64,000 bases of DNA. Source: an uncultured Pelagibacteraceae bacterium. GTDB lineage: Bacteria > Pseudomonadota > Alphaproteobacteria > Pelagibacterales > Pelagibacteraceae. The stretch spans positions 182,263-246,262 of the forward strand of contig CACMQA010000002.1 in NCBI GenBank assembly GCA_902615715.1, in the 5' to 3' direction. The notes under the pieces were generated by a model. The model did not search any database, was not told where the DNA came from, and was given only the letters and a program-made list of their open reading frames with translations. Shown here piece after piece: positions 1-64,000 of the stretch (positions are counted from its first letter, which is position 1; every line of letters begins with the position of its first letter). The position numbers and the translations under genes were made by a program.

Positions 1-382
1 AAAAGTAAAAAAAATTAGAGATATATTAAAAATATTCCAGATAAAATTTTCAAAAAAAAATAAAAATTGCTGTATTGAAGGAAGAGATATTTCTACAAAA
101 ATACTACCTTCTTCTGATTTAAAATTTTTTTTTAAATGCAGTTTACAGATAGCTGCTACTAGAAGATATAAAGAATTAAAAAAAAAAAATACTAAAATTA
201 AGTTTGAAGAAGTGAAAAAAGCCCTAAGAATAAGAAATATTAAAGATACTAAAAGAAAACACTCCCCTTTACTTAAACATAGAAATTCGATAGAAATCGA
301 CACCGGAAAATTAACTAAACAAGCAATGTTAGCAAAAATGTCCCGGTATGTAGAGAAAGTTATAGAAAAAAATGAAAAATGA
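1..382 (+). CDS. cmk: Cytidylate kinase, C-terminal part (5' truncated by window edge)
   Basis: Open frame from base 2 to TGA 380-382: ...CCIEGRDISTKILPSSDLKFFFKCSLQIAATRRYKEL...KHSPLLKHRNSIEIDTGKLT; overlaps rpsA start, the usual cmk-rpsA order. Confidence 0.85.
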   Translation, partial: KVKKIRDILKIFQIKFSKKNKNCCIEGRDISTKILPSSDLKFFFKCSLQIAATRRYKELKKKNTKIKFEEVKKALRIRNIKDTKRKHSPLLKHRNSIEIDTGKLTKQAMLAKMSRYVEKVIEKNEK

Positions 383-2084
383 ATTAGAAACAAAAAACCC
401 AAGTTCTCTTCACAAAGAATTCCAAAATTTACTAGATCAAGACTTCAAAGATAGAAAGCTTAAAGAAAACGAAGTAATTAGTGCTACAGTTTCAGAGATT
501 ACAAAAAACTTTGTAGTTGTTGATTGTAAAGCAAAAATGGAGGGCATGATCCCATTAGAAGAATTTAAAGTAAATGATGAGCTGTCGAAAATAAAAGTTG
601 GTTCAAAAATAGATGTATTTCTAGAAAGAATTGAAAGTTTCAAAGGAGAGATAATAATTTCCCGAGATAAAGCGAGAAAAATAAAAACTTGGAAAAAAAT
701 GGAAAAAGTTTTTGAGACACAAGAAGAAATGACGGGATACATCACAGGTAAAGTCAAAGGAGGTTTCATTGCAAATGTTGAGGGATTACCTTGTTTCATG
801 CCATCTTCTCAAATAGATGTAAAACCTTTAAAGAAGGTTGATCATTTGCTTAACACGCCAATAAAAGTTCTAGCTACTAGAATTGATAAAAATAGAGGAA
901 ACGTTTGTGTTTCTCGAAGAGCAGTGCTTGAGAAAAGTAAAAATGCAATTATTTCTGAGGCGCTTAAAAATATAAAAGAAGGTGACATAATAAATGATGC
1001 AATAGTTAAAGCGACCACTGATTGGGGAATATTTTTAGATATTAATGGAATAGACGCTCTTCTACACGTTTCTGATCTTAGTCATGGTAGAGTTAAGAAA
1101 CCATCTGATCTTGTAACAATAGGTCAAAAATTGAAAGTTAAAATTACTAAAATTGATGAAAAGACAAATCGTGTATCCGCATCTATCAAAGCTCTGACGG
1201 AAGACCCTTTTGCAAACATTGATAAGAAATATAAAATTGGCGAAACTTATGAGGGTGAAGTAACAAAAATAATGGACTATGGATGTTTTATAAAAATTGA
1301 AGATGGTATTGAAGGTTTAATACATAATTCAGAGTTAGATTGGACAAATAGAAACGTAAAACCAAGTAAGATTTTATCAGTTTCACAAAAAATTAAGTTT
1401 AAAATTGTAAATATGGATAAAGAAACAAAAAGAATTTCTTTATCTTATAAAGCAACTTTACCGAACCCATGGGATAAAATTAAAGATAAGATTGGTAAAG
1501 AAGTAAAAATGAAAATTACTGCTATCACAGACAAAGCAATATTCGGTGAACTTGTGGAATTTAAAATTTCAGGAATGCTCCACTATAAAGAACTCTCTTT
1601 CCAAGAGGATATAAAAGAACTTAAAAAATTCAAAAAAAATGATGTTGTCAGTGTTAAAATTATTGAAATCAAAGATGATAAAATTAAATTTTCAAAAAGA
1701 GCGCTAGAGAAAGATCCTCTAGATTGGTTTAAAGATAATAATAAAAAACTCGGTGATATCGTCACTACACGAGTCCATGAAGTTTTAAAAACTGGGGTTA
1801 AAGTTTCAGTTGATAAAGAGAAAAAACTAATAGTATTAATTAAGAAAAACGACCTAGCAAAAGAGACATCTGATGCTAGACCAGAAGTTTTTTCACAAGG
1901 GAATGCGCTAGACGCTAAAATTACAGAATTAGACTTCGTGCTTCGAAAAATAAAGTTAAGTGTAAAAGCTGCTCAAATTGATGAAGAAAAGTCTCTTATT
2001 GCAAAATTTGGTGAAGGGGCAACAAAATCTGGTGCGACCCTAAAAGGAATTTTTGAAAAAGCAATAGGTAAAAAAAAAAAGTAG
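372..2084 (+). CDS. rpsA: 30S ribosomal protein S1
   Basis: 570 aa with repeated S1 motifs (GVKGGFIANVEGLPCFMPSSQID, WGIFLDINGIDALLHVSDLS, YGCFIKIEDGIEGLIHNSEL). Confidence 0.97.
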   Translation: MKNELETKNPSSLHKEFQNLLDQDFKDRKLKENEVISATVSEITKNFVVVDCKAKMEGMIPLEEFKVNDELSKIKVGSKIDVFLERIESFKGEIIISRDKARKIKTWKKMEKVFETQEEMTGYITGKVKGGFIANVEGLPCFMPSSQIDVKPLKKVDHLLNTPIKVLATRIDKNRGNVCVSRRAVLEKSKNAIISEALKNIKEGDIINDAIVKATTDWGIFLDINGIDALLHVSDLSHGRVKKPSDLVTIGQKLKVKITKIDEKTNRVSASIKALTEDPFANIDKKYKIGETYEGEVTKIMDYGCFIKIEDGIEGLIHNSELDWTNRNVKPSKILSVSQKIKFKIVNMDKETKRISLSYKATLPNPWDKIKDKIGKEVKMKITAITDKAIFGELVEFKISGMLHYKELSFQEDIKELKKFKKNDVVSVKIIEIKDDKIKFSKRALEKDPLDWFKDNNKKLGDIVTTRVHEVLKTGVKVSVDKEKKLIVLIKKNDLAKETSDARPEVFSQGNALDAKITELDFVLRKIKLSVKAAQIDEEKSLIAKFGEGATKSGATLKGIFEKAIGKKKK

Positions 2085-2092
2085 AAAAATAA

Positions 2093-2374
2093 TTGTCGCG
2101 ACTAAAGCTAATAAAGCAGCTTAAAAAAAAAATCCCTCAACTTAATCACTCAGAATTAAACGCGATAATTAATAATTTTTCTAAAGGCATTTCTAAATCT
2201 TTAAAAAACGGTTATAATATAGAAATTCGGGGCCTTGGAAGGTTCTATTGCAAAAAATTAAAAGAAAATTTTAATGCAAGGAATCCAGCCACGAACGAAC
2301 TAATATATAAGCCAGAAAGAGTTAAAATAAGATTTAGGGCTTCAAAAAAATTAAATAAAGTCATTAATGAATAA
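2093..2374 (+). CDS. ihfB: Integration host factor beta / HU-family DNA-binding protein (TTG start)
   Basis: GLGRFYCKKLKENFNARNPATNELIYKPERVKIRFRASKKL matches the IHF/HU arm; follows rpsA. Confidence 0.9.
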   Translation: MSRLKLIKQLKKKIPQLNHSELNAIINNFSKGISKSLKNGYNIEIRGLGRFYCKKLKENFNARNPATNELIYKPERVKIRFRASKKLNKVINE

Positions 2375-3035
2375 AAAACCTAAAATATTTATAGCTTGCG
2401 ATACAACAAGTCTAACAAAAGTAAAAAAAATTATAAAGCAATCAAAATCAAACAAAATCAAAATTGGCTATAAATTTGGCTTAGAATTTATGAACTGTAA
2501 AAAAGGTAGGCAATTTATTTCCACGTTAAAAAATAAAATTATTTTTGTAGATTTAAAATTAAATGACACGGTAAACACAATGGTTTCAGCAGTGAAAGCA
2601 CTGAAAGATCTAAAAATAAATTATCTTACGGTTCATATTTCTTCTGGTCTAGCGGCTCTTAAAGCTGTAAAAAAAGTTTCAGGATTTACAAAAATTGTAG
2701 GAGTTACAACTTTAACTTCATTAAATAATAAAGATTTAAGAATTATTGGATACAATAAGTCAGTTAAAAATTTAGTGATCCATCAAGCAAAACTTGCAAA
2801 AAAAGCATCCTTGGATGGCTTAGTTTGTAGTCCTTATGAAGTAAGTACAGTAAGAAAAATTTTTAAAAAGGAAATCATTACCCCTGGGGTGCAAATAGGA
2901 AAAAGAAATTACGATCAAAAACGTTCTATGGAAGCTAAAAAAGTCAAATCTGATTGGTTAGTTATTGGAAGAGCGATTACAGCTCGAAGAAATATTAAGA
3001 AGAATATTCAAAATCTTGCTAAAGAATTAAAATAA
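2367..3035 (+). CDS. pyrF: Orotidine 5'-phosphate decarboxylase
   Basis: FVDLKLNDTVNT (DxKxxD-type motif), TPGVQIG, SDWLVIGRAIT. Confidence 0.9.
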   Translation: MNKKPKIFIACDTTSLTKVKKIIKQSKSNKIKIGYKFGLEFMNCKKGRQFISTLKNKIIFVDLKLNDTVNTMVSAVKALKDLKINYLTVHISSGLAALKAVKKVSGFTKIVGVTTLTSLNNKDLRIIGYNKSVKNLVIHQAKLAKKASLDGLVCSPYEVSTVRKIFKKEIITPGVQIGKRNYDQKRSMEAKKVKSDWLVIGRAITARRNIKKNIQNLAKELK

Positions 3036-3652
3036 TGAAAATAAAGATTTGTGGCTTAAATCCAATCAGGGATGTTCGGTTATGTATTGACCTTAAAGTA
3101 TCATTGTTAGGATTCGTTTTTTATAAAAAATCTCCACGAAACGTACTTCTGTCAGATATTAAAATGCTTTCTAATTATGACAAAAAAAGCTCATCTTTTG
3201 TAGCTGTAACAGTTAACCCAAGTAATGAATTCATTAAATCAAATCTAGTAGGAAATTTTGATTTTATTCAACTACATGGATCTGAAACAAGAGAACGGGT
3301 TGCAGAGATTAAAAATATGGGTCTTAAAACAATCAAAGCTATTAAAGTTATAGAAGAAAAAGATGTAGATTCCTATAAAGATTATGAAGGAGTAGCAGAC
3401 TTGATATTATTTGACTCAAATTCTATGGAAAAATCAAAAAGTATCCCAAGAGATTTGCTTTCAAAAATTCCTAAGGGTGATAAATTTTGTCTAGCAGGTG
3501 CTATAGACTCTAAAAATATGCCAGAATATAGTCAATTAGGCTTTAGTTTCTTAGATCTTTCTTCAGGACTAGAAAGAGAAAATTTAAAAGGATACAAAGA
3601 TCATCTTAAAATAAAAAAATTTATGGATAAAGTAAATGAGCTTGAGAATTAA
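3035..3652 (+). CDS. trpF: Phosphoribosylanthranilate isomerase
   Basis: KICGLNPIRDVRL, FDFIQLHGSE, LAGAIDSKN, DLSSGLE; next to trpB. Confidence 0.95.
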   Translation: MKIKICGLNPIRDVRLCIDLKVSLLGFVFYKKSPRNVLLSDIKMLSNYDKKSSSFVAVTVNPSNEFIKSNLVGNFDFIQLHGSETRERVAEIKNMGLKTIKAIKVIEEKDVDSYKDYEGVADLILFDSNSMEKSKSIPRDLLSKIPKGDKFCLAGAIDSKNMPEYSQLGFSFLDLSSGLERENLKGYKDHLKIKKFMDKVNELEN

Positions 3653-4877
3653 AAAAGGTATTCCACTAATTGATCAGTACGATAAAAATTGTATGTGGGG
3701 TGGAAAATTTGGTGGGAATTTCGTTCCAGAGACATTAAAAAAACCCATAGATGATTTAACTAAACTCTTCGAAAAATTAAGAAAAGATAAGAGCTTTTTA
3801 AAAGAAAGAGATGATTATTTTAAAAACTATGTTGGCTCACCTACGCCACTAATCCGTCTCGATAATTTAACAGATTACTTAGGTGGTGCACAAATTTGGG
3901 CTAAGGTTGTATCGGAAAATCCAGGGACGGCCCATAAAGTTTATAATGTCTTAGTTCACTGCTTAATGGCGAGACGTGCTGGCAAAAAATATGTCTGTAC
4001 GGACACAGGTGCGGGGATGAATGGAAAAAATTTAGCAATGGTTGGAAAGATGCTCGGATTGAAGGTTAAAATTTTTATGGGTTTAGTAGATATTAAACGC
4101 CAGAAAAAAAATGTTGATGTCATGAAGAAGTATGGAGCAGAAGTTGTTCCTGTTACTACTGGAAGTCAGACACTTGTTGATGCTGTCTCTGAATGCATGA
4201 GATATTTCGTGGCCAATTGCGATACCACACATTTAGTAGTTGGCAGTGCTGTGGGCCCAGCAATCTGGATCCGTATCTGTGCTTGGAGTGCGGCTCAGAT
4301 TTCAAGAGAGTTAATAGTTCAAATAAAGGAGGAGTTTGGAAAAATTCCAAAAAAATTAAAACTTTTAAATTGTATAGGCGGTGGTAGTTCTGCTTTAGGT
4401 TTTTGGAATGAGTTTATTGATTATGACAAAAAGCAAGTGGAGCTCATTGGGGTTGAAGCAGGTGGAAGTAAAAAATCAAAAAAACATGCAGCACCTCTTA
4501 CCAACGGATCAAAAATTGGAATACTACATGGATCGGCTCAATACGTAATACAAGATGCCGATGGACAAATTGGAGAGACAGAATCGATCTCGGCTGGGCT
4601 TGATTACCCGGGAATTTCCGCGATACATTGTTTCTTAAAAGATACAAAGCGAGCAAGATATACCTCCGCAACTGATGAAGAAGCTCTTAATGCATATAAA
4701 CTTGTTTCTAAATTTGAAAATATTTCACCATCTCTAGAACCTAGTCACGCTTTTGCCGAAGCAATCAGGATTGCGCCTAAATTAAGCAAGGATACAGTGT
4801 TGATTATAAATAGTTGTGGCCACTCACTAAAAGATTCAATTATAATTAAAAGTAAACTTGGTTATTACACAGAATGA
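3636..4877 (+). CDS. trpB: Tryptophan synthase beta subunit
   Basis: NPGTAHKVYNVL (PLP lysine HK), CIGGGSSALGFWNEF, GEAGG-like loop, 413 aa. Confidence 0.97.
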   Translation: MSLRIKKGIPLIDQYDKNCMWGGKFGGNFVPETLKKPIDDLTKLFEKLRKDKSFLKERDDYFKNYVGSPTPLIRLDNLTDYLGGAQIWAKVVSENPGTAHKVYNVLVHCLMARRAGKKYVCTDTGAGMNGKNLAMVGKMLGLKVKIFMGLVDIKRQKKNVDVMKKYGAEVVPVTTGSQTLVDAVSECMRYFVANCDTTHLVVGSAVGPAIWIRICAWSAAQISRELIVQIKEEFGKIPKKLKLLNCIGGGSSALGFWNEFIDYDKKQVELIGVEAGGSKKSKKHAAPLTNGSKIGILHGSAQYVIQDADGQIGETESISAGLDYPGISAIHCFLKDTKRARYTSATDEEALNAYKLVSKFENISPSLEPSHAFAEAIRIAPKLSKDTVLIINSCGHSLKDSIIIKSKLGYYTE

Positions 4878-5674
4878 AATCAGAAATTCAATTAGCTTTT
4901 GAAAATTGTAAAAAGGAAAAAAGACCAGCTCTCATCACTTATACTGTAGCTTCTGATCCAAATAAAAAGAAAAGTTTAGAGATTTTAAAATCACTGGCTA
5001 AGTACGCCGATATTTTGGAACTTGGTTTCCCGCACTCAACCCCAATTGGTGATGGAGGACAAATTCAAACTAGTTCTCATAGAGCAATTAAAAATGGTTT
5101 CAAAATGAAAGATGCATTTCAAATTGTAAAGAGTTTTAAAAAAACTGAGAAAAATAAACCGGTAATTCTTATGGGCTACTATAATATGATATTTCAATAC
5201 GGAGAAAATAAATTCCTAATTGATTGTAAAAAGTCAGGAGTAAGTGGAATTATTTGTGTTGATTTGCCTTGGCCAGAAAATAAAATTTTTGCAAAGAAAT
5301 GTAAGAAAAAGTCCATAGTATTTGTTCAGCTTCTTGCACCAACAACAACTAAAGAAAGAATGAAAAAAATTATTAGAGACTCAGATTCCATGAATTATTT
5401 AATTAGTATTTTGGGCACAACTGGAAGTAAACTAAAAGTCTCTCCCAAAAAAATACTAGAAAATTACAATAAGATTAAAAGAATCAATCCAAAGAAAAAC
5501 CTAGTAATTGGTTTCGGTATTACAGACTCCACGATTTCATCTTTTAAATCAGCCTCCGGCCTGGTAGTGGGTTCACTTTTATGCAAAACTATCACCAATT
5601 CACTCAAAATGAGGATAAACCCTGCCACTAAATTGCTTAAAACAGTGTATAACCTTAAGAAGAAAATAATTTAA
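4874..5674 (+). CDS. trpA: Tryptophan synthase alpha subunit
   Basis: PALITYTVASDPNKKKSLEILK, ELGFPHSTPIGDGGQIQ, GVSGIICVDLPW, GFGITDS. Confidence 0.96.
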   Translation: MKSEIQLAFENCKKEKRPALITYTVASDPNKKKSLEILKSLAKYADILELGFPHSTPIGDGGQIQTSSHRAIKNGFKMKDAFQIVKSFKKTEKNKPVILMGYYNMIFQYGENKFLIDCKKSGVSGIICVDLPWPENKIFAKKCKKKSIVFVQLLAPTTTKERMKKIIRDSDSMNYLISILGTTGSKLKVSPKKILENYNKIKRINPKKNLVIGFGITDSTISSFKSASGLVVGSLLCKTITNSLKMRINPATKLLKTVYNLKKKII

Positions 5675-5678
5675 GTAT

Positions 5679-6602
5679 ATGAATTGGATCAGTCGCTTTA
5701 TTAAACCAAAATTAAAATCTCTTTTTAAGAAAAAATCTGCTGAAAGAGATGATGCGTTATGGCAAAACTGCTCTTGCTCGAAACTTACACTTAAAGAAGA
5801 TTTCGCAAAAAATTTATTTGTATGTCCCTCTTGTAACAAGCCACACCCACTAACTAATAAACAAAGGTTTGATTTATTTTTTGATGACTCTGAGTACCAA
5901 ATTTTGGATTATGGAAGACCACCTGAGGATCCAATTACTTTTGAAGACACAAAAAAATATAAAGATAGAATTAAAAAAGCAATAGAATTAACTGGTGAAG
6001 ATGAAACTATGACAGCAGCATCAGGATTTTTAAATGCTGTACCAATCACAGTAGTCTCAATGAATTTTTCATGGATGGGTGGCAGTGTATCACCTAGAGT
6101 TGGAGAATGTTTTTTAAATGCTGCCGAACACGCAATCAAAAATAATCATAAAGCTTTCGTAATGTTTATTACTTCAGGAGGTATGAGAATGCAAACTGGA
6201 AATCTAAGTTTGCAACAAATGGGAAGAATGACGATTGCAATGCTTGAACTCAAAAAGAAAAATATACTTACCTTTTCGATAGCAGCTGGTCCGGTCTTGG
6301 GGGGAACCACAGCAAGTTTTGCTTCAGTCGCAGATCAAATTTATTCTGAGTCTGATGATTATTTATGGGGCTTCAGTGGAAAGCGTGTTATAGAACAAAA
6401 TATCAGAGAAAAATTAAGCGATGACGTGCAAAAAAGTAAATGGGTTTTTGATCACGGCCAAATTGATAAAATAATTCCAAGACATAAATTAAGAGATGAA
6501 ATTTACAATCTTCTATCTATACTTCTTAAATTAAAAGAAAAAGAGGAAGCAGAGGATAGAGGCAATGTCACGATCGATAAATCTATTAGGGAAATCGCCT
6601 AA
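5679..6602 (+). CDS. accD: Acetyl-CoA carboxylase carboxyltransferase beta subunit
   Basis: Zinc ribbon C-S-C...CPSC, SGGMRMQTGNLSLQQM, GPVLGGTTASFASVAD. Confidence 0.95.
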   Translation: MNWISRFIKPKLKSLFKKKSAERDDALWQNCSCSKLTLKEDFAKNLFVCPSCNKPHPLTNKQRFDLFFDDSEYQILDYGRPPEDPITFEDTKKYKDRIKKAIELTGEDETMTAASGFLNAVPITVVSMNFSWMGGSVSPRVGECFLNAAEHAIKNNHKAFVMFITSGGMRMQTGNLSLQQMGRMTIAMLELKKKNILTFSIAAGPVLGGTTASFASVADQIYSESDDYLWGFSGKRVIEQNIREKLSDDVQKSKWVFDHGQIDKIIPRHKLRDEIYNLLSILLKLKEKEEAEDRGNVTIDKSIREIA

Positions 6603-7857
6603 TAAACAAAACAATATAGAAAAACTTTTAAGTCTAAATCAGCATAAAATTAGACTAGGCCTTACTAGAATCAATAAAGTAATTAAAAAATTAAAGATTA
6701 CTCAAAAACCTAATATTAAATACCTTAGTGTAAACGGAACCTCAGCTAAAAATTCTATAATACAAATCTTTAAATCTATATTAATACAACATAGGCAAAG
6801 ATATGCGGCTACGTTCTCTCCTCACTTGGTTTCAATTACGGAGCGGTTCGAACATAATCAAAATTTCATCAAGTTAACCAAACTAAAGAATATATTGACT
6901 AAAGTGGCTAAATATAAAAACTTAACCCACTTTGAAAAATTAGTTGTTACCTTTGGAATATTTATCAAGGATCTCAAATTAGATTGGGCAATAGGGGAGT
7001 ATGGTTTATTTGGAAGATTAGATGGGATACGGGCTCTATTTAATAAACCTAATTATCATATTATTAGCCCTATTTCATGGGATCATCTTAATTGGACAAA
7101 AACAAAGAAAAGAAACTTTAAAACACTTAAAGAGATAGTTTTTGAAAAAACATCTTTTTTAAGATCAACAGTCTATGTGAGTAAACAAGACCCTAAAGTT
7201 TTAAAACTTATAAAATGTAACTTAATAAATAATCAATCTGATAAATTCTTTTACGGTTTAGACTTCAGAATAATTAAGAAAAATAAAAGATATTTCTACA
7301 AAGACAATCTTCATTATTTTCAAATAAAATCCAATTTAATTGGTGACTACATGTATGAAAATATGGCACCTGCTATTAAACTTGCTTTGGACAGTGACAT
7401 ACCAATCAGTTCTATAAATAAAGGTTTATTAAAAGTAGATATGAAAGGTAGGCTTCAAATCTTAAAAAAAGGGAAATTATTAAAAAATCTTAATTCGCAA
7501 GATAAGCTCATATTAGATGGAGCACACAATGCTCAACAATCTGAAAGATTAGTGAAGGTTATAAATGAATTTAAATTTAAAAATAAATATGCTGTTATAA
7601 GTATGATCAACTCAAAAGATCCTTTATCTTTCTTAAAACCATTTAGGGGTAAATTTAATAAGCTTTATTTCTTTGATAATCCAGAACAGAGTAATTTCAT
7701 TTCAAAGGAAAGGCTAAAGGCAGTGGCCGATAAACTTAAAATAAGATCAGAAATAAAAGATAGTATTCCAGAAACTCTTAAATCAAATCAATCAAAAGCT
7801 CTTTGGTTATGTACAGGCAGTTTATATTGGGTGGGATATCTATTAGGTAAAAATTAA
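6565..7857 (+). CDS. folC: Bifunctional folylpolyglutamate/dihydrofolate synthase (divergent P-loop)
   Basis: LGLTRINKVIKKL, FSPHLVSITERF, ISWDHLNW, LILDGAHNAQQ; position after accD; P-loop reads GTSAKNS. Confidence 0.87.
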   Translation: MSRSINLLGKSPNKQNNIEKLLSLNQHKIRLGLTRINKVIKKLKITQKPNIKYLSVNGTSAKNSIIQIFKSILIQHRQRYAATFSPHLVSITERFEHNQNFIKLTKLKNILTKVAKYKNLTHFEKLVVTFGIFIKDLKLDWAIGEYGLFGRLDGIRALFNKPNYHIISPISWDHLNWTKTKKRNFKTLKEIVFEKTSFLRSTVYVSKQDPKVLKLIKCNLINNQSDKFFYGLDFRIIKKNKRYFYKDNLHYFQIKSNLIGDYMYENMAPAIKLALDSDIPISSINKGLLKVDMKGRLQILKKGKLLKNLNSQDKLILDGAHNAQQSERLVKVINEFKFKNKYAVISMINSKDPLSFLKPFRGKFNKLYFFDNPEQSNFISKERLKAVADKLKIRSEIKDSIPETLKSNQSKALWLCTGSLYWVGYLLGKN

Positions 7858-8220
7858 ATATTTTCTTTAACCCAGTCGGATACTGTTTTGTAGTCAGATG
7901 CTCCTACTTTTTGTGAAACTACTTTTCCATTTTTTATAATGTAGAGTTGGGGAATAGATCTCACTCCAAAAGTTGTTGCTGTATTTACACCATCTTGGTC
8001 AATTACCATTGAAAAAAAATCCATTCCAGGATTTTCTGAAGAAACTTTTTCAACAATAGGTGTTAGAGCTTTACAAGGGCTAATTTTTGAGTTCACCCCT
8101 TGTTAAAAAACAAGGGGCCAATTAACCGCACCAGTCAGCCTCGAATTTGAGGCAAACCGGTTTAGAATTCTCTAAAACCTCTTTCTGATACATTTCATCT
8201 GAAATTTTTTTTATTGGCAT
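7854..8220 (-). pseudogene. trxA: Thioredoxin, interrupted inside the WCGPC active site by 46 nt (8079-8124)
   Basis: Minus strand 8220-8125: MPIKKISDEMYQKEVLENSKPVCLKFEADWCG then TAA (8124-8122); 8078-7854 resumes PCKALTPIVEKVSSEN...SIPQLYIIKNGKVV...WVKENI. Both halves otherwise intact. Confidence 0.85.
8096..8117. repeat. Perfect 9-bp hairpin inside the trxA interruption
   Basis: CCCCTTGTT (8096-8104) AAAA AACAAGGGG (8109-8117). Confidence 0.9.
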
Positions 8221-8263
8221 TAAATTTTTTTATTATTTTAAAAACTCAATGTCAACAAAGACA

Positions 8264-8422
8264 TTATTTATAGATAGCCAATTGTTTATAACATTGAGGT
8301 TTAGTTTTTGATCGGCCCACTTCAATTCTCTGACCGTTATCTTTGACGCAGTAAATATAATAGTAGAATTCATCATTATCATAATCTCTTACTTCCTCTA
8401 TTCTTATCTCGGTAATATTCAT
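8264..8422 (-). CDS. Small hypothetical protein, 52 aa
   Basis: MNITEIRIEEVRDYDNDEFYYYIYCVKDNGQRIEVGRSKTKPQCYKQLAIYK*, stop directly before next ORF start; below the ORF-track cutoff. Confidence 0.6.
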   Translation of the reverse strand: MNITEIRIEEVRDYDNDEFYYYIYCVKDNGQRIEVGRSKTKPQCYKQLAIYK

Positions 8423-8764
8423 TTATTTAAAAAGTTTAAGATATTCTTTGTCATTCCGACTCCATCTAAGATGATCAACGTATAAAATTTCCTTTTCTAA
8501 AACTTCAATTTCTTTTTCTATTTTATTCAACTCATACTTTAATTTAAAGTATTCAGCATACTTCAGTAATTTGGTAGGTAAATAAATCACAGATAAAAAA
8601 AAACTAATAATTGGATTGTTCCAAATCATATATTTATTTACTTCAGACCTAAGTGTTTTCCATCTTAATTTAATTAGATAATAAGTTGTCCATTCTTTAC
8701 GATTTCTTACGCATTCTTGAAGAGCATGATGGTATCGATTTAAATCTTTTTTAGGCAGCTTCAT
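8423..8764 (-). CDS. Hypothetical helical protein, 113 aa
   Basis: ORF overlapping the sbcB 3' end; central hydrophobic segment NNPIISFFLSVIYLPTKLL then a coiled coil. Confidence 0.6.
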   Translation of the reverse strand: MKLPKKDLNRYHHALQECVRNRKEWTTYYLIKLRWKTLRSEVNKYMIWNNPIISFFLSVIYLPTKLLKYAEYFKLKYELNKIEKEIEVLEKEILYVDHLRWSRNDKEYLKLFK

Positions 8765-10160
8765 ATTTTTTTTCTATTTCCATTACAAAATTATTGTATT
8801 CATCCAATTTTTTCATAATCTTTTCATCACTTTCATGTTTATTTCGCATATCGTCTACTGACCGATAAAATTCAGGAATAGTTGTCCATTGTTGTTTGTC
8901 AGTTGAAAACAAACGGCCAGCAATATTTTTCATAATTTCCTTTTTAAAATTTTCTGGAAGGACTTCTGGAGCCTCTTGATAAATTAACCTTTTTGCAAAA
9001 AAACTATATCTTTCATCACTAAATTTATCGATTAAAGAAACTTTCTCATTCCAATCAGTTGTGTGAAATTTCTCCATTAAAGAACTATCTGAAGGAGTAG
9101 CAAATCCACCTGAATAAAGAGTTTCTTCAGGTTGTAAGTTTTCTTTATTCACTGTTCTAGCAGATTTCTCCTCATGAATTTCATTAAGAATACTCCTTAT
9201 TTGTTCTAAAAATTCTGGTGAGTTATCTAAAATATGAGCTCTTCTTTTTATTTCTTCAGGGGAAATATTTTTATAAGGGTCTGTTTTTAAACCATAAGAA
9301 GGATTTAAAAGAACTGGCGATCGATTAGTTTTTATTGTCCTGATTATACGTGGTGGTTTTGAAATTGCTTTTTTAAGATCCTTATAGTCCATTTTAATAT
9401 AATCCTCTGGCGAATGTTGCAGATCCCAACTCATTGCCCAAGCAACATATACAGGGTGACTAAACAAAAATTTTGTTACGTACATTCTCAGTCGTCCATA
9501 AAACCACTCTGTATGGGTTACTACTTTATCTTTTGTCAGTAAATTTCCACAATCCTGACGGCTTAAAGTCATAAGTGACGAATCCCAAATGGGTTTAGTT
9601 TTTGGATTTTTAACAATGATCTCGGACAAAGTTTTTACAGCCTCCGTATCTGGTACGGCTCCGTGTGCATCTTGATGTTTCATTAAATCACTTAATTTAA
9701 AACTAGGATTACCTTTTTCTGTTAGTGGAGTTTCAATTACCGAATTATCAACTAACTTTGCTGCTCTAATGACTGGTAAAACATCTCCAATTTTATTTCC
9801 TTTTGTATTCAAAAAATAGGGTGGTTTTAAATATCTAAAAAAAGTTTTTGATAAAAAAACCCAATCAAATAATTGACTATTGTAACCCAAAAATACTACA
9901 GGCCCCCAACTTAAAAGTTTTTTTTCTAAAATCTGATTAGATTGGTACGGGCTGGGATTTTGTTTTAACCAATTTACATCAAAACCTGTAACATTAAGAG
10001 CTCCTAAGTTTGGCACCAAGCCTTCTTCTAATCGGTTTTTTATGTGAATTCGATCAAGCTCTTGAAGCTTGTCGTTGGTCAAAATAAAGCAGCCCTCGAG
10101 CACGCAGTCAAAAGATGTGTTCGCACCCGACGTTTCTAAATCTGCGAAAACAAAGTTCAT
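8751..10160 (-). CDS. sbcB: Exodeoxyribonuclease I
   Basis: DEDD exonuclease start VFADLETSGANTSFD, FLGYNSQLFDWVFL, QDAHGAVPDTEAV; 469 aa with ExoI-like C-terminus. Confidence 0.9.
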   Translation of the reverse strand: MNFVFADLETSGANTSFDCVLEGCFILTNDKLQELDRIHIKNRLEEGLVPNLGALNVTGFDVNWLKQNPSPYQSNQILEKKLLSWGPVVFLGYNSQLFDWVFLSKTFFRYLKPPYFLNTKGNKIGDVLPVIRAAKLVDNSVIETPLTEKGNPSFKLSDLMKHQDAHGAVPDTEAVKTLSEIIVKNPKTKPIWDSSLMTLSRQDCGNLLTKDKVVTHTEWFYGRLRMYVTKFLFSHPVYVAWAMSWDLQHSPEDYIKMDYKDLKKAISKPPRIIRTIKTNRSPVLLNPSYGLKTDPYKNISPEEIKRRAHILDNSPEFLEQIRSILNEIHEEKSARTVNKENLQPEETLYSGGFATPSDSSLMEKFHTTDWNEKVSLIDKFSDERYSFFAKRLIYQEAPEVLPENFKKEIMKNIAGRLFSTDKQQWTTIPEFYRSVDDMRNKHESDEKIMKKLDEYNNFVMEIEKKYEAA

Positions 10161-11218
10161 TTTATTTTTTTATCCACTAATTTAATTACATCTTCTTCGT
10201 CTTCTACAACGTCACTTGGTGGAAGTTTTTTGGGTGTAAGACCTCCAATTTTATTCATTCTAGAAATTTTACTTAGAAAGCTTCCTCTTCCATCTTTTAT
10301 CTTATCCATAACCTCAGTTACTCCGTCGGAAGATTTTTTAATTGCGTCCTGAGCTTTTTTTGCACTTGTGTAGATATCAACTGCTTGGTTACTGATCTTA
10401 GTAGCAAGGTCAATTACATTGGAAAGATTTTTAGATTGCTTGTCTGTATTCCAAAAATATTCCGCAACCTTTAAAGTGTAAAATAACATTGAAGGACCAC
10501 ATAAAGTTACCTTTTTACTTAAAGCATACTCCATTAACCGCTTTCCACCTTCGTTTGGTAGTTCAGTGATTGCTTTTTCATTTGGGCAAAACATAATAAT
10601 AGTATCTAATGTCTTTAGATCTTTTATCCCCTGGTAATCTTTTCGATTTAAAGTATCAATATGAGTTTTAAGCGACTGTTTATGTCTAGTAAGTGCATTC
10701 TCTCTTGTTGATTCATCATCAGAATTTGAGTATTCATCAAATGCTGTTAGACTTACCTTGCTATCAACTATTACCGATTTACCGTCTGGAAAATAAATAA
10801 TCACATCTGGTTGAAGATTTCCTTCATCTGTATTGAAGCTTTTTTGAGTTACAAATTCATGACCCTCTCTAAATCCAAGATTATTTGTTAAGATATTATT
10901 TAAAACCATCTCTCCCCAAACACCTTGTCGTTGACCTCCTCCAGAAATAAAAGTGTTTGCTATCCTTTCTGCCTCTTCTACGACTTTTGTTTGTCCAGTA
11001 TTCACTGCATTCAAAAGTGTCTGAACTGCGCCGCGATCTTCACTATTTGTTTTTTCATATGCTTCAATTTTTTCTTTAAGATCTTTTAGATTTTGAGCAT
11101 AGTCACTTGTATCCTCTTTTTTTTCCTCTTTAGAATAAAGAGATTTAGCTACAAAACCTAGCAGCAACCCTAGAAATAAACCAATTATTAATTCAATACT
11201 AAAAATATTTATCGTCAT
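10157..11218 (-). CDS. rmuC: DNA recombination protein RmuC
   Basis: N-terminal TM; GQRQGVWGEMVLNNIL, LQPDVIIYFPDGKSVIVDSKVSLTAFDEY. Confidence 0.93.
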   Translation of the reverse strand: MTINIFSIELIIGLFLGLLLGFVAKSLYSKEEKKEDTSDYAQNLKDLKEKIEAYEKTNSEDRGAVQTLLNAVNTGQTKVVEEAERIANTFISGGGQRQGVWGEMVLNNILTNNLGFREGHEFVTQKSFNTDEGNLQPDVIIYFPDGKSVIVDSKVSLTAFDEYSNSDDESTRENALTRHKQSLKTHIDTLNRKDYQGIKDLKTLDTIIMFCPNEKAITELPNEGGKRLMEYALSKKVTLCGPSMLFYTLKVAEYFWNTDKQSKNLSNVIDLATKISNQAVDIYTSAKKAQDAIKKSSDGVTEVMDKIKDGRGSFLSKISRMNKIGGLTPKKLPPSDVVEDEEDVIKLVDKKIK

Positions 11219-11222
11219 AAAA

Positions 11223-11597
11223 TTAATGCAACTTTTTATCGGTTTCTTTTATTTTAAGTTCTGGAAACTGCTCATTGGTAAATTCAGCAAAATTTCCTGT
11301 TACTTCCTTAGTGCTTAACTCATCATTGATCTTATAGTTAGCATAAGATGTTGCATGGATATGTCTTTGCTTAGCAAAGAATAATATTCGATACCAAAGA
11401 TCGCTTGAGCTTAAGCTTGCTTCATCAGCAAATTTTTCAATGTCCTCAAATATTTTTTTGAAATGATCATTAACCCTATTAATTTCCCTCTCTTTGATAT
11501 CCTCGGGTTTGTGTCTTTCAATTAATTTTAGGTCTTGTTTAAAAGGAACAACATTATTTTCCTTTAACTTCTTGTTTTTTTTCTTATTTTTTTTCAT
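11223..11597 (-). CDS. Hypothetical Lys-rich protein, 124 aa
   Basis: ORF contiguous with rmuC. Confidence 0.55.
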   Translation of the reverse strand: MKKNKKKNKKLKENNVVPFKQDLKLIERHKPEDIKEREINRVNDHFKKIFEDIEKFADEASLSSSDLWYRILFFAKQRHIHATSYANYKINDELSTKEVTGNFAEFTNEQFPELKIKETDKKLH

Positions 11598-11752
11598 TTT
11601 CGTTTGCCTCCAGTTATATTTTATTTACCTGAAGCTAACGTTTTAATGATGTATTGAGATATATTTTTATATTCCGACACAAAGCATCTAAAACAATATT
11701 AGCTTGTTAAATACATATTATAACAATTAGTTTCATTAGTCAATTAAAATTT

Positions 11753-12898
11753 CTAAAAATTAAATTCTGGTTGATTATCCAAGCCTACCTCTCCTGTTAA
11801 GTTTAATTTTTTGCCAAAAGGCTCTATCATGATGTCATGATGTATATTAATTCTCTTTTTCCTTTTTTTCATAGATTTTTTAACTTCTAATAAGATTTTC
11901 TTTGCAGCTAAAACTGGTACGGCCATACCTATTTGTCTTCGCACGGACTCCTTGTTACCTAAAAAATCAAAAGAGTCATCGAATGTTTGTAGCCTAGCCC
12001 TTTCTCTATTTGTAAGGGCTCTATTGTGGTTGTAATGATAAACGTGAGTGCCTCCGCCACCGGATCCAGTAACAGTATAAGCTGGTTTATTTCTATCTAA
12101 TTTTTTATAAATGTGACTCATTCTGGCGCTCTTAACATTAGGCAATCCAAATTTATCGTCAATTTGCCAAACATTTTGACCTTCTTTTGTATTTTCTAAT
12201 CTAAGTAGTACTTCTTTAGAGTGCTTCGTAAATTCTTGATTTTTTGATTTTAATAAAGATTTTTTGCTTTGTTTTGTATCAGGCACACCGTCTTCTAATG
12301 CTGTTTTACATGTCACTTGTATAGAAGCTTTTTGAGGTTTGTTAAGTTGAATATTGTTCTTTTCAAAAAAATCTCCTCTATATCCAACTAAAATTAATCT
12401 ATGTCTTGTTTGAGGAATGCCATACTCCTCAAATTTATACTTATCTGCAAATATCTTGTAACCTTTGTTAGAACAGTTTGCAAAATCTCGCATAATTTTT
12501 GTAAAATTATTAAAAACTTCATTTTTTCCTACAATTGCCGTTACATTTTCTGCTACAAAAAATTTAGGCTGAAAATAGTTTAAAACTTTTGAAGCTGCTT
12601 TATAAAGAGGACCATATTCTCCCGTTAACCCCTTTTTCTTACCAACAATGCTGAAATCATTACAAGGAAAACCAAATAGAAGACCGTCTATATTTTTATT
12701 TAATTTCCTCATTTTATTATTGATAAAGTCTTTAAAAACATCTCCTTCAATAACCTCACAATCGGGATGATGTTTTTTAAATGTTTTGCAACTATCGGGG
12801 TGAATATCATTAGCCCAAACATGTTTAAAACCACCAGCTTTTTTAGCTCCTTCAGCAAAACCTCCTGGACCACAAAATAATTCACCTAATTTAATCAT
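11753..12898 (-). CDS. DNA (cytosine-5-)-methyltransferase
   Basis: GELFCGPGGFAEGAKKAG, GFPCNDFSIVGKKKGL (PC motif), FVAENVTAIVG (ENV), QTRHRLILVGYR, LTNRERARLQTF, RRQIGMAVPVLAAK. Confidence 0.96.
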   Translation of the reverse strand: MIKLGELFCGPGGFAEGAKKAGGFKHVWANDIHPDSCKTFKKHHPDCEVIEGDVFKDFINNKMRKLNKNIDGLLFGFPCNDFSIVGKKKGLTGEYGPLYKAASKVLNYFQPKFFVAENVTAIVGKNEVFNNFTKIMRDFANCSNKGYKIFADKYKFEEYGIPQTRHRLILVGYRGDFFEKNNIQLNKPQKASIQVTCKTALEDGVPDTKQSKKSLLKSKNQEFTKHSKEVLLRLENTKEGQNVWQIDDKFGLPNVKSARMSHIYKKLDRNKPAYTVTGSGGGGTHVYHYNHNRALTNRERARLQTFDDSFDFLGNKESVRRQIGMAVPVLAAKKILLEVKKSMKKRKKRINIHHDIMIEPFGKKLNLTGEVGLDNQPEFNF

Positions 12899-12934
12899 AA
12901 AAATATACGTATTGTATACACAAAATACATATAC

Positions 12935-12963
12935 TTGACAAGCTTATTTATTTAGAGTATTTA
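12935..12963 (+). promoter_or_regulatory. Candidate sigma70 promoter in the dcm/ATPase-side divergent region
   Basis: TTGACA (12935-12940), 17-nt spacer, TATTTA (12958-12963); ATG at 12970 would be near-leaderless. Confidence 0.45.
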
Positions 12964-12969
12964 TTAATC

Positions 12970-13260
12970 ATGGAAAAAGAAAAAAATATAGTGGATTTTA
13001 GAGGTCCGAGGAGAAAAACAAAGCAACTTTCCAAAGATAAAAAATTTAAATTGTTTTCTAATATCCGAATGCCAAAACTCCTCTCAGCGATGAACAGTGT
13101 TAAGAACCTAGCAAATTCTGAGTACTATACTTACACTCCTGAGGAAAAAAAAAAGATTATGAGAGACTACAAAGAAGCTTACAGAGCTATGAATGCTGCA
13201 TGGGAAAAAGCTGGCAAAGAAAAGAAAGCCTCTAATAAAAAATCATATTGGGAAGAATAA
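12970..13260 (+). CDS. Hypothetical basic protein, 96 aa
   Basis: ORF immediately followed by the next ORF (TAA ATG). Confidence 0.55.
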   Translation: MEKEKNIVDFRGPRRKTKQLSKDKKFKLFSNIRMPKLLSAMNSVKNLANSEYYTYTPEEKKKIMRDYKEAYRAMNAAWEKAGKEKKASNKKSYWEE

Positions 13261-13587
13261 ATGAGTTACAGAATAAATAAATTTAGAGAACGATTAGAAT
13301 ATTTAAACGAGTGGTTATTAGACACACTAAATTATGAAGAGCATAGAAATCTTAGTTTGAAAGCGACTTTAGACGTTTATGAGGATCAACCTTTAGTTTC
13401 TTTTTTATACAAGATTTACCTCCTGCCAATTTTGACTATTTCTTTCTTTAGCAAACTTAAAAATAGGTATTACATAAAAAAATGCGTTAAAGAAATGGCT
13501 CTAATTAAAAAAACAATTGAAGATCAGGAGCAATTTAGTCAAAAAATTCTAGAAAAATATAAGATTAAAAAAAATGAAAAAAATTAA
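13261..13587 (+). CDS. Hypothetical helical protein, 108 aa
   Basis: ORF with QPLVSFLYKIYLLP hydrophobic segment and coiled coil, similar in layout to 8423..8764. Confidence 0.55.
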   Translation: MSYRINKFRERLEYLNEWLLDTLNYEEHRNLSLKATLDVYEDQPLVSFLYKIYLLPILTISFFSKLKNRYYIKKCVKEMALIKKTIEDQEQFSQKILEKYKIKKNEKN

Positions 13588-13650
13588 CAGTTTGATGCAA
13601 ATAACAAAGAGGAAGATACTTTCTACGGTGAAAAGCTACATCGGATTTAA

Positions 13651-13705
13651 GGATTTGAAGTTTCTTCTCGCCATATTGCATCATGGTCATAACAACTTCA
13701 AATCC
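13651..13705 (+). repeat. Perfect 12-bp inverted repeat upstream of the GHKL ATPase gene
   Basis: GGATTTGAAGTT (13651-13662) and AACTTCAAATCC (13694-13705). Confidence 0.85.
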
Positions 13706-13727
13706 ATTAGCTACCAAAAGGATTAAA

Positions 13728-15860
13728 ATGAGAATCGCAAGAGAAATCATAAAAAAAGCAGAATGGCTCTTTAAGAAAGTATTAGAAGGTGATGATAGTA
13801 ATGACACTAAATTTGGTGATAAATTTCATTTACTAAGTTGTATAGCTGAATTTATTCAAAATGCATTAGATGCAGCTCAAAAGGGAGTTAAACAAGTTTT
13901 AATTAAGATTAGAACTGTAAATGTCAAATTTGAAGTTTTCGAAAAAGCTTTTCTCACAGATGAATTTAAAAAATTTTACACATCTTCAAATGCATACGAT
14001 CGTGGAGTTGATTTTGATGGAAAAGATATATTATGTTTAGTTTTAGAGGATTATAATACTACAGGTATTACGGGAGACCCTAGCGTTTATAAATCTAAAA
14101 TTGATGGAGAGAATAATAACATTCATGTTTTCAATAATGAAATTGGAGGAAATAGAAAAGTAAGTGACGCAAATAAAGGGGGAAGTGAGGGAGAAGGTAA
14201 ACAAACATTTTGTTACGCTTCTGATATTTCCTCATTTTTTTATTACACATTAAGAGAGGATGGTACTGATTTTTTCATGGGAATAAACTATTGCGGCACA
14301 TTTGATTTTGCTGGCGATACAATAAAGCCTCTTTCACATTTTGGAAATATAGTTAAACCACAGGATCAAAATGGAAGAAATTTTACCATTCCAATTAATA
14401 AAGCCGATGAAATTAAAAAATTAAAATCAATTTTTCAAATCGATAGGACTAAACCTGGCACAAGTATTATAATTCCTTATATAAATCGTAAAATATCTTT
14501 TGCTAAAATTAAAGAGAGAGTTTGCAATAGATATCGTGTGCCAATATTTAGAGGACAAGTTTCTGTACAAATACAAAAGGAAATAATTGATGAAAAAAAT
14601 ATAAGCGAAATTTATAAAAATAATTATTGTAAATCAGAAAATGAAAAGAAAATGTGTGTGGAATTTTTTGATTTCGTTAAGAAAATTGATGCTAACAATT
14701 ACATAGAATATCAAATAGGAATTACTCCAGGTGACACTAGAAACATTAGTAAGAATTCAAATGATGAAAAAATAAGGTCTGATTATAATAAGGGTGAAAT
14801 ATTAAAATTTAAAATTCCTGTTGAAATTAAAAAATATAAAATTGTAGATGATCGTAAAACTAATGAAGTAGAACTCATAAATTCATTTTTTAATATTTAC
14901 GCAAAAAAATTTTCTGAAATGAGCGAGCAGTTTAAATGGTGTGATACTATAAGAGGAAATATGCCAATAGTTAATACTAGAGTAAAAAGTTCAACTCATT
15001 ACCTAACAGATATTCAGGAAGAAGAAATGAGATTATTAGCAAAAACAGGTGAGACGGCAAATCATACAAGGATAAAAAAAGATCATTTTAAATATAGATC
15101 AAGATACAAAGAGGGTTCGCAAGAAGACGTAATAGATTTTATTAATTATGCATTTACTACTTTTGGAAATTATTTTGTATTAGACAATGAGGATTTAGAT
15201 CACTCAACAACTTTAGATTTATGTCAAGTAATTGCTGACTCAGAAATAGAAAAGCAAAAATATGCGCTATTAAACAAAAAAGGAGACTCGGAAGAAGATG
15301 AAGAAGAAGACACTATTAAAGTTAAACTTCCACCAATTCCAACTAAATTAAAAGCTTATCGGGCAAGAGAAATTAATAATGAAAAATTTAAAGGGTGGGA
15401 GGCAAAAGGTATTAAATACGATAAACAAAAAATTGATGAATTGGAAAAAGTTGCTGACACTTATATCGATGCTGCGGAAAAAACTTTAAAACAGGAAGGT
15501 TTAGCTGAAGATACAAAAAATGAGATAAAAGAAAATATTTTAAAAGCAAAAAGAAGAAAAGATGATTATTCATTATTTAAGAAAAAGAATTATACTTTTT
15601 ATCCAATAAAGATAAGATTAACTGCTGCTTTTGATGATGGTTCAAGCAATCCCTACGAATATTATGAAAAACCTGATTTTGATTTTAATAATAAAAAACA
15701 ATTTAAATATAATATTAAAGGTGATTTAAATCTATCTAAGCATGACGAAAATAAAATTGTTTTAGAGGGAGCCTCTGAAAATTTTGAATTCTCAGTCACA
15801 GGATTTGGTAATGATTGTGAAGAAAAAGTTTTAATCAATCATCAATGGGAAGCAATGTAA
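13728..15860 (+). CDS. GHKL-fold (MORC/MutL-like) ATPase of a restriction/defence module
   Basis: N box EFIQNALDAAQKGVK, D-box-like LVLEDYNTTGITGDPS, glycine-rich lid GGSEGEGKQTFCYASDISSFF. Start placed at ATG 13728 (MRIAREIIKK), after the hairpin; the track ORF begins at 13683. Confidence 0.8.
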   Translation: MRIAREIIKKAEWLFKKVLEGDDSNDTKFGDKFHLLSCIAEFIQNALDAAQKGVKQVLIKIRTVNVKFEVFEKAFLTDEFKKFYTSSNAYDRGVDFDGKDILCLVLEDYNTTGITGDPSVYKSKIDGENNNIHVFNNEIGGNRKVSDANKGGSEGEGKQTFCYASDISSFFYYTLREDGTDFFMGINYCGTFDFAGDTIKPLSHFGNIVKPQDQNGRNFTIPINKADEIKKLKSIFQIDRTKPGTSIIIPYINRKISFAKIKERVCNRYRVPIFRGQVSVQIQKEIIDEKNISEIYKNNYCKSENEKKMCVEFFDFVKKIDANNYIEYQIGITPGDTRNISKNSNDEKIRSDYNKGEILKFKIPVEIKKYKIVDDRKTNEVELINSFFNIYAKKFSEMSEQFKWCDTIRGNMPIVNTRVKSSTHYLTDIQEEEMRLLAKTGETANHTRIKKDHFKYRSRYKEGSQEDVIDFINYAFTTFGNYFVLDNEDLDHSTTLDLCQVIADSEIEKQKYALLNKKGDSEEDEEEDTIKVKLPPIPTKLKAYRAREINNEKFKGWEAKGIKYDKQKIDELEKVADTYIDAAEKTLKQEGLAEDTKNEIKENILKAKRRKDDYSLFKKKNYTFYPIKIRLTAAFDDGSSNPYEYYEKPDFDFNNKKQFKYNIKGDLNLSKHDENKIVLEGASENFEFSVTGFGNDCEEKVLINHQWEAM

Positions 15861-15861
15861 T

Positions 15862-16740
15862 ATGGCTCAAACGACTATAGAAATTTTCGAGGAAAAACGG
15901 ATTACTTACAAAGGTAAAGATCCAGATCTGAACATAAGTTGTGTTAAAGAAGATGAAACTGGAATCGTGGTAGAGGTTAAAATTAATCTTAGAAGACATA
16001 ATTTCGGGGATAACTGCGATGTATTTTTTCAAACTTATGACAATAGAGGTGCAGGGAATAAGCCAAATAAAATGGGTAAAATCAAAGAACTAAATCAAGA
16101 AGAAAAAAATGTTTTTCAATACCCTATTAGTAATATTAAAAAAGAGGATGCCAAATTTAGAGTGATAGTTTCAGAACCTGGAAATTTTAAAGACTCCAAA
16201 GTTATAAGATTAATTGGAAAAGCAGAAATACCTGGCTTTGATGACGAAAATGATAAATCTAAACAAAAAATAAATTCTTTATTACCTACTAAAGAACTAG
16301 ATATTGGCACTCCATTTATGGTTGATATGTCTCCCAACCGTCTTCCATATCTTGTACTTAAAAGAGGTTGTAATATTAAATACAAGTTAGACTCTAATTC
16401 TGACCCAGTACAAAAATCATTAATTTATACTTCTGCTATAAGAGCAATAATTGAAGCGTACCTAACAGACCACCGATATGAAGATTGTATTTACAAAAAA
16501 CAATGGTTCGATCTTATTTCAAAAAAAACCGGTGAGTCAGTTGATGAATTCCCTTCAAACTATGTTTCTATAGATGACGGTAAAACGGTTATTGAGAGTA
16601 ATTGCAAAAACTGGATAGAGTCAGTTACGGAGACAATGGTAAGTAATTTACCCGATAGCAATGGAAAAAAACTTATTGATAAGCATAAGGAAGCTAATTT
16701 TAGAAATAATGAGATAACTTATAGCGAAGAAGAGGGCTAA
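15862..16740 (+). CDS. Unknown protein, 292 aa, in the ATPase/Vsr operon
   Basis: ORF separated by 1 nt from the ATPase gene and 1 nt from the next; no family recognised. Confidence 0.75.
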   Translation: MAQTTIEIFEEKRITYKGKDPDLNISCVKEDETGIVVEVKINLRRHNFGDNCDVFFQTYDNRGAGNKPNKMGKIKELNQEEKNVFQYPISNIKKEDAKFRVIVSEPGNFKDSKVIRLIGKAEIPGFDDENDKSKQKINSLLPTKELDIGTPFMVDMSPNRLPYLVLKRGCNIKYKLDSNSDPVQKSLIYTSAIRAIIEAYLTDHRYEDCIYKKQWFDLISKKTGESVDEFPSNYVSIDDGKTVIESNCKNWIESVTETMVSNLPDSNGKKLIDKHKEANFRNNEITYSEEEG

Positions 16741-16741
16741 A

Positions 16742-17527
16742 ATGAAAATAAGAGAATTTACAGAAGAAGGAAATCAACAATTTCATCTATTATACAAAAG
16801 AATTAAAGAGTCCGTATTAAATTATAATAAAGATATAGAAAAGGGCTACACACCAAATTTAAAGAAAAAGATGAAAGAATTGGTAGCTGATCCCAACCTT
16901 TCGATTGATATAGGAGGGACAGTAGAATTAAAAATTCCAAGCTCTGATAGTCAGTTTTTATTTGGAAAATATATCGACGAAGTTTTAAAAGAACATAATG
17001 AGTTAAAAATTTTTAATAATGAAAAATTATGGAATTGGTTATCGGCTTATTTCTTTGACATTATTTTTCATAAAAAAGCTAAAGGAATTTCTGAACATAG
17101 ATATCTGCTTAGTGATAGTTGGTTTACAAAATATAGACATTTAGTCCGAACGCCATGGTATATGCATAAAATTTACAATGAATCTTCAAAATTATTTTTA
17201 CATGGAGCTACTTATTTTGGAGGTAACTATATGGAGCAATGGATAAGCCATCGAATAAATGAAAAATTTACAAAGGCAGCTGACATCGCTTTTGATCTAT
17301 ACTACGATAAAAAAAATGATGAACCAAAATCTGGTTATTCTCACAAGTTTATCAGTAAAAAGGTTACTGGATCAAAGAAAAAAGTAAAAACTCTTGTACC
17401 AGGATCTTTAGGAAGATTAATAGACAAATTAAACCAATATAACGAAATTTATAATATCTGGGAAATGGATAGAAAAGAAATTATTCAACTTTTGCCTAAA
17501 GAATTCGATGAACTCAAAGAACACTAA
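16742..17527 (+). CDS. DUF6339-like protein, 261 aa
   Basis: RYLLSDSWFTKYRHLVRTPWYMHKIYN...GGNYMEQWISHRINEKF resembles the DUF6339 family; family assignment from memory. Confidence 0.55.
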   Translation: MKIREFTEEGNQQFHLLYKRIKESVLNYNKDIEKGYTPNLKKKMKELVADPNLSIDIGGTVELKIPSSDSQFLFGKYIDEVLKEHNELKIFNNEKLWNWLSAYFFDIIFHKKAKGISEHRYLLSDSWFTKYRHLVRTPWYMHKIYNESSKLFLHGATYFGGNYMEQWISHRINEKFTKAADIAFDLYYDKKNDEPKSGYSHKFISKKVTGSKKKVKTLVPGSLGRLIDKLNQYNEIYNIWEMDRKEIIQLLPKEFDELKEH

Positions 17528-17873
17528 GCCCGAAATAATTGTCAGAAAAAAATTATTTTCTAAAGGATATCGTTACAAAATACATGATAAAAAGCTTCCA
17601 GGAAGACCTGACATTGTTATACCTAAACTAAAAATAATCATTAATGTACATGGTTGCTACTGGCACTATCATGGTTGTGAAAAAAGTCGATTACCAAAAA
17701 CTCGAGCTGAATATTGGCTAACAAGATTAGAGAATAATAAGAAAAGAGACTTCTTCAATAAACAAAAATTAATTAAACTTGGTTGGAAAGTTATTGATAT
17801 TTGGGAATGTACTTTAAACAAAAGCAATATTGCCAAAACCTTTGAACGTTTAGAACATCAAATAGCTGTTTAA
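17508..17873 (+). CDS. vsr: Very-short-patch-repair (Vsr) type endonuclease
   Basis: NTKPEIIVRKKLFSKGYRYKIHDKKLPGRPDIVIPKLKIIINVHGCYWHYHGC...GWKVIDIWEC; overlaps upstream ORF by 20 nt. Confidence 0.93.
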   Translation: MNSKNTKPEIIVRKKLFSKGYRYKIHDKKLPGRPDIVIPKLKIIINVHGCYWHYHGCEKSRLPKTRAEYWLTRLENNKKRDFFNKQKLIKLGWKVIDIWECTLNKSNIAKTFERLEHQIAV

Positions 17874-17882
17874 AAAACACTA

Positions 17883-18833
17883 CTAAATATACTGTAAAAT
17901 ATTTTTAGCTGGAATAGTTTTTTTAATCCATTCCAAAGGTATATTTCTAGATTGTTGTGCTGCATAGAATGACCCCGCAAAGTTTGATCTGGAAGCATTA
18001 CATCCGCCAGCTTTGATTGTTTTAATAATTGCTAACTCATAGTTATTAGTGCTAATTATACAATGAATAGTGCTAAGAAAATTCCCTGGATCTGAACAGG
18101 CTTTACCTAACTTTTTTGTGACACTTATATGATTTTGTTTTTTAAGTTTTAATACTTTTTTAATATTTATAATTACGTCTTTAAAATATCTATTTTTATT
18201 ATTCATTTTAATAAATTTTTGAATAGGATTTTGTTCTCCTTTACTAGCTAAATCTATAATTTTTAATCTAGCAAGACCGTAAACTTCGTTGATATCTGAA
18301 TTTGCTACAGTTCTAATAACTTTTTTAACTTCTTTATCATTTTTACTCACTAAAAAATAATAAGGTAACGCTGCACAAAATCCATCACTTTCATTTACTT
18401 TTATACCACCAGTTACACTCTTTTTAGCTTTAATGTTTTGAATAGTTTCAAGAGTATTTTGATGAATCCAGTTTCCTTTAAGTGGTTTTAGCCATTTTTT
18501 TTTCTTGTACTTACGTCTCTCTTTTAAATTTTTCCAGTAAACAGAACCAAAACCAAACTGTTTAACTATATTTTTTTTAAAATTTGCAAGTATATCTGAT
18601 TTCTTTTTAGAGGTTATTATTGTTTTAAACATTACCTGAGCCATGTCGTTGTAACCGCTAACGGCACCTAGGGGTATAGAATAGAAAGGACACTTATTTT
18701 CTTTAAAAAAAGCAATATTTTTTTTGCCTTTAATATAACTTTTTAATTTCTTATCAGAATATATCCAATGAAGCGGTCTTGCGGCGGCGTCACCTACTGT
18801 AGCTCCTAATAATATTTTTAAGCCTTCGTACAT
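17883..18833 (-). CDS. ADP-ribosylglycohydrolase / crystallin-J1-like protein (metal motifs degenerate)
   Basis: GATVGDAAARPLHWIYSDKKL near N-terminus, GGCNASRSNFAGSFYAAQQSRNIPLEWIKKT near C-terminus. Confidence 0.75.
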   Translation of the reverse strand: MYEGLKILLGATVGDAAARPLHWIYSDKKLKSYIKGKKNIAFFKENKCPFYSIPLGAVSGYNDMAQVMFKTIITSKKKSDILANFKKNIVKQFGFGSVYWKNLKERRKYKKKKWLKPLKGNWIHQNTLETIQNIKAKKSVTGGIKVNESDGFCAALPYYFLVSKNDKEVKKVIRTVANSDINEVYGLARLKIIDLASKGEQNPIQKFIKMNNKNRYFKDVIINIKKVLKLKKQNHISVTKKLGKACSDPGNFLSTIHCIISTNNYELAIIKTIKAGGCNASRSNFAGSFYAAQQSRNIPLEWIKKTIPAKNILQYI

Positions 18834-19918
18834 CAGTTAATTTTTTTCAAAGCCAAACTCCCGCAGGAAGCATTTATGTCTCTACCTTTTGATTTTCTAA
18901 ATAAAGCTAAGAAACCATTATCTTGTATTATCTTTGAAAACTTGTCTATTGTCTCTTTAGAAGCAGCTTTATAACTTCTGTTCTCTAGTGGATTAAATTC
19001 GATTAAATTTAGTTTACTTGGAACTTTCTTCATTATAGCAACCAAAGCTTTTGCATGCTCTTCAGACAAATTATCTTCTAAGGCTATATATTCAATAAAT
19101 ATTGGTAATTTAGTAATCTCATAATATTTTTTTAATTCAGGTATTAGGCTGTCAATTGAAAACTTTTTGTTGATGGGCATCAATTTATCACGTTGTGAAT
19201 TTATTGAGCTGTGTAAAGAAATTGCAAGATAGGTATCTATATTTCTACCAATCCATTCTATTACACTAAGTTCCTCTTTTTTATTACATAACCCGACACT
19301 TGAAACGGTTATTCGAGTCCGACCATAATCTAGGGCACTATTGTGTTTTGCAATTTCTATATATGTTTTTAAATTATCTAAATTATACCCACTTTCACCT
19401 TGGCCCATAAGGACCTGAGTTTTTATTTTTTTATCACTTGTTTTCCAATCTTTAAGATATTCTTTACATAAAATAATTTGTGAAGTTATTTCTGAAACTG
19501 ATAAATTTCTAACTAATTTTTTTGAAATTTGAGCTGTAGCACACATATCACAGCTGAGATAACAACCTACTGATACAGATAAACAAATAGTGTAACGACT
19601 TTTTGTTTTATCTGGAATTAAAACTGTTTCAACATTTCTCTTATCCTTTAATTCTAAAAGAAATTTAATAGTTCCATCTTTGCTTTCCTGGACATCGATC
19701 ACCTTTGGTTTATCTAAGCTAATTAACTCTTTAATCTTTTCTCTTAATTCCAAACTAAAGGTTGTAAGCTCATCAAAAGATTTAATATTTTTTTTATAAA
19801 CTGCATTGAACAATTGTTCTCCTCTCATTTTAGCTTGCTTTTCAGGTACAGCTACCTTTTCAATTAAAAATTTTTTAAGACGATCAAAGCTTAGAGCATA
19901 GAAATTTTGTTTTTCCAT
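18833..19918 (-). CDS. rlmN: Radical SAM rRNA methyltransferase RlmN
   Basis: GCYLSCDMCATA (CxxxCxxC), MGQGESGYNLDN, LAISLHSS, NLIEFNPL. Confidence 0.92.
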   Translation of the reverse strand: MEKQNFYALSFDRLKKFLIEKVAVPEKQAKMRGEQLFNAVYKKNIKSFDELTTFSLELREKIKELISLDKPKVIDVQESKDGTIKFLLELKDKRNVETVLIPDKTKSRYTICLSVSVGCYLSCDMCATAQISKKLVRNLSVSEITSQIILCKEYLKDWKTSDKKIKTQVLMGQGESGYNLDNLKTYIEIAKHNSALDYGRTRITVSSVGLCNKKEELSVIEWIGRNIDTYLAISLHSSINSQRDKLMPINKKFSIDSLIPELKKYYEITKLPIFIEYIALEDNLSEEHAKALVAIMKKVPSKLNLIEFNPLENRSYKAASKETIDKFSKIIQDNGFLALFRKSKGRDINASCGSLALKKIN

Positions 19919-19940
19919 TGAGAGGATATTAAAGACTTGA

Positions 19941-19962
19941 GTGGGGATTTTAAAGTCCCCAC
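19941..19962. repeat. GC-rich hairpin between rlmN and the upstream small gene
   Basis: GTGGGGA (19941-19947) loop TTTTAAAG, TCCCCAC (19956-19962). Confidence 0.75.
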
Positions 19963-19974
19963 CCTATAAAAGTT

Positions 19975-20166
19975 TTAAAGCTGATTTTTGTCAGTTTTTA
20001 AATGCTTCAAAATTTTTCCTGAATTTTTTCCGTTTTTAAGCATATAACCAGCCGTTCCATTGGCGTTAGCCTCGGGGGCTTTTTGGTTTTTACTTAACTG
20101 CATTGAGAGTTTCTGCTCAGCTTTTTTAACGGCAGAATTTCCATACAGTTTGCTAAATCTATTCAT
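19975..20166 (-). CDS. Small hypothetical protein, 63 aa
   Basis: ATG at 20166 preceded by AAAGGAG Shine-Dalgarno (20172-20178); MNRFSKLYGNSAVKKAEQKLSMQLSKNQKAPEANANGTAGYMLKNGKNSGKILKHLKTDKNQL. Confidence 0.7.
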   Translation of the reverse strand: MNRFSKLYGNSAVKKAEQKLSMQLSKNQKAPEANANGTAGYMLKNGKNSGKILKHLKTDKNQL

Positions 20167-20287
20167 AGCAACTCCTTTCATTTCTACCGACTTTGCAACC
20201 CTTTATAGGTCCGGCATGTCGAATGCCGAGTCTTTTTTCCCATGACAGATGGGTAAGTAAACTTTAATATAAGGTTAATATTTGTCA

Positions 20288-20443
20288 ATGGATAATAAGC
20301 TTTTAGGGATAATCATTATAGGTTTTGGCCTATTAGTTCTTTTCAGCGAACAAGAATACTCTTGGGTTATATCAGCCATTGCGGTGGGGATAGGTTCAGG
20401 ATTTCTAATACGAAAAAATGAAAAAAATGATATAGACAAATAA
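20288..20443 (+). CDS. Small membrane protein, 51 aa
   Basis: MDNKLLGIIIIGFGLLVLFSEQEYSWVISAIAVGIGSGFLIRKNEKNDIDK*. Confidence 0.55.
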   Translation: MDNKLLGIIIIGFGLLVLFSEQEYSWVISAIAVGIGSGFLIRKNEKNDIDK

Positions 20444-20445
20444 AG

Positions 20446-21024
20446 ATGTCTAAAAAAATTTTTATCGTTTACGGCCATCATAATATAAAAAAATCATTTA
20501 ATGCTTCGGTAAGAGATATTTTTATGGAAGAGGCAAAAAAGTTAGGTCATCAAGTTGATTTAGTTAATTTACACGAAGAAACACCGCTTCCTTTTTTTGA
20601 TGGTTCTGGCCCTAATAATCAAATTTTAGATTATAGAAAAAGATTAGAAGCAAGTGATGTGTTATTTATGATTTCACCTTGTTACAATCTTAGAGCAACT
20701 GCAATTTTAGAAAATTGGATTGATTTAACTTTAGCTCCTAAATGGTTTTTCTCATTTAAAAGACTTGTTGGTAATTGGGGTTACCCTGTTGCAGGCGCGA
20801 TGAAAGGGAGAAAAGCTATAATGTCGATGTCTTACGGTGGAAATTGGTTTTCAATTCAAACCTGGTTTCAAAATATTCCATTTAGGAGAATTAAAGCAGG
20901 AGTTTTAAAGCTTGGTGGAATGAAAACAACCTACATAAGATTTTATGAGGTTTTGCCAGGAATGACACAAGAGAAATTTAATTCACATATGGAAAAGGTA
21001 AGAAAACTAGTGCGAAATTTATAA
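20446..21024 (+). CDS. NAD(P)H oxidoreductase, flavodoxin-fold (quinone reductase / KefF-like)
   Basis: IVYGHHNIKKSFNASVRDIF, LMFMISPCYNLRATAILENWID-type motif. Confidence 0.75.
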   Translation: MSKKIFIVYGHHNIKKSFNASVRDIFMEEAKKLGHQVDLVNLHEETPLPFFDGSGPNNQILDYRKRLEASDVLFMISPCYNLRATAILENWIDLTLAPKWFFSFKRLVGNWGYPVAGAMKGRKAIMSMSYGGNWFSIQTWFQNIPFRRIKAGVLKLGGMKTTYIRFYEVLPGMTQEKFNSHMEKVRKLVRNL

Positions 21025-21062
21025 TAATTTAAATTTTAATTTAAAAAGTATATAAGGCAAAT

Positions 21063-21509
21063 ATGGAAAGTTTTAAAAATTGGATGACTGAAGCTGCTAA
21101 CATCATGTTTGATGATAGCAAAAATGACTTAAGAAGCTTGCCAAAGTCTGTGAGGCTTCAAATTTTAATTGTTTTGTCTTTTGTTTGGTCCACTGTATTT
21201 AGCCTCTATGTATTTAGCGTAACCTCTTTTATTTTTGGCTGGGCTGGAGTAGTTATGGCGCATATTGGATTAATCATAGCAGTTTACTTAACATTTAAAT
21301 TTTTTCATAAAAAACAAGAACAGCCAGTCAGTGTTTTTCAATCTGGAAATTATAATCCTGCAAAAATATTTGTGGTCTTTTTTATTGTTTTTTTTATCTT
21401 TATTTTTACTAAGGGGATTGATGTTCTAACAAGAACCAATAGCTACGAAACACCTTACTCTGGTCCTGAAACTACTACTGAAGAAAGAATCAAAAGATTT
21501 GTAAAATAG
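21063..21509 (+). CDS. Hypothetical membrane protein
   Basis: Three hydrophobic segments. Confidence 0.6.
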   Translation: MESFKNWMTEAANIMFDDSKNDLRSLPKSVRLQILIVLSFVWSTVFSLYVFSVTSFIFGWAGVVMAHIGLIIAVYLTFKFFHKKQEQPVSVFQSGNYNPAKIFVVFFIVFFIFIFTKGIDVLTRTNSYETPYSGPETTTEERIKRFVK

Positions 21510-21533
21510 CAATTTCAAGATTAAAATTATTTA

Positions 21534-22370
21534 ATGAAATTATTAAGAGTTGGTAAGTTAGGAAGTGAGATTGTTGCTGGCTTAGATAGTAATAATATTA
21601 TTAGGGATCTTTCAGATTACATTAAAGATTTAAATCCACAGACTATAAACGAAGAAACATTAAATAAATTAAAGAGTATAAAATTATCTGAGCTAAAGGA
21701 AATCAACTCAAATATTAGAATTGGAGCTTGCATCTCAAATCCCGTAGATTTTTTAGCAATAGGTTTAAATTATAAAGCACATGCGGAAGGGACCAAATCA
21801 AAATTACCAACTGAACCAATTGTTTTCAATAAAAGCTCTGGATGTATTCAGGGTCCTAATGATCAAATAGTAAAACCTAAATCTGCTAAAAAAATGGATT
21901 ACGAAGTTGAAATTGGAATGATTATTGGTCGAGAAGGCAAATATATTAAAGAAGAAAATGCTCAAGGTTATGTATTTGGCTACTGTATTGTTAATGACAT
22001 ATCTGAAAGGTCTTGGCAAAAAGAAAGAGGTGGTCAATGGATCAAAGGTAAATCTATAGCAGGACCAACAGGGCCTTATCTTGTAACCAAAGATGAAATA
22101 AAAAACTTAAATAATATTAATTTAGTGTTAGATGTAAATGGCAATAGAAGACAAACTGGAAATACAGAAAGAATGATTTTCAATTTCAACTTTTTAATTT
22201 CTCATTTAAGTCAATTTATGACTTTATATCCTGGGACAATTATCACTACCGGGACACCTGCGGGTACGGCAATGGAAATGAAAAAACCTGAATTTCTAAA
22301 AGCAGGTGACAAACTTCACTTAAAAGTAGATGGACTAGGTGAGCAATTCCATGAAATAATAGATGAATAA
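21534..22370 (+). CDS. Fumarylacetoacetate hydrolase family protein
   Basis: AIGLNYKAHAEG, FNKSSGCIQGPND, MDYEVEIGMIIGREGK, TGTPAGTAMEMKKPEFLKAGD. Confidence 0.9.
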   Translation: MKLLRVGKLGSEIVAGLDSNNIIRDLSDYIKDLNPQTINEETLNKLKSIKLSELKEINSNIRIGACISNPVDFLAIGLNYKAHAEGTKSKLPTEPIVFNKSSGCIQGPNDQIVKPKSAKKMDYEVEIGMIIGREGKYIKEENAQGYVFGYCIVNDISERSWQKERGGQWIKGKSIAGPTGPYLVTKDEIKNLNNINLVLDVNGNRRQTGNTERMIFNFNFLISHLSQFMTLYPGTIITTGTPAGTAMEMKKPEFLKAGDKLHLKVDGLGEQFHEIIDE

Positions 22371-22372
22371 TT

Positions 22373-22483
22373 ATGTCAAAAAGATATTCAGGTAAAAGTC
22401 AAAAAGATAGAAGCTTTATGAAAAAAGCAAAGTTATCTTTAAAAGAAAAGAGAAAGCTTAAAAGAGAGAGAAAAAATAAATAA
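22373..22483 (+). CDS. Lys/Arg-rich micropeptide, 36 aa
   Basis: MSKRYSGKSQKDRSFMKKAKLSLKEKRKLKRERKNK*; stop codon overlaps next ATG (22483). Confidence 0.4.
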   Translation: MSKRYSGKSQKDRSFMKKAKLSLKEKRKLKRERKNK

Positions 22484-23109
22484 TGTGCGGAAGATATAGT
22501 ATTCGGAAACCAGTTACTAAAACTGCTGATTTGGTAAAAACAAACATTAAGGTTGAGGATACAGATAATTATAATGCACACCCAACTCAAAAGTTACCTG
22601 TAATAAAATCCTATTCAAATGGTAAGGCTCTTGAGCTCTATGAGTGGGGATTAGTTCCGAGTTGGTCTAAAAAACTAGATAAGTTTTCCCCCCTCATTAA
22701 TGCAAGAAGAGAAACCCTTATGGAAAAAGTTACTTTTAAGAGTCTTATCCAGACATCAAGATGTATTATCCCAGCTGATGGATATTATGAATGGAAAAGA
22801 GAAGATAAAACAAAAACTCCCTATTATTTTTCAAAAGAGGATGATGAACTGATGTATTTTGCCGGAATATATCAGAATGGTCAGTTTTGTATAATTACAA
22901 GAGAAGCTACTGAAAAAATTAGTACCATCCATCACAGAGAGCCAATGATTATTAATCAAAGCCAGATTAATAATTATTTGAACATTAAAAAAGATGCTAT
23001 GGAAATATTGAACTCCATTAAACCACCCAATTTAAAGTTTCATGAGATATCAAAAGATGTTAATAATCCGGTAAATAATGACCCTGCTTTAATTAAACCT
23101 TTGAACTAA
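22483..23109 (+). CDS. SRAP/YedK (HMCES)-family abasic-site processing protein
   Basis: MCGRYSIRK (catalytic Cys2), NAHPTQKLPVI, EWGLVPSWSK, NARRETLMEK, RCIIPADGYYEW, HHREPMI. Confidence 0.95.
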   Translation: MCGRYSIRKPVTKTADLVKTNIKVEDTDNYNAHPTQKLPVIKSYSNGKALELYEWGLVPSWSKKLDKFSPLINARRETLMEKVTFKSLIQTSRCIIPADGYYEWKREDKTKTPYYFSKEDDELMYFAGIYQNGQFCIITREATEKISTIHHREPMIINQSQINNYLNIKKDAMEILNSIKPPNLKFHEISKDVNNPVNNDPALIKPLN

Positions 23110-23919
23110 ATGAATTTATCTATCTCACCGGGAAAAAATAATGTTGGAGCTTATATCAACGACATTAATTTAAAATCCATAGATCAAGATCAGGCAACAG
23201 AAATAAAAAAGATTTTAAACCAATTTGGCGTGATATTTATTAAAGAACAAAATCTTGATCCTGAAACTTATCAAAATTTTGCGAAGACTATAGGTCAACC
23301 TGTTATATATCCAAGACTTAAAGGCCTAGATGAAAAATTCCCATTTATTAACGTAATTGAAAGAAAACCTGATGATAAAAATCTGAGCTTTGGTTCTAGT
23401 TGGCTTCACCAAGACACGAGTTATTTATCTAATGACAGACCAAGATACACAATGTTGATGGGCAAGGATATACCAGTTGGTCAAGGTAATACTATATTCT
23501 CATCTGGCTTTAATGCTTACGACAAATTACCAGATGATATGAAAGAAAAAATTAAAGACGCTACTGGAGTTTTTTCTTCGGCAGGTCCGATATCAATAAC
23601 AAGACTTGAACGAGAAAAAGAAATGGGAATAAAATCTTCAGAAAGTATGGAAGCCGAACATCCAATAGTTATTACTGTAGATGGAAAGAAAACTCTTTAT
23701 GTATCTCCAGGACATTTAATGAAGATTAAAAATGTAAAGGAAGGCGAAGCTGAATATTTAAAAAATTATTTAGTAGATCACGTAAACAAAGAAGAGTTTA
23801 TATTTTCATATGAGTGGACTAAGGGTGATATCTGTCTTTGGGATAATTTAAGCATTTTGCATATGGCTAGTGAGATAAAGAACTGCAGAAGAGTTATGCA
23901 TAGAATAACGATTAAATAA
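23110..23919 (+). CDS. TauD/TfdA-family Fe(II)/2OG dioxygenase
   Basis: SSWLHQDTSY (HxD), GNTIFSSGFNAYDKL, WDNLSILHMA. Confidence 0.9.
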   Translation: MNLSISPGKNNVGAYINDINLKSIDQDQATEIKKILNQFGVIFIKEQNLDPETYQNFAKTIGQPVIYPRLKGLDEKFPFINVIERKPDDKNLSFGSSWLHQDTSYLSNDRPRYTMLMGKDIPVGQGNTIFSSGFNAYDKLPDDMKEKIKDATGVFSSAGPISITRLEREKEMGIKSSESMEAEHPIVITVDGKKTLYVSPGHLMKIKNVKEGEAEYLKNYLVDHVNKEEFIFSYEWTKGDICLWDNLSILHMASEIKNCRRVMHRITIK

Positions 23920-24963
23920 TTATTTTTTTAAAACCGTAAGGTGACCCATTTTTCTTTTATCTTTAATAGTTTTTTTTCCATAGTCATAAAAGAATTCATC
24001 TCTATTAAACGATTTTGATCTATAAGTTTCGATATCTTTTCCTAAAACGTTGAACATTTCAGCGTTAGAAATCTTTTCCACTTTTTCTAGACCTAAATCA
24101 CATACTGCTCTTACATGATTTTCAAATTGACTAATGTTAAAAGCGTTTATTGTTAAGTGACCTGAATTATGAACTCTCGGTGCAATTTCATTAACTAATA
24201 AATTATCATCTTGGTCGATGAAATATTCTACACACATCGTGCCAACATAATCTAATTTTTCTGAAATAAGTTTTGCATTATTCTGTGCCTTAGCAAAAAT
24301 TTCTTTTTTTATATCTGCAGGAATTTTCGAATGATTTAAAATTTGGTCTTTATGGATATTTTCTATTGGTTCATAAATATAAGTTTCGCTACTTAAATAC
24401 CTTGTAATTACAACTGATATCTCTTTCTTTAAATTTACTTTCTTTTCTAAAATGTAATCAGCAGTAAAGCACCAATCTTTTTTAACATCATCAAGGGAAT
24501 TTAAAACAAATTGCCCATGTCCATCATAACCAAGTGTATTTGACTTTAAAATTCCAGGTAATAAATTTTTATTCTTTTCTACATCTCCAGCTTGTTTAAT
24601 AAAAGCCCAGTCTGTTGTTTTGATACCTAAATCATTTACAAAAGTTTTTTCTAACTTTCTATTTTGAATTATTTTATTTATCTCAGGTTTAGGTAAGACT
24701 TTTTTCTTTATTTCTATTTTTTTTAAAATATCTACTGGGATGTTTTCGAATTCAAAGGTTACGATATCAACTTTATCAGTAAATTCTTTTATCTTGGTTT
24801 CATTATCGTATTTGGAATAAATAAATTCATTAGAATAATTTTGTGCAGGGCCTTGTTTATCATCAGATATCACTACGGTTTTTACATTAAGTTTTTTAGC
24901 CGCCTGACAAAGTAGTGAACCTAATTGTCCTGAGCCTATAATCCCTAATGTGATGTCAGACAT
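23920..24963 (-). CDS. purK: N5-carboxyaminoimidazole ribonucleotide synthase
   Basis: LGIIGSGQLGSLLCQAAKKLN, VTFEFENIP, LGYDGHGQFVL, EIAPRVHNSGHLTINA. Confidence 0.96.
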   Translation of the reverse strand: MSDITLGIIGSGQLGSLLCQAAKKLNVKTVVISDDKQGPAQNYSNEFIYSKYDNETKIKEFTDKVDIVTFEFENIPVDILKKIEIKKKVLPKPEINKIIQNRKLEKTFVNDLGIKTTDWAFIKQAGDVEKNKNLLPGILKSNTLGYDGHGQFVLNSLDDVKKDWCFTADYILEKKVNLKKEISVVITRYLSSETYIYEPIENIHKDQILNHSKIPADIKKEIFAKAQNNAKLISEKLDYVGTMCVEYFIDQDDNLLVNEIAPRVHNSGHLTINAFNISQFENHVRAVCDLGLEKVEKISNAEMFNVLGKDIETYRSKSFNRDEFFYDYGKKTIKDKRKMGHLTVLKK

Positions 24964-24966
24964 TTA

Positions 24967-25458
24967 TTATTTAGGTTTTTTTTTAATTGATTGAGTTTGG
25001 AGTCTCCTCCATTTTTCTAAATTTGATTTTACTTTTGTATCAAAGTTACCAATTATTGAAGCAGCAAGTACACCTGCATTAAAAGCACCATCTATTGCAA
25101 GACACCCTACAGGAACACCTTTCGGCATTTGTGCCATTGATAGTAAGCTATCAAGGCCTTTTATTTTTTTAGTCTCCATAGGAACACCCAATACTGGTAA
25201 AGTAGTTAAAGAAGCAACCATACCTGCTAAATGTGCAGCTCCACCTGCTCCTGCTACGATTGCACCAAAACCATTTTTTTCTGCAGTTTCTGCAAACTGA
25301 AACATTCGTTTTGGAGTTCGGTGAGCACTAACTATTAAAGTTTGATATTTAACTTTTAGTAATTTAAGAATTTTTTCGCAGTCTTTCATTACGGAATAAT
25401 CGCTTTGAGATCCCATAATGATGGCTACTTTATTATTATTTAGTTTCTTAATTTTCAC
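24967..25458 (-). CDS. purE: N5-carboxyaminoimidazole ribonucleotide mutase
   Basis: IIMGSQSDYSVMKDC, VSAHRTPKRMFQFA, AGAGGAAHLAGM, MPKGVPVG. Confidence 0.97.
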   Translation of the reverse strand: MKIKKLNNNKVAIIMGSQSDYSVMKDCEKILKLLKVKYQTLIVSAHRTPKRMFQFAETAEKNGFGAIVAGAGGAAHLAGMVASLTTLPVLGVPMETKKIKGLDSLLSMAQMPKGVPVGCLAIDGAFNAGVLAASIIGNFDTKVKSNLEKWRRLQTQSIKKKPK

Positions 25459-25491
25459 AGATTAATTTAACAATTATGGCTTTAAAAACAA

Positions 25492-25513
25492 TGGCCTAAT
25501 GTCCATTAGGCCA
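25492..25513 (-). terminator. Intrinsic-terminator-like hairpin upstream of purE
   Basis: GGCCTAAT (25493-25500) GTCC ATTAGGCC (25505-25512) plus closing T/A pair; minus strand continues ATTGTTTTT; nested in outer TAACAATTA/TAATTGTTA (25468-25476/25516-25524). Confidence 0.65.
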
Positions 25514-25537
25514 CTTAATTGTTATGGAGGAAATATG

Positions 25538-25657
25538 TTAAGATCTTGCTCTAAAAAGTAAAGCTTTTGGCGAATTTTGAAGCTCGAATAAAGAAATTCT
25601 TCTTAAATTTTTATTGTTTGATTTATTTTTACTTTTTTTAACTGCTTTTATTTTCAT
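25538..25657 (-). CDS. Basic micropeptide, 39 aa
   Basis: MKIKAVKKSKNKSNNKNLRRISLFELQNSPKALLFRARS*, followed by the hairpin at 25492-25513. Confidence 0.4.
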   Translation of the reverse strand: MKIKAVKKSKNKSNNKNLRRISLFELQNSPKALLFRARS

Positions 25658-25764
25658 GATTTCTTTTTAGTTTATTTGAAGTGGTTTTAGTAATGCTAAA
25701 ATTGCAAACTTGATTTGAATTTAGCTACAGATTTAGGCAAAGATTTGGCTACTATTGGTCAAAT

Positions 25765-26196
25765 TTATATTTTTTCCAATAGGTCTTTAGGGATCTTACT
25801 AACAGACCCATTACCGTCTATAACTGCTAATTCAACCTGTGCTGTAACTAATATTTCGTTATTTCTAGAAACCTCTTGTAACAGATTAAGTCTCACCTGT
25901 GATTTTTTTATAATTTTCGTTTTAACCTCTATATTGTCCTCAAAATTTGCGGATCTTAAGTATTTAACATTGCATTCTCTTACGACAAAGATGGCATTGA
26001 ATTGGTCTCTCAACTGTTTATGGTTAAGTTTTAAATGATCATAAATCATCTCTGTTCGTGCTCGTTCAATAAAATGTAAATACCTTGCATAATAAACAAT
26101 GCCTCCAGCATCAGTATCTTCATAATAAACTTTTGTTTTATAAATATGGTCTGCCATATAATTGACAATAAGCTTTAAAAAGTTCCATTTCAACAA
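25765..26196 (-). CDS. ybgC: YbgC-family acyl-CoA thioesterase
   Basis: VYYEDTDAGGIVYYARYLHFIERARTEM. Confidence 0.93.
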   Translation of the reverse strand: MLKWNFLKLIVNYMADHIYKTKVYYEDTDAGGIVYYARYLHFIERARTEMIYDHLKLNHKQLRDQFNAIFVVRECNVKYLRSANFEDNIEVKTKIIKKSQVRLNLLQEVSRNNEILVTAQVELAVIDGNGSVSKIPKDLLEKI

Positions 26197-26269
26197 AGAT
26201 AAGATAATTTTCTTTTTTTTGACTAATTTATGCCAAGCAAAGCGCAGAATTTTTAATTAGCTTTAAACT

Positions 26270-26467
26270 ATGAAAACATTATTTATTATATCTTTGGTAC
26301 TTTTGTTAACTAACTGTTCAGGCGGAAGTATAGCTAAAATTGGAAAACGTTGTACTGTTGCTGATGCAAACCAATTACAAGAGTCTTCTTATGTTTGGAT
26401 AGTAAGTAAAGAAGCCCGAAAAGATTTTGACAAAAGAATAAATAAGTCAAATTGTCTAGACAGCTAA
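26270..26467 (+). CDS. Small lipoprotein
   Basis: Lipobox LLLTNCSGG. Confidence 0.65.
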   Translation: MKTLFIISLVLLLTNCSGGSIAKIGKRCTVADANQLQESSYVWIVSKEARKDFDKRINKSNCLDS

Positions 26468-26492
26468 ATACTTATTTAAATTTAAATAATTT

Positions 26493-26678
26493 ATGATAAT
26501 AAGGGGTATGAATTTATCCCTTATTATTGCTTGTTTCGTAATTGTTTTAGCCCTAATTATTCTTCCTTTAATTGTCTCCTATAAAGCTGAAAAAAAAGAA
26601 AAAAATAACAATAATGAGTGGGATAAAATTAAAGAATATGGAAGTAAAATTAATAATAAAACAAGAGAAAAATATTAA
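26493..26678 (+). CDS. Small single-TM protein
   Basis: LIIACFVIVLALIILPLIVSY; start may be ATG 26508. Confidence 0.5.
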   Translation: MIIRGMNLSLIIACFVIVLALIILPLIVSYKAEKKEKNNNNEWDKIKEYGSKINNKTREKY

Positions 26679-26686
26679 TAGAAATA

Positions 26687-27772
26687 ATGAAAAAATTATC
26701 ATCGTTTCTACTAATTATTCTTTTTTTTAATTTAGAGGTTGTAGCAATGGACCACAAACCTTATCACCACATTTATAAAGACGGTAAGTTATTTGCATTT
26801 AGAAATCTTGAGGGAGGTCCAAAAAGGGATCCTAATTTTAAATGGGATTGGAAAGTTTTCAGAGAAGAAAAGAAAAAACTTAAGATCGATTATCCGCCTG
26901 AACATGTAATTGATAAAAAAATTGTTTTAAAAAATCTTGAAAAACATAAATCTGAATCATATGTGATGTGGCTTGATCACGCGAGCTTTATAATTAAACT
27001 TGGAGACACTACAATTATTACTGATCCAGTTTTTGAAAAAAATTATGGACCTATGATATTTGGCCCTAAGAAATATATAGAATCACCTTTGACTCTTAAA
27101 GATCTTCCGAAGATAGATTTATTTTTACTGACACACAATCATTATGATCACATGAGCATTCGTACGATAAAAAACTTTCCTTATAAGGATGCTAGAGTTC
27201 TTGTGCCTCTTAAGCTTGGAAGATATTTCACAAAAAATGGATATAAAAAGGACACTGTTAATGAAATGGATTGGTTTGATAAAATCAAAATTAATGATGA
27301 AATCTCAGTTACAATGCTGCCAAGCCAACATTGGTCCAAGCGGTGGATTTGGGGAAATGGAAATACAAATAGAACACTTTGGGGGAGTTTTTTGATTGAA
27401 TACAAAGATAAAAAAATATTTTTTGCTTGTGATACTGGACCAGCACCATTTTATAAAGAGTTAGGAAAAAAATTTGGTCCTATAGATTTGGGTTTCGGAA
27501 ATTTAGGTGCCTACAATTTCTATCCAATTGTTCCGGTCAAGGATAAATCCACAGCTCACGCAAATCCTGAAGAACTTTTGTCTTTGATGAGGGACTTAGA
27601 GGTAAAAAAAGTTATAGGAATGCATTGGGGTACAGCGATATTAAGTTTGGAACCTATTTGGGAACCTCCTGTAAGATTTAAAAAAAATGCTGAAAAGTTT
27701 GGCTACAAAAAGGAGGAAGCAATTATATTTAAAATTGGTGAGATTAAAAAATTAAAAGATCTTATTAACTAA
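26687..27772 (+). CDS. Metallo-beta-lactamase-fold hydrolase (NAPE-PLD/UlaG-like), secreted
   Basis: Signal peptide; WLDHASFIIKLGDTTIITDPVF, LLTHNHYDHMSI, PSQHWSKR, FACDTGPAPFY, GMHWGT. Confidence 0.9.
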   Translation: MKKLSSFLLIILFFNLEVVAMDHKPYHHIYKDGKLFAFRNLEGGPKRDPNFKWDWKVFREEKKKLKIDYPPEHVIDKKIVLKNLEKHKSESYVMWLDHASFIIKLGDTTIITDPVFEKNYGPMIFGPKKYIESPLTLKDLPKIDLFLLTHNHYDHMSIRTIKNFPYKDARVLVPLKLGRYFTKNGYKKDTVNEMDWFDKIKINDEISVTMLPSQHWSKRWIWGNGNTNRTLWGSFLIEYKDKKIFFACDTGPAPFYKELGKKFGPIDLGFGNLGAYNFYPIVPVKDKSTAHANPEELLSLMRDLEVKKVIGMHWGTAILSLEPIWEPPVRFKKNAEKFGYKKEEAIIFKIGEIKKLKDLIN

Positions 27773-28991
27773 CTTTTCTTTTATTTCTTTCGTTATCTAA
27801 TAGTTTTGTCAATGCATCAACCATTATATCAGAAGCTTTAAATATTTCGTTTGGTTGAAATTCATGTGTTGTATGATGTTCAGGATCGGTTTTATCTTCA
27901 ATTATTATTCCTTCATCTGGTGAATTATTTTTTATATAAATCAAAATTAACCAATCTGCTTCGATCGCATCATCCCATTTAATATAAATTTCTCCTGTTT
28001 CAAATCTTTTATCAATACATCTGATGATGCTTAAATATTTTGGAATATATTTTTTATTTAATTGAAAACATAAACTGTGAGCTGATCGGTAAAAACTTTC
28101 AAGAGCATATTCGATCTTTTCTCTTTCTTCATTATAAACTCTCTCTTTTTCCAATAATGTTGCTTTATCATCAGTTTCTTCTACTTTAATTCCTAAACTT
28201 GCAACTCTTTCTCTTATTGCTTCATTTATTTTTTGTTCTCTTATTAATTTGTATTTTTCTTTTATTTTATCAATACGTTTTTGAATTTCCTCGTAGGACT
28301 CCCTTTGTTGACTTAAAACATATTTTTCAAGATTTTTGATTTCCAATTCTTCTCTTTTTCTAAAAAGATCAATTTTTTTCTCCAATTTGATTTGCTCTAA
28401 AAATTGCCTTTGTTTTTCAGCTCTTTCTTTTCTAAGCTCAGCCTGTTCTAATTTTATGAATCTTTGTAAATCAAGTTTTCTCTCTTTTTCAAGTTTTTGT
28501 TCTTCTTTAAGCTCATTTCTTTTTGCCTCTAAAGCTAATTTTTCTTGCTCAAGTAATCTTTTTTGAGCATCTTTTTTCTCTTGTTCCATAAGCTTTAATT
28601 TTATTTTCTTTTGTTTTTCTCGCTCTTCTAAAATTATTTTTCTGACTCCTGAAATTTTATTAGAAATACCTGTAAAGAATGCCTGTAAAGTTTGATCTAA
28701 ATTTATATTAAATCTAAATATAGATTTAACTTTATCATTTAGTCTTAGTAAGCCTGAAACTATAGCTCTTGTTTTTTGAGGATTTTTATTTCTTTTCTTA
28801 AATTTTAAATTTTTCTTTAATTTTACTTTAACTTTACTTATTGTTTTTTTCTTTGCTGGTCTTTTTGATCTTATCTTTTTTCGAAATCTCTTATTTTTTA
28901 ATTTTTTCCTTTTATTTTTTAATCTTCGAATTAAGGGTTTTTTTTGCTTTTTTTTCTTAACCTTTAGAGGTTTTTTTTTCTTCTTTTTCAT
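27765..28991 (-). CDS. Coiled-coil protein with polybasic N-terminus
   Basis: First about 75 residues mostly K/R, then long E/K/Q-rich helix, then a globular C-terminal domain. Confidence 0.7.
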   Translation of the reverse strand: MKKKKKKPLKVKKKKQKKPLIRRLKNKRKKLKNKRFRKKIRSKRPAKKKTISKVKVKLKKNLKFKKRNKNPQKTRAIVSGLLRLNDKVKSIFRFNINLDQTLQAFFTGISNKISGVRKIILEEREKQKKIKLKLMEQEKKDAQKRLLEQEKLALEAKRNELKEEQKLEKERKLDLQRFIKLEQAELRKERAEKQRQFLEQIKLEKKIDLFRKREELEIKNLEKYVLSQQRESYEEIQKRIDKIKEKYKLIREQKINEAIRERVASLGIKVEETDDKATLLEKERVYNEEREKIEYALESFYRSAHSLCFQLNKKYIPKYLSIIRCIDKRFETGEIYIKWDDAIEADWLILIYIKNNSPDEGIIIEDKTDPEHHTTHEFQPNEIFKASDIMVDALTKLLDNERNKRKVS

Positions 28992-29017
28992 ACTTGCTAT
29001 TTATTAAATAGCACTTT

Positions 29018-30223
29018 TTATGAATATATATAGTCTCTTGTTCGGTGAGCTGATTGAAAGTTCTTAACAATTTGTAATTGAAAAACGACTAGATCTCTAT
29101 ATCTAAATGCTGCTGCACAACTAGCCATATAAAATTCCCACATTTTTACAAATCTTTCATCAAATAAATCTTTTACTTCCTTTTTCTTTTCTAAAAATCG
29201 CTCTAACCAACTTTCTAAAGTTTTGTCATAATGTCTAATTAATGTTTCTGTATCAGCTACAATTAAACCGGTCTTTTCTATTGGATTGATTATCTGACTA
29301 AATGAAGGGCAAACTCCACCTGGAAATATATACTTATTTATAAATTTATTGGGTGCCGAGGGTTTATCTACCACCCCTATTGTATGTAATAAAAATATTC
29401 CATCATCTTTGAGTAGTTTATTCATTGATTTAAAAAAAGTATGGTAAAATTTTTTTCCAACGTGTTCGAACATGCCCACAGAAAAAATCCTATCATACTT
29501 ACCTTTTGCTTCTCTATAATCAATGAGCTCAAATTTAACCTGATTGTCTAAATTTAATTCCTTGGCTTTACGTTTACAATATTCAATTTGATTTTTACTC
29601 AAAGAAATTCCGGTAACTTCACATTTTTTCTGTTTTGCAATTTCGAAGGCCATACCGCCCCAGCCACAACCAACTTCTAAAATTTTTTGTCCTTCTTTTA
29701 CGTCTAATTTTTTTACAATATGATCTATTTTGTTTTGTTGTGCTTCCTCTAAGTTTTTAGTGTCATTTTTCCAATACGCGCACGAATATAATCTATGATT
29801 TTTATCTAAGAAAATATCATAGAGTTTTTCACCTCTAGCTCCTCCAATATCATAATGATGTTCAACATTTTTTCTTGATTTTCCTGGTAAATTAAAGTTC
29901 GTTACTGTTCTCCATAACTGAAACATTTTTTTAGCAATTAGACTTGTTGTTGAGATTTCACCTCTACCTAAATTTTTTACAAGATCCATTAAGAAATCTT
30001 TCATTGAGGCATTTTCTATTTCAATTTCATTTCTCATATATGCTTCTGGAAACTCAAGTTCAGGATCTAATAATAACTTCCAGCTAAGATTGTCTTTAAG
30101 AAGTTTCACAGTAATTGGTTTTTCTTTTCTTGGATTACCACAAATATATTTTTGTCCTTTTGCATCTACTAAAATAATTCCACCCTCTTTATAAATTTTT
30201 GTAAATATTCTTGCTAATATCAT
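29018..30223 (-). CDS. cfa: Cyclopropane-fatty-acyl-phospholipid synthase family methyltransferase
   Basis: HHYDIG...YSCAYWKNDTKNLEEAQQNKIDHIVKKLDVKEGQKILEVGCGWGGMAFEIA, SVGMFEHVGKKFY, IFPGG. Confidence 0.95.
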   Translation of the reverse strand: MILARIFTKIYKEGGIILVDAKGQKYICGNPRKEKPITVKLLKDNLSWKLLLDPELEFPEAYMRNEIEIENASMKDFLMDLVKNLGRGEISTTSLIAKKMFQLWRTVTNFNLPGKSRKNVEHHYDIGGARGEKLYDIFLDKNHRLYSCAYWKNDTKNLEEAQQNKIDHIVKKLDVKEGQKILEVGCGWGGMAFEIAKQKKCEVTGISLSKNQIEYCKRKAKELNLDNQVKFELIDYREAKGKYDRIFSVGMFEHVGKKFYHTFFKSMNKLLKDDGIFLLHTIGVVDKPSAPNKFINKYIFPGGVCPSFSQIINPIEKTGLIVADTETLIRHYDKTLESWLERFLEKKKEVKDLFDERFVKMWEFYMASCAAAFRYRDLVVFQLQIVKNFQSAHRTRDYIYS

Positions 30224-30226
30224 AAC

Positions 30227-31123
30227 TTATGCTGCCAAGTTTTTTTCTGTTACAAATTCCAACTTATTTAATTTATCAATAAGTTCTTTCTTTTTAGCTT
30301 GGGATAATAAAACTAATGGCGGTAAAATGTTTTCAAACTTTTCATCTTTAATCGATAAATAGCTATGAAGAGCAGATATCAAATTAAATTGATCAAATGT
30401 TTCCCTTACATTAATTAATTTTTCATTTTCAGATTGTGAAACTTTATTTTCAAAGTCATCAAAAACTTTTCTAGCTAATGAATGTGTAACATTAGTTACA
30501 GCTGATATACAACCTGAACAACCAAGTTCTAGACCTTTTAAAAGTTTTGCCTCTGAACCTGGAAACATTAAAAAATTTGGCAACTTCAAACTTTCAAATA
30601 GATTATAACTAGAGTCTTTACATCCAATAATATTTTCTGGAAAATTTTTTGCAAGCTTAGTTACCATTTCTGCTGAAAATTTGTAACCACTTAGTTTTTC
30701 AAAATTGTAAAGAATAATTTTTACTTTAGAAATAGCCTTAATTAATCTTGAATAGAATTCAAAAACTCCCTCGTCTGTATTCCCTTTGTAATATGCTGGC
30801 GGCATAATTAAAAATTCTCTAAAGTCGTATTCCATTCCATGCTTAATTAGATCAATATTTTCATTTAGAGAATTATTTCCAGTTCCTAAAAAAAACTGTT
30901 TTCTTAGCTTATGGCTGGAGATTTTAGCTATAAGTTCTTTCTTTTCATTTGTTGAAATTAATTGGCTTTGACCTGTTGAACCAAAAAAGAAGACTCCATG
31001 TAAGCCGCTTTGAATGGCTTCACTTGCATGATTAATCGTTGCATCAATATTCAGAGTTCTATCGGCATTAAGAACACTTAACCCAGCTGCATATACTCCT
31101 TTTTTAATCATAATCTTACCCAA
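30227..31123 (-). CDS. DapA-family (dihydrodipicolinate synthase-like) aldolase
   Basis: GVFFFGSTGQSQLISTNEKKELI, ILYNFEKLSGYKF, IIGCKDSS, SGCISAVTNV. Confidence 0.85.
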   Translation of the reverse strand: MGKIMIKKGVYAAGLSVLNADRTLNIDATINHASEAIQSGLHGVFFFGSTGQSQLISTNEKKELIAKISSHKLRKQFFLGTGNNSLNENIDLIKHGMEYDFREFLIMPPAYYKGNTDEGVFEFYSRLIKAISKVKIILYNFEKLSGYKFSAEMVTKLAKNFPENIIGCKDSSYNLFESLKLPNFLMFPGSEAKLLKGLELGCSGCISAVTNVTHSLARKVFDDFENKVSQSENEKLINVRETFDQFNLISALHSYLSIKDEKFENILPPLVLLSQAKKKELIDKLNKLEFVTEKNLAA

Positions 31124-31158
31124 ATTATTCTATCTAAGTTATATTAATAAATTTAAAA

Positions 31159-32115
31159 ATGAAAGTTTTAGTAATTCAACCAAAAATTGGTATGGGAGAT
31201 ATGGTAATTTATTTACCGTATATTCATGCTATTTCAAAAAAATATCAAAAACCTGTGTCAATATTAGTGAAAGAAAATTCTCGTGCCAGTCAACTTTTAG
31301 CTGAAGATAAACATATTAAAGAGATTATAAAATTAGATCGAACAAAAAACAATTCTGGAGTACACGACGGACTTTCGGGTATCTTCAAATTAAGCAGAGA
31401 TCTTAAATTAAAAAAATTTGATAAAGTTTTTATTTTTAACAGTTCCTTGAGATATTTATTAATTTCTAAGATCGCTGGAATAAAAAATATCTCTCAATAC
31501 CCTTTATTTAGGAAAAAAGATAATATTGTAACATCTGCTAAAATTTTTACAGAAAATGAATTAGGAGAAATTGTATCTACACAACCTGAGCTTATAGTTA
31601 ATGATAATAAAGTAAATGAAACTAAACAAAAATTTTCTAAAGAGTTCAAACACATTTGTTTAGGTATATCTGCAAGCGGTCCAACAAAAAGATGGGATGT
31701 TAAAAACTTTATAAAGCTTTGTATAGATATTAATGCAAGAACTCCTTCAAAATTTTATATAGCTGCAGGCAATAATGATAAAGACCTAATTGATCAATTC
31801 CTTAACTCAGAATTATCAAATAACTGTATTTCATTTAAAGACTTAAAAATAAGTGAAACGTTACCAATTATTAAAAATTGTAATATTTATATTGGTAATG
31901 ATACTGGTTGGTTGCATATATCATCAGCCTTAGGTGTAAAATGTTTGGCGTTGTTTATGGATAGCCCAGTTCAAGCTTATGGCAAATACTCAAAAAATAT
32001 TGAGATAATTGTACCTGAAGGGGAAACAGAGGAGACCACAACTCACGATACTTTAGGAGCGGATAAAATTTCTTTTGAGAAAGTTTTTAATAAGACAATA
32101 AAGCTTTTAAGTTAA
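31159..32115 (+). CDS. Glycosyltransferase family 9 (heptosyltransferase-like)
   Basis: IGMGDMVIYLPYIHAISKKY, GISASGPTKRWDVKNFIKL, IGNDTGWLHISSALGVKCLALF. Confidence 0.9.
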   Translation: MKVLVIQPKIGMGDMVIYLPYIHAISKKYQKPVSILVKENSRASQLLAEDKHIKEIIKLDRTKNNSGVHDGLSGIFKLSRDLKLKKFDKVFIFNSSLRYLLISKIAGIKNISQYPLFRKKDNIVTSAKIFTENELGEIVSTQPELIVNDNKVNETKQKFSKEFKHICLGISASGPTKRWDVKNFIKLCIDINARTPSKFYIAAGNNDKDLIDQFLNSELSNNCISFKDLKISETLPIIKNCNIYIGNDTGWLHISSALGVKCLALFMDSPVQAYGKYSKNIEIIVPEGETEETTTHDTLGADKISFEKVFNKTIKLLS

Positions 32116-32621
32116 CTAAAATCAGTTTTAATTATTTTCTCTTTTGCTTCATTTACAAGTTGACTTAATCTTTCAGTTTTAACTTCTCTATTCATATCTG
32201 GGTGAATTTTTTTTTGAAGTTGATTTGCAGCTTTAAGTACATCTTCCTTGGTACAACCTTTCTTTAAACCAAGGAGTTTATAAGCTTCATCATTTGTTAC
32301 ACTTGATGATCCTTGAGTTTGACCGAATTGTCCCTGAGAAAATCTTCCAGAATTTTTTAAAAATTGAATTAATCGCCACAGCTGAAACATTTGCAAGGCT
32401 GTAAAACCCTTAATTTTTAAACCACTTAAAATAACAAATAGAAAAGGGAGTGAAAATATATATTTACCACCTATAGCTAAAAGCGTAGCCAAGATTAATG
32501 AAAAATAAACTGCAATTTTTTTAATCGTGGTAGCAATCCTTTTTGAACTAGTTCTGGCAAACCAGTTCAAAAATAAATAAACAATGACAAAGATGATAAT
32601 TCCTATTAGAAACAAATTCAT
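32112..32621 (-). CDS. Membrane-anchored J-domain protein
   Basis: N-terminal TMs; C-terminal EAYKLLGLKKGCTKEDVLKAANQLQKKIHPDMN with HPD. Confidence 0.8.
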   Translation of the reverse strand: MNLFLIGIIIFVIVYLFLNWFARTSSKRIATTIKKIAVYFSLILATLLAIGGKYIFSLPFLFVILSGLKIKGFTALQMFQLWRLIQFLKNSGRFSQGQFGQTQGSSSVTNDEAYKLLGLKKGCTKEDVLKAANQLQKKIHPDMNREVKTERLSQLVNEAKEKIIKTDFS

Positions 32622-32634
32622 ATAATTTTCTAAT

Positions 32635-34722
32635 ATGAGTATACCAAAACTTAAAAAAATTAAGAGTGAGAAAAAGTATCACGACCTAACCTTATCTGAT
32701 GAATATGCTTGGGTTGATCAGCCTAACATCCTTGAGGTCTTGAAAGATGCAAGTAAACTTGACCCAGAAGTTAAAGACTACATTAGTGCAAATAATAAAA
32801 TCACAGAAGACTATTTTAAAGATGTTAAAGATTTGCAAAAAAACTTATTCCAAGAGATAAGGTCTAAAATTAAACTAAATGATACCTCGTTAAAGTTTAA
32901 AGATAAAAAATATTATTATTGGTCTAAGACCGAAGCCGAAGGAAATTACGGAAAAAGAATTAGACAATTAATTGATGGTTCTAAACCAGAAGAAGTTTAT
33001 TTTGATGGTGACCTTGAAAAGAAAAATTATGGATCTGAATATTTTGGTGTTGGTTCAGTTAGCACCTCGCATTGTGATAATTACATGGCCTATTCTTTGG
33101 ACTTGAAAGGTTCTGAATACTACACAATTTATTTACGAGATTTAAGAATTGGAAAAAACGAAAATGATATTATCGAAAATACTAGTGGAGGAATAACTTG
33201 GTCTTTAGATAGCAAAAGCTTTTTTTATTCAAAGTTGGATAAATTTCATAGACCAAGGCAAATTTTTAAACATGTTCTAGGCACACCGATAAAAGAAGAT
33301 AAAATTATATTTGAGGAAGAAAATGAGACCTTTACTTGTGGAATAAGTCTCTCATCTGATGAAAAGTTTTTTATAATTTCAACTTCAGATCATATTACAA
33401 CTGAAGAATATTATTTTTCATCTAATGCTGTAGATATAAAACCAACTTTATTTAAAAAAAGAAAAAAAGACGTTAGATATTCTCTCGACTCTTGGAAAGG
33501 TTATTTTTATGTGCATACAAATGAAGATGCTAGAGATTATAAAATACTGAGATGTAAAACTGATCAAATTGATAAACTTGAGACTTTTTTACCTGCCAAA
33601 AAAGAGACAGTGATCGGAGGTTTAGATTTTCTAGACGATTACATTTTACGAGCAGAGAAATCTGATGCTATCTCTAAATTATATGTAAGAAACATAAAAA
33701 CTAATAAAGAAGAAGAAATAAAAATTTCTGACGAAGCGATAGGTGTTCCCGGAGCTTCTTTGATGCAAAAAGACACGAATACTACAAAAATTAGAGTTAG
33801 TTGGGAAAGTATGGCTACGCCTGGTAAGATCTATGAATACGACATCGTTTCAAAAGAAAAAAAATTAGTAAAAGAAACTGAAATTCCCTCAGGGCATGAT
33901 CCCAAAAAATATGTTGTTGAAAGAATTAAAGCAAAGTCTCATGACGGACGAATGATTCCTATAAGTTTGGTCAGATTAAAAAATGCTAAACAGAACGGAA
34001 AGTCAAAAGTGCTACTTTATGCATATGGTGCCTACAAACATAGCATCTCTCCATCTTTTAGTGCTTCAAGATTTTGTCTTGTTGATAGAGGAATTACTTT
34101 TGCCATAGCGCATATAAGAGGTGGTGGAGATCTTGGTGATGTTTGGCATGAAGAAGGAAAAAAGAAGTTAAAAAGAAATACTTTTTTAGATTACATCGCT
34201 TGTGCAAATCATTTAATAGAACAACGTTATACATATAAAGGCGGACTTTGTTTTTATGGCGGAAGCGCAGGTGGACTCACAGGCGGTGCGGTGGCCAACA
34301 TGGCACCTGATTTATTTTTTTCAATGCTTTTACTAGTTCCTTTCGTTGACACAATGACAACGATGTTAAATGAAAAATTACCTTTAACGCCTGCTGAATG
34401 GGAGCTTTGGGGAAATCCCATCAAGAGCAAAGAATACTTTGAATATATTTTATCTTACGCTCCTTATAATAATATCGATAAAAAAGATTATCCTGCGATG
34501 CTTATAACAACTTCACTGTTTGATAATAGAGTGCTGTATTCTGAACCTGTGAAATATATTGCAAAACTAAGAGAAACTAAGACTGATAATAATACTCAAT
34601 TGCTAAAGTGTAAAATGGAAGCGGCAGGCCACGGCGGTATGAGTGGAAGAGACAACGCAATAAAAGAATTAGCTGAGGAATATTCTTTTATACTAAAATC
34701 AGCAAATATGAATAAGAAATAA
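32635..34722 (+). CDS. ptrB: S9A prolyl oligopeptidase (oligopeptidase B-like)
   Basis: YAYGAYKHSISPSFSASRFCLVDRGITFAIAHIRGGGDLG, FYGGSAGGLTGG (catalytic Ser), AAGHGGMSGR. Confidence 0.95.
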   Translation: MSIPKLKKIKSEKKYHDLTLSDEYAWVDQPNILEVLKDASKLDPEVKDYISANNKITEDYFKDVKDLQKNLFQEIRSKIKLNDTSLKFKDKKYYYWSKTEAEGNYGKRIRQLIDGSKPEEVYFDGDLEKKNYGSEYFGVGSVSTSHCDNYMAYSLDLKGSEYYTIYLRDLRIGKNENDIIENTSGGITWSLDSKSFFYSKLDKFHRPRQIFKHVLGTPIKEDKIIFEEENETFTCGISLSSDEKFFIISTSDHITTEEYYFSSNAVDIKPTLFKKRKKDVRYSLDSWKGYFYVHTNEDARDYKILRCKTDQIDKLETFLPAKKETVIGGLDFLDDYILRAEKSDAISKLYVRNIKTNKEEEIKISDEAIGVPGASLMQKDTNTTKIRVSWESMATPGKIYEYDIVSKEKKLVKETEIPSGHDPKKYVVERIKAKSHDGRMIPISLVRLKNAKQNGKSKVLLYAYGAYKHSISPSFSASRFCLVDRGITFAIAHIRGGGDLGDVWHEEGKKKLKRNTFLDYIACANHLIEQRYTYKGGLCFYGGSAGGLTGGAVANMAPDLFFSMLLLVPFVDTMTTMLNEKLPLTPAEWELWGNPIKSKEYFEYILSYAPYNNIDKKDYPAMLITTSLFDNRVLYSEPVKYIAKLRETKTDNNTQLLKCKMEAAGHGGMSGRDNAIKELAEEYSFILKSANMNKK

Positions 34723-34757
34723 CTTGAAATTTATAAAATATTGATTAATTTTTAATA

Positions 34758-35171
34758 ATGCAAAGATTACATCTACACTTAGGCGTTAAAAATTTAAATG
34801 AGAGCATTAATTTTTATAAAAATCTATTTAAATCTGAACCAACTAAAGTTAAATCAGATTACGCTCAGTGGATTTTAGAAGATCCTAAAATAAATTTTGC
34901 TATTTCTACAAGAGTGAAAATAAATGGTGTTGACCATTTAGGAATACAAGTAGATGACGTTAAAGAGTTAAACGAAATTAGATCTAATCTTGATAAGGCT
35001 GATATTGCTACACATTCTGATGGCAAGATTACATGTTGTTATGCAAAATCTGAAAAATCTTGGGTTAATGACCCAGATGGAGTTGCGTGGGAAGCTTACC
35101 ACACAATGGAAGACGCTGAGATATTTAACGAAAGTGAAATCGTTCAAAAGAAAAAATCTGCTTGTTGTTGA
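34758..35171 (+). CDS. Glyoxalase/dioxygenase, ArsI/CadI-like
   Basis: LHLHLGVKNLNESINFYKNLF, DHLGIQVDD, TCCYAKSEKSWVNDPDGVAWEAYHTM; C-terminal SACC. Confidence 0.75.
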   Translation: MQRLHLHLGVKNLNESINFYKNLFKSEPTKVKSDYAQWILEDPKINFAISTRVKINGVDHLGIQVDDVKELNEIRSNLDKADIATHSDGKITCCYAKSEKSWVNDPDGVAWEAYHTMEDAEIFNESEIVQKKKSACC

Positions 35172-35224
35172 TTTTTAAAAGAATCACCTCTTGAAAAACT
35201 AAAATTAATTTCCATATAAGTACT

Positions 35225-35275
35225 GTCGGTCGCCTTATGGGGCTGACGATTAACCTTGCTAACAAAGGAGGATAT
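35225..35275 (+). promoter_or_regulatory. ROSE-like RNA thermometer in hsp20 5' UTR
   Basis: Stem GTCGGTCGCC-TTAT-GGGGCTGAC (35225-35247) then CCTTGCTAACAAAGGAGG (35254-35271) sequestering the Shine-Dalgarno; UUGCU opposite AGGAG. Confidence 0.65.
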
Positions 35276-35719
35276 ATGACAAGTAAGGATCTATCGATCT
35301 TTAATTCACTTAGACCTTTTAGCATTGGATTCGATGATATGTTTGATCAATTTGAATCAATGTTAGGTAATGGCAGTCTTGCTGTTCAAAGCAACTATCC
35401 GCCATACAACATCCGAAAAGCAGGCAAAGATAAGTATGCTATTGAAGTAGCAGTTGCTGGCTTTAATAAAGACGATGTTGAAGTTGAATATGAAGATAAT
35501 CTTTTAACAGTAAAAACAAAAGAAGTTAAAAGATCAGAAGAAAAAAATGGTGATGAAGTTATTCATCGAGGAATTTCGCAAAGATCTTTTGCAAGATCAT
35601 TTACAATTGCAGATGATGTAAAAGTAAATGGTGCTGAATTAAAAGATGGTTTGCTGACTATTTCTTGTGAAAAAATCATACCTGAAATAAAGAAAAAAAG
35701 ACTTATTGAAATAAAATAA
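35276..35719 (+). CDS. ibpA: Small heat shock protein Hsp20 (IbpA-like)
   Basis: YPPYNIRKAGKDKYAIEVAVAGFNKDDVEVEYEDNLLTV, HRGISQRSFARSFTIADDVKVNGAELKDGLLTI; ATG 35276 after AGGAGG. Confidence 0.95.
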   Translation: MTSKDLSIFNSLRPFSIGFDDMFDQFESMLGNGSLAVQSNYPPYNIRKAGKDKYAIEVAVAGFNKDDVEVEYEDNLLTVKTKEVKRSEEKNGDEVIHRGISQRSFARSFTIADDVKVNGAELKDGLLTISCEKIIPEIKKKRLIEIK

Positions 35720-35726
35720 GTTTACC

Positions 35727-35756
35727 TTACTTGCGGAGTTTATACTCCGCGAGTAA
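35727..35756 (+). terminator. Hairpin downstream of hsp20
   Basis: TTACTTGCGGAGT-TTAT-ACTCCGCGAGTAA, 13-bp stem with one wobble; no long U tract. Confidence 0.65.
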
Positions 35757-35757
35757 C

Positions 35758-36063
35758 CTAAAAACAGTTTTTACTACTAAAACCGACTACAATATTTTTA
35801 GGATTTACCTCAAATTTTCGTTCACATTTAATTTTATATTTTTCAGTAAAATAAACATAATTTCTATTTCTGGTTTTTAAAAATTCAACTTTGTCAGGTT
35901 GTCCATAAAAATCTTTTAAAAGCCCTTCTGATTTATTTAACCATTTGCTTAATTCTTTTTTTTCTAATTCTGTAGTTTGATCAATTTTTTGCGTTACCGT
36001 CTGACACCCAGCTAATAGAATAAATAAAAATGTGTATAAAATTTTGATGATTGAATTTTTCAT
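35758..36063 (-). CDS. Small lipoprotein
   Basis: Lipobox LLAGCQT; DFYGQPDKVEFLKTRNRNYVYFT. Confidence 0.7.
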   Translation of the reverse strand: MKNSIIKILYTFLFILLAGCQTVTQKIDQTTELEKKELSKWLNKSEGLLKDFYGQPDKVEFLKTRNRNYVYFTEKYKIKCERKFEVNPKNIVVGFSSKNCF

Positions 36064-36196
36064 TTAACCCCTATGTTATAACGAATAGTTATAAACAGAT
36101 ATATTTACTATTAGTTGAATCGTAGCAGCTATGAGTGATTTATTTAAGATTTTATTGTTCATTTAGAGTAATAAATTCGTAATGGAGGTTTAATTT

Positions 36197-37507
36197 ATGA
36201 TGAATAAATATTTTGAGTATAGAAAACACAAAACAAATTTTAGAACTGAAGTAATCGCCGGTGTAACAACTTTTCTTACAATGGCATATATTATGTTCTT
36301 AAATCCTTTTATTCTTTCTGGTGAATTCGCTGGAGCGGAAAAAGGTTTTTTTGACTTTGGAGCAGTATTCACTGCAACAATCTTAGCAACTGCCGTGGCA
36401 TGTTTTATTATGGCTTTCCACGGAAAGACTTGGCCAGTAGGTTTAGCGCCAGGGATGGGCATTAATGCATTTGTCGCTTATGGTGTTGTTGCTGGACAAG
36501 GTTATACACCTCAAGCAGCTTTAGGAGCTGTTCTTGTTGCTGGAGTAATCTTTTTAGCAATCTCATTAACACCTATAAGAGCATGGTTAATTAACTCAAT
36601 TCCAAAAAGTTTAAAACTTGGAATTGGCGCAGGTATTGGCTTGTTCTTAGCAATTATTGGTTTAGAGATTATGGGAGTAGTTGGTGATCACCCTGTAACA
36701 TTAGTTACATTAGGTGACATTAAAAATCCCTTAGTGCTTTTAGCGTGTGCAACTTTTGTTTTTATGATTGTTTTAGAGAAAATGAAAGTGAAAGGAAATA
36801 TTATAATAGGTATTTTATTGTTTAGTATAATTGCATGGGCAACTGGTTTAGCTAAATTTAATGGAGTAGTTGGATCAATCCCTCCAATGACTTATTTGTT
36901 TGAGTTTGATCTTAAAGCTGCGTTCACAGCTGGTATGGCTTCAATTGTTTTTACTTTACTATTTATTGACTTTTTTGATACAGCGGGGACATTAACTTCA
37001 GTGGCTAATGTTGCAGGAAAAGTTGATAGAAAAGGTAAAGTGCAAGACATAGATAAAGCGATGTTATCAGATAGTGTTGGTACAGTTGCAGGAGCTGTGA
37101 TGGGTACAACGACTGTTACAAGTTATGTCGAGTCTGGCTCTGGTGTAAAAGCAGGCGGAAGAACTGGAATGACTTCTTTAGTCATTGGTGTTTTATTCTT
37201 AGCTTGTTTATTTTTTGCGCCTTTAGCAACAAGCTTACCAAAAGAAATAGATGGAGCAGCTTTACTTTATGTTGCAATTTTATTCGTAAGAAATATTACC
37301 GATATAGATTGGAATGACATTGCTGAGTCTGGCCCAGCTGTGCTTGCTATGATAGTTATGCCGCTTACTTATAGTATTAGTAATGGTATTGCTTTAGCAT
37401 TCATCGCTTATGCATTAATTAGAATTTTTACTGGAAAATTTGGTAAAACTTCTCCAGCAATTTGGGTAATTGCTGCAGCTAGTGTTTTAAGTTTTTACGT
37501 AGCTTAA
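36197..37507 (+). CDS. NCS2 family purine permease (AzgA-like)
   Basis: TNFRTEVIAGVTTFLTMAYIMFLNP, GLAPGMGINAF, DFFDTAGTLTSVA, TTTVTSYVESGSGVKAGGRTGM. Confidence 0.95.
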   Translation: MMNKYFEYRKHKTNFRTEVIAGVTTFLTMAYIMFLNPFILSGEFAGAEKGFFDFGAVFTATILATAVACFIMAFHGKTWPVGLAPGMGINAFVAYGVVAGQGYTPQAALGAVLVAGVIFLAISLTPIRAWLINSIPKSLKLGIGAGIGLFLAIIGLEIMGVVGDHPVTLVTLGDIKNPLVLLACATFVFMIVLEKMKVKGNIIIGILLFSIIAWATGLAKFNGVVGSIPPMTYLFEFDLKAAFTAGMASIVFTLLFIDFFDTAGTLTSVANVAGKVDRKGKVQDIDKAMLSDSVGTVAGAVMGTTTVTSYVESGSGVKAGGRTGMTSLVIGVLFLACLFFAPLATSLPKEIDGAALLYVAILFVRNITDIDWNDIAESGPAVLAMIVMPLTYSISNGIALAFIAYALIRIFTGKFGKTSPAIWVIAAASVLSFYVA

Positions 37508-37515
37508 TGATTTTA

Positions 37516-37535
37516 GGGCCGGTTAACGCTGGCCC
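37516..37535 (+). terminator. Terminator-like hairpin between convergent permease and phosphoribosyltransferase genes
   Basis: GGGCCGG-TTAACG-CTGGCCC followed by TTT. Confidence 0.65.
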
Positions 37536-37536
37536 T

Positions 37537-38064
37537 TTAACTTCCTTGATGTTTTTTAATTAAATCTTCTGCTCTCACCTCTTCATAATGTTCAAAAGGT
37601 TGGACTATCCAAGGATTGCTGTCTAATTTTTGTGCACAAAAATCTGGCTCAAATGTAGAGTCTTTTTTCTTCCATAGCACAGCTGTTTTAATTTCTTTTA
37701 TATTTCCTTTAAGTGCTGGATATTTTTTAAGCCAATCTATGCTTTTATTTAATGTTACCCCAGTGTCTGATAAATCATCACATAAAAGAATATTTCCCTT
37801 CATTTCTTGAACTGTTGAACTCATTTCTCTTGAAAAGACTAGTTCGCCTTGTTGATCTTCGGTTCCTTCTCCTGAATAGGACTCCACAGCTAAATAAGCA
37901 CATTTGAGTTTAAATACTCTGCTCAATACATCTATGATGGGAGCTCCACCTCTCATTATGCCAATTAATATGTTAGGCTTAAATCCACTTTTGTGTATTT
38001 GTATTGCAAGTTTTTCTACGATTAGATTATACTCTTTCCAATCAATAATAAGTTTATCTGCCAT
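37537..38064 (-). CDS. Purine phosphoribosyltransferase
   Basis: ILIGIMRGGAPIIDVLSR, NILLCDDLSDTGVTLNKSIDWL (PRPP loop). Confidence 0.88.
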   Translation of the reverse strand: MADKLIIDWKEYNLIVEKLAIQIHKSGFKPNILIGIMRGGAPIIDVLSRVFKLKCAYLAVESYSGEGTEDQQGELVFSREMSSTVQEMKGNILLCDDLSDTGVTLNKSIDWLKKYPALKGNIKEIKTAVLWKKKDSTFEPDFCAQKLDSNPWIVQPFEHYEEVRAEDLIKKHQGS

Positions 38065-38097
38065 GAAAAAAATTAGTTTATTTTTAAGGAGTTGTAA

Positions 38098-38385
38098 ATG
38101 AAAGGTTACGTAGTTTGTGTTTATAAAAACATATCTAATGAGGAAAAGCTGAAGGAATATGCTTTAAAAGCTAGAACTGCAGTTGAAAAATATAAAGGCA
38201 AATTTCTTATTAGAGGCGGAAAAACTACAACTAATGAAGGCAACATTTCACCTAGAACTGTCGTAATTGAGTTTCCTTCTTATGACGAAGCAAATTTATT
38301 TTATAATTCTAAAGAATATCAAGAAGCACACGAAATTTTAAAAGGTCACGCTTTAAGACATCATCAAACTATTGAGGGTGCTTAG
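38098..38385 (+). CDS. DUF1330 family protein
   Basis: KYKGKFLIRGG, TVVIEFPSYDEANLFYNSKEYQEA. Confidence 0.85.
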   Translation: MKGYVVCVYKNISNEEKLKEYALKARTAVEKYKGKFLIRGGKTTTNEGNISPRTVVIEFPSYDEANLFYNSKEYQEAHEILKGHALRHHQTIEGA

Positions 38386-39008
38386 TATTGTATTGGCTCA
38401 TTATCTATTGATCGCCATAAATACCAAGTTGCCACGGAACAATAAGGTGTAAATTTTTTATAAAGCTTATTAAGAAATATCTTTGGCGGAAAGTATTTCT
38501 TATTATAGTTATTTGAAATAGCTCTAAGAAGTCCTATATCCTGCAGAGGCCATATATTAGAGCGGTTAAAAGTAAAAAGCAATATCATTTCTGCTGACCA
38601 TCTGCCTATTTGTCTTAGATCAGATAAATATTCTATAGCTTCTTCATCAGTCATATTTTTTATTAAGTTGGGCTTAAAAGTTTTATTTAGAGTTCTTTTG
38701 GCTAAATCTTTTATACCTTTAACCTTTTGTTTGCTAAGGCCACAACTTTTTAAACTACCAAATGATAATTTACTCACAGTTCTTGCGTTTATTTTATTTT
38801 TGCATTTTTTTTTAAATCTAAAAAAAACTGAGTTTGCAGCCGCAACACTGATTTGTTGGCCAATAATACTTTTGCATAATGAAAAAAAAACATCATTACG
38901 CGTCACAAGACTTCCGTCTTTATAATCACTTATAAGTTTTTTCATAACTTTATCTTTTTTTGATAAAATTTTCTTAGCTTTTGCCCAATATTTAGGTGGC
39001 TTACTCAT
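38382..39008 (-). CDS. DNA-3-methyladenine glycosylase II (AlkA-like HhH-GPD)
   Basis: SLCKSIIGQQISVAAANSVFFRF, LRQIGRWSAEMILLF...LQDIGLLRA. Confidence 0.92.
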   Translation of the reverse strand: MSKPPKYWAKAKKILSKKDKVMKKLISDYKDGSLVTRNDVFFSLCKSIIGQQISVAAANSVFFRFKKKCKNKINARTVSKLSFGSLKSCGLSKQKVKGIKDLAKRTLNKTFKPNLIKNMTDEEAIEYLSDLRQIGRWSAEMILLFTFNRSNIWPLQDIGLLRAISNNYNKKYFPPKIFLNKLYKKFTPYCSVATWYLWRSIDNEPIQY

Positions 39009-39886
39009 GTTCTGGGAGCAATGATTTGTTTCTTCAATTTATTTTCTCTCATAAAGATTATTAAAGAACTAGCGATGACTAAAGATGCTCCAAGCAAAGT
39101 TAAAATTTTTGGTATTTCACTCCAGATAAAGTATCCAAAGATAATTGCGAAAACTAAACTCAAATATTTAATCGGAGTTACAAGCGACGCTTCTGCTAAT
39201 CTATAACTTTGAGTTAATAGTAAATTTGCTACACTACCACATAAACCAAGAATAAAAAATAAAACAAAATCTATCAAAGTTGGCATTATCCAATCAGTAA
39301 AAAAAATAGTTCCTAAACCCAAAAGAGTACAAAGTAATGTAAAATAAAATGCGATTGTATAATTAGCTTCTGTTTTAGATAAAGATCTAACGCTAATAGC
39401 TACACAGGCAAAAAATATACAAAATACAATTGGTGTAATGTAATAATAATTTACGTCTATAAATGCTGGCTGAACAATTAATAGCATTCCAAGAAAACCA
39501 AGGAATACAGCTGACCATCTTTTTATTCCAACCTTTTCAGATAAAAAAAAGATTGATGCAATTGTTACGAATATTGGTCCACCAAATGTTAATGAAACTA
39601 CATCAGCTAATGGTAATTCTCTTAGTCCTAAAAATAATGCAATTATTGCAAGGGCTCCACTTATAGCTCTGAAAGCATGAAGGCCAGGGCGTGAAGTTTT
39701 ATAAAAAGAAAATATTTTGTCTTTTGGTATGATAAAAAATATTGGGATGAATCCTATAAAAAATCTTAAGAAAAGTACTTGCCCTACTGGATAATAGTCC
39801 AACCATTTTACACAAATATCCATAATGGAGAAACAAATTACACTTCCTACCATGTACAATACGCCTATTTGATTTTGTGTTAACAA
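39005..39886 (-). CDS. EamA/DMT family transporter
   Basis: Ten hydrophobic segments; FRAISGALAIIALFLGLRELPLADVVSLTFGGPIFV. Confidence 0.9.
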   Translation of the reverse strand: MLTQNQIGVLYMVGSVICFSIMDICVKWLDYYPVGQVLFLRFFIGFIPIFFIIPKDKIFSFYKTSRPGLHAFRAISGALAIIALFLGLRELPLADVVSLTFGGPIFVTIASIFFLSEKVGIKRWSAVFLGFLGMLLIVQPAFIDVNYYYITPIVFCIFFACVAISVRSLSKTEANYTIAFYFTLLCTLLGLGTIFFTDWIMPTLIDFVLFFILGLCGSVANLLLTQSYRLAEASLVTPIKYLSLVFAIIFGYFIWSEIPKILTLLGASLVIASSLIIFMRENKLKKQIIAPRT

Positions 39887-39925
39887 TTTACTATCCTTTC
39901 TTCTTCAAAATATATTAAATAACTT

Positions 39926-40372
39926 ATGCAGAAATGTACACTTGCACTTGGCTGTTTTTGGAAACCTGAGGAAAACTATAAAAGTAAACCCGGTATATTA
40001 GAAACCGAAGTGGGTTACGCGGGAGGTGATAGTGAGCAAACAACATACGAAGAGGTGTGTACAGGAAAAACTGGACATGCAGAAGTTGTAAGACTTACCT
40101 TTGATGAAAATAAAATTTCTTTTAAAAAAATATTGGATTTATTTTTTAAAATGCATGATCCTACACAAAAGGATATGCAATTTCCAGATGTAGGAACTCA
40201 ATATAGAAGTGAGATTTTTTATGAAAATGAAATGCAAAAGCAAGATGCTTTGGAAGTTTTAGCTGAGTTTAATAAAAAATTAGATGGTAAAATTCAAACC
40301 AATATTTCAAAAATTAAAAACTATTGTAAAGCTGAAGAGTATCACCAAAAATATATCGAAAAAAATAAATAA
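39926..40372 (+). CDS. msrA: Peptide methionine sulfoxide reductase A
   Basis: LALGCFWKPEENYKSKPGILETEVGYAGGD, HAEVVRLTFD, HDPTQ, VGTQYRSEIF. Confidence 0.95.
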   Translation: MQKCTLALGCFWKPEENYKSKPGILETEVGYAGGDSEQTTYEEVCTGKTGHAEVVRLTFDENKISFKKILDLFFKMHDPTQKDMQFPDVGTQYRSEIFYENEMQKQDALEVLAEFNKKLDGKIQTNISKIKNYCKAEEYHQKYIEKNK

Positions 40373-41184
40373 TGCATCAACTAGTTTCAACAGAATGGTT
40401 AGGTAAAAATTTAGAAAAAGTAAAAGTTCTAGATGCTAGTTGGCATCTCCCTAACGCTAATAGAAATTCTTATGAGGAATATAAAACAGAACACATTATT
40501 AATTCTATATTTTTTGATATAGATAAAAATTCAAATCAAAAAACTAATCTTCCACATATGCTTCCATCAAAGGAAGATTGGGAAAAAATTGTATCTGACT
40601 TAGGAATATCTAATTCAGATCACATAATTGTCTATGACAACTCAGATGTTTTTAGCTCTTGTAGGGTTTGGTACACTTTTTTATATTTTAGTCATGACCC
40701 AAAACTTATCTCAGTATTAGACGGCGGTTTCAAAAAATGGACAAATGAAAAACGTCCCACTTCTAAAGACATACCTAGCACGGATAAATCCAAATACATT
40801 GCAGTTGAAAATACATCTCTTGTAATAAATAAAGATGAAGTAAATAAAAATATTACTAATAATAAATTTCAATTACTTGACGCCAGAGGAGAACAAAGAT
40901 TTTTAGGCTTACAGCCTGAACCCCGAAAAGAACTTAAAAGTGGAAACATTAAAGGATCGATAAATCTGCCTTTCCAAAAACTTTTAAGAGAAGATAGAAC
41001 TTTAAAAAAAAAAGAGGAATTAATTGAGATTTTCAAATCAAAAAAAGTATCAATGGAAAAAGAAATGGCTTTTACATGTGGTTCTGGAGTTACAGCATGC
41101 ATTTTAGGTCTAGCTAATTCTATTATAAGTGGTAAAAAACCTGTTATCTATGACGGTTCGTGGGCAGAGTACGGATTAGATTAA
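40372..41184 (+). CDS. sseA: Thiosulfate/3-mercaptopyruvate sulfurtransferase (tandem rhodanese)
   Basis: VLDASWHLPNANRNSYEEY, LDARGEQRFLG, FTCGSGVTACILGL. Confidence 0.95.
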   Translation: MHQLVSTEWLGKNLEKVKVLDASWHLPNANRNSYEEYKTEHIINSIFFDIDKNSNQKTNLPHMLPSKEDWEKIVSDLGISNSDHIIVYDNSDVFSSCRVWYTFLYFSHDPKLISVLDGGFKKWTNEKRPTSKDIPSTDKSKYIAVENTSLVINKDEVNKNITNNKFQLLDARGEQRFLGLQPEPRKELKSGNIKGSINLPFQKLLREDRTLKKKEELIEIFKSKKVSMEKEMAFTCGSGVTACILGLANSIISGKKPVIYDGSWAEYGLD

Positions 41185-41190
41185 AAAAAA

Positions 41191-42063
41191 ATGAAAACTT
41201 CATCAAAAATTAAAACTCTACTAATAATTTTTTTTATAGCTATTTTTGCAATCATAGCAGCTAGGCATTTTATAGGTCTTCATTTTGAAAAAAAGTTTAG
41301 CGTAAGACCAGCTCCAGGAGTAATCGTTTCTACAGTTGAAAAATCGCTTTTTTATAAAAGTATTGAAACTTTTGGCACAGCTATTGCACAAAACTCAAAA
41401 GCTTATAGGGTCCAAGCTAGTAATATAAATGGAAAGCTTAATTTAGAGAATAGATTTGTAAAAAAGGGAGAGAAAATACTTTCATTAAAAGATGGAGAAA
41501 GTTTAATAGCAGATTTTGCTGGCAAGGTAGGAAAGAGGGAAATAGCTCAAGGCGTCTTGGGTTCAGAAAGTTTAATTATTACACTTGATGATCTAAAGAA
41601 AATTGTAATAGATATTAAAGTACCTGAAAACTATGTAAGTGTTCTTAAAACAGGACTAAGAGCTGACGTAACTAGTTCTGCTTATAAAAAAGTTTTTAAG
41701 GGTAAAATAGAAACAATTAGTTCTCGTATTGACCCCTCTACTAGATCAATTCTGTCAAGAATCATAGTCGATAATTCAAATTTTGAAATTATTCCAGGTC
41801 AACTAATGACTGTAAAAATTATCTATGATGAAAAAAACCAAATTGGTGTACCAGAAAGTGCTGTAACAATTCAGGGTAATACAGCATTTGTTTATACCGT
41901 AAATGATGACACCGCTGAAAAAAAGAATATTGAAATTGGTAAAAGAAATTTTGGTAAAGTTTCAGTTATATCTGGGTTAAATGAGGGTGATCTTGTTATC
42001 AGTGAGGGTGTTTCTAAAGTAAGAGATAAAGGTAAAATTAAAATTATTACAGCAACCAAATAA
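41191..42063 (+). CDS. RND efflux periplasmic adaptor
   Basis: N-terminal TM; RSILSRIIVDNSNFEIIPGQLMTVKI, VPESAVTIQGNTAFVYTV; abuts RND pump. Confidence 0.9.
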   Translation: MKTSSKIKTLLIIFFIAIFAIIAARHFIGLHFEKKFSVRPAPGVIVSTVEKSLFYKSIETFGTAIAQNSKAYRVQASNINGKLNLENRFVKKGEKILSLKDGESLIADFAGKVGKREIAQGVLGSESLIITLDDLKKIVIDIKVPENYVSVLKTGLRADVTSSAYKKVFKGKIETISSRIDPSTRSILSRIIVDNSNFEIIPGQLMTVKIIYDEKNQIGVPESAVTIQGNTAFVYTVNDDTAEKKNIEIGKRNFGKVSVISGLNEGDLVISEGVSKVRDKGKIKIITATK

Positions 42064-45000
42064 ATGTTTTTAACTGACCTTTCAATCAAAAGACCTGTTG
42101 TAGCCTCAGTAATGAGTTTGGTTTTAGTTATATTTGGTTTAGTAACTTTTCAAGAAATACCAACGGATGAATTGCCTGATGTTCAACCACCTGTTGTTAC
42201 AATTCAAACTGAGTATAGAGGTGCTTCAGCTGAGATAGTTGATACACAAATCACACAAAAAATTGAAGATTTCGTTGGAGGCACTCCAGGATTAGAGACT
42301 ATTGACTCTTTCAGTGAAGATGAAAGCTCAAGAATTACCTTAACATTTGAAACTGATTTAGATTTAGATGATGTTACTAACGATGTCAGAAGTTCTGTGT
42401 CTAGAGTTTTAGATAACTTACCAGAGGGAGCTGATCAACCAGAAATCTTCAAGCAAAGCGCCGGTATGCGAACTACAATGTGGTTGTCTTTCAATTCTGA
42501 AACTATGTCTGATTTGGAGCTAACTGATTATGCAGATAGATATTTAACTGATACGTTTTCAACAGTAGATGGAGTAGGTCGAGTTATACTTGGTGGTCAA
42601 AGAGAATTATCACTAAGGATTTGGTTAGACCCAATCGCACTTGCTGCAAGAGACTTAACTACTGAAGAAGTTGAAAATGTACTCAGAAAAGAAAACGTAG
42701 AATTTCCAGCAGGAAGAATAGAGTCAAAAGATATTGATCTAACTATAAAACTTAATAAAGCTTACAGTAATTTAGAAAATTATAAAAATTTACCACTAAA
42801 AAGAGCAACAGATGGATCGATTATAACTCTTTCTGATGTAGCAAGAGTAGAGCTTGGTGCTGAGTCAACGCGTACTTTATTTAAAGGGAATGGAAAGCAA
42901 GTAGTTGGAATAGGAATTTACCAACAATCAGATGCTAATACTATTGCTGTTGCCGAAGGGATTAAAAAGAAAATTAAAGAACTCAAACCTAGCTTACCCC
43001 CAAATACAACTTTAGAAGTTTCATTTGATAGAAGTAATTATATTAAAGCTGCGATTAAAGAAGTTTATAAAACACTTTTTATCGCATTAATTCTTGTGAC
43101 TATAATTATTTACCTTTTTTTGGGAAATGTGAGAGCACTTATAGTTCCTTTGGTAGCTTTGCCTGTCTCATTAATTTCAACTTTTTTAGCAATTTACATT
43201 TTCGATTTTTCAATCAATCTCTTTACTCTTATGGCTTTAGTATTAGCAATTGGAATTGTTGTAGATGATGCGATTGTAATGTTAGAAAATATTGTAAGAA
43301 GAATAGAGTTGGGTGATACCCCTCTTGTTGCGGCGTTTAAAGGAGCTAAGCAAGTTTCATTCGCAATAATTGCTACTACAGTTGTCTTGGTTGCTGTCTT
43401 TGTTCCTTTAATTTTTATTAAAGGAATTACAGGTGTGCTATTTACACAAACTGCAATCACACTTGCAGCCGCTGTCATTATTTCAAGTTTTGTTGCTTTA
43501 TCTCTTAGTCCAATGTTAGCCAGTAAGTTCTTAAGACAAAATATGAATAAATCAAAAATCGTTATAAAATTTGAAAAATTTTTAAAAAATTTAACTTATC
43601 TATATAAAGTATCTTTACTTGGTTGGATTAAAAAAAGAACAACAATTACAATCTTTTTATTAGCCACGTTAGCCTTAACTTTATTTTTTTTCAATTTTAC
43701 AAAAAAAGAATTAATCGCTCCTGAAGATAGAGGGGCATTCTTTGTAATCGTAAAAGCACCACAAGGTTCCGGCTTTAACTTTACAAAAGATAGAGCTGAA
43801 GAGATTGAAAAATTATTGTTACCAAGTGTAGGAAATGGTGAATATAGAAAATTGATAATGAGAGTGCCTGGTTTTGGTAAATCTGCTAAACAAGTGAATA
43901 GTGGTTTTATTATTGTACTGCTTGAACCTTGGAAAAAAAGAGATCGTCACGGTGTACAAATAATGAGAGAGTCTTTTGGAAAAATTTCAAAAGTCCCGGG
44001 TGTATTAGCTTTTCCAATTATGCCTCAAGGAATAAGAACAGGGGGAATTGAGAGCCCTGTGCAATTTGTTATTTTAGGAAATACTTATGAGCAACTTATT
44101 GAATGGAAGGAAATCATTAAGAAAGAGGCAAGAAAAAATCCAGGACTTACTTCTATAGAAGATGATTTAGATCTAAACAAACCTCAATTAAATGTGAAAA
44201 TAGATCAAAAGAAAGCGGCTGACCTTGGGGTTTCAACAGAGGATATAGGTAAAACTATTGAAACTATTTTTGGATCGAGAAGAGTTACAAACTTTACTAG
44301 AGACGGTAAAGAATATTCTATTATTCTACAAGGGGATATAAAAGATAGACAAGAGCCTGATAGCATTAGTAAAGTTTTTGTTAGATCGAAAAACAATAAT
44401 AAACTTGTATCGATCTCGAACCTAGTTGCGTATGATGAGACAGGTCAATCACCTTTCCTAGCACGATATAATAGACAAAAAGCAGTAACCGTTTCAGCTA
44501 GACTAGTCGGTGATTATTCCCTGGATGAAGCACTTAAATTTTTAGTTGGAGTAGTAGAACAAAATACTCCTCAAGCCAAAATAGCATACAAAGGTGAAAG
44601 TGAAGAATACAAAAAAACTAATACTGAATTGTATGTAATTTTTGCTCTTGCGTTAATAACAGCTTATCTTGCAATGAGCGCCCAATTCGAGAGCTGGAAA
44701 CATCCATTTACAATCATGTTAACCGTGCCTATGGCTATACTTGGAGGTTTATTGGGTTTACTAGTAGTCGGTTCATCTTTAAATGTTTACAGCCAAATAG
44801 CTCTAATAATACTCATTGGGTTGTCCGCAAAAAATGGAATTCTAATTGTTGAGTTTGCAAACCAATTGAGAAAAGAAGGTAAAAATATAGAAATTGCTGT
44901 TTTTGAGGCAGCAGCAATAAGATTAAGACCTATACTAATGACAAGCTTATCTACAATTATAGGAGTGTTGCCTTTAATTCTTGGATCGGGTCCAGGGGCA

Positions 45001-45159
45001 GCGAGCAGACTTACAGTCGGGATCACAATTTTTGGTGGGATGCTTTTTTCTACCTTCTTTACGCTTTATGTCATTCCAACTATTTATACAATTGTTGGGA
45101 AAAATACTAAGAGAATTGATTCAGTTGAAATTGATCTAAATAAACAACTTAAAAAATAA
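42064..45159 (+). CDS. RND (HAE1-type) efflux permease
   Basis: 1031 aa; SIKRPVVASVMSLVLVIFGL, LMALVLAIGIVVDDAIVMLENI, GLSAKNGILIVEFA. Confidence 0.97.
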   Translation: MFLTDLSIKRPVVASVMSLVLVIFGLVTFQEIPTDELPDVQPPVVTIQTEYRGASAEIVDTQITQKIEDFVGGTPGLETIDSFSEDESSRITLTFETDLDLDDVTNDVRSSVSRVLDNLPEGADQPEIFKQSAGMRTTMWLSFNSETMSDLELTDYADRYLTDTFSTVDGVGRVILGGQRELSLRIWLDPIALAARDLTTEEVENVLRKENVEFPAGRIESKDIDLTIKLNKAYSNLENYKNLPLKRATDGSIITLSDVARVELGAESTRTLFKGNGKQVVGIGIYQQSDANTIAVAEGIKKKIKELKPSLPPNTTLEVSFDRSNYIKAAIKEVYKTLFIALILVTIIIYLFLGNVRALIVPLVALPVSLISTFLAIYIFDFSINLFTLMALVLAIGIVVDDAIVMLENIVRRIELGDTPLVAAFKGAKQVSFAIIATTVVLVAVFVPLIFIKGITGVLFTQTAITLAAAVIISSFVALSLSPMLASKFLRQNMNKSKIVIKFEKFLKNLTYLYKVSLLGWIKKRTTITIFLLATLALTLFFFNFTKKELIAPEDRGAFFVIVKAPQGSGFNFTKDRAEEIEKLLLPSVGNGEYRKLIMRVPGFGKSAKQVNSGFIIVLLEPWKKRDRHGVQIMRESFGKISKVPGVLAFPIMPQGIRTGGIESPVQFVILGNTYEQLIEWKEIIKKEARKNPGLTSIEDDLDLNKPQLNVKIDQKKAADLGVSTEDIGKTIETIFGSRRVTNFTRDGKEYSIILQGDIKDRQEPDSISKVFVRSKNNNKLVSISNLVAYDETGQSPFLARYNRQKAVTVSARLVGDYSLDEALKFLVGVVEQNTPQAKIAYKGESEEYKKTNTELYVIFALALITAYLAMSAQFESWKHPFTIMLTVPMAILGGLLGLLVVGSSLNVYSQIALIILIGLSAKNGILIVEFANQLRKEGKNIEIAVFEAAAIRLRPILMTSLSTIIGVLPLILGSGPGAASRLTVGITIFGGMLFSTFFTLYVIPTIYTIVGKNTKRIDSVEIDLNKQLKK

Positions 45160-45748
45160 TATATTTATTTTTATCTAAATTCTTTTTACAAAGTGTTAAT
45201 TGTTTTCTATATTTATTAGCCATATTCTTTACTGACTTAGCATAAATTATAGCTTTTTTATCTTTAGAATAATTTTTGTAATCACCCCAACCTTTGTAAT
45301 AAGCTAGATATTGCCTGTAAGCATCCTTTTTAGAAATCTTTAAAATTTTATTGGTTTTATGAATATACCAACCAATGAAATCCACTGAGTCTTTAAATCT
45401 TGCTCTAGTTGCCAGGGGACTGTTTGTTTCCTTTTTGTATTGTTCCCACGTTCCTTTAACTGCTTGCGAATATCCGAATGAACTAGAGGGCCTTTTGAAA
45501 GGAATAACTTTAAATAATTTTTTTCGTGGAGGTTTTGCTAACCAGTTAAAGTCACTCTCTTTTTTAACAAATGCTAATTGAAGATGGATAGGCGCTCCCC
45601 ATTTTTTATATGAAGCTTTAGCGTGCTTATACCACAGATACCTCTCTTCAAAGATTGCACAACTATTTTGTGTATTTTTGGGAATTGAGGAACAGGCAAT
45701 AAAAAAGAGAAAAATTGAAACTGAAATAATTTTTTTTAAATGAATCAC
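45149..45748 (-). CDS. Lipoprotein with transglycosylase SLT-like domain
   Basis: Lipobox IACSS; LAFVKKESDFNW, SSSFGYSQAVKGTWEQYKKET, YLAYYKGWGDYK. Confidence 0.75.
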   Translation of the reverse strand: MIHLKKIISVSIFLFFIACSSIPKNTQNSCAIFEERYLWYKHAKASYKKWGAPIHLQLAFVKKESDFNWLAKPPRKKLFKVIPFKRPSSSFGYSQAVKGTWEQYKKETNSPLATRARFKDSVDFIGWYIHKTNKILKISKKDAYRQYLAYYKGWGDYKNYSKDKKAIIYAKSVKNMANKYRKQLTLCKKNLDKNKYIIF

Positions 45749-45768
45749 TAATTAATTTATACTAAAAA

Positions 45769-46272
45769 TTAATTAAGCTTTCTCCATTTTTCTGGTCTAG
45801 TGAAAGATCCTTTCCACATCCCAAGCTTATTTTCTTTAGCATAGTTTTCATCTCTGACATAATCTTCTGAATATCTTTTGTATGCAACTGCATAACCATT
45901 TCTTACCATCCACTTATTAAGATTAATCTTGTTTTTATAACAAGTAGCTAAATATCTTTTATATCTGTCTCTTGTCGTGGAGATACAATTTATTTTTGAA
46001 TTTTTAATTTTTTTTACCAATTTTGTTTTTGAAGAAACCCCGCAAGAATAATTTTTTTTAAATTCCAGGTTGATTAATAAATGAATTTTTAAAAAAGTTT
46101 TTTTACATTGTTGTTTCATCTCTGGGGCATCAATTCCCTTTAACCTTATTTTTTTAGAATTAATATGAACAGTATCGCCGTCAATTATTTTTGGCACTCC
46201 ATAAATTTCAGTAGCATTTAACGACTGGTTAAGAAGGAAGAAGAAGATTAATATTAAAGATACTTTATCCAT
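45769..46272 (-). CDS. Secreted thermonuclease (SNase-like)
   Basis: VPKIIDGDTVHINSKKIRLKGIDAPEMKQQC, WMVRNGYAVAYKRYSEDYVRDENYAKENKLGMWKGSF. Confidence 0.93.
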   Translation of the reverse strand: MDKVSLILIFFFLLNQSLNATEIYGVPKIIDGDTVHINSKKIRLKGIDAPEMKQQCKKTFLKIHLLINLEFKKNYSCGVSSKTKLVKKIKNSKINCISTTRDRYKRYLATCYKNKINLNKWMVRNGYAVAYKRYSEDYVRDENYAKENKLGMWKGSFTRPEKWRKLN

Positions 46273-46709
46273 TTTATGAAATACTGAATTAATAAAATTA
46301 TAACTACTCCAGAAATATTAGCTATTAAATCATAAAACTCAAAAGCTCTGTTTGGAACTATTAAGTGTAAAATTTCCAAAAAACAGGAAATAAATAATAT
46401 GGCTTTATTGCTTGTAAAAATATTTTTAACTCTTAGTCGTATTGTAATCGCTAATATTGTTATAAAAGAAAAGAAAAATAAATGATTAATTGAGGTGCCA
46501 ATTGGAGTTGAAATCAAATTAGGTTGCTGACCCAAATTTCCATATAAAAGATATCCAATTAAGCTTCCCGGAAATAAATAAAGTATTAATAAAATTATTA
46601 AAGAAAAATAGTAAACATACTCAGTTAATGTAAATATAGTATTTTTCATTATTGACTTAATATAGTACATAATAGTTCTTTTAACTATTATGACAAAATT
46701 AATACTCAC
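46254..46709 (-). CDS. VanZ-like membrane protein
   Basis: EILHLIVPNRAFEFYDLIANISGVVIIL; true start may be internal (MKNTIFTLTEY). Confidence 0.65.
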   Translation of the reverse strand: MSINFVIIVKRTIMYYIKSIMKNTIFTLTEYVYYFSLIILLILYLFPGSLIGYLLYGNLGQQPNLISTPIGTSINHLFFFSFITILAITIRLRVKNIFTSNKAILFISCFLEILHLIVPNRAFEFYDLIANISGVVIILLIQYFIKWIKYL

Positions 46710-47409
46710 AAGACATGGACAAAGTATCTGGAACGCAGAAAATAGGTTTACCGGTTGGGTAGATGTAGATCTATCTGATAAAGGTGTCCTAGAGGCAGAA
46801 AAATCAGGTCAAATTATTAAAGATCTAAATATAAAAATAGATATTTCTTATACTTCATATTTAAAGAGGGCAATCAAAACTCTTACAACTATCCTTAAAA
46901 AAAATAATTTAAAACTTAAATTCAACACTGCCTGGCAACTTAATGAAAGGCACTATGGCTCTTTGACAGGCTTAAACAAAGAGGAAACTAAAAATAAAAT
47001 TGGTGAAGAGCAGTTTAAAAAGTACAGGAGATCCTGGGATATAGCTCCTCCTCCCATTGAGGAAAAAAGTGAATACCTAAATTTATTCAGTCCGCTGAAT
47101 GCAAGTATACCTGTGGGAATGACCCCATTTACTGAGTCCTTAAAAAGTACATATGACAGGGTGGTACCTTTTTACGAAGAAGAAATTAAGAAAAATCTTT
47201 TAAAAAATAAGAATATTTTAATTTCGGCCCATGGAAACTCTCTTAGAGCCTTATGTAAATATTTATTTAATATTTCGGATACAAAGATAAATGAATTGGA
47301 AATACCAACAGGTAATCCGCTGTTAATTGAATTTGGTGATAATATAAAAATTGAAAAATATAATTATTTAGACAAGTCCAGAGCTAGGGATATAATTTTT
47401 AATCAATAA
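46690..47409 (+). CDS. gpmA: 2,3-bisphosphoglycerate-dependent phosphoglycerate mutase
   Basis: [55 protein letters not shown]. Confidence 0.97.
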   Translation: [239 protein letters not shown]

Positions 47410-48097
47410 TATTAAGACTTTTAATTTTCCTATACATATCAGAAGTGTTTAAGTGGTAAAACTTTTGATTACTTTCTAGGCCTAGTAAGTTTTTATCTTT
47501 TATTAATTTGTCCCATATTTTATTTAGTGAAAAAACTTGTGATGTTTCGTTCATGAAAGCACTTTTATTAATAATTTGCAATCCAGTAAAAATAAATTGA
47601 TTTTCATTATCCTTGGAAATTTTTTCATTATTTAAATTAAAGTCTCCTTTAAAGGAAGGATCAATAGATAATTTCTTGTTCACTAAAAGTAAAGTCGGTT
47701 TATTATTCTTTAAATAAATAAGCTCTAGACTCTTTAATTCTGCTTGGTAATGCTTGCTCCAAACAGTATCTGGATTAATTACAAAAAAAGGATTGTCACC
47801 AAAATTTTGTGTACCTTTAAGTACACCTCCGCCTGTGTCTAATAATAAATTTTCTTCATTAGAAATTGTGATCTTAACTTTAAATTTCTTTCTATTAATA
47901 AATGATTTAATCTGATCAGGAAGATAATGAACATTAATACTTATTTCTTGCACCCCATGGCCGATCAATAAATTTATCGCTCTCTCTAATAAAGTATAAT
48001 TATTTATTTCTAATAATGGTTTGGGGGTTTTAATCGTTAAAGGCTGCATTCTTTTTCCCAACCCTGCTGCTAAAATCATTCCATATTTAATATTCAT
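47399..48097 (-). CDS. murU: Sugar nucleotidyltransferase (MurU-like)
   Basis: GMILAAGLGKRMQPLTIKTPKPLLEIN; followed by amgK/tsaE. Confidence 0.85.
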   Translation of the reverse strand: MNIKYGMILAAGLGKRMQPLTIKTPKPLLEINNYTLLERAINLLIGHGVQEISINVHYLPDQIKSFINRKKFKVKITISNEENLLLDTGGGVLKGTQNFGDNPFFVINPDTVWSKHYQAELKSLELIYLKNNKPTLLLVNKKLSIDPSFKGDFNLNNEKISKDNENQFIFTGLQIINKSAFMNETSQVFSLNKIWDKLIKDKNLLGLESNQKFYHLNTSDMYRKIKSLNIID

Positions 48098-49062
48098 ATT
48101 TTATTTAATTTTTTAAGTTTTTTAATAGACAAGTGTTTATAAAATAATAATTTTAAATTTTTAAGAGCTGGGTTTTGTAATCTTTTTTCTATGAGCGTCC
48201 ATGTATAAGGTAAAAATTTAAGATAATTATCTTTGTTATCTCTTTTGTACAAACGTACAAATATGCCTAATATTTTTAAATTTCTTTGGACCGATAAAAT
48301 ATCAAAATCATTTTTTAATTTTTCAATGTGATCGCTCTTCAGGTTTGAGTTCTTATGATAAAAATCTAATAACTGATTTTGTAATTTATTTGGTAATTTT
48401 ATCCTCACATCATCAATTAAAGATGATACATCATACAAAGGATTTCCAATAATTGCATCCTGGCTATCAATTATTCCTAATTTATTTTTATTAATCATTA
48501 CATTTGAAATATGAAAATCTCTATGTACGAATGTATTATTTTTGAAATTTAATTTTTTGTACACTTTATTTAATTCAGATCTGAGAATTTTCTTAATCTT
48601 ACTAATTTTTTTGTTTTTGAGAACATACTTTAAGTACCAATCAAAAAACAAATCAGATTCTTTGTGAAGATTAGATAATGTATAATTTAGTATTTTAATT
48701 TTTAGCTTTTCAAATTTATAAAGTTTTTTTACTTTTATTTTTTGTATCTTAATTAACAATTTTATTAATGATTTATAACTATTCAGTTTATTCTTTTTTG
48801 AAATTACGTGATCGTAGAAAGATTTTTCGCCTAAATCAGATATTTCGATCATATCGTTATTATAATGATTGCTTAATAATTTTGGAGCATTAATCCTGTT
48901 GTGGTTAAGAATATTATTTATCACCACATATACTATAAGATTTTTAAATTTTTCTTTTTTAGCTGAGACAATGATTGAGGTTTTGTTGTTTTTCTTTAAT
49001 CTATAAAATTCTCTAAATGAAGCATCTCCTGAAATTTTTTTCAATTTATATTTCATTTTCAA
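48094..49062 (-). CDS. amgK: Sugar/aminoglycoside phosphotransferase-fold kinase (AmgK-like)
   Basis: FVHRDFHISNVMINKNKLGIIDSQDAIIGNPLYDVSSLI. Confidence 0.85.
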   Translation of the reverse strand: MKMKYKLKKISGDASFREFYRLKKNNKTSIIVSAKKEKFKNLIVYVVINNILNHNRINAPKLLSNHYNNDMIEISDLGEKSFYDHVISKKNKLNSYKSLIKLLIKIQKIKVKKLYKFEKLKIKILNYTLSNLHKESDLFFDWYLKYVLKNKKISKIKKILRSELNKVYKKLNFKNNTFVHRDFHISNVMINKNKLGIIDSQDAIIGNPLYDVSSLIDDVRIKLPNKLQNQLLDFYHKNSNLKSDHIEKLKNDFDILSVQRNLKILGIFVRLYKRDNKDNYLKFLPYTWTLIEKRLQNPALKNLKLLFYKHLSIKKLKKLNKI

Positions 49063-49498
49063 AATCTTTCCATTTGTTTAACCCATTAATTTTCATTTTT
49101 CTTTCCTTTTCATTTTCTCCGTACTCTAAATAAATTTCTAATTTATTAGTCAATGGTGTTTTAATTAAGTCTGGCCATTCTATAATTTTAATTGTTGTTT
49201 CATTTTCTGAAAAAATACCAAGATGATCTAACTCATTAGCTTTTTTTATTCTATAGAGATCATAATGCATAATTTTAAGATCTTTAATTTCATACTCATA
49301 AAGTAAGTTAAATGTAGGACTCAACACCTCAGTTTCTTTGAGTCCTTTTTGAATTTGTAAGTTATTAATCAAATATCTTGTGAATGTAGTTTTTCCTACA
49401 CCGATTTCACCAATTAAGAAGATGCAATCTCCATTTTCTAATTTTTTTAAAATTTTTTTGGATATTTGATTTAAATGGTCTAAAGATTTAACAATCAT
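49046..49498 (-). CDS. tsaE: tRNA threonylcarbamoyladenosine biosynthesis ATPase
   Basis: IFLIGEIGVGKTTFTRYLI, SPTFNLLYEYE, HYDLYRI. Confidence 0.95.
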   Translation of the reverse strand: MIVKSLDHLNQISKKILKKLENGDCIFLIGEIGVGKTTFTRYLINNLQIQKGLKETEVLSPTFNLLYEYEIKDLKIMHYDLYRIKKANELDHLGIFSENETTIKIIEWPDLIKTPLTNKLEIYLEYGENEKERKMKINGLNKWKDFENEI

Positions 49499-49507
49499 TA
49501 GCTACAA

Positions 49508-50836
49508 CTAGTAGCGATAAGTATCCGGCTTAAATGGTCCTGATGGTTTAACGCTAATATAATCGGCTTGCTCTTTTGACATCTTTGTTAATTTAGCACC
49601 CACTTTTTCCAAATGAAGCATAGCAACTTTTTCATCAAGATGTTTTGGAAGCACATATACTTTCTTCTCATATTTATCTGAATTGTTCCATAGTTCAATT
49701 TGAGCAATTACTTGATTTGTAAATGAAGCACTCATTACAAAACTAGGGTGACCCGTAGCACATCCTAAGTTAACCAATCTTCCTTCAGCTAAAAGAATAA
49801 TTCTTTTTTTACTAGGTAGTTCTATTTCATGAACTTGAGGTTTTATTTCATCCCACTTATAATTTTTCAAAGCCTCAACTTGAATTTCATTGTCAAAGTG
49901 ACCAATGTTGCAAAGTATTGCTCTGTCTTTCATGTTTCTCATGTGATCCGCTGTGACTATATCTTTGTTGCCTGTTGCAGTAACAACTATATCAGCATCT
50001 TTAATAGCTTCATCCATAACAACAACTTTGTATCCTTCCATAGCAGCTTGTAACGCACATATCGGGTCTGTCTCGGTGACCATTACTCTTGCACCTGCTT
50101 GACGTAATGAAGCTGCGCTCCCTTTTCCAACATCGCCGAATCCAGCTACGATGGCCACTTTACCTGACATCATTACATCAGTTGCTCTTTTTATTCCGTC
50201 TACTAAACTTTCTCTACAGCCATATAAGTTATCAAATTTAGACTTAGTGACTGAATCATTAACATTAATAGCAGGAATTAATAATTCTTTGTTAGACTCC
50301 ATTTTTTTTAGCGCTAGAACACCTGTAGTAGTTTCTTCTGAAACTCCCTTAATATCTTTTAATAAGTTTTTATATTCTTTATGCATTAAGGCTGTAAGAT
50401 CGCCACCATCATCTAAAATCATATTTGGTTTCCAATCTTTTTTTCCTTCAATAGTTTGTTTAATACACCACCAATACTCTTCTTCGGTCTCACCTTTCCA
50501 AGCAAAAACAGGAATACCTGATTTGGCTATTGCTGCTGCTGCATGATCTTGTGTAGAGAAAATGTTGCAAGATGACCATCTCACCTCTGCTCCTAACTCC
50601 ACTAGAGTTTCAATTAAAACTGCAGTTTGAATTGTCATATGAAGACAACCTAGGATTTTTGCACCCTTTAAAGGTTTTTTGATTTTATACTCTTTTCTTA
50701 AAGCTATAAGTCCTGGCATTTCCGTCTCAGCGAGAGAAATTTCTTTTCTACCAAAGTCAGCCTGTGAAATATCTTTTACTTTAAAATCTTCAGCCATATT
50801 TCGAATGTTATTATCAACATAAATAAACCATAGCAA
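49508..50836 (-). CDS. ahcY: Adenosylhomocysteinase
   Basis: [53 protein letters not shown]-terminus. ATG may be internal ([10 protein letters not shown]). Confidence 0.97.
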
Positions 50837-50845
50837 GAAATAATG

Positions 50846-52366
50846 TTAGGACAATTTAGGAAGTAAAACCTCAACTTGAGCTCCTTTTGTATTAAGCCTA
50901 TTTGAAGCTGCAATTGTACCTTTATGTAATTGAATAATATTTTTTACAATATTTAAACCTAAACCAGAGTGCTTACCGAAACTCTTAGGCCTGTTACTGT
51001 AAAATCGTTTAAAGATTTTCTGAGGTGAAGTTTCAGCAAATCCTGGTCCTTCATCTTTCACTGATATCAGTAAATTACTAGAAGTTTCCTCTAAATCAAT
51101 TTCAATTTTTTGATTATCTATACTGAAAGATATTGAATTATCTAATAAGTTTGCAATCACCTGTTCTAATCTATTGCTTATACCAAGAATAAAATGTCCA
51201 TTTTTACTTTTAATTTTATTTTTAATGATTATCTCAATTTTTTTATTTTGGTTAATTAGATCTTGATTAAAATCATCTACTACACCATTTATAATTTCAA
51301 CCAAATTAATTTTACTCATTTTTTCACGAGATAAAGACGCCTCATCTTTTAACATCTGAGTATAATCAGTAATTAATCTTTCTATACGTTCTGCATCATG
51401 ATTTATTATTTTAAGTAACTTCTCACCCTCATTTTTTTCAGTAGTTTTATCTAAAAGTTCAGAAGCACTTTTTAAAGATGCTAGTGGATTTCTAATTTCG
51501 TGAGCCAAATCATTAGAAAATGTTTCTGCTCTATTAGTTCGTTGTTGTAATTCTTTAGTCATTTCATCAATAGATTGGGTTAATTTTCCAATTTCATCAT
51601 CTCTAACAAAAACTTTATTTATATCAATGGTCTGGTTGGATTTTTTTTTAATTCCATCACTAAATTTAACCAGCATACCAATCGGTTTTAGAATATATTT
51701 ATTCAAAAATAGAGAAAAAATTAAGATAACGATCACAACAGCGATCATAGTTCTTATAATAAATGCTTTTCTCTCTTTAACAGCAATAGTGATATCATTT
51801 GCTTGCTCAGATACAACTATGTAACCGATGTCATTATTTTGAAATTTTATTTTACTAAGTGTGCTTACAAAAAAATTATTTTTTTCGTCATTTGTAAATG
51901 TCATTATTTCATCATTGTATTTATTTGTAATAATTTCCTTTATTTCATCTTTTTGTTCCTCTACAAGTCTTTCTTCAATCTCTGGACTAATGGTTTCACT
52001 TCCTAAAGCTTCTTCAAAAATTATATCTGATCCTGTAAAAACACTTTGATCCAAATCTAAAATATTTGTGTCACCTATAAGATTTCCAGATAAATCATAA
52101 AATTGAACACGATCTAAACTTTGAAATAAAAATCTAGTAGAGAGTAAGAAATCTCTAATTCCCTCTTTTGTGTATTCTACACTTAGTCTTTCAAGATTAT
52201 CTTTAGTATTATTAATAACTATTTTGTGGTTATCCGATCTTTCTTTTACTAGCGTTGGCTGAATTGCTTCAAGGTATATAATTGTAAAAAGTCCTAAGAC
52301 AGAAAAGACTGTAAGATTAATTATTAAAAACTTCTTTAGAATAGAAGCTGATTTTTTTTGTTTCAT
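50846..52366 (-). CDS. chvG: Sensor histidine kinase, ChvG-like
   Basis: Two TMs, HAMP, SNDLAHEIRNPLASLKSASELL, VKDEGPGFAE, HSGLGLNIVKNIIQLHKG. Confidence 0.88.
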   Translation of the reverse strand: MKQKKSASILKKFLIINLTVFSVLGLFTIIYLEAIQPTLVKERSDNHKIVINNTKDNLERLSVEYTKEGIRDFLLSTRFLFQSLDRVQFYDLSGNLIGDTNILDLDQSVFTGSDIIFEEALGSETISPEIEERLVEEQKDEIKEIITNKYNDEIMTFTNDEKNNFFVSTLSKIKFQNNDIGYIVVSEQANDITIAVKERKAFIIRTMIAVVIVILIFSLFLNKYILKPIGMLVKFSDGIKKKSNQTIDINKVFVRDDEIGKLTQSIDEMTKELQQRTNRAETFSNDLAHEIRNPLASLKSASELLDKTTEKNEGEKLLKIINHDAERIERLITDYTQMLKDEASLSREKMSKINLVEIINGVVDDFNQDLINQNKKIEIIIKNKIKSKNGHFILGISNRLEQVIANLLDNSISFSIDNQKIEIDLEETSSNLLISVKDEGPGFAETSPQKIFKRFYSNRPKSFGKHSGLGLNIVKNIIQLHKGTIAASNRLNTKGAQVEVLLPKLS

Positions 52367-53064
52367 TAGCTAACATTCCATCTATACCCACTTCCATATC
52401 TAGTTTCAATTGCAGAAAACTTTTCATCTACCTTTTTAAACTTTTTTCTTATTCTTTTTACATGACTATCAATAGTTCTATCTTCAATTTCTGTATTTTC
52501 CTTATAGGCAATATCCATTAAATGCGCTCTTTCTTTTATCACTCCTGGTCTTTTAGCTAATTCTTTGACAATTAAAAATTCAGTAGTTGTCAATTTATCT
52601 GGTAGAGCTTTTCCATTCCACTCGCACTCCAACTGAGCGGGGTCTAGTTTTAATTTACCATGACTTATTATATTTTTTGTGTCATCGACAGTGTTAGTTT
52701 TTTTTCTTAGTTGAACTCTTATTCTCTCTATTAAAACTTTGGTTGAAAAACCACCAGATTTTTTAACAAAATCGTCAGCACCCAACTTTAAACCAAGTAG
52801 TTCGTCAACTTCATCATCTTTTGATGTTAAAAAGATTATTGGAATTGACATTTTTTTTTTAAGTTTTTTAAGCAACTCTTCTCCATCCATCCTTGGCATT
52901 TTAATATCTAGAATTGCTAGGTCAGGTGGATTTCTAGTTAATCCAATTAAAGCAGATTCTCCGTCAATATAAGTTTGGACTTTAAATCCCTCTCTTTCCA
53001 AGGCCATGCTTATACTTGTTAATATATTTCTATCATCATCTACTAAAGCAATAGTTTGAGTCAT
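52366..53064 (-). CDS. chvI: OmpR-family response regulator, ChvI-like
   Basis: IALVDDDRNILTSI, LAILDIKMPRMDGEELL, TIDSHVKRIRKKFKKV...YGSGYRW. Confidence 0.92.
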   Translation of the reverse strand: MTQTIALVDDDRNILTSISMALEREGFKVQTYIDGESALIGLTRNPPDLAILDIKMPRMDGEELLKKLKKKMSIPIIFLTSKDDEVDELLGLKLGADDFVKKSGGFSTKVLIERIRVQLRKKTNTVDDTKNIISHGKLKLDPAQLECEWNGKALPDKLTTTEFLIVKELAKRPGVIKERAHLMDIAYKENTEIEDRTIDSHVKRIRKKFKKVDEKFSAIETRYGSGYRWNVS

Positions 53065-53103
53065 ATTTTTATTTTCTTGATTATGATGTCAAAATTTAGG
53101 CGT

Positions 53104-55869
53104 TTAATGGGCTTCTCCCCAATTGTTTCCAGAGTTAATACTAACTTCTAAAGGTATAGAAAACATATGATGATCCGAACTTGAAACTGAGGTCATTGCT
53201 TCTTTTACAATCTTTTTTACTTCATTCTCATCTTTTTTTAAACACTCAAAAATAAGTTCATCATGTATTTGTAAAAGCATTTTTGCTTTCTTTTTTTCTT
53301 CAAGAACCTTATCAATTTTTATCATCGCCAATCTAATAATATCTGCTGCCGATCCTTGTATTGGAGCATTTATAGCTGCTCTTTCCTGAAAGGCTCGTAC
53401 ACTAAAATTTTTATCATTAATTCCTCTTAAATGAATTCTTCTCCCAAAAATATTTGTGACAAAACCCTGCTTCCTGCAAGTTTTAATTGTAGTGTTCATA
53501 TAATCTTTTATCTCAGGAAATTTCCTAAAATATGAATTAATAAAACTTAAAGCTTCTTCGTTTGACACCGAAATTTGTTTCGCTAATCCATATTGTGTGA
53601 TTCCGTAAATAATTCCAAAATTGATGGCCTTTGCTTTTCGTCTAAAATCATCCGTCACTTTTGCAATTGGAACATCAAAGACTTGGCTCGCTGTTAGAGA
53701 ATGGATATCTTGATTATTTTTAAAAGCTTTCTTTAACTCTTTTACATCAGCCATATCGGCAAGAATTCTCATTTCTATTTGATTATAATCCGCTGAAATA
53801 AGTAAATTATTTTTATCTGCTACAAATGCTTTCCTAATCTCTTTACCATCTGAAGTTTTTATAGGAATATTTTGTAAATTTGGATCACTCGAGGCTAGCC
53901 TGCCAGTATTAGTTGCTGCTAGTAAGAAGGAAGTATGAACTCTATTTGTTTTTTTACTTATATGATCTTGTAAAGCATCTGTATAAGTACTTTTCAATTT
54001 TGAAACCTGCCGCCATTCTAAAACTAAATTGGGAAATTTATGTCCTGTTGAAGCTAAATCCTCTAAGATTTTAGCACTCGTAGCTAAACTACCTTTTTTG
54101 GTTTTTTTTAACTTAGCTATCTTTAAGTCATTATAAATAATTTCTCCTAATTGTTTTGGTGAACCGATATTGAATTTTTTACCTGATATTTTGTAAATTT
54201 CCTTTTCAATAGTAGTCAATCTTATCTCAAATTTCTTAGAAAGTTTTTTAAGATAAGCGTCATCAACTTTTATGCCATTCATCTCAAGCCTTGAAAGGAT
54301 TTTGATCATTGGTTTTTCAAACTCCTCATAAACTCTTTCTAGCTTTTCCTCGGATACTCTTTCAGATAAAACTTCATATAATCTAAGAGTTATGTCTGCA
54401 TCCTCAGCAGCATACTCAGTGGCAGGTTTAATATCTACATCTGCAAAATTTAATTGTTTTTTTCCGGTTCCTACTAAATCTTTATACGAAATCGTTTTAT
54501 GGCCAAGGTGCAATTCAGATAAAGTATCCATATTGTGTCTATTATTTCCAGCATCTAATGTATACGAAAGTAACATCGTGTCTTCTACCGAGCTCAATTC
54601 GATACCATTATTTTTAAATATAATAAAATCGTATTTTATATTTTGGCCAACTTTTTTTATACTTGGATCTTCTAAAATTGGTTTGAGTTTTTTTAAAACT
54701 ACATCCTTTTTTAATTCCGTTCTCTCTTTATGACCTACTGGAATATAAAAAGCCTCATTGGCCTCATGACATACTGATACACCCACTAAATCAGCTTCTT
54801 GTGGATTTAGAGAAGATGTTTCGGTGTCGACTGCTATAACCGATTTTTCATCAAGTTTTTTTATTAATTCATCAAGTTGTTTTTCTTTTGAAATAGTTTT
54901 GTAGATCTTAGTATTTATCTTATTATTTTTTTTTACTAGAGTTTGATCTTTAAAATCTTTATTTGCTGGCTGGCCATAAAAACTTATTGCTTGACTTAAC
55001 AATCTATTAAACTCCATGTCTCTTAAAAAATCGTACAGTTTATCTTTATTTATATCTTTAATGATGAAATCAGCAGCATCATTCTTGAGTGGAACATCAT
55101 TTTTCAAAGTAACCAGTTGCTTGCTAATCATGGCCTTGTCTTTGTTAGACAATAATGTTTCCCTTCTTTTGTTCTGAGGTATTTCTGATGCTTTCTTTAA
55201 TAAATTTTCTAGAGTTTTGTATTTATTTATAAGTTCTGATGCTGTTTTAATGCCAATTCCAGGAACCCCTGGAACGTTATCTGAGCTGTCTCCAGCAAGC
55301 GATTGTACGTCAATTACTTGATTTGGTTTAACTCCAAATTTTTCTATTACTTCTTTTTCACCTATTACTTTACTTTTCATAGGATCAAATAGTCTGACTT
55401 TATTTGATACTAATTGCATCAAATCTTTATCGGATGAAATTACGGTAACCTTTGCACCTGCTTCCGTAATTTTTTTTGCATAAGTTGCTATAAGGTCATC
55501 TGCTTCATAATTTAAAAGTTCAATTGATGGTAAATTAAAGGCTTCAACAGATTTTCTTATATATTCAAACTGAGGGGCTAAATCGTCAGGTGCCTCTGCC
55601 CTGTTTGCTTTATAATCACTGTAAATTTCATTTCTAAAATTTTTTCTAGCTGAGTCAAATATAACAGCAAAATGAGTAGGTTTGTTTTTAGAGTGATCTG
55701 ATCTAGCATCCTCTAAAAGCTTAAAAAGCATAGAACAAAAACCACTAACGGCTCCTGTAGGCAGACCGTCACTTTTTCTAGATAAAGGCGGTAACGCATA
55801 ATAAGCTCTGAATATATAACCTGAACCATCTATTAAATAAAAATGATCTGTTTTTTTTATTGAACTCAT
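53104..55869 (-). CDS. polA: DNA polymerase I
   Basis: 921 aa; 5' nuclease, 3'-5' exo (VIAVDTETSSLNPQEADLVG), polymerase motifs (NLQNIPIKTSDGKEIRKAF, RRKAKAINFGIIYG, LQIHDELIFE). Confidence 0.98.
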   Translation of the reverse strand: MSSIKKTDHFYLIDGSGYIFRAYYALPPLSRKSDGLPTGAVSGFCSMLFKLLEDARSDHSKNKPTHFAVIFDSARKNFRNEIYSDYKANRAEAPDDLAPQFEYIRKSVEAFNLPSIELLNYEADDLIATYAKKITEAGAKVTVISSDKDLMQLVSNKVRLFDPMKSKVIGEKEVIEKFGVKPNQVIDVQSLAGDSSDNVPGVPGIGIKTASELINKYKTLENLLKKASEIPQNKRRETLLSNKDKAMISKQLVTLKNDVPLKNDAADFIIKDINKDKLYDFLRDMEFNRLLSQAISFYGQPANKDFKDQTLVKKNNKINTKIYKTISKEKQLDELIKKLDEKSVIAVDTETSSLNPQEADLVGVSVCHEANEAFYIPVGHKERTELKKDVVLKKLKPILEDPSIKKVGQNIKYDFIIFKNNGIELSSVEDTMLLSYTLDAGNNRHNMDTLSELHLGHKTISYKDLVGTGKKQLNFADVDIKPATEYAAEDADITLRLYEVLSERVSEEKLERVYEEFEKPMIKILSRLEMNGIKVDDAYLKKLSKKFEIRLTTIEKEIYKISGKKFNIGSPKQLGEIIYNDLKIAKLKKTKKGSLATSAKILEDLASTGHKFPNLVLEWRQVSKLKSTYTDALQDHISKKTNRVHTSFLLAATNTGRLASSDPNLQNIPIKTSDGKEIRKAFVADKNNLLISADYNQIEMRILADMADVKELKKAFKNNQDIHSLTASQVFDVPIAKVTDDFRRKAKAINFGIIYGITQYGLAKQISVSNEEALSFINSYFRKFPEIKDYMNTTIKTCRKQGFVTNIFGRRIHLRGINDKNFSVRAFQERAAINAPIQGSAADIIRLAMIKIDKVLEEKKKAKMLLQIHDELIFECLKKDENEVKKIVKEAMTSVSSSDHHMFSIPLEVSINSGNNWGEAH

Positions 55870-55911
55870 ATATACATATTACATTGAATTCTTAACTAAG
55901 ATTAAAAAATT

Positions 55912-56841
55912 ATGTCTAATAATGCTTTAATTGTTGAAAATCTTAATAAAATCTATTCGAATTCCAAATCAAAAAAAGAAACTAAAGCTATAACTGATTT
56001 AAGTTTTGAAGTTAAAGAGGGAGAAGTGTTTGGACTGCTAGGACCAAATGGAGCTGGCAAAACAACTTTTTTAAGTATTTTAGGAGGAACAGTAACTAAA
56101 ACATCTGGATATGTTAATGTTTGGGGTTTTGATCTAGACAAAAACCCAAGGCAAGTTAAAGCTTCAATAGGAATAGTTCCGCAGGAAGTAAACCTAGATG
56201 CTTTTTTCAGTCCAAAACAATTACTAGAACTTCAAGCTGGTCTTTATGGAATAGCCAAAAGAGATAGGATAACAGAATTAATACTTCAATTGGTTTCCTT
56301 AGAAGGTAAGGCTAACGCTTACTCAAGAAGTTTGTCTGGTGGTATGAAAAGAAGACTTTTAATTGCAAAAGCAATGGTTCACCAGCCTCCAATATTAATT
56401 TTGGATGAGCCGACAGCAGGAGTGGATGTAGAGCTTAGAAACAACCTTTGGAATAATGTAAAAAAACTTAACAAAGAAGGTGTAACAATAATTTTAACAA
56501 CTCACTATCTTTTGGAGGCACAAGAAATGTGTGATCGTATAGCTATCATTGATAAAGGTAATTTGGTTGCTTTAGATACAACAGAAAAACTTTTAGAAAG
56601 AATTAAATATAAAAAAATCAATTTTAAAGTTAAAAATGTAGATTTAAATCTCCCTTTAGTTATGAAAGGAATCAAATTTGAAGTGGTTTCAAAAAATCAA
56701 ATTTCAGCAATATATGAAAAAAATTCATTAAATTTTGGCGAAATAATAAATTATTTTAATCAAAATAACATAAAAATTGAAGATATTTCTACAGATGATG
56801 GTGACTTAGAAGATGTATTTGTCCAGTTAACAAAGCACTAG
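55912..56841 (+). CDS. ABC transporter ATP-binding protein (ABC-2/drug-export type)
   Basis: GLLGPNGAGKTTFLSILGG, RSLSGGMKRRLLIAKAMVHQPPILILDEPTAGVD. Confidence 0.95.
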   Translation: MSNNALIVENLNKIYSNSKSKKETKAITDLSFEVKEGEVFGLLGPNGAGKTTFLSILGGTVTKTSGYVNVWGFDLDKNPRQVKASIGIVPQEVNLDAFFSPKQLLELQAGLYGIAKRDRITELILQLVSLEGKANAYSRSLSGGMKRRLLIAKAMVHQPPILILDEPTAGVDVELRNNLWNNVKKLNKEGVTIILTTHYLLEAQEMCDRIAIIDKGNLVALDTTEKLLERIKYKKINFKVKNVDLNLPLVMKGIKFEVVSKNQISAIYEKNSLNFGEIINYFNQNNIKIEDISTDDGDLEDVFVQLTKH

Positions 56842-56872
56842 ATTTCTACGAAAAAAAAGTTTATTTAGTCTT

Positions 56873-57424
56873 ATGGAATTAGTAAAAAGTTTAAAGCAAT
56901 TTAAATTGTTAAAATATATTTTCTTAGCTTTAATTGGCAGCATTATACTAGCTATTTCCTCAAAAATTAAGATTCCTTTCTATCCTGTTCCAATGACAAT
57001 GCAAACATTGGTAGTTTTAATTTTGGGTATAGTTTTTGGTTGGAAACTTGGTTTGGCAACTGTTTCTTTATATTTGTTCGAGGGAATAATCGGGCTACCT
57101 GTTTTTTCAGGAACTCCAGAAAAAGGTTTAGGGTTAGTTTACTTTACTGGTCCTACAATGGGTTATCTCTTGGGTTTCTTAGTTGCTGTCTATATTTCTG
57201 GAAAATTTAATTATGACAGTAATTTAATAAAAAACTTTTTGAAACTTTTACTAGCAACAAGTTTTATTTATATCTTAGGTATGACTTGGTTGGGTACTCT
57301 AGTTGGTTGGGATAAACCTATTTTTCAGTTGGGTGCGCAACCTTTTTTACTTGCAGAACTTTTTAAAATTTTAATTATAACTTTTACAGTTAGTCAAATC
57401 AGGAAAATTAAAAAATTAATATAA
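56873..57424 (+). CDS. bioY: Biotin transporter BioY
   Basis: KIPFYPVPMTMQTLVVLILG, GLPVFSGTPEKGLGLVYFTGPTMGYLLGF. Confidence 0.95.
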   Translation: MELVKSLKQFKLLKYIFLALIGSIILAISSKIKIPFYPVPMTMQTLVVLILGIVFGWKLGLATVSLYLFEGIIGLPVFSGTPEKGLGLVYFTGPTMGYLLGFLVAVYISGKFNYDSNLIKNFLKLLLATSFIYILGMTWLGTLVGWDKPIFQLGAQPFLLAELFKILIITFTVSQIRKIKKLI

Positions 57425-57426
57425 TT

Positions 57427-57999
57427 TTATTTTGGGGACCTTTTAGAAAGAATTCTTTGAAGGGTTCTTCTGTGCATTTTGAGCCTTCTAGCAGTTTCTG
57501 AAACATTCCTATTACATAATTCAAATACACGATGGATATGTTCCCACTTCACCCTATCTGCTGACATAGGATTTTCAGGTGGTTTTGCCTTTGACTCTGG
57601 CGAAGCTAATAAAGCCGCCTCAACATCGTCTGCATCAACAGGCTTAGCTATATAATCTATTGCTCCTTCTTTCACTGCAGCTACAGCTGTAGGTAGATTC
57701 CCGTATCCCGTTAACATTACTATTCTGCTATCTTTTTTATTTTTTGAAAGCTCTTTAATAACATCCAATCCATTACCATCCTCAAGCCTAAGATCTATTA
57801 CGGCAAAGGCTGTGGGATTAGTCTTCGCAATATTTAGGCCTTCAGCTACTGATTTAGCCTCTTTTACTTGGAATCCTTTTTTTTCCATTGCTCTCGCAAG
57901 CCTTCCCCTTAACGGATCGTCATCATCAAGGATTAACAGCGATTTATCAGCAAAGTTTGCTAATTTTAACTGCTCTGGAACGTTTTTAAGTGATCTCAT
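57427..57999 (-). CDS. regA: Response regulator RegA/ActR/PrrA-like
   Basis: LLILDDDDPLRGRLARAMEKKGF, NVSETARRLKMHRRTLQRILSKR. Confidence 0.92.
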   Translation of the reverse strand: MRSLKNVPEQLKLANFADKSLLILDDDDPLRGRLARAMEKKGFQVKEAKSVAEGLNIAKTNPTAFAVIDLRLEDGNGLDVIKELSKNKKDSRIVMLTGYGNLPTAVAAVKEGAIDYIAKPVDADDVEAALLASPESKAKPPENPMSADRVKWEHIHRVFELCNRNVSETARRLKMHRRTLQRILSKRSPK

Positions 58000-58071
58000 A
58001 ATAGTTCATATGGGTACTGTTGGCAAAATTTCAACATGACAAAAATGTCCTTTTTTTCTTTACATAAAGTG

Positions 58072-58108
58072 AAAAAAACCTTAAACGCGAATTAAATAAG
58101 GTTTTTTT
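58072..58108. promoter_or_regulatory. Terminator/attenuator-like hairpin in the regA/decarboxylase intergenic leader
   Basis: AAAAAAACCTTA (58072-58083) loop of 13 nt, TAAGGTTTTTTT (58097-58108). Confidence 0.55.
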
Positions 58109-58160
58109 TATTAAATTTTTTAAAAAATCTTTGTGTAATTTAACGAGAGGGACACATGAA

Positions 58161-59342
58161 ATGGGAAAATTTAAAACAGTTAACGAACTAGTTAACTCAT
58201 TAAAACCAGATTACCCCGTATATTGTTTACGGCTTAACGAGATTAAAAAATCCGTAAAATTTTTTAAAGAAAATTTTCCTGGAAAGATACTCTACGCTGT
58301 AAAAACAAATCCAAATGAAAAAATTATCAAGCAGATCATTGCTAACGGAGTTAACGAATTTGATGTTGCTTCGCTAAATGAAATTAAGCTTCTTAATAAA
58401 ATTAAGTCAGATGCAAAGTTACATTTTATGCATACTATTAAAAGTAAAGAGAGTATATCATCGGCTTACTTTGACTACGGAGTAAAAAGTTTCTCTCTTG
58501 ATAGTAAAGACGAATTGAGAAAAATTCTAGATGCTACTAATCAAGCAAAAGATTTAGAATTATTTGTAAGAATCGCAATTTCAAATGAGCATGCCGAAAT
58601 AGATCTATCAAGAAAATTTGGTGCGCTTCCTTCTGAAGCTTTAGGATTGGTAAGACTATGTAAAGAACATTCAAAAAAACTTGGAATAAGTTTTCACGTT
58701 GGCTCTCAATGTATGCACAAAATTTCTTACTCGAAAGGAATCCGTGAAATCGGAAATATAATTAAAAAAACAAAAATAGTACCGAATACAATTAATGTTG
58801 GTGGTGGATTTCCATCGATATACCCAGATCTTAATCCTGAACCACTTATTAATTATATGGAAGAAATTAAAAAAGAGCTTAAGAATTTAAAGTTAAACAA
58901 ATTACCAGAAATAATATGTGAACCAGGAAGAGCTCTTGTAGCAGAAAGTGGATCTACAGTTGTTAAAATTATTTTAAGAAAAAAAAATAGCCTGTACATC
59001 AATGATGGAACATATGGATCTTTATTTGATGCTGGTGCACCAAACTTTGTTTTGCCATCAAAAATGATTACTGCTGGTAGAGTTCAGTCTAAAAAATTTA
59101 CTGCTTTTAGTTTTTTTGGACCTACTTGTGATGGGCTAGATTATATGAAAGGTCCTTTCTTGTTGCCAAATAATATTAAAGAGGGCGACTATATAGAGTT
59201 AGGTCAACTAGGTGCCTACAGTCTTACTTTCAGAACAAACTTCAACGGTTTTTATTCAAATGATATTCACGAATTAAGTGACAAACCAATTATATCTATG
59301 TACGATAATACTAATGATAAAGTTGGTTCTTTAGTAGCTTAA
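58161..59342 (+). CDS. PLP-dependent ornithine/arginine/diaminopimelate-type decarboxylase (fold III)
   Basis: LYAVKTNPNEKIIKQI (PLP lysine), SFHVGSQC, VGGGFPSIYP, ICEPGRALVAESG, GPTCDGLD; ATG 58161 (track start 58131 is a TTG extension). Confidence 0.9.
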   Translation: MGKFKTVNELVNSLKPDYPVYCLRLNEIKKSVKFFKENFPGKILYAVKTNPNEKIIKQIIANGVNEFDVASLNEIKLLNKIKSDAKLHFMHTIKSKESISSAYFDYGVKSFSLDSKDELRKILDATNQAKDLELFVRIAISNEHAEIDLSRKFGALPSEALGLVRLCKEHSKKLGISFHVGSQCMHKISYSKGIREIGNIIKKTKIVPNTINVGGGFPSIYPDLNPEPLINYMEEIKKELKNLKLNKLPEIICEPGRALVAESGSTVVKIILRKKNSLYINDGTYGSLFDAGAPNFVLPSKMITAGRVQSKKFTAFSFFGPTCDGLDYMKGPFLLPNNIKEGDYIELGQLGAYSLTFRTNFNGFYSNDIHELSDKPIISMYDNTNDKVGSLVA

Positions 59343-60388
59343 TGAATAAAAAAAATATTCCGAATATCGGACACAATAAAAAATCTTTACTTAATTCACC
59401 AGTTGAACACATCGATATCAAGTCTTTTGATGCTCGTAAGATAATTGATGGTATGAGTAAAATGTCTTTTACTTCTAGAGATACAGCCAGAGCAGCAGCT
59501 ATTTATAATGAAATGCTTGCAGATAAAGATTGTTCAATTTTTTTAACTTTAGCAGGCTCAACTTCAGCAGGTGGATGCATGGATTTATATACTGATTTAG
59601 TAAAACATAGCATGGTTGATGCTATTGTGGCTACAGGGGCCTCGATTATAGATATGGATTTTTTTGAAGCTTTGGGTTTCAAGCACTATCAGGGATCTCA
59701 ATTTCAAGACGATACTGAACTTAGAAACAATTACATTGATCGGATTTACGACACTTATATTGATGAAGAGGAACTTCAAGCTTGTGACAAAACTATATGC
59801 GATATTGCTAATTCTCTTAAACCTAAACCATATACCTCAAGGGAATTTATTAAAGAACTTGGAAAATATTTAAAAAAAAATTCTAAGAAAAAAAACTCAT
59901 TGATAGAAGCTGCTTATGATAATAATGTTCCTATATTTTGTCCCGCTTTTACAGACAGTTCAGCAGGATTTGGGCTTGTAATGCATCAGGAGCGAAATCC
60001 TAAAAGTCACATTACTATAGACTCTATAAGAGAGTTCAGAGAAATAACTGAAATTAAACTCAAATCGAAACAATCAGGATTATTAATGGTTGGAGGTGGA
60101 GTACCCAAAAATTTTATTCAGGATACAGTGGTTTGTGCAGAATTATTAGGAAAAAAGGTAGATATGCATAAATATGCTATTCAAATAACTGTGGCAGATA
60201 CTAGAGATGGAGCTTGTAGTAGTTCTACTTTAAAGGAAGCAAGTTCATGGGGTAAAGTGGACGTAACGAAGGAGCAAATGGTATTTGCTGAAGCTACAAG
60301 TGTATTACCCTTAATCGCAAGCGATGCCTATCATCGCAAACATTGGCAATCAAGACAAAAAAGAAATTTTCAAAATTTGTTCAATTAA
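59342..60388 (+). CDS. Deoxyhypusine synthase-like protein
   Basis: FLTLAGSTSAGGCMDLYTDLVKHSMVDAIVATGA, SGLLMVGGGVPKNFIQD, LKEASSWGKVD (matches DHS active-site Lys context), ATSVLPLIASDAY. Confidence 0.92.
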   Translation: MNKKNIPNIGHNKKSLLNSPVEHIDIKSFDARKIIDGMSKMSFTSRDTARAAAIYNEMLADKDCSIFLTLAGSTSAGGCMDLYTDLVKHSMVDAIVATGASIIDMDFFEALGFKHYQGSQFQDDTELRNNYIDRIYDTYIDEEELQACDKTICDIANSLKPKPYTSREFIKELGKYLKKNSKKKNSLIEAAYDNNVPIFCPAFTDSSAGFGLVMHQERNPKSHITIDSIREFREITEIKLKSKQSGLLMVGGGVPKNFIQDTVVCAELLGKKVDMHKYAIQITVADTRDGACSSSTLKEASSWGKVDVTKEQMVFAEATSVLPLIASDAYHRKHWQSRQKRNFQNLFN

Positions 60389-60394
60389 TAAATA

Positions 60395-61270
60395 ATGAGT
60401 AAAACAAAGATTGCGTTAGTACAGATGAAAATGTCAGCTGATCCAAAAAAAAATATTCAAAATGCTGTCAACAAAATTAATATTGCAGCAAAAAAAGGTG
60501 CAAAGATAATTTGTTTACCAGAGTTATTCTTAACAAAATATTTCTGTCAGATTGAAAGTCATAAAAACTTTAATTTCGCTGAGAAAATTCCCGGGCCTAG
60601 TAGTGACTTATTTTCTGCACTTGCAAAAGAACTAAAAATTATTTTAATAATTTCATTATTTGAAAAAAAAACTTCCGGGCTTTATCACAATAGTAGTATT
60701 GTAATTAACGAAAAAGGTAAACTTTTAGGAAAATATAGAAAAATGCATATCCCTGATGATCCTCAATTTTACGAAAAGTTTTATTTTGCTCCTGGAGATT
60801 TAGGTTTCAAATCTTTTAAAACCTCAAAAGGTAATTTGGGAACTTTAATTTGCTGGGATCAATGGTTTCCTGAGGCAGCAAGATTAACAGCGCTTAAAGG
60901 AGCAGAGATTATTTTTTATCCAACTGCTATTGGGTGGCATCCAAAAGAAAAAAGGAAATTTGGTAAATCACAACTCGAGTCCTGGCTTTCAATTCAGAGG
61001 TCTCACGCTATAGCTAATGGTATATATGTTGCTGCGATAAATAGAGTTGGAGTCGAAAAACAAGGTAATAAAAGGATAGAGTTCTGGGGGAATAGTGTAA
61101 TATTTGATCCAAGTGGTAATGTTGTTAAAAAGGCTAGTTTAAAAGAAAATATTTTAATTTGTGAAATTGATTTCAAAAAAGTAGAAACCTCTAGACAACA
61201 TTGGCCTTTTTTTAGAGATAGAAGAATAGACTATTATAAAGGACTACTTAAAAATCCAAGAGATGCCTAA
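60395..61270 (+). CDS. aguB: Carbon-nitrogen hydrolase, N-carbamoylputrescine amidase-like
   Basis: IICLPELFL, GKYRKMHIPDDPQFYEKFYFAPGDLG, GTLICWDQWFPEAARLTALKGAEIIFYPTAIGW. Confidence 0.94.
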   Translation: MSKTKIALVQMKMSADPKKNIQNAVNKINIAAKKGAKIICLPELFLTKYFCQIESHKNFNFAEKIPGPSSDLFSALAKELKIILIISLFEKKTSGLYHNSSIVINEKGKLLGKYRKMHIPDDPQFYEKFYFAPGDLGFKSFKTSKGNLGTLICWDQWFPEAARLTALKGAEIIFYPTAIGWHPKEKRKFGKSQLESWLSIQRSHAIANGIYVAAINRVGVEKQGNKRIEFWGNSVIFDPSGNVVKKASLKENILICEIDFKKVETSRQHWPFFRDRRIDYYKGLLKNPRDA

Positions 61271-62309
61271 AGTAACAAAATCTCTTTTCAGAATGCCAGC
61301 TGAATGGGAGAAACAACAATCTACATTAATGGGATGGCCTTGTAATAAAGAAGATTGGCCAGGCAAGTTTAAGAATATTCCTAAGATATTTGCTAAAATA
61401 ATTTCAAAAATTACCAAATCTCAGGAGGTAAATCTTTTAATTAATAACCACAAATCTGGGAATATAATTAAAAAATTACTTAGAAAAAATAATGCAAAAA
61501 TACGAAATGTAAAATTTATAATTTGTGAAACAGATAGAGTGTGGATGAGAGATACAGGTCCAATATTTATTAAAAATAAAAAAAATAAAAATATTTTATT
61601 AAATTGGGAGTTTAATGGTTGGGCCAAATATAAAAATTATACAGCAGATAATAGTGTCAATTTGAGAATAAAAAATCATTTTAAAGGAAATGTCATTAAT
61701 CCTAAATTTAAAAAAAAATCGATAGTTCTTGAGGGTGGAGCTATCGATGTTAATGGAAAAGGTTTACTTCTCACAACAAAAGAATGTTTATTAAGTAAAA
61801 TTCAACAAAGAAATTCTTTCTTAAAAATGAAAGATTATAATATCATTTTTAAAAGATTTTTTGGTGTAAAAAAGGTTATTTGGCTTAATAAAGGAATTGC
61901 AGGAGACGATACCCATGGTCACGTTGATGATATTGCTAGATTCGTAAAATCAAATAAAGTTTTTCTAGCTTATGAAAATAATAAAAAAGATAAAAATTTC
62001 AAAAATCTCGATGAAAACTTTAAAATTTTAAAAAAAATCAAAATTGGTCCCTCTCAAATAAAAATTGTTAAAATTCCTATGCCTAGACCTATTTATATAG
62101 ATAAAGTCAGAGTTCCAGCATCATATCTAAACTTTTATATTTTTAATAGATTTGTTTTATTACCAATTTTCAATGACCCTAACGATAAAGTAGTAATCAA
62201 AATTTTTAAAAAAGAATTCAATAATAGAAAAATTATTCCAATTGATTGTTCTGAATTAATTTGGGGCTTTGGAGCAATTCATTGTTTGACACAGCAAGAA
62301 CCAAAATAA
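61263..62309 (+). CDS. aguA: Agmatine deiminase
   Basis: MPAEWEKQQSTLMGWP, ETDRVWMRDTGPIFI, VLEGGAIDVNGKGLLLTTKECLL, GDDTHGHVDDIARFV, WGFGAIHCLTQQEPK. Confidence 0.96.
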   Translation: MPKVTKSLFRMPAEWEKQQSTLMGWPCNKEDWPGKFKNIPKIFAKIISKITKSQEVNLLINNHKSGNIIKKLLRKNNAKIRNVKFIICETDRVWMRDTGPIFIKNKKNKNILLNWEFNGWAKYKNYTADNSVNLRIKNHFKGNVINPKFKKKSIVLEGGAIDVNGKGLLLTTKECLLSKIQQRNSFLKMKDYNIIFKRFFGVKKVIWLNKGIAGDDTHGHVDDIARFVKSNKVFLAYENNKKDKNFKNLDENFKILKKIKIGPSQIKIVKIPMPRPIYIDKVRVPASYLNFYIFNRFVLLPIFNDPNDKVVIKIFKKEFNNRKIIPIDCSELIWGFGAIHCLTQQEPK

Positions 62310-62317
62310 TTTTGGCT

Positions 62318-63601
62318 TTATAGTAAAATATTTTTAGGAGACCAGCTGATTACTACAGAGGCCCCACCTAAATTTTTATCATCTTTAAAAAGAAGTTTAG
62401 CATTTTGTCTCTCTAATAAAGTTTTACCTAAGAAAGTTCCAAGCCCTAAACCTGAGTTTGAATTTAACTCTAATGATCTAGATTTAATATACGGTTCTCC
62501 CAATTTATTAATAATGTCTTTTGGAAATCCTGGCCCATCATCATTTACTATTATTTTTATCTCTTTATCATTACTCATTAAAAAAATATTAACTTTAGTT
62601 TTTGAAAATTTAATTGCATTACCTATAAAATTTCTTAAACCATAGATCATTTCTGCTGATCTTTGGATATCGATTTTATTTTTATCACTTTCAGATACTA
62701 AAGTAATTTCCTTAGAAGAAGTTTCTTTAAAAGAGTTTATGATTTCCTCAAGTAAATTTTCTAATTTTGTAGAGCTAAAAAATTTATCTTCCTCTATCTG
62801 TTTTTTTGAAATTCTTTTTAAAATTTCACTGCACCTTTTAGATTGACTAATTAATAGATCAATATCTTTTGATAGCTCGTTGTTATCCCCAATTTCTTTT
62901 TTCAATTCTTTAGCAACTACACTTATGGTAGCTAAAGGCGTTCCTAGAGAATGTGCTGCTGCTGCTGCTTGCCCCCCTAAGGACTCTAATTCATACTCTT
63001 TATAAATTACCTCTTGAAGTTTATTAAAAGCTTCCTCTGTTTTCTTTTTTTCACCAGAGAAACGAATACCAAAATAACTTAAAAATATTAAGCCAATTAA
63101 TATAGAGATAATGACTCCAATTTTATAAAAATTTGGAAAATGTAACAAATTCATATCCTCGCCTGGTAAAGGTAAATGAAAAAATGATATCATTAATAAA
63201 AGTAATGATGTTATTAAACCTAAAATAATTGTTGTGCCCATACTTAGAAATGTTGAGGAAACAATAGCTGGAATCACTAGCAGGAAGGAAAAAGGATTGA
63301 AAATTCCTCCTGTCAAATAAAGAAGAGCACTCAATTGTAACAAATCGATAAGGAGAAAAGGAGCTGCATAAAAATCTTTTAGTTGGTTAATTTTAATTGC
63401 AAATTGAAGATACAAGTTTGTGACTAAACCTAATGAAATGATCAAATAACTCTCTATAATTGGGAGCGGTAAATTTAAGTAATAAAAAACAATACTTATT
63501 GCGAAGATTTGACCAATAATGGCTATATACCTTAAGATTGTTAATGTATTTTTATCTAGGCTTAGGTTCTCTTTTGTACGAAAGAGAGTTGAAAAATCCA
63601 T
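62318..63601 (-). CDS. regB: RegB/PrrB-type redox sensor histidine kinase
   Basis: Six TMs, GGIFNPFSF quinone-site-like motif (GGxxNPF), AAAAAHSLGTPLATISVVAKEL H-box, NDDGPGFPKD, SGLGLGTFLGKTLLER. Confidence 0.92.
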   Translation of the reverse strand: MDFSTLFRTKENLSLDKNTLTILRYIAIIGQIFAISIVFYYLNLPLPIIESYLIISLGLVTNLYLQFAIKINQLKDFYAAPFLLIDLLQLSALLYLTGGIFNPFSFLLVIPAIVSSTFLSMGTTIILGLITSLLLLMISFFHLPLPGEDMNLLHFPNFYKIGVIISILIGLIFLSYFGIRFSGEKKKTEEAFNKLQEVIYKEYELESLGGQAAAAAHSLGTPLATISVVAKELKKEIGDNNELSKDIDLLISQSKRCSEILKRISKKQIEEDKFFSSTKLENLLEEIINSFKETSSKEITLVSESDKNKIDIQRSAEMIYGLRNFIGNAIKFSKTKVNIFLMSNDKEIKIIVNDDGPGFPKDIINKLGEPYIKSRSLELNSNSGLGLGTFLGKTLLERQNAKLLFKDDKNLGGASVVISWSPKNILL

Positions 63602-63608
63602 AAACAGG

Positions 63609-64000
63609 CTAAATGTCTAAATTTGTAACATCTAAAGCATTATTGGTAATAAAGTCTTTTCTTGGGGCAACCTCGTCACCCATTAGTACTTTTATCATTT
63701 TTTGATCATCTTTAGATTTATCTTTTGTTCCCTTTGAATATTGAACTCTCAACATAGTTCGATTGTCTGGATTTAAGGTTGTTTCCCAAAGTTCTTCTGG
63801 GTTCATTTCTCCTAGACCCTTGAATCGTTGGATAGATAATTTTTCTCTTTGCTCTTGAATAAATTTTTTATAATCAGTTGTCCCCTTTTTTATTTTCTTG
63901 CTTAAGTTTCCAACATCTAAAATATATTCTTCTAAAGCTTTCTCGTCTTTAATATAAATGCTTTTATTGGCTTTTGTAATTTTAAATAATGGAGGCTGAG
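63609..64000 (-). CDS. gyrB: DNA gyrase subunit B, C-terminal part (truncated by window edge)
   Basis: Minus frame reads QPPLFKITKANKSIYIKDEKALEEYIL...LSIQRFKGLGEMNPEELWETTLNPDNRTMLRV...DFITNNALDVTNLDI*. Confidence 0.93.
   Translation of the reverse strand, partial: QPPLFKITKANKSIYIKDEKALEEYILDVGNLSKKIKKGTTDYKKFIQEQREKLSIQRFKGLGEMNPEELWETTLNPDNRTMLRVQYSKGTKDKSKDDQKMIKVLMGDEVAPRKDFITNNALDVTNLDI

Follow-up and report, generated by a model that had tools for sequence, protein, structure and literature searches.

The thioredoxin gene trxA of an uncultured Pelagibacteraceae bacterium is split by a 46-nt non-coding insert that begins with a stop codon and contains a predicted hairpin, and inserts of similar design recur in trxA of related genomes. 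The insert is interpreted as a programmed translational bypassing element of the phage T4 gene 60 type, located in the single housekeeping trxA of a SAR11 lineage. A probability of about 0.72 is given to this reading, which rests on sequence evidence only, without RNA, ribosome-profiling, proteomic or reporter data.

The split trxA gene

The stretch of DNA analysed (the window, 64,000 nt) represents bases 182263-246262 of contig C2 of the source genome (G000; 1.06 Mb, 95% complete). The interrupted trxA gene is on the minus strand and extends from the ATG at 8220 to the stop at 7854. Its 5′ half, MPIKKISDEMYQKEVLENSKPVCLKFEADWCG (8125-8220, 32 codons), ends in GGT (8127-8125), the inferred take-off codon. 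The insert (8079-8124) follows, from TAA (8124-8122) through the inferred landing triplet AGC (8081-8079). The 3′ half, PCKALTP...WVKENI (7854-8078), starts at the resume codon CCT (8078-8076), carries the cis-Pro motif RSIPQ, and ends with the stop codon at 7856-7854. Read on the minus strand, the order is ...GACTGGTGCGGT (5′ half), TAATTGGCCCCTTGTTTTTTAACAAGGGGTGAACTCAAAAATTAGC (insert) and CCTTGTAAAGCT... (resume). Within the insert, CCCCTTGTT-TTTT-AACAAGGGG (8117-8096) forms a stem of 9 bp with a 4-nt loop, the C-rich arm being 5′ and the G-rich arm 3′. This hairpin occurs only once across the window, and 100 shuffles gave 0 matches with up to 3 mismatches allowed.

The preliminary description of this DNA had placed a 46-nt stop-plus-hairpin insert between WCG and PCK, and the position (8124-8079) is exact to the base. 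It had also stated that excision of the 46 nt restores a normal thioredoxin of 107 aa. The joined reading does match TIGR01068 (E 4.8e-23, 81.2 bits, which falls below the curated cut-off of 96.8 bits), but its length is 106 aa. The 80-aa open reading frame listed there, with a GTG start inside the gap, is located at 8096-7854 of the minus strand; it is probably not the real product, as its start is missing from most carriers.

Recurrence and common design of the inserts

The search of related genomes for the insert that the preliminary description had called for revealed 14 further carrier genomes. Thus 16 inserts are found in 15 Pelagibacteraceae genomes (source genome included) that belong to several genera; the related records carry the label Pelagibacteraceae and derive from single cells. 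The presence of homologous or analogous inserts in 15 genomes of the same family excludes chance, an error of sequencing and an artefact of assembly. When the proteins of 169 genomes of the genus were searched, trxA proved to be split at the same position as in the window in G094, G101, G132 and G140, where the homologues of the window insert measure 46, 45, 41 and 43 nt, respectively; close relatives of the protein in G076, G103 and G045 are insert-free. The other carriers come from wider searches: G493 (L064, AG-404-L13), G458, G341, G360, G307, G034, G037, G061, G115 and G141. In G493 two inserts are present in one trxA gene (L064 5001-5401), and two jumps would be needed there to yield one 105-aa protein. 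A pattern search for the site-1 insert in 399 genomes of the G458 genus gave chance matches only.

Fourteen of the 16 inserts are at WC^G or WCG^P, one is at DFW^AEWC, and one is beside the cis-Pro motif; four boundaries are used, all within trxA. Gap lengths are 28, 38, 41, 43, 45, 46, 48, 51 and 52 nt, with all three frames represented. It should be noted that the carriers are related and their elements not all independent, so that these counts are not independent trials. A TrxA tree calls for no fewer than three changes of label (insert-bearing or insert-free), or five at best, and carriers are on long branches. The tree is weakly resolved, the protein having only 105 residues, and recurrent gain or transfer of the inserts, as suggested by it, is likely rather than established.

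The inserts display a common design. In all 16, the inferred take-off codon is followed by the first stop codon at an offset of 0 or 3, i.e., directly in the window and four other elements and one codon further on in the remaining 11; TAA, TAG and TGA are all used. The C-rich arm always precedes the G-rich arm (16/16). The longest C run, or the start of the C-rich arm, is at offset 6-7 in 14 elements, and the G run or start of the G-rich arm is at offset 22-25 in 15, followed by a 3′ tail of variable length up to the resume codon. Folding z-scores range from -2.1 to -7.5. The window element (z = -2.6) folds only moderately better than its shuffles. The take-off codon is itself inside the stem in the G360, G341, G034 and G115 types and at site 2 of G493.

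Compensatory changes are found in two homologous groups and involve four pairs: in G000/G101/G094/G132/G140, pairs 6 and 7 are preserved by double changes, as are pairs 1 and 14 among members of the G034 group. Covarying pairs were counted by script, because MAFFT had shifted the stems, and the support for some comes from no more than two sequences. Artefacts of single-cell amplification cannot account for inserts that are homologous and carry compensatory changes across separate species.

The second border also shows a bias. G occupies position 2 of the triplet directly before the resume codon in 16/16 elements, and this triplet is GGN in 7/16; among gap triplets the corresponding shares are 22% and 10%. 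The preliminary description had cautioned that AGC is an imperfect match for tRNA-Gly, and the caution still applies to the window and to its two nearest relatives, where GGT and AGC mismatch at the first position. In six other elements (G140, G132, G493 site 2, G360, G307 and G115) take-off and landing codons are read by the same Gly tRNA, and in G140 they are identical (GGT-GGT). Five elements, in G341 (L257), G034, G037, G061 and G141 (L264, L265, L266 and L268), have CGA before the stop and are ambiguous: take-off may be from TGT, with WCGPC as product, or from CGA, with WCRPC. Neither reading gives a matched pair throughout. CGA is decoded by an inosine-containing tRNA-Arg through a weak I-A pair, and this weak pairing might favor take-off there, the product then being WCRPC.

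Gaps in three frames and a conserved hairpin are also accounted for if the insert is removed from the RNA, by an unknown very small intron or by hairpin-directed cleavage and joining, so that the mRNA is continuous. Boundary sequences, however, are not shared at either end across elements. In addition, an Rfam search of the insert site detected no family, all matches being far below gathering scores. RNA removal also leaves unexplained the stop within two codons in 16/16 elements and the Gly codons at both ends, and to our knowledge no bacterial intron of such small size has been described. It is considered unlikely.

The differences in frame and stop among carriers also bear on decoding of the stop itself. 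Gaps of 28, 38, 41, 43, 46 and 52 nt shift the frame, all three stop codons occur, and the window combines TAA with a frame change; stop readthrough, selenoprotein synthesis and simple frameshifting thus fail. No suppressor tRNA is present in G000, which has both tRNA-Gly GCC and UCC.

Another possibility is a functional enzyme assembled from two pieces, the N-terminal peptide of 32-34 residues and a C-terminal fragment with its own initiation. Fragments of E. coli thioredoxin are able to complement each other in vitro, and an in-frame GTG or ATG is present inside the gap of the window, G094 and G140. The start codon is nevertheless not conserved among G000, G101 and G094. G132, G493 (both sites), G360, G307, G341, G458 and G115 have no possible start (ATG, GTG or TTG) in frame between the resume codon and the last stop before it, and G493 would require three pieces. 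With 8 of 16 elements lacking a start codon, internal re-initiation is no general answer, and a split enzyme is regarded as quite improbable.

Selection on trxA and confinement of the inserts

The preliminary description had noted that both halves appear undamaged, and had left room for a recent disabling insertion, possibly with imperfect target duplication. A dead or dying gene would be consistent with the early stop codon, the long branches of carriers in the TrxA tree, and the several related genomes in which no TrxA was found. Nei-Gojobori estimates for three sets of related carriers point the other way: dN/dS is mostly ~0.03-0.15 in both halves, despite substantial synonymous divergence. 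In the G132-G140 comparison, dN vs dS for the two halves is 0.08 vs 0.76 and 0.06 vs 1.55. The two halves give 0.013 vs 0.38 and 0.012 vs 0.34 for G000-G101, and 0 vs 0.12 and 0.021 vs 0.41 for G360-G307. By these estimates, strong purifying selection acts on both halves of the protein. The decaying relatives that would have refuted the earlier proposal are thus replaced by insert-bearing relatives under selection.

The other refuting observation, a second intact trxA, was not made either: in each carrier searched, the source genome among them, only one TrxA could be detected, and no other WCGPC protein is present among G000 open reading frames of at least 90 aa. In length (mostly 171-177 aa) and sequence (WCAPC in G000), other thioredoxin-fold matches in the carriers tested look DsbE/TlpA-like. 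Thioredoxin reductase, TrxB, is present and intact. Together with the identical site and design in many species and the absence of effects on any other gene compared, these results make a dead gene very improbable, and a recent disabling mutation is rejected.

In G012, G113 and others of the genus, a profile search (E 0.1; genomes ~87% complete) gave DsbE/TlpA-like matches only and no TrxA; such genomes may carry a lost or more heavily interrupted trxA.

To look beyond trxA, ~600 shared open reading frames were cross-compared each way between G000 (whole) and G493 (~0.8 of 1.2 Mb) by tblastn, with the trxA insert as positive control, and no stop-bearing insert was found in another gene. A mobile element present in many genes is rejected, as none was seen outside trxA among these open reading frames. 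Other GC-rich hairpins that were inspected are terminators or chance features of coding sequence. A phage origin also lacks support: IMG/VR does not contain the element pattern, and the 80 viral thioredoxins retained for comparison match without a large gap. Ribosomal protein L9 affects hopping, and its loss was considered. L9 is present in G000, G094, G132, G140, G034, G061, G360, G307, G341, G458 and G493; it is absent only from incomplete genomes, both insert-bearing and insert-free. No 3′ end of the 16S gene could be located in G000.

The gene order exoI-trxA-folC-accD is common to carriers and insertless relatives wherever the fetched stretch reaches. Around trxA (window 372-11218), genes that are usually conserved have strikingly diverged between G000 and G493: identity is 36% for rpsA, 36% for an HU/IHF-like gene, 35% for trpF, 38% for accD, 31% for folC, 37% for exoI and 22% for rmuC, compared with 68-69% for trpA/trpB; the median for 600 open reading frames is 52%. 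The folC product has no Pfam match at E 0.001. Identity of exoI to G000 is 28% in G094 and 47% in G101, while the C half of trxA is 97% identical; thus the variable region ends at trxA. Near trxA, window 11753-17873 has genes for a cytosine methyltransferase, a Vsr nickase, a 725-aa protein like the PADLOC candidate PDC-M33A, and unknown open reading frames, and is likely a defence island.

Proposed bypassing and comparison with known systems

With re-initiation, readthrough or frameshifting, and pseudogene decay failing, ribosome skipping and RNA removal remain. Under the preferred reading, bypassing, the ribosome would translate as far as WC-Gly and stall there, with the stop occupying the A site or the next codon and the hairpin folding at or over the take-off codon. 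The peptidyl-tRNA, mostly tRNA-Gly, would release its codon, the ribosome would slide ~28-52 nt beyond the hairpin, and the tRNA would re-pair, often loosely, with the NGN triplet (often GGN) directly before the resume codon. One continuous thioredoxin would result. Bypassing itself, the tRNA used at take-off and landing, the efficiency, and any regulatory purpose are inferred, whereas the sequences directly show the anatomy and its recurrence, covariation in the hairpin, selection on both halves, the lack of a substitute TrxA, and confinement to trxA in two carriers.

Three features by which bypassing is recognized are present: one protein encoded over two conserved stretches with a short non-coding gap between them, a stop where take-off would occur, and a take-off stem loop in the mRNA (a predicted hairpin with compensatory changes and fixed position). 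A match between take-off and landing codons is absent in the window and present in some relatives (identical in G140), and the GGT/AGC mismatch is the main weak point of the bypassing reading. In the open-access literature (subscription papers were outside the scope), no reports of bypassing or frameshifting with Pelagibacter or thioredoxin were found.

The insert may instead be mainly a regulatory truncation or attenuator that lets through just a minor share of ribosomes, perhaps depending on conditions. A strong hairpin with a stop is consistent with this, and the restriction of the recurrence to a single gene points to a use more than to damage that is tolerated. There is no evidence on expression, and the proposal differs from bypassing only in efficiency and purpose; as the principal role it is thought improbable.

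Established cases of bypassing come from a single phage gene and a single group of yeast mitochondria. If the present reading is correct, 16 natural elements that vary in length, frame, hairpin and landing codon provide comparative data on the requirements of bypassing; the gene, which many would take to be missing or broken, is concealed by automatic annotation; and the question arises why thioredoxin is singled out. It is proposed tentatively, and may well not hold, that bypassing became established repeatedly in trxA of bacteria that are among the most abundant in the ocean, and that its retention reflects regulation or protection of the thioredoxin supply rather than mere neutralization of an insertion. 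T7-kind phages take host thioredoxin for their polymerase, and protection against thioredoxin-using phages as the purpose is speculation.

Among known systems, the Streptomyces phage Hau3 terminase, for which bypassing at UUA is named as a possibility only (PMC5009743), shares possible bypassing in a bacterial context, but in a different gene and with a different signal, a UUA codon. Mitochondrial byp elements of Magnusiomyces capitatus occupy 81 sites in 12 of 15 genes (PMC5009743, PMC8811140). Like the trxA elements, they are short, GC-richer inserts in AT-rich genes, vary in frame and length, and do not always have matched take-off and landing codons; thus loose matching can occur. The trxA elements differ in that they affect one gene rather than 12 of 15 and have a stop at the start of every element. 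In addition, the two carrier genomes compared (G000 and G493) gave no indication of further copies outside trxA, and the many dispersed copies in many genes that characterize byps are therefore lacking.

The similarity to T4 gene 60 was proposed in the preliminary description and is strengthened by the comparison across carriers, still without evidence at the protein level. Gene 60 (PMC5009743, PMC11194080) and the window share a gap of ~50 nt, a Gly take-off codon with a stop right after it (GGT TAA in the window), a hairpin at take-off, a G-rich stretch upstream of landing, and one protein from two disjoint open reading frames. The trxA elements differ in residing in a chromosomal housekeeping gene of many species, in a landing codon that is often not identical to the take-off codon, in one sense codon between inferred take-off and stop in 11/16, and in a nascent chain that offers only ~32 residues (46 in gene 60) for any nascent-peptide signal of the KKYK kind. 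The take-off stem loop of gene 60 includes the take-off codon (PMC5009743, PMC11194080), and sliding is processive up to 56 nt (PMC11194080), a limit that exceeds all trxA gaps (28-52 nt). Gly codons at both borders, the early stop, the take-off hairpin and gaps of <56 nt thus fit what is known of gene 60.
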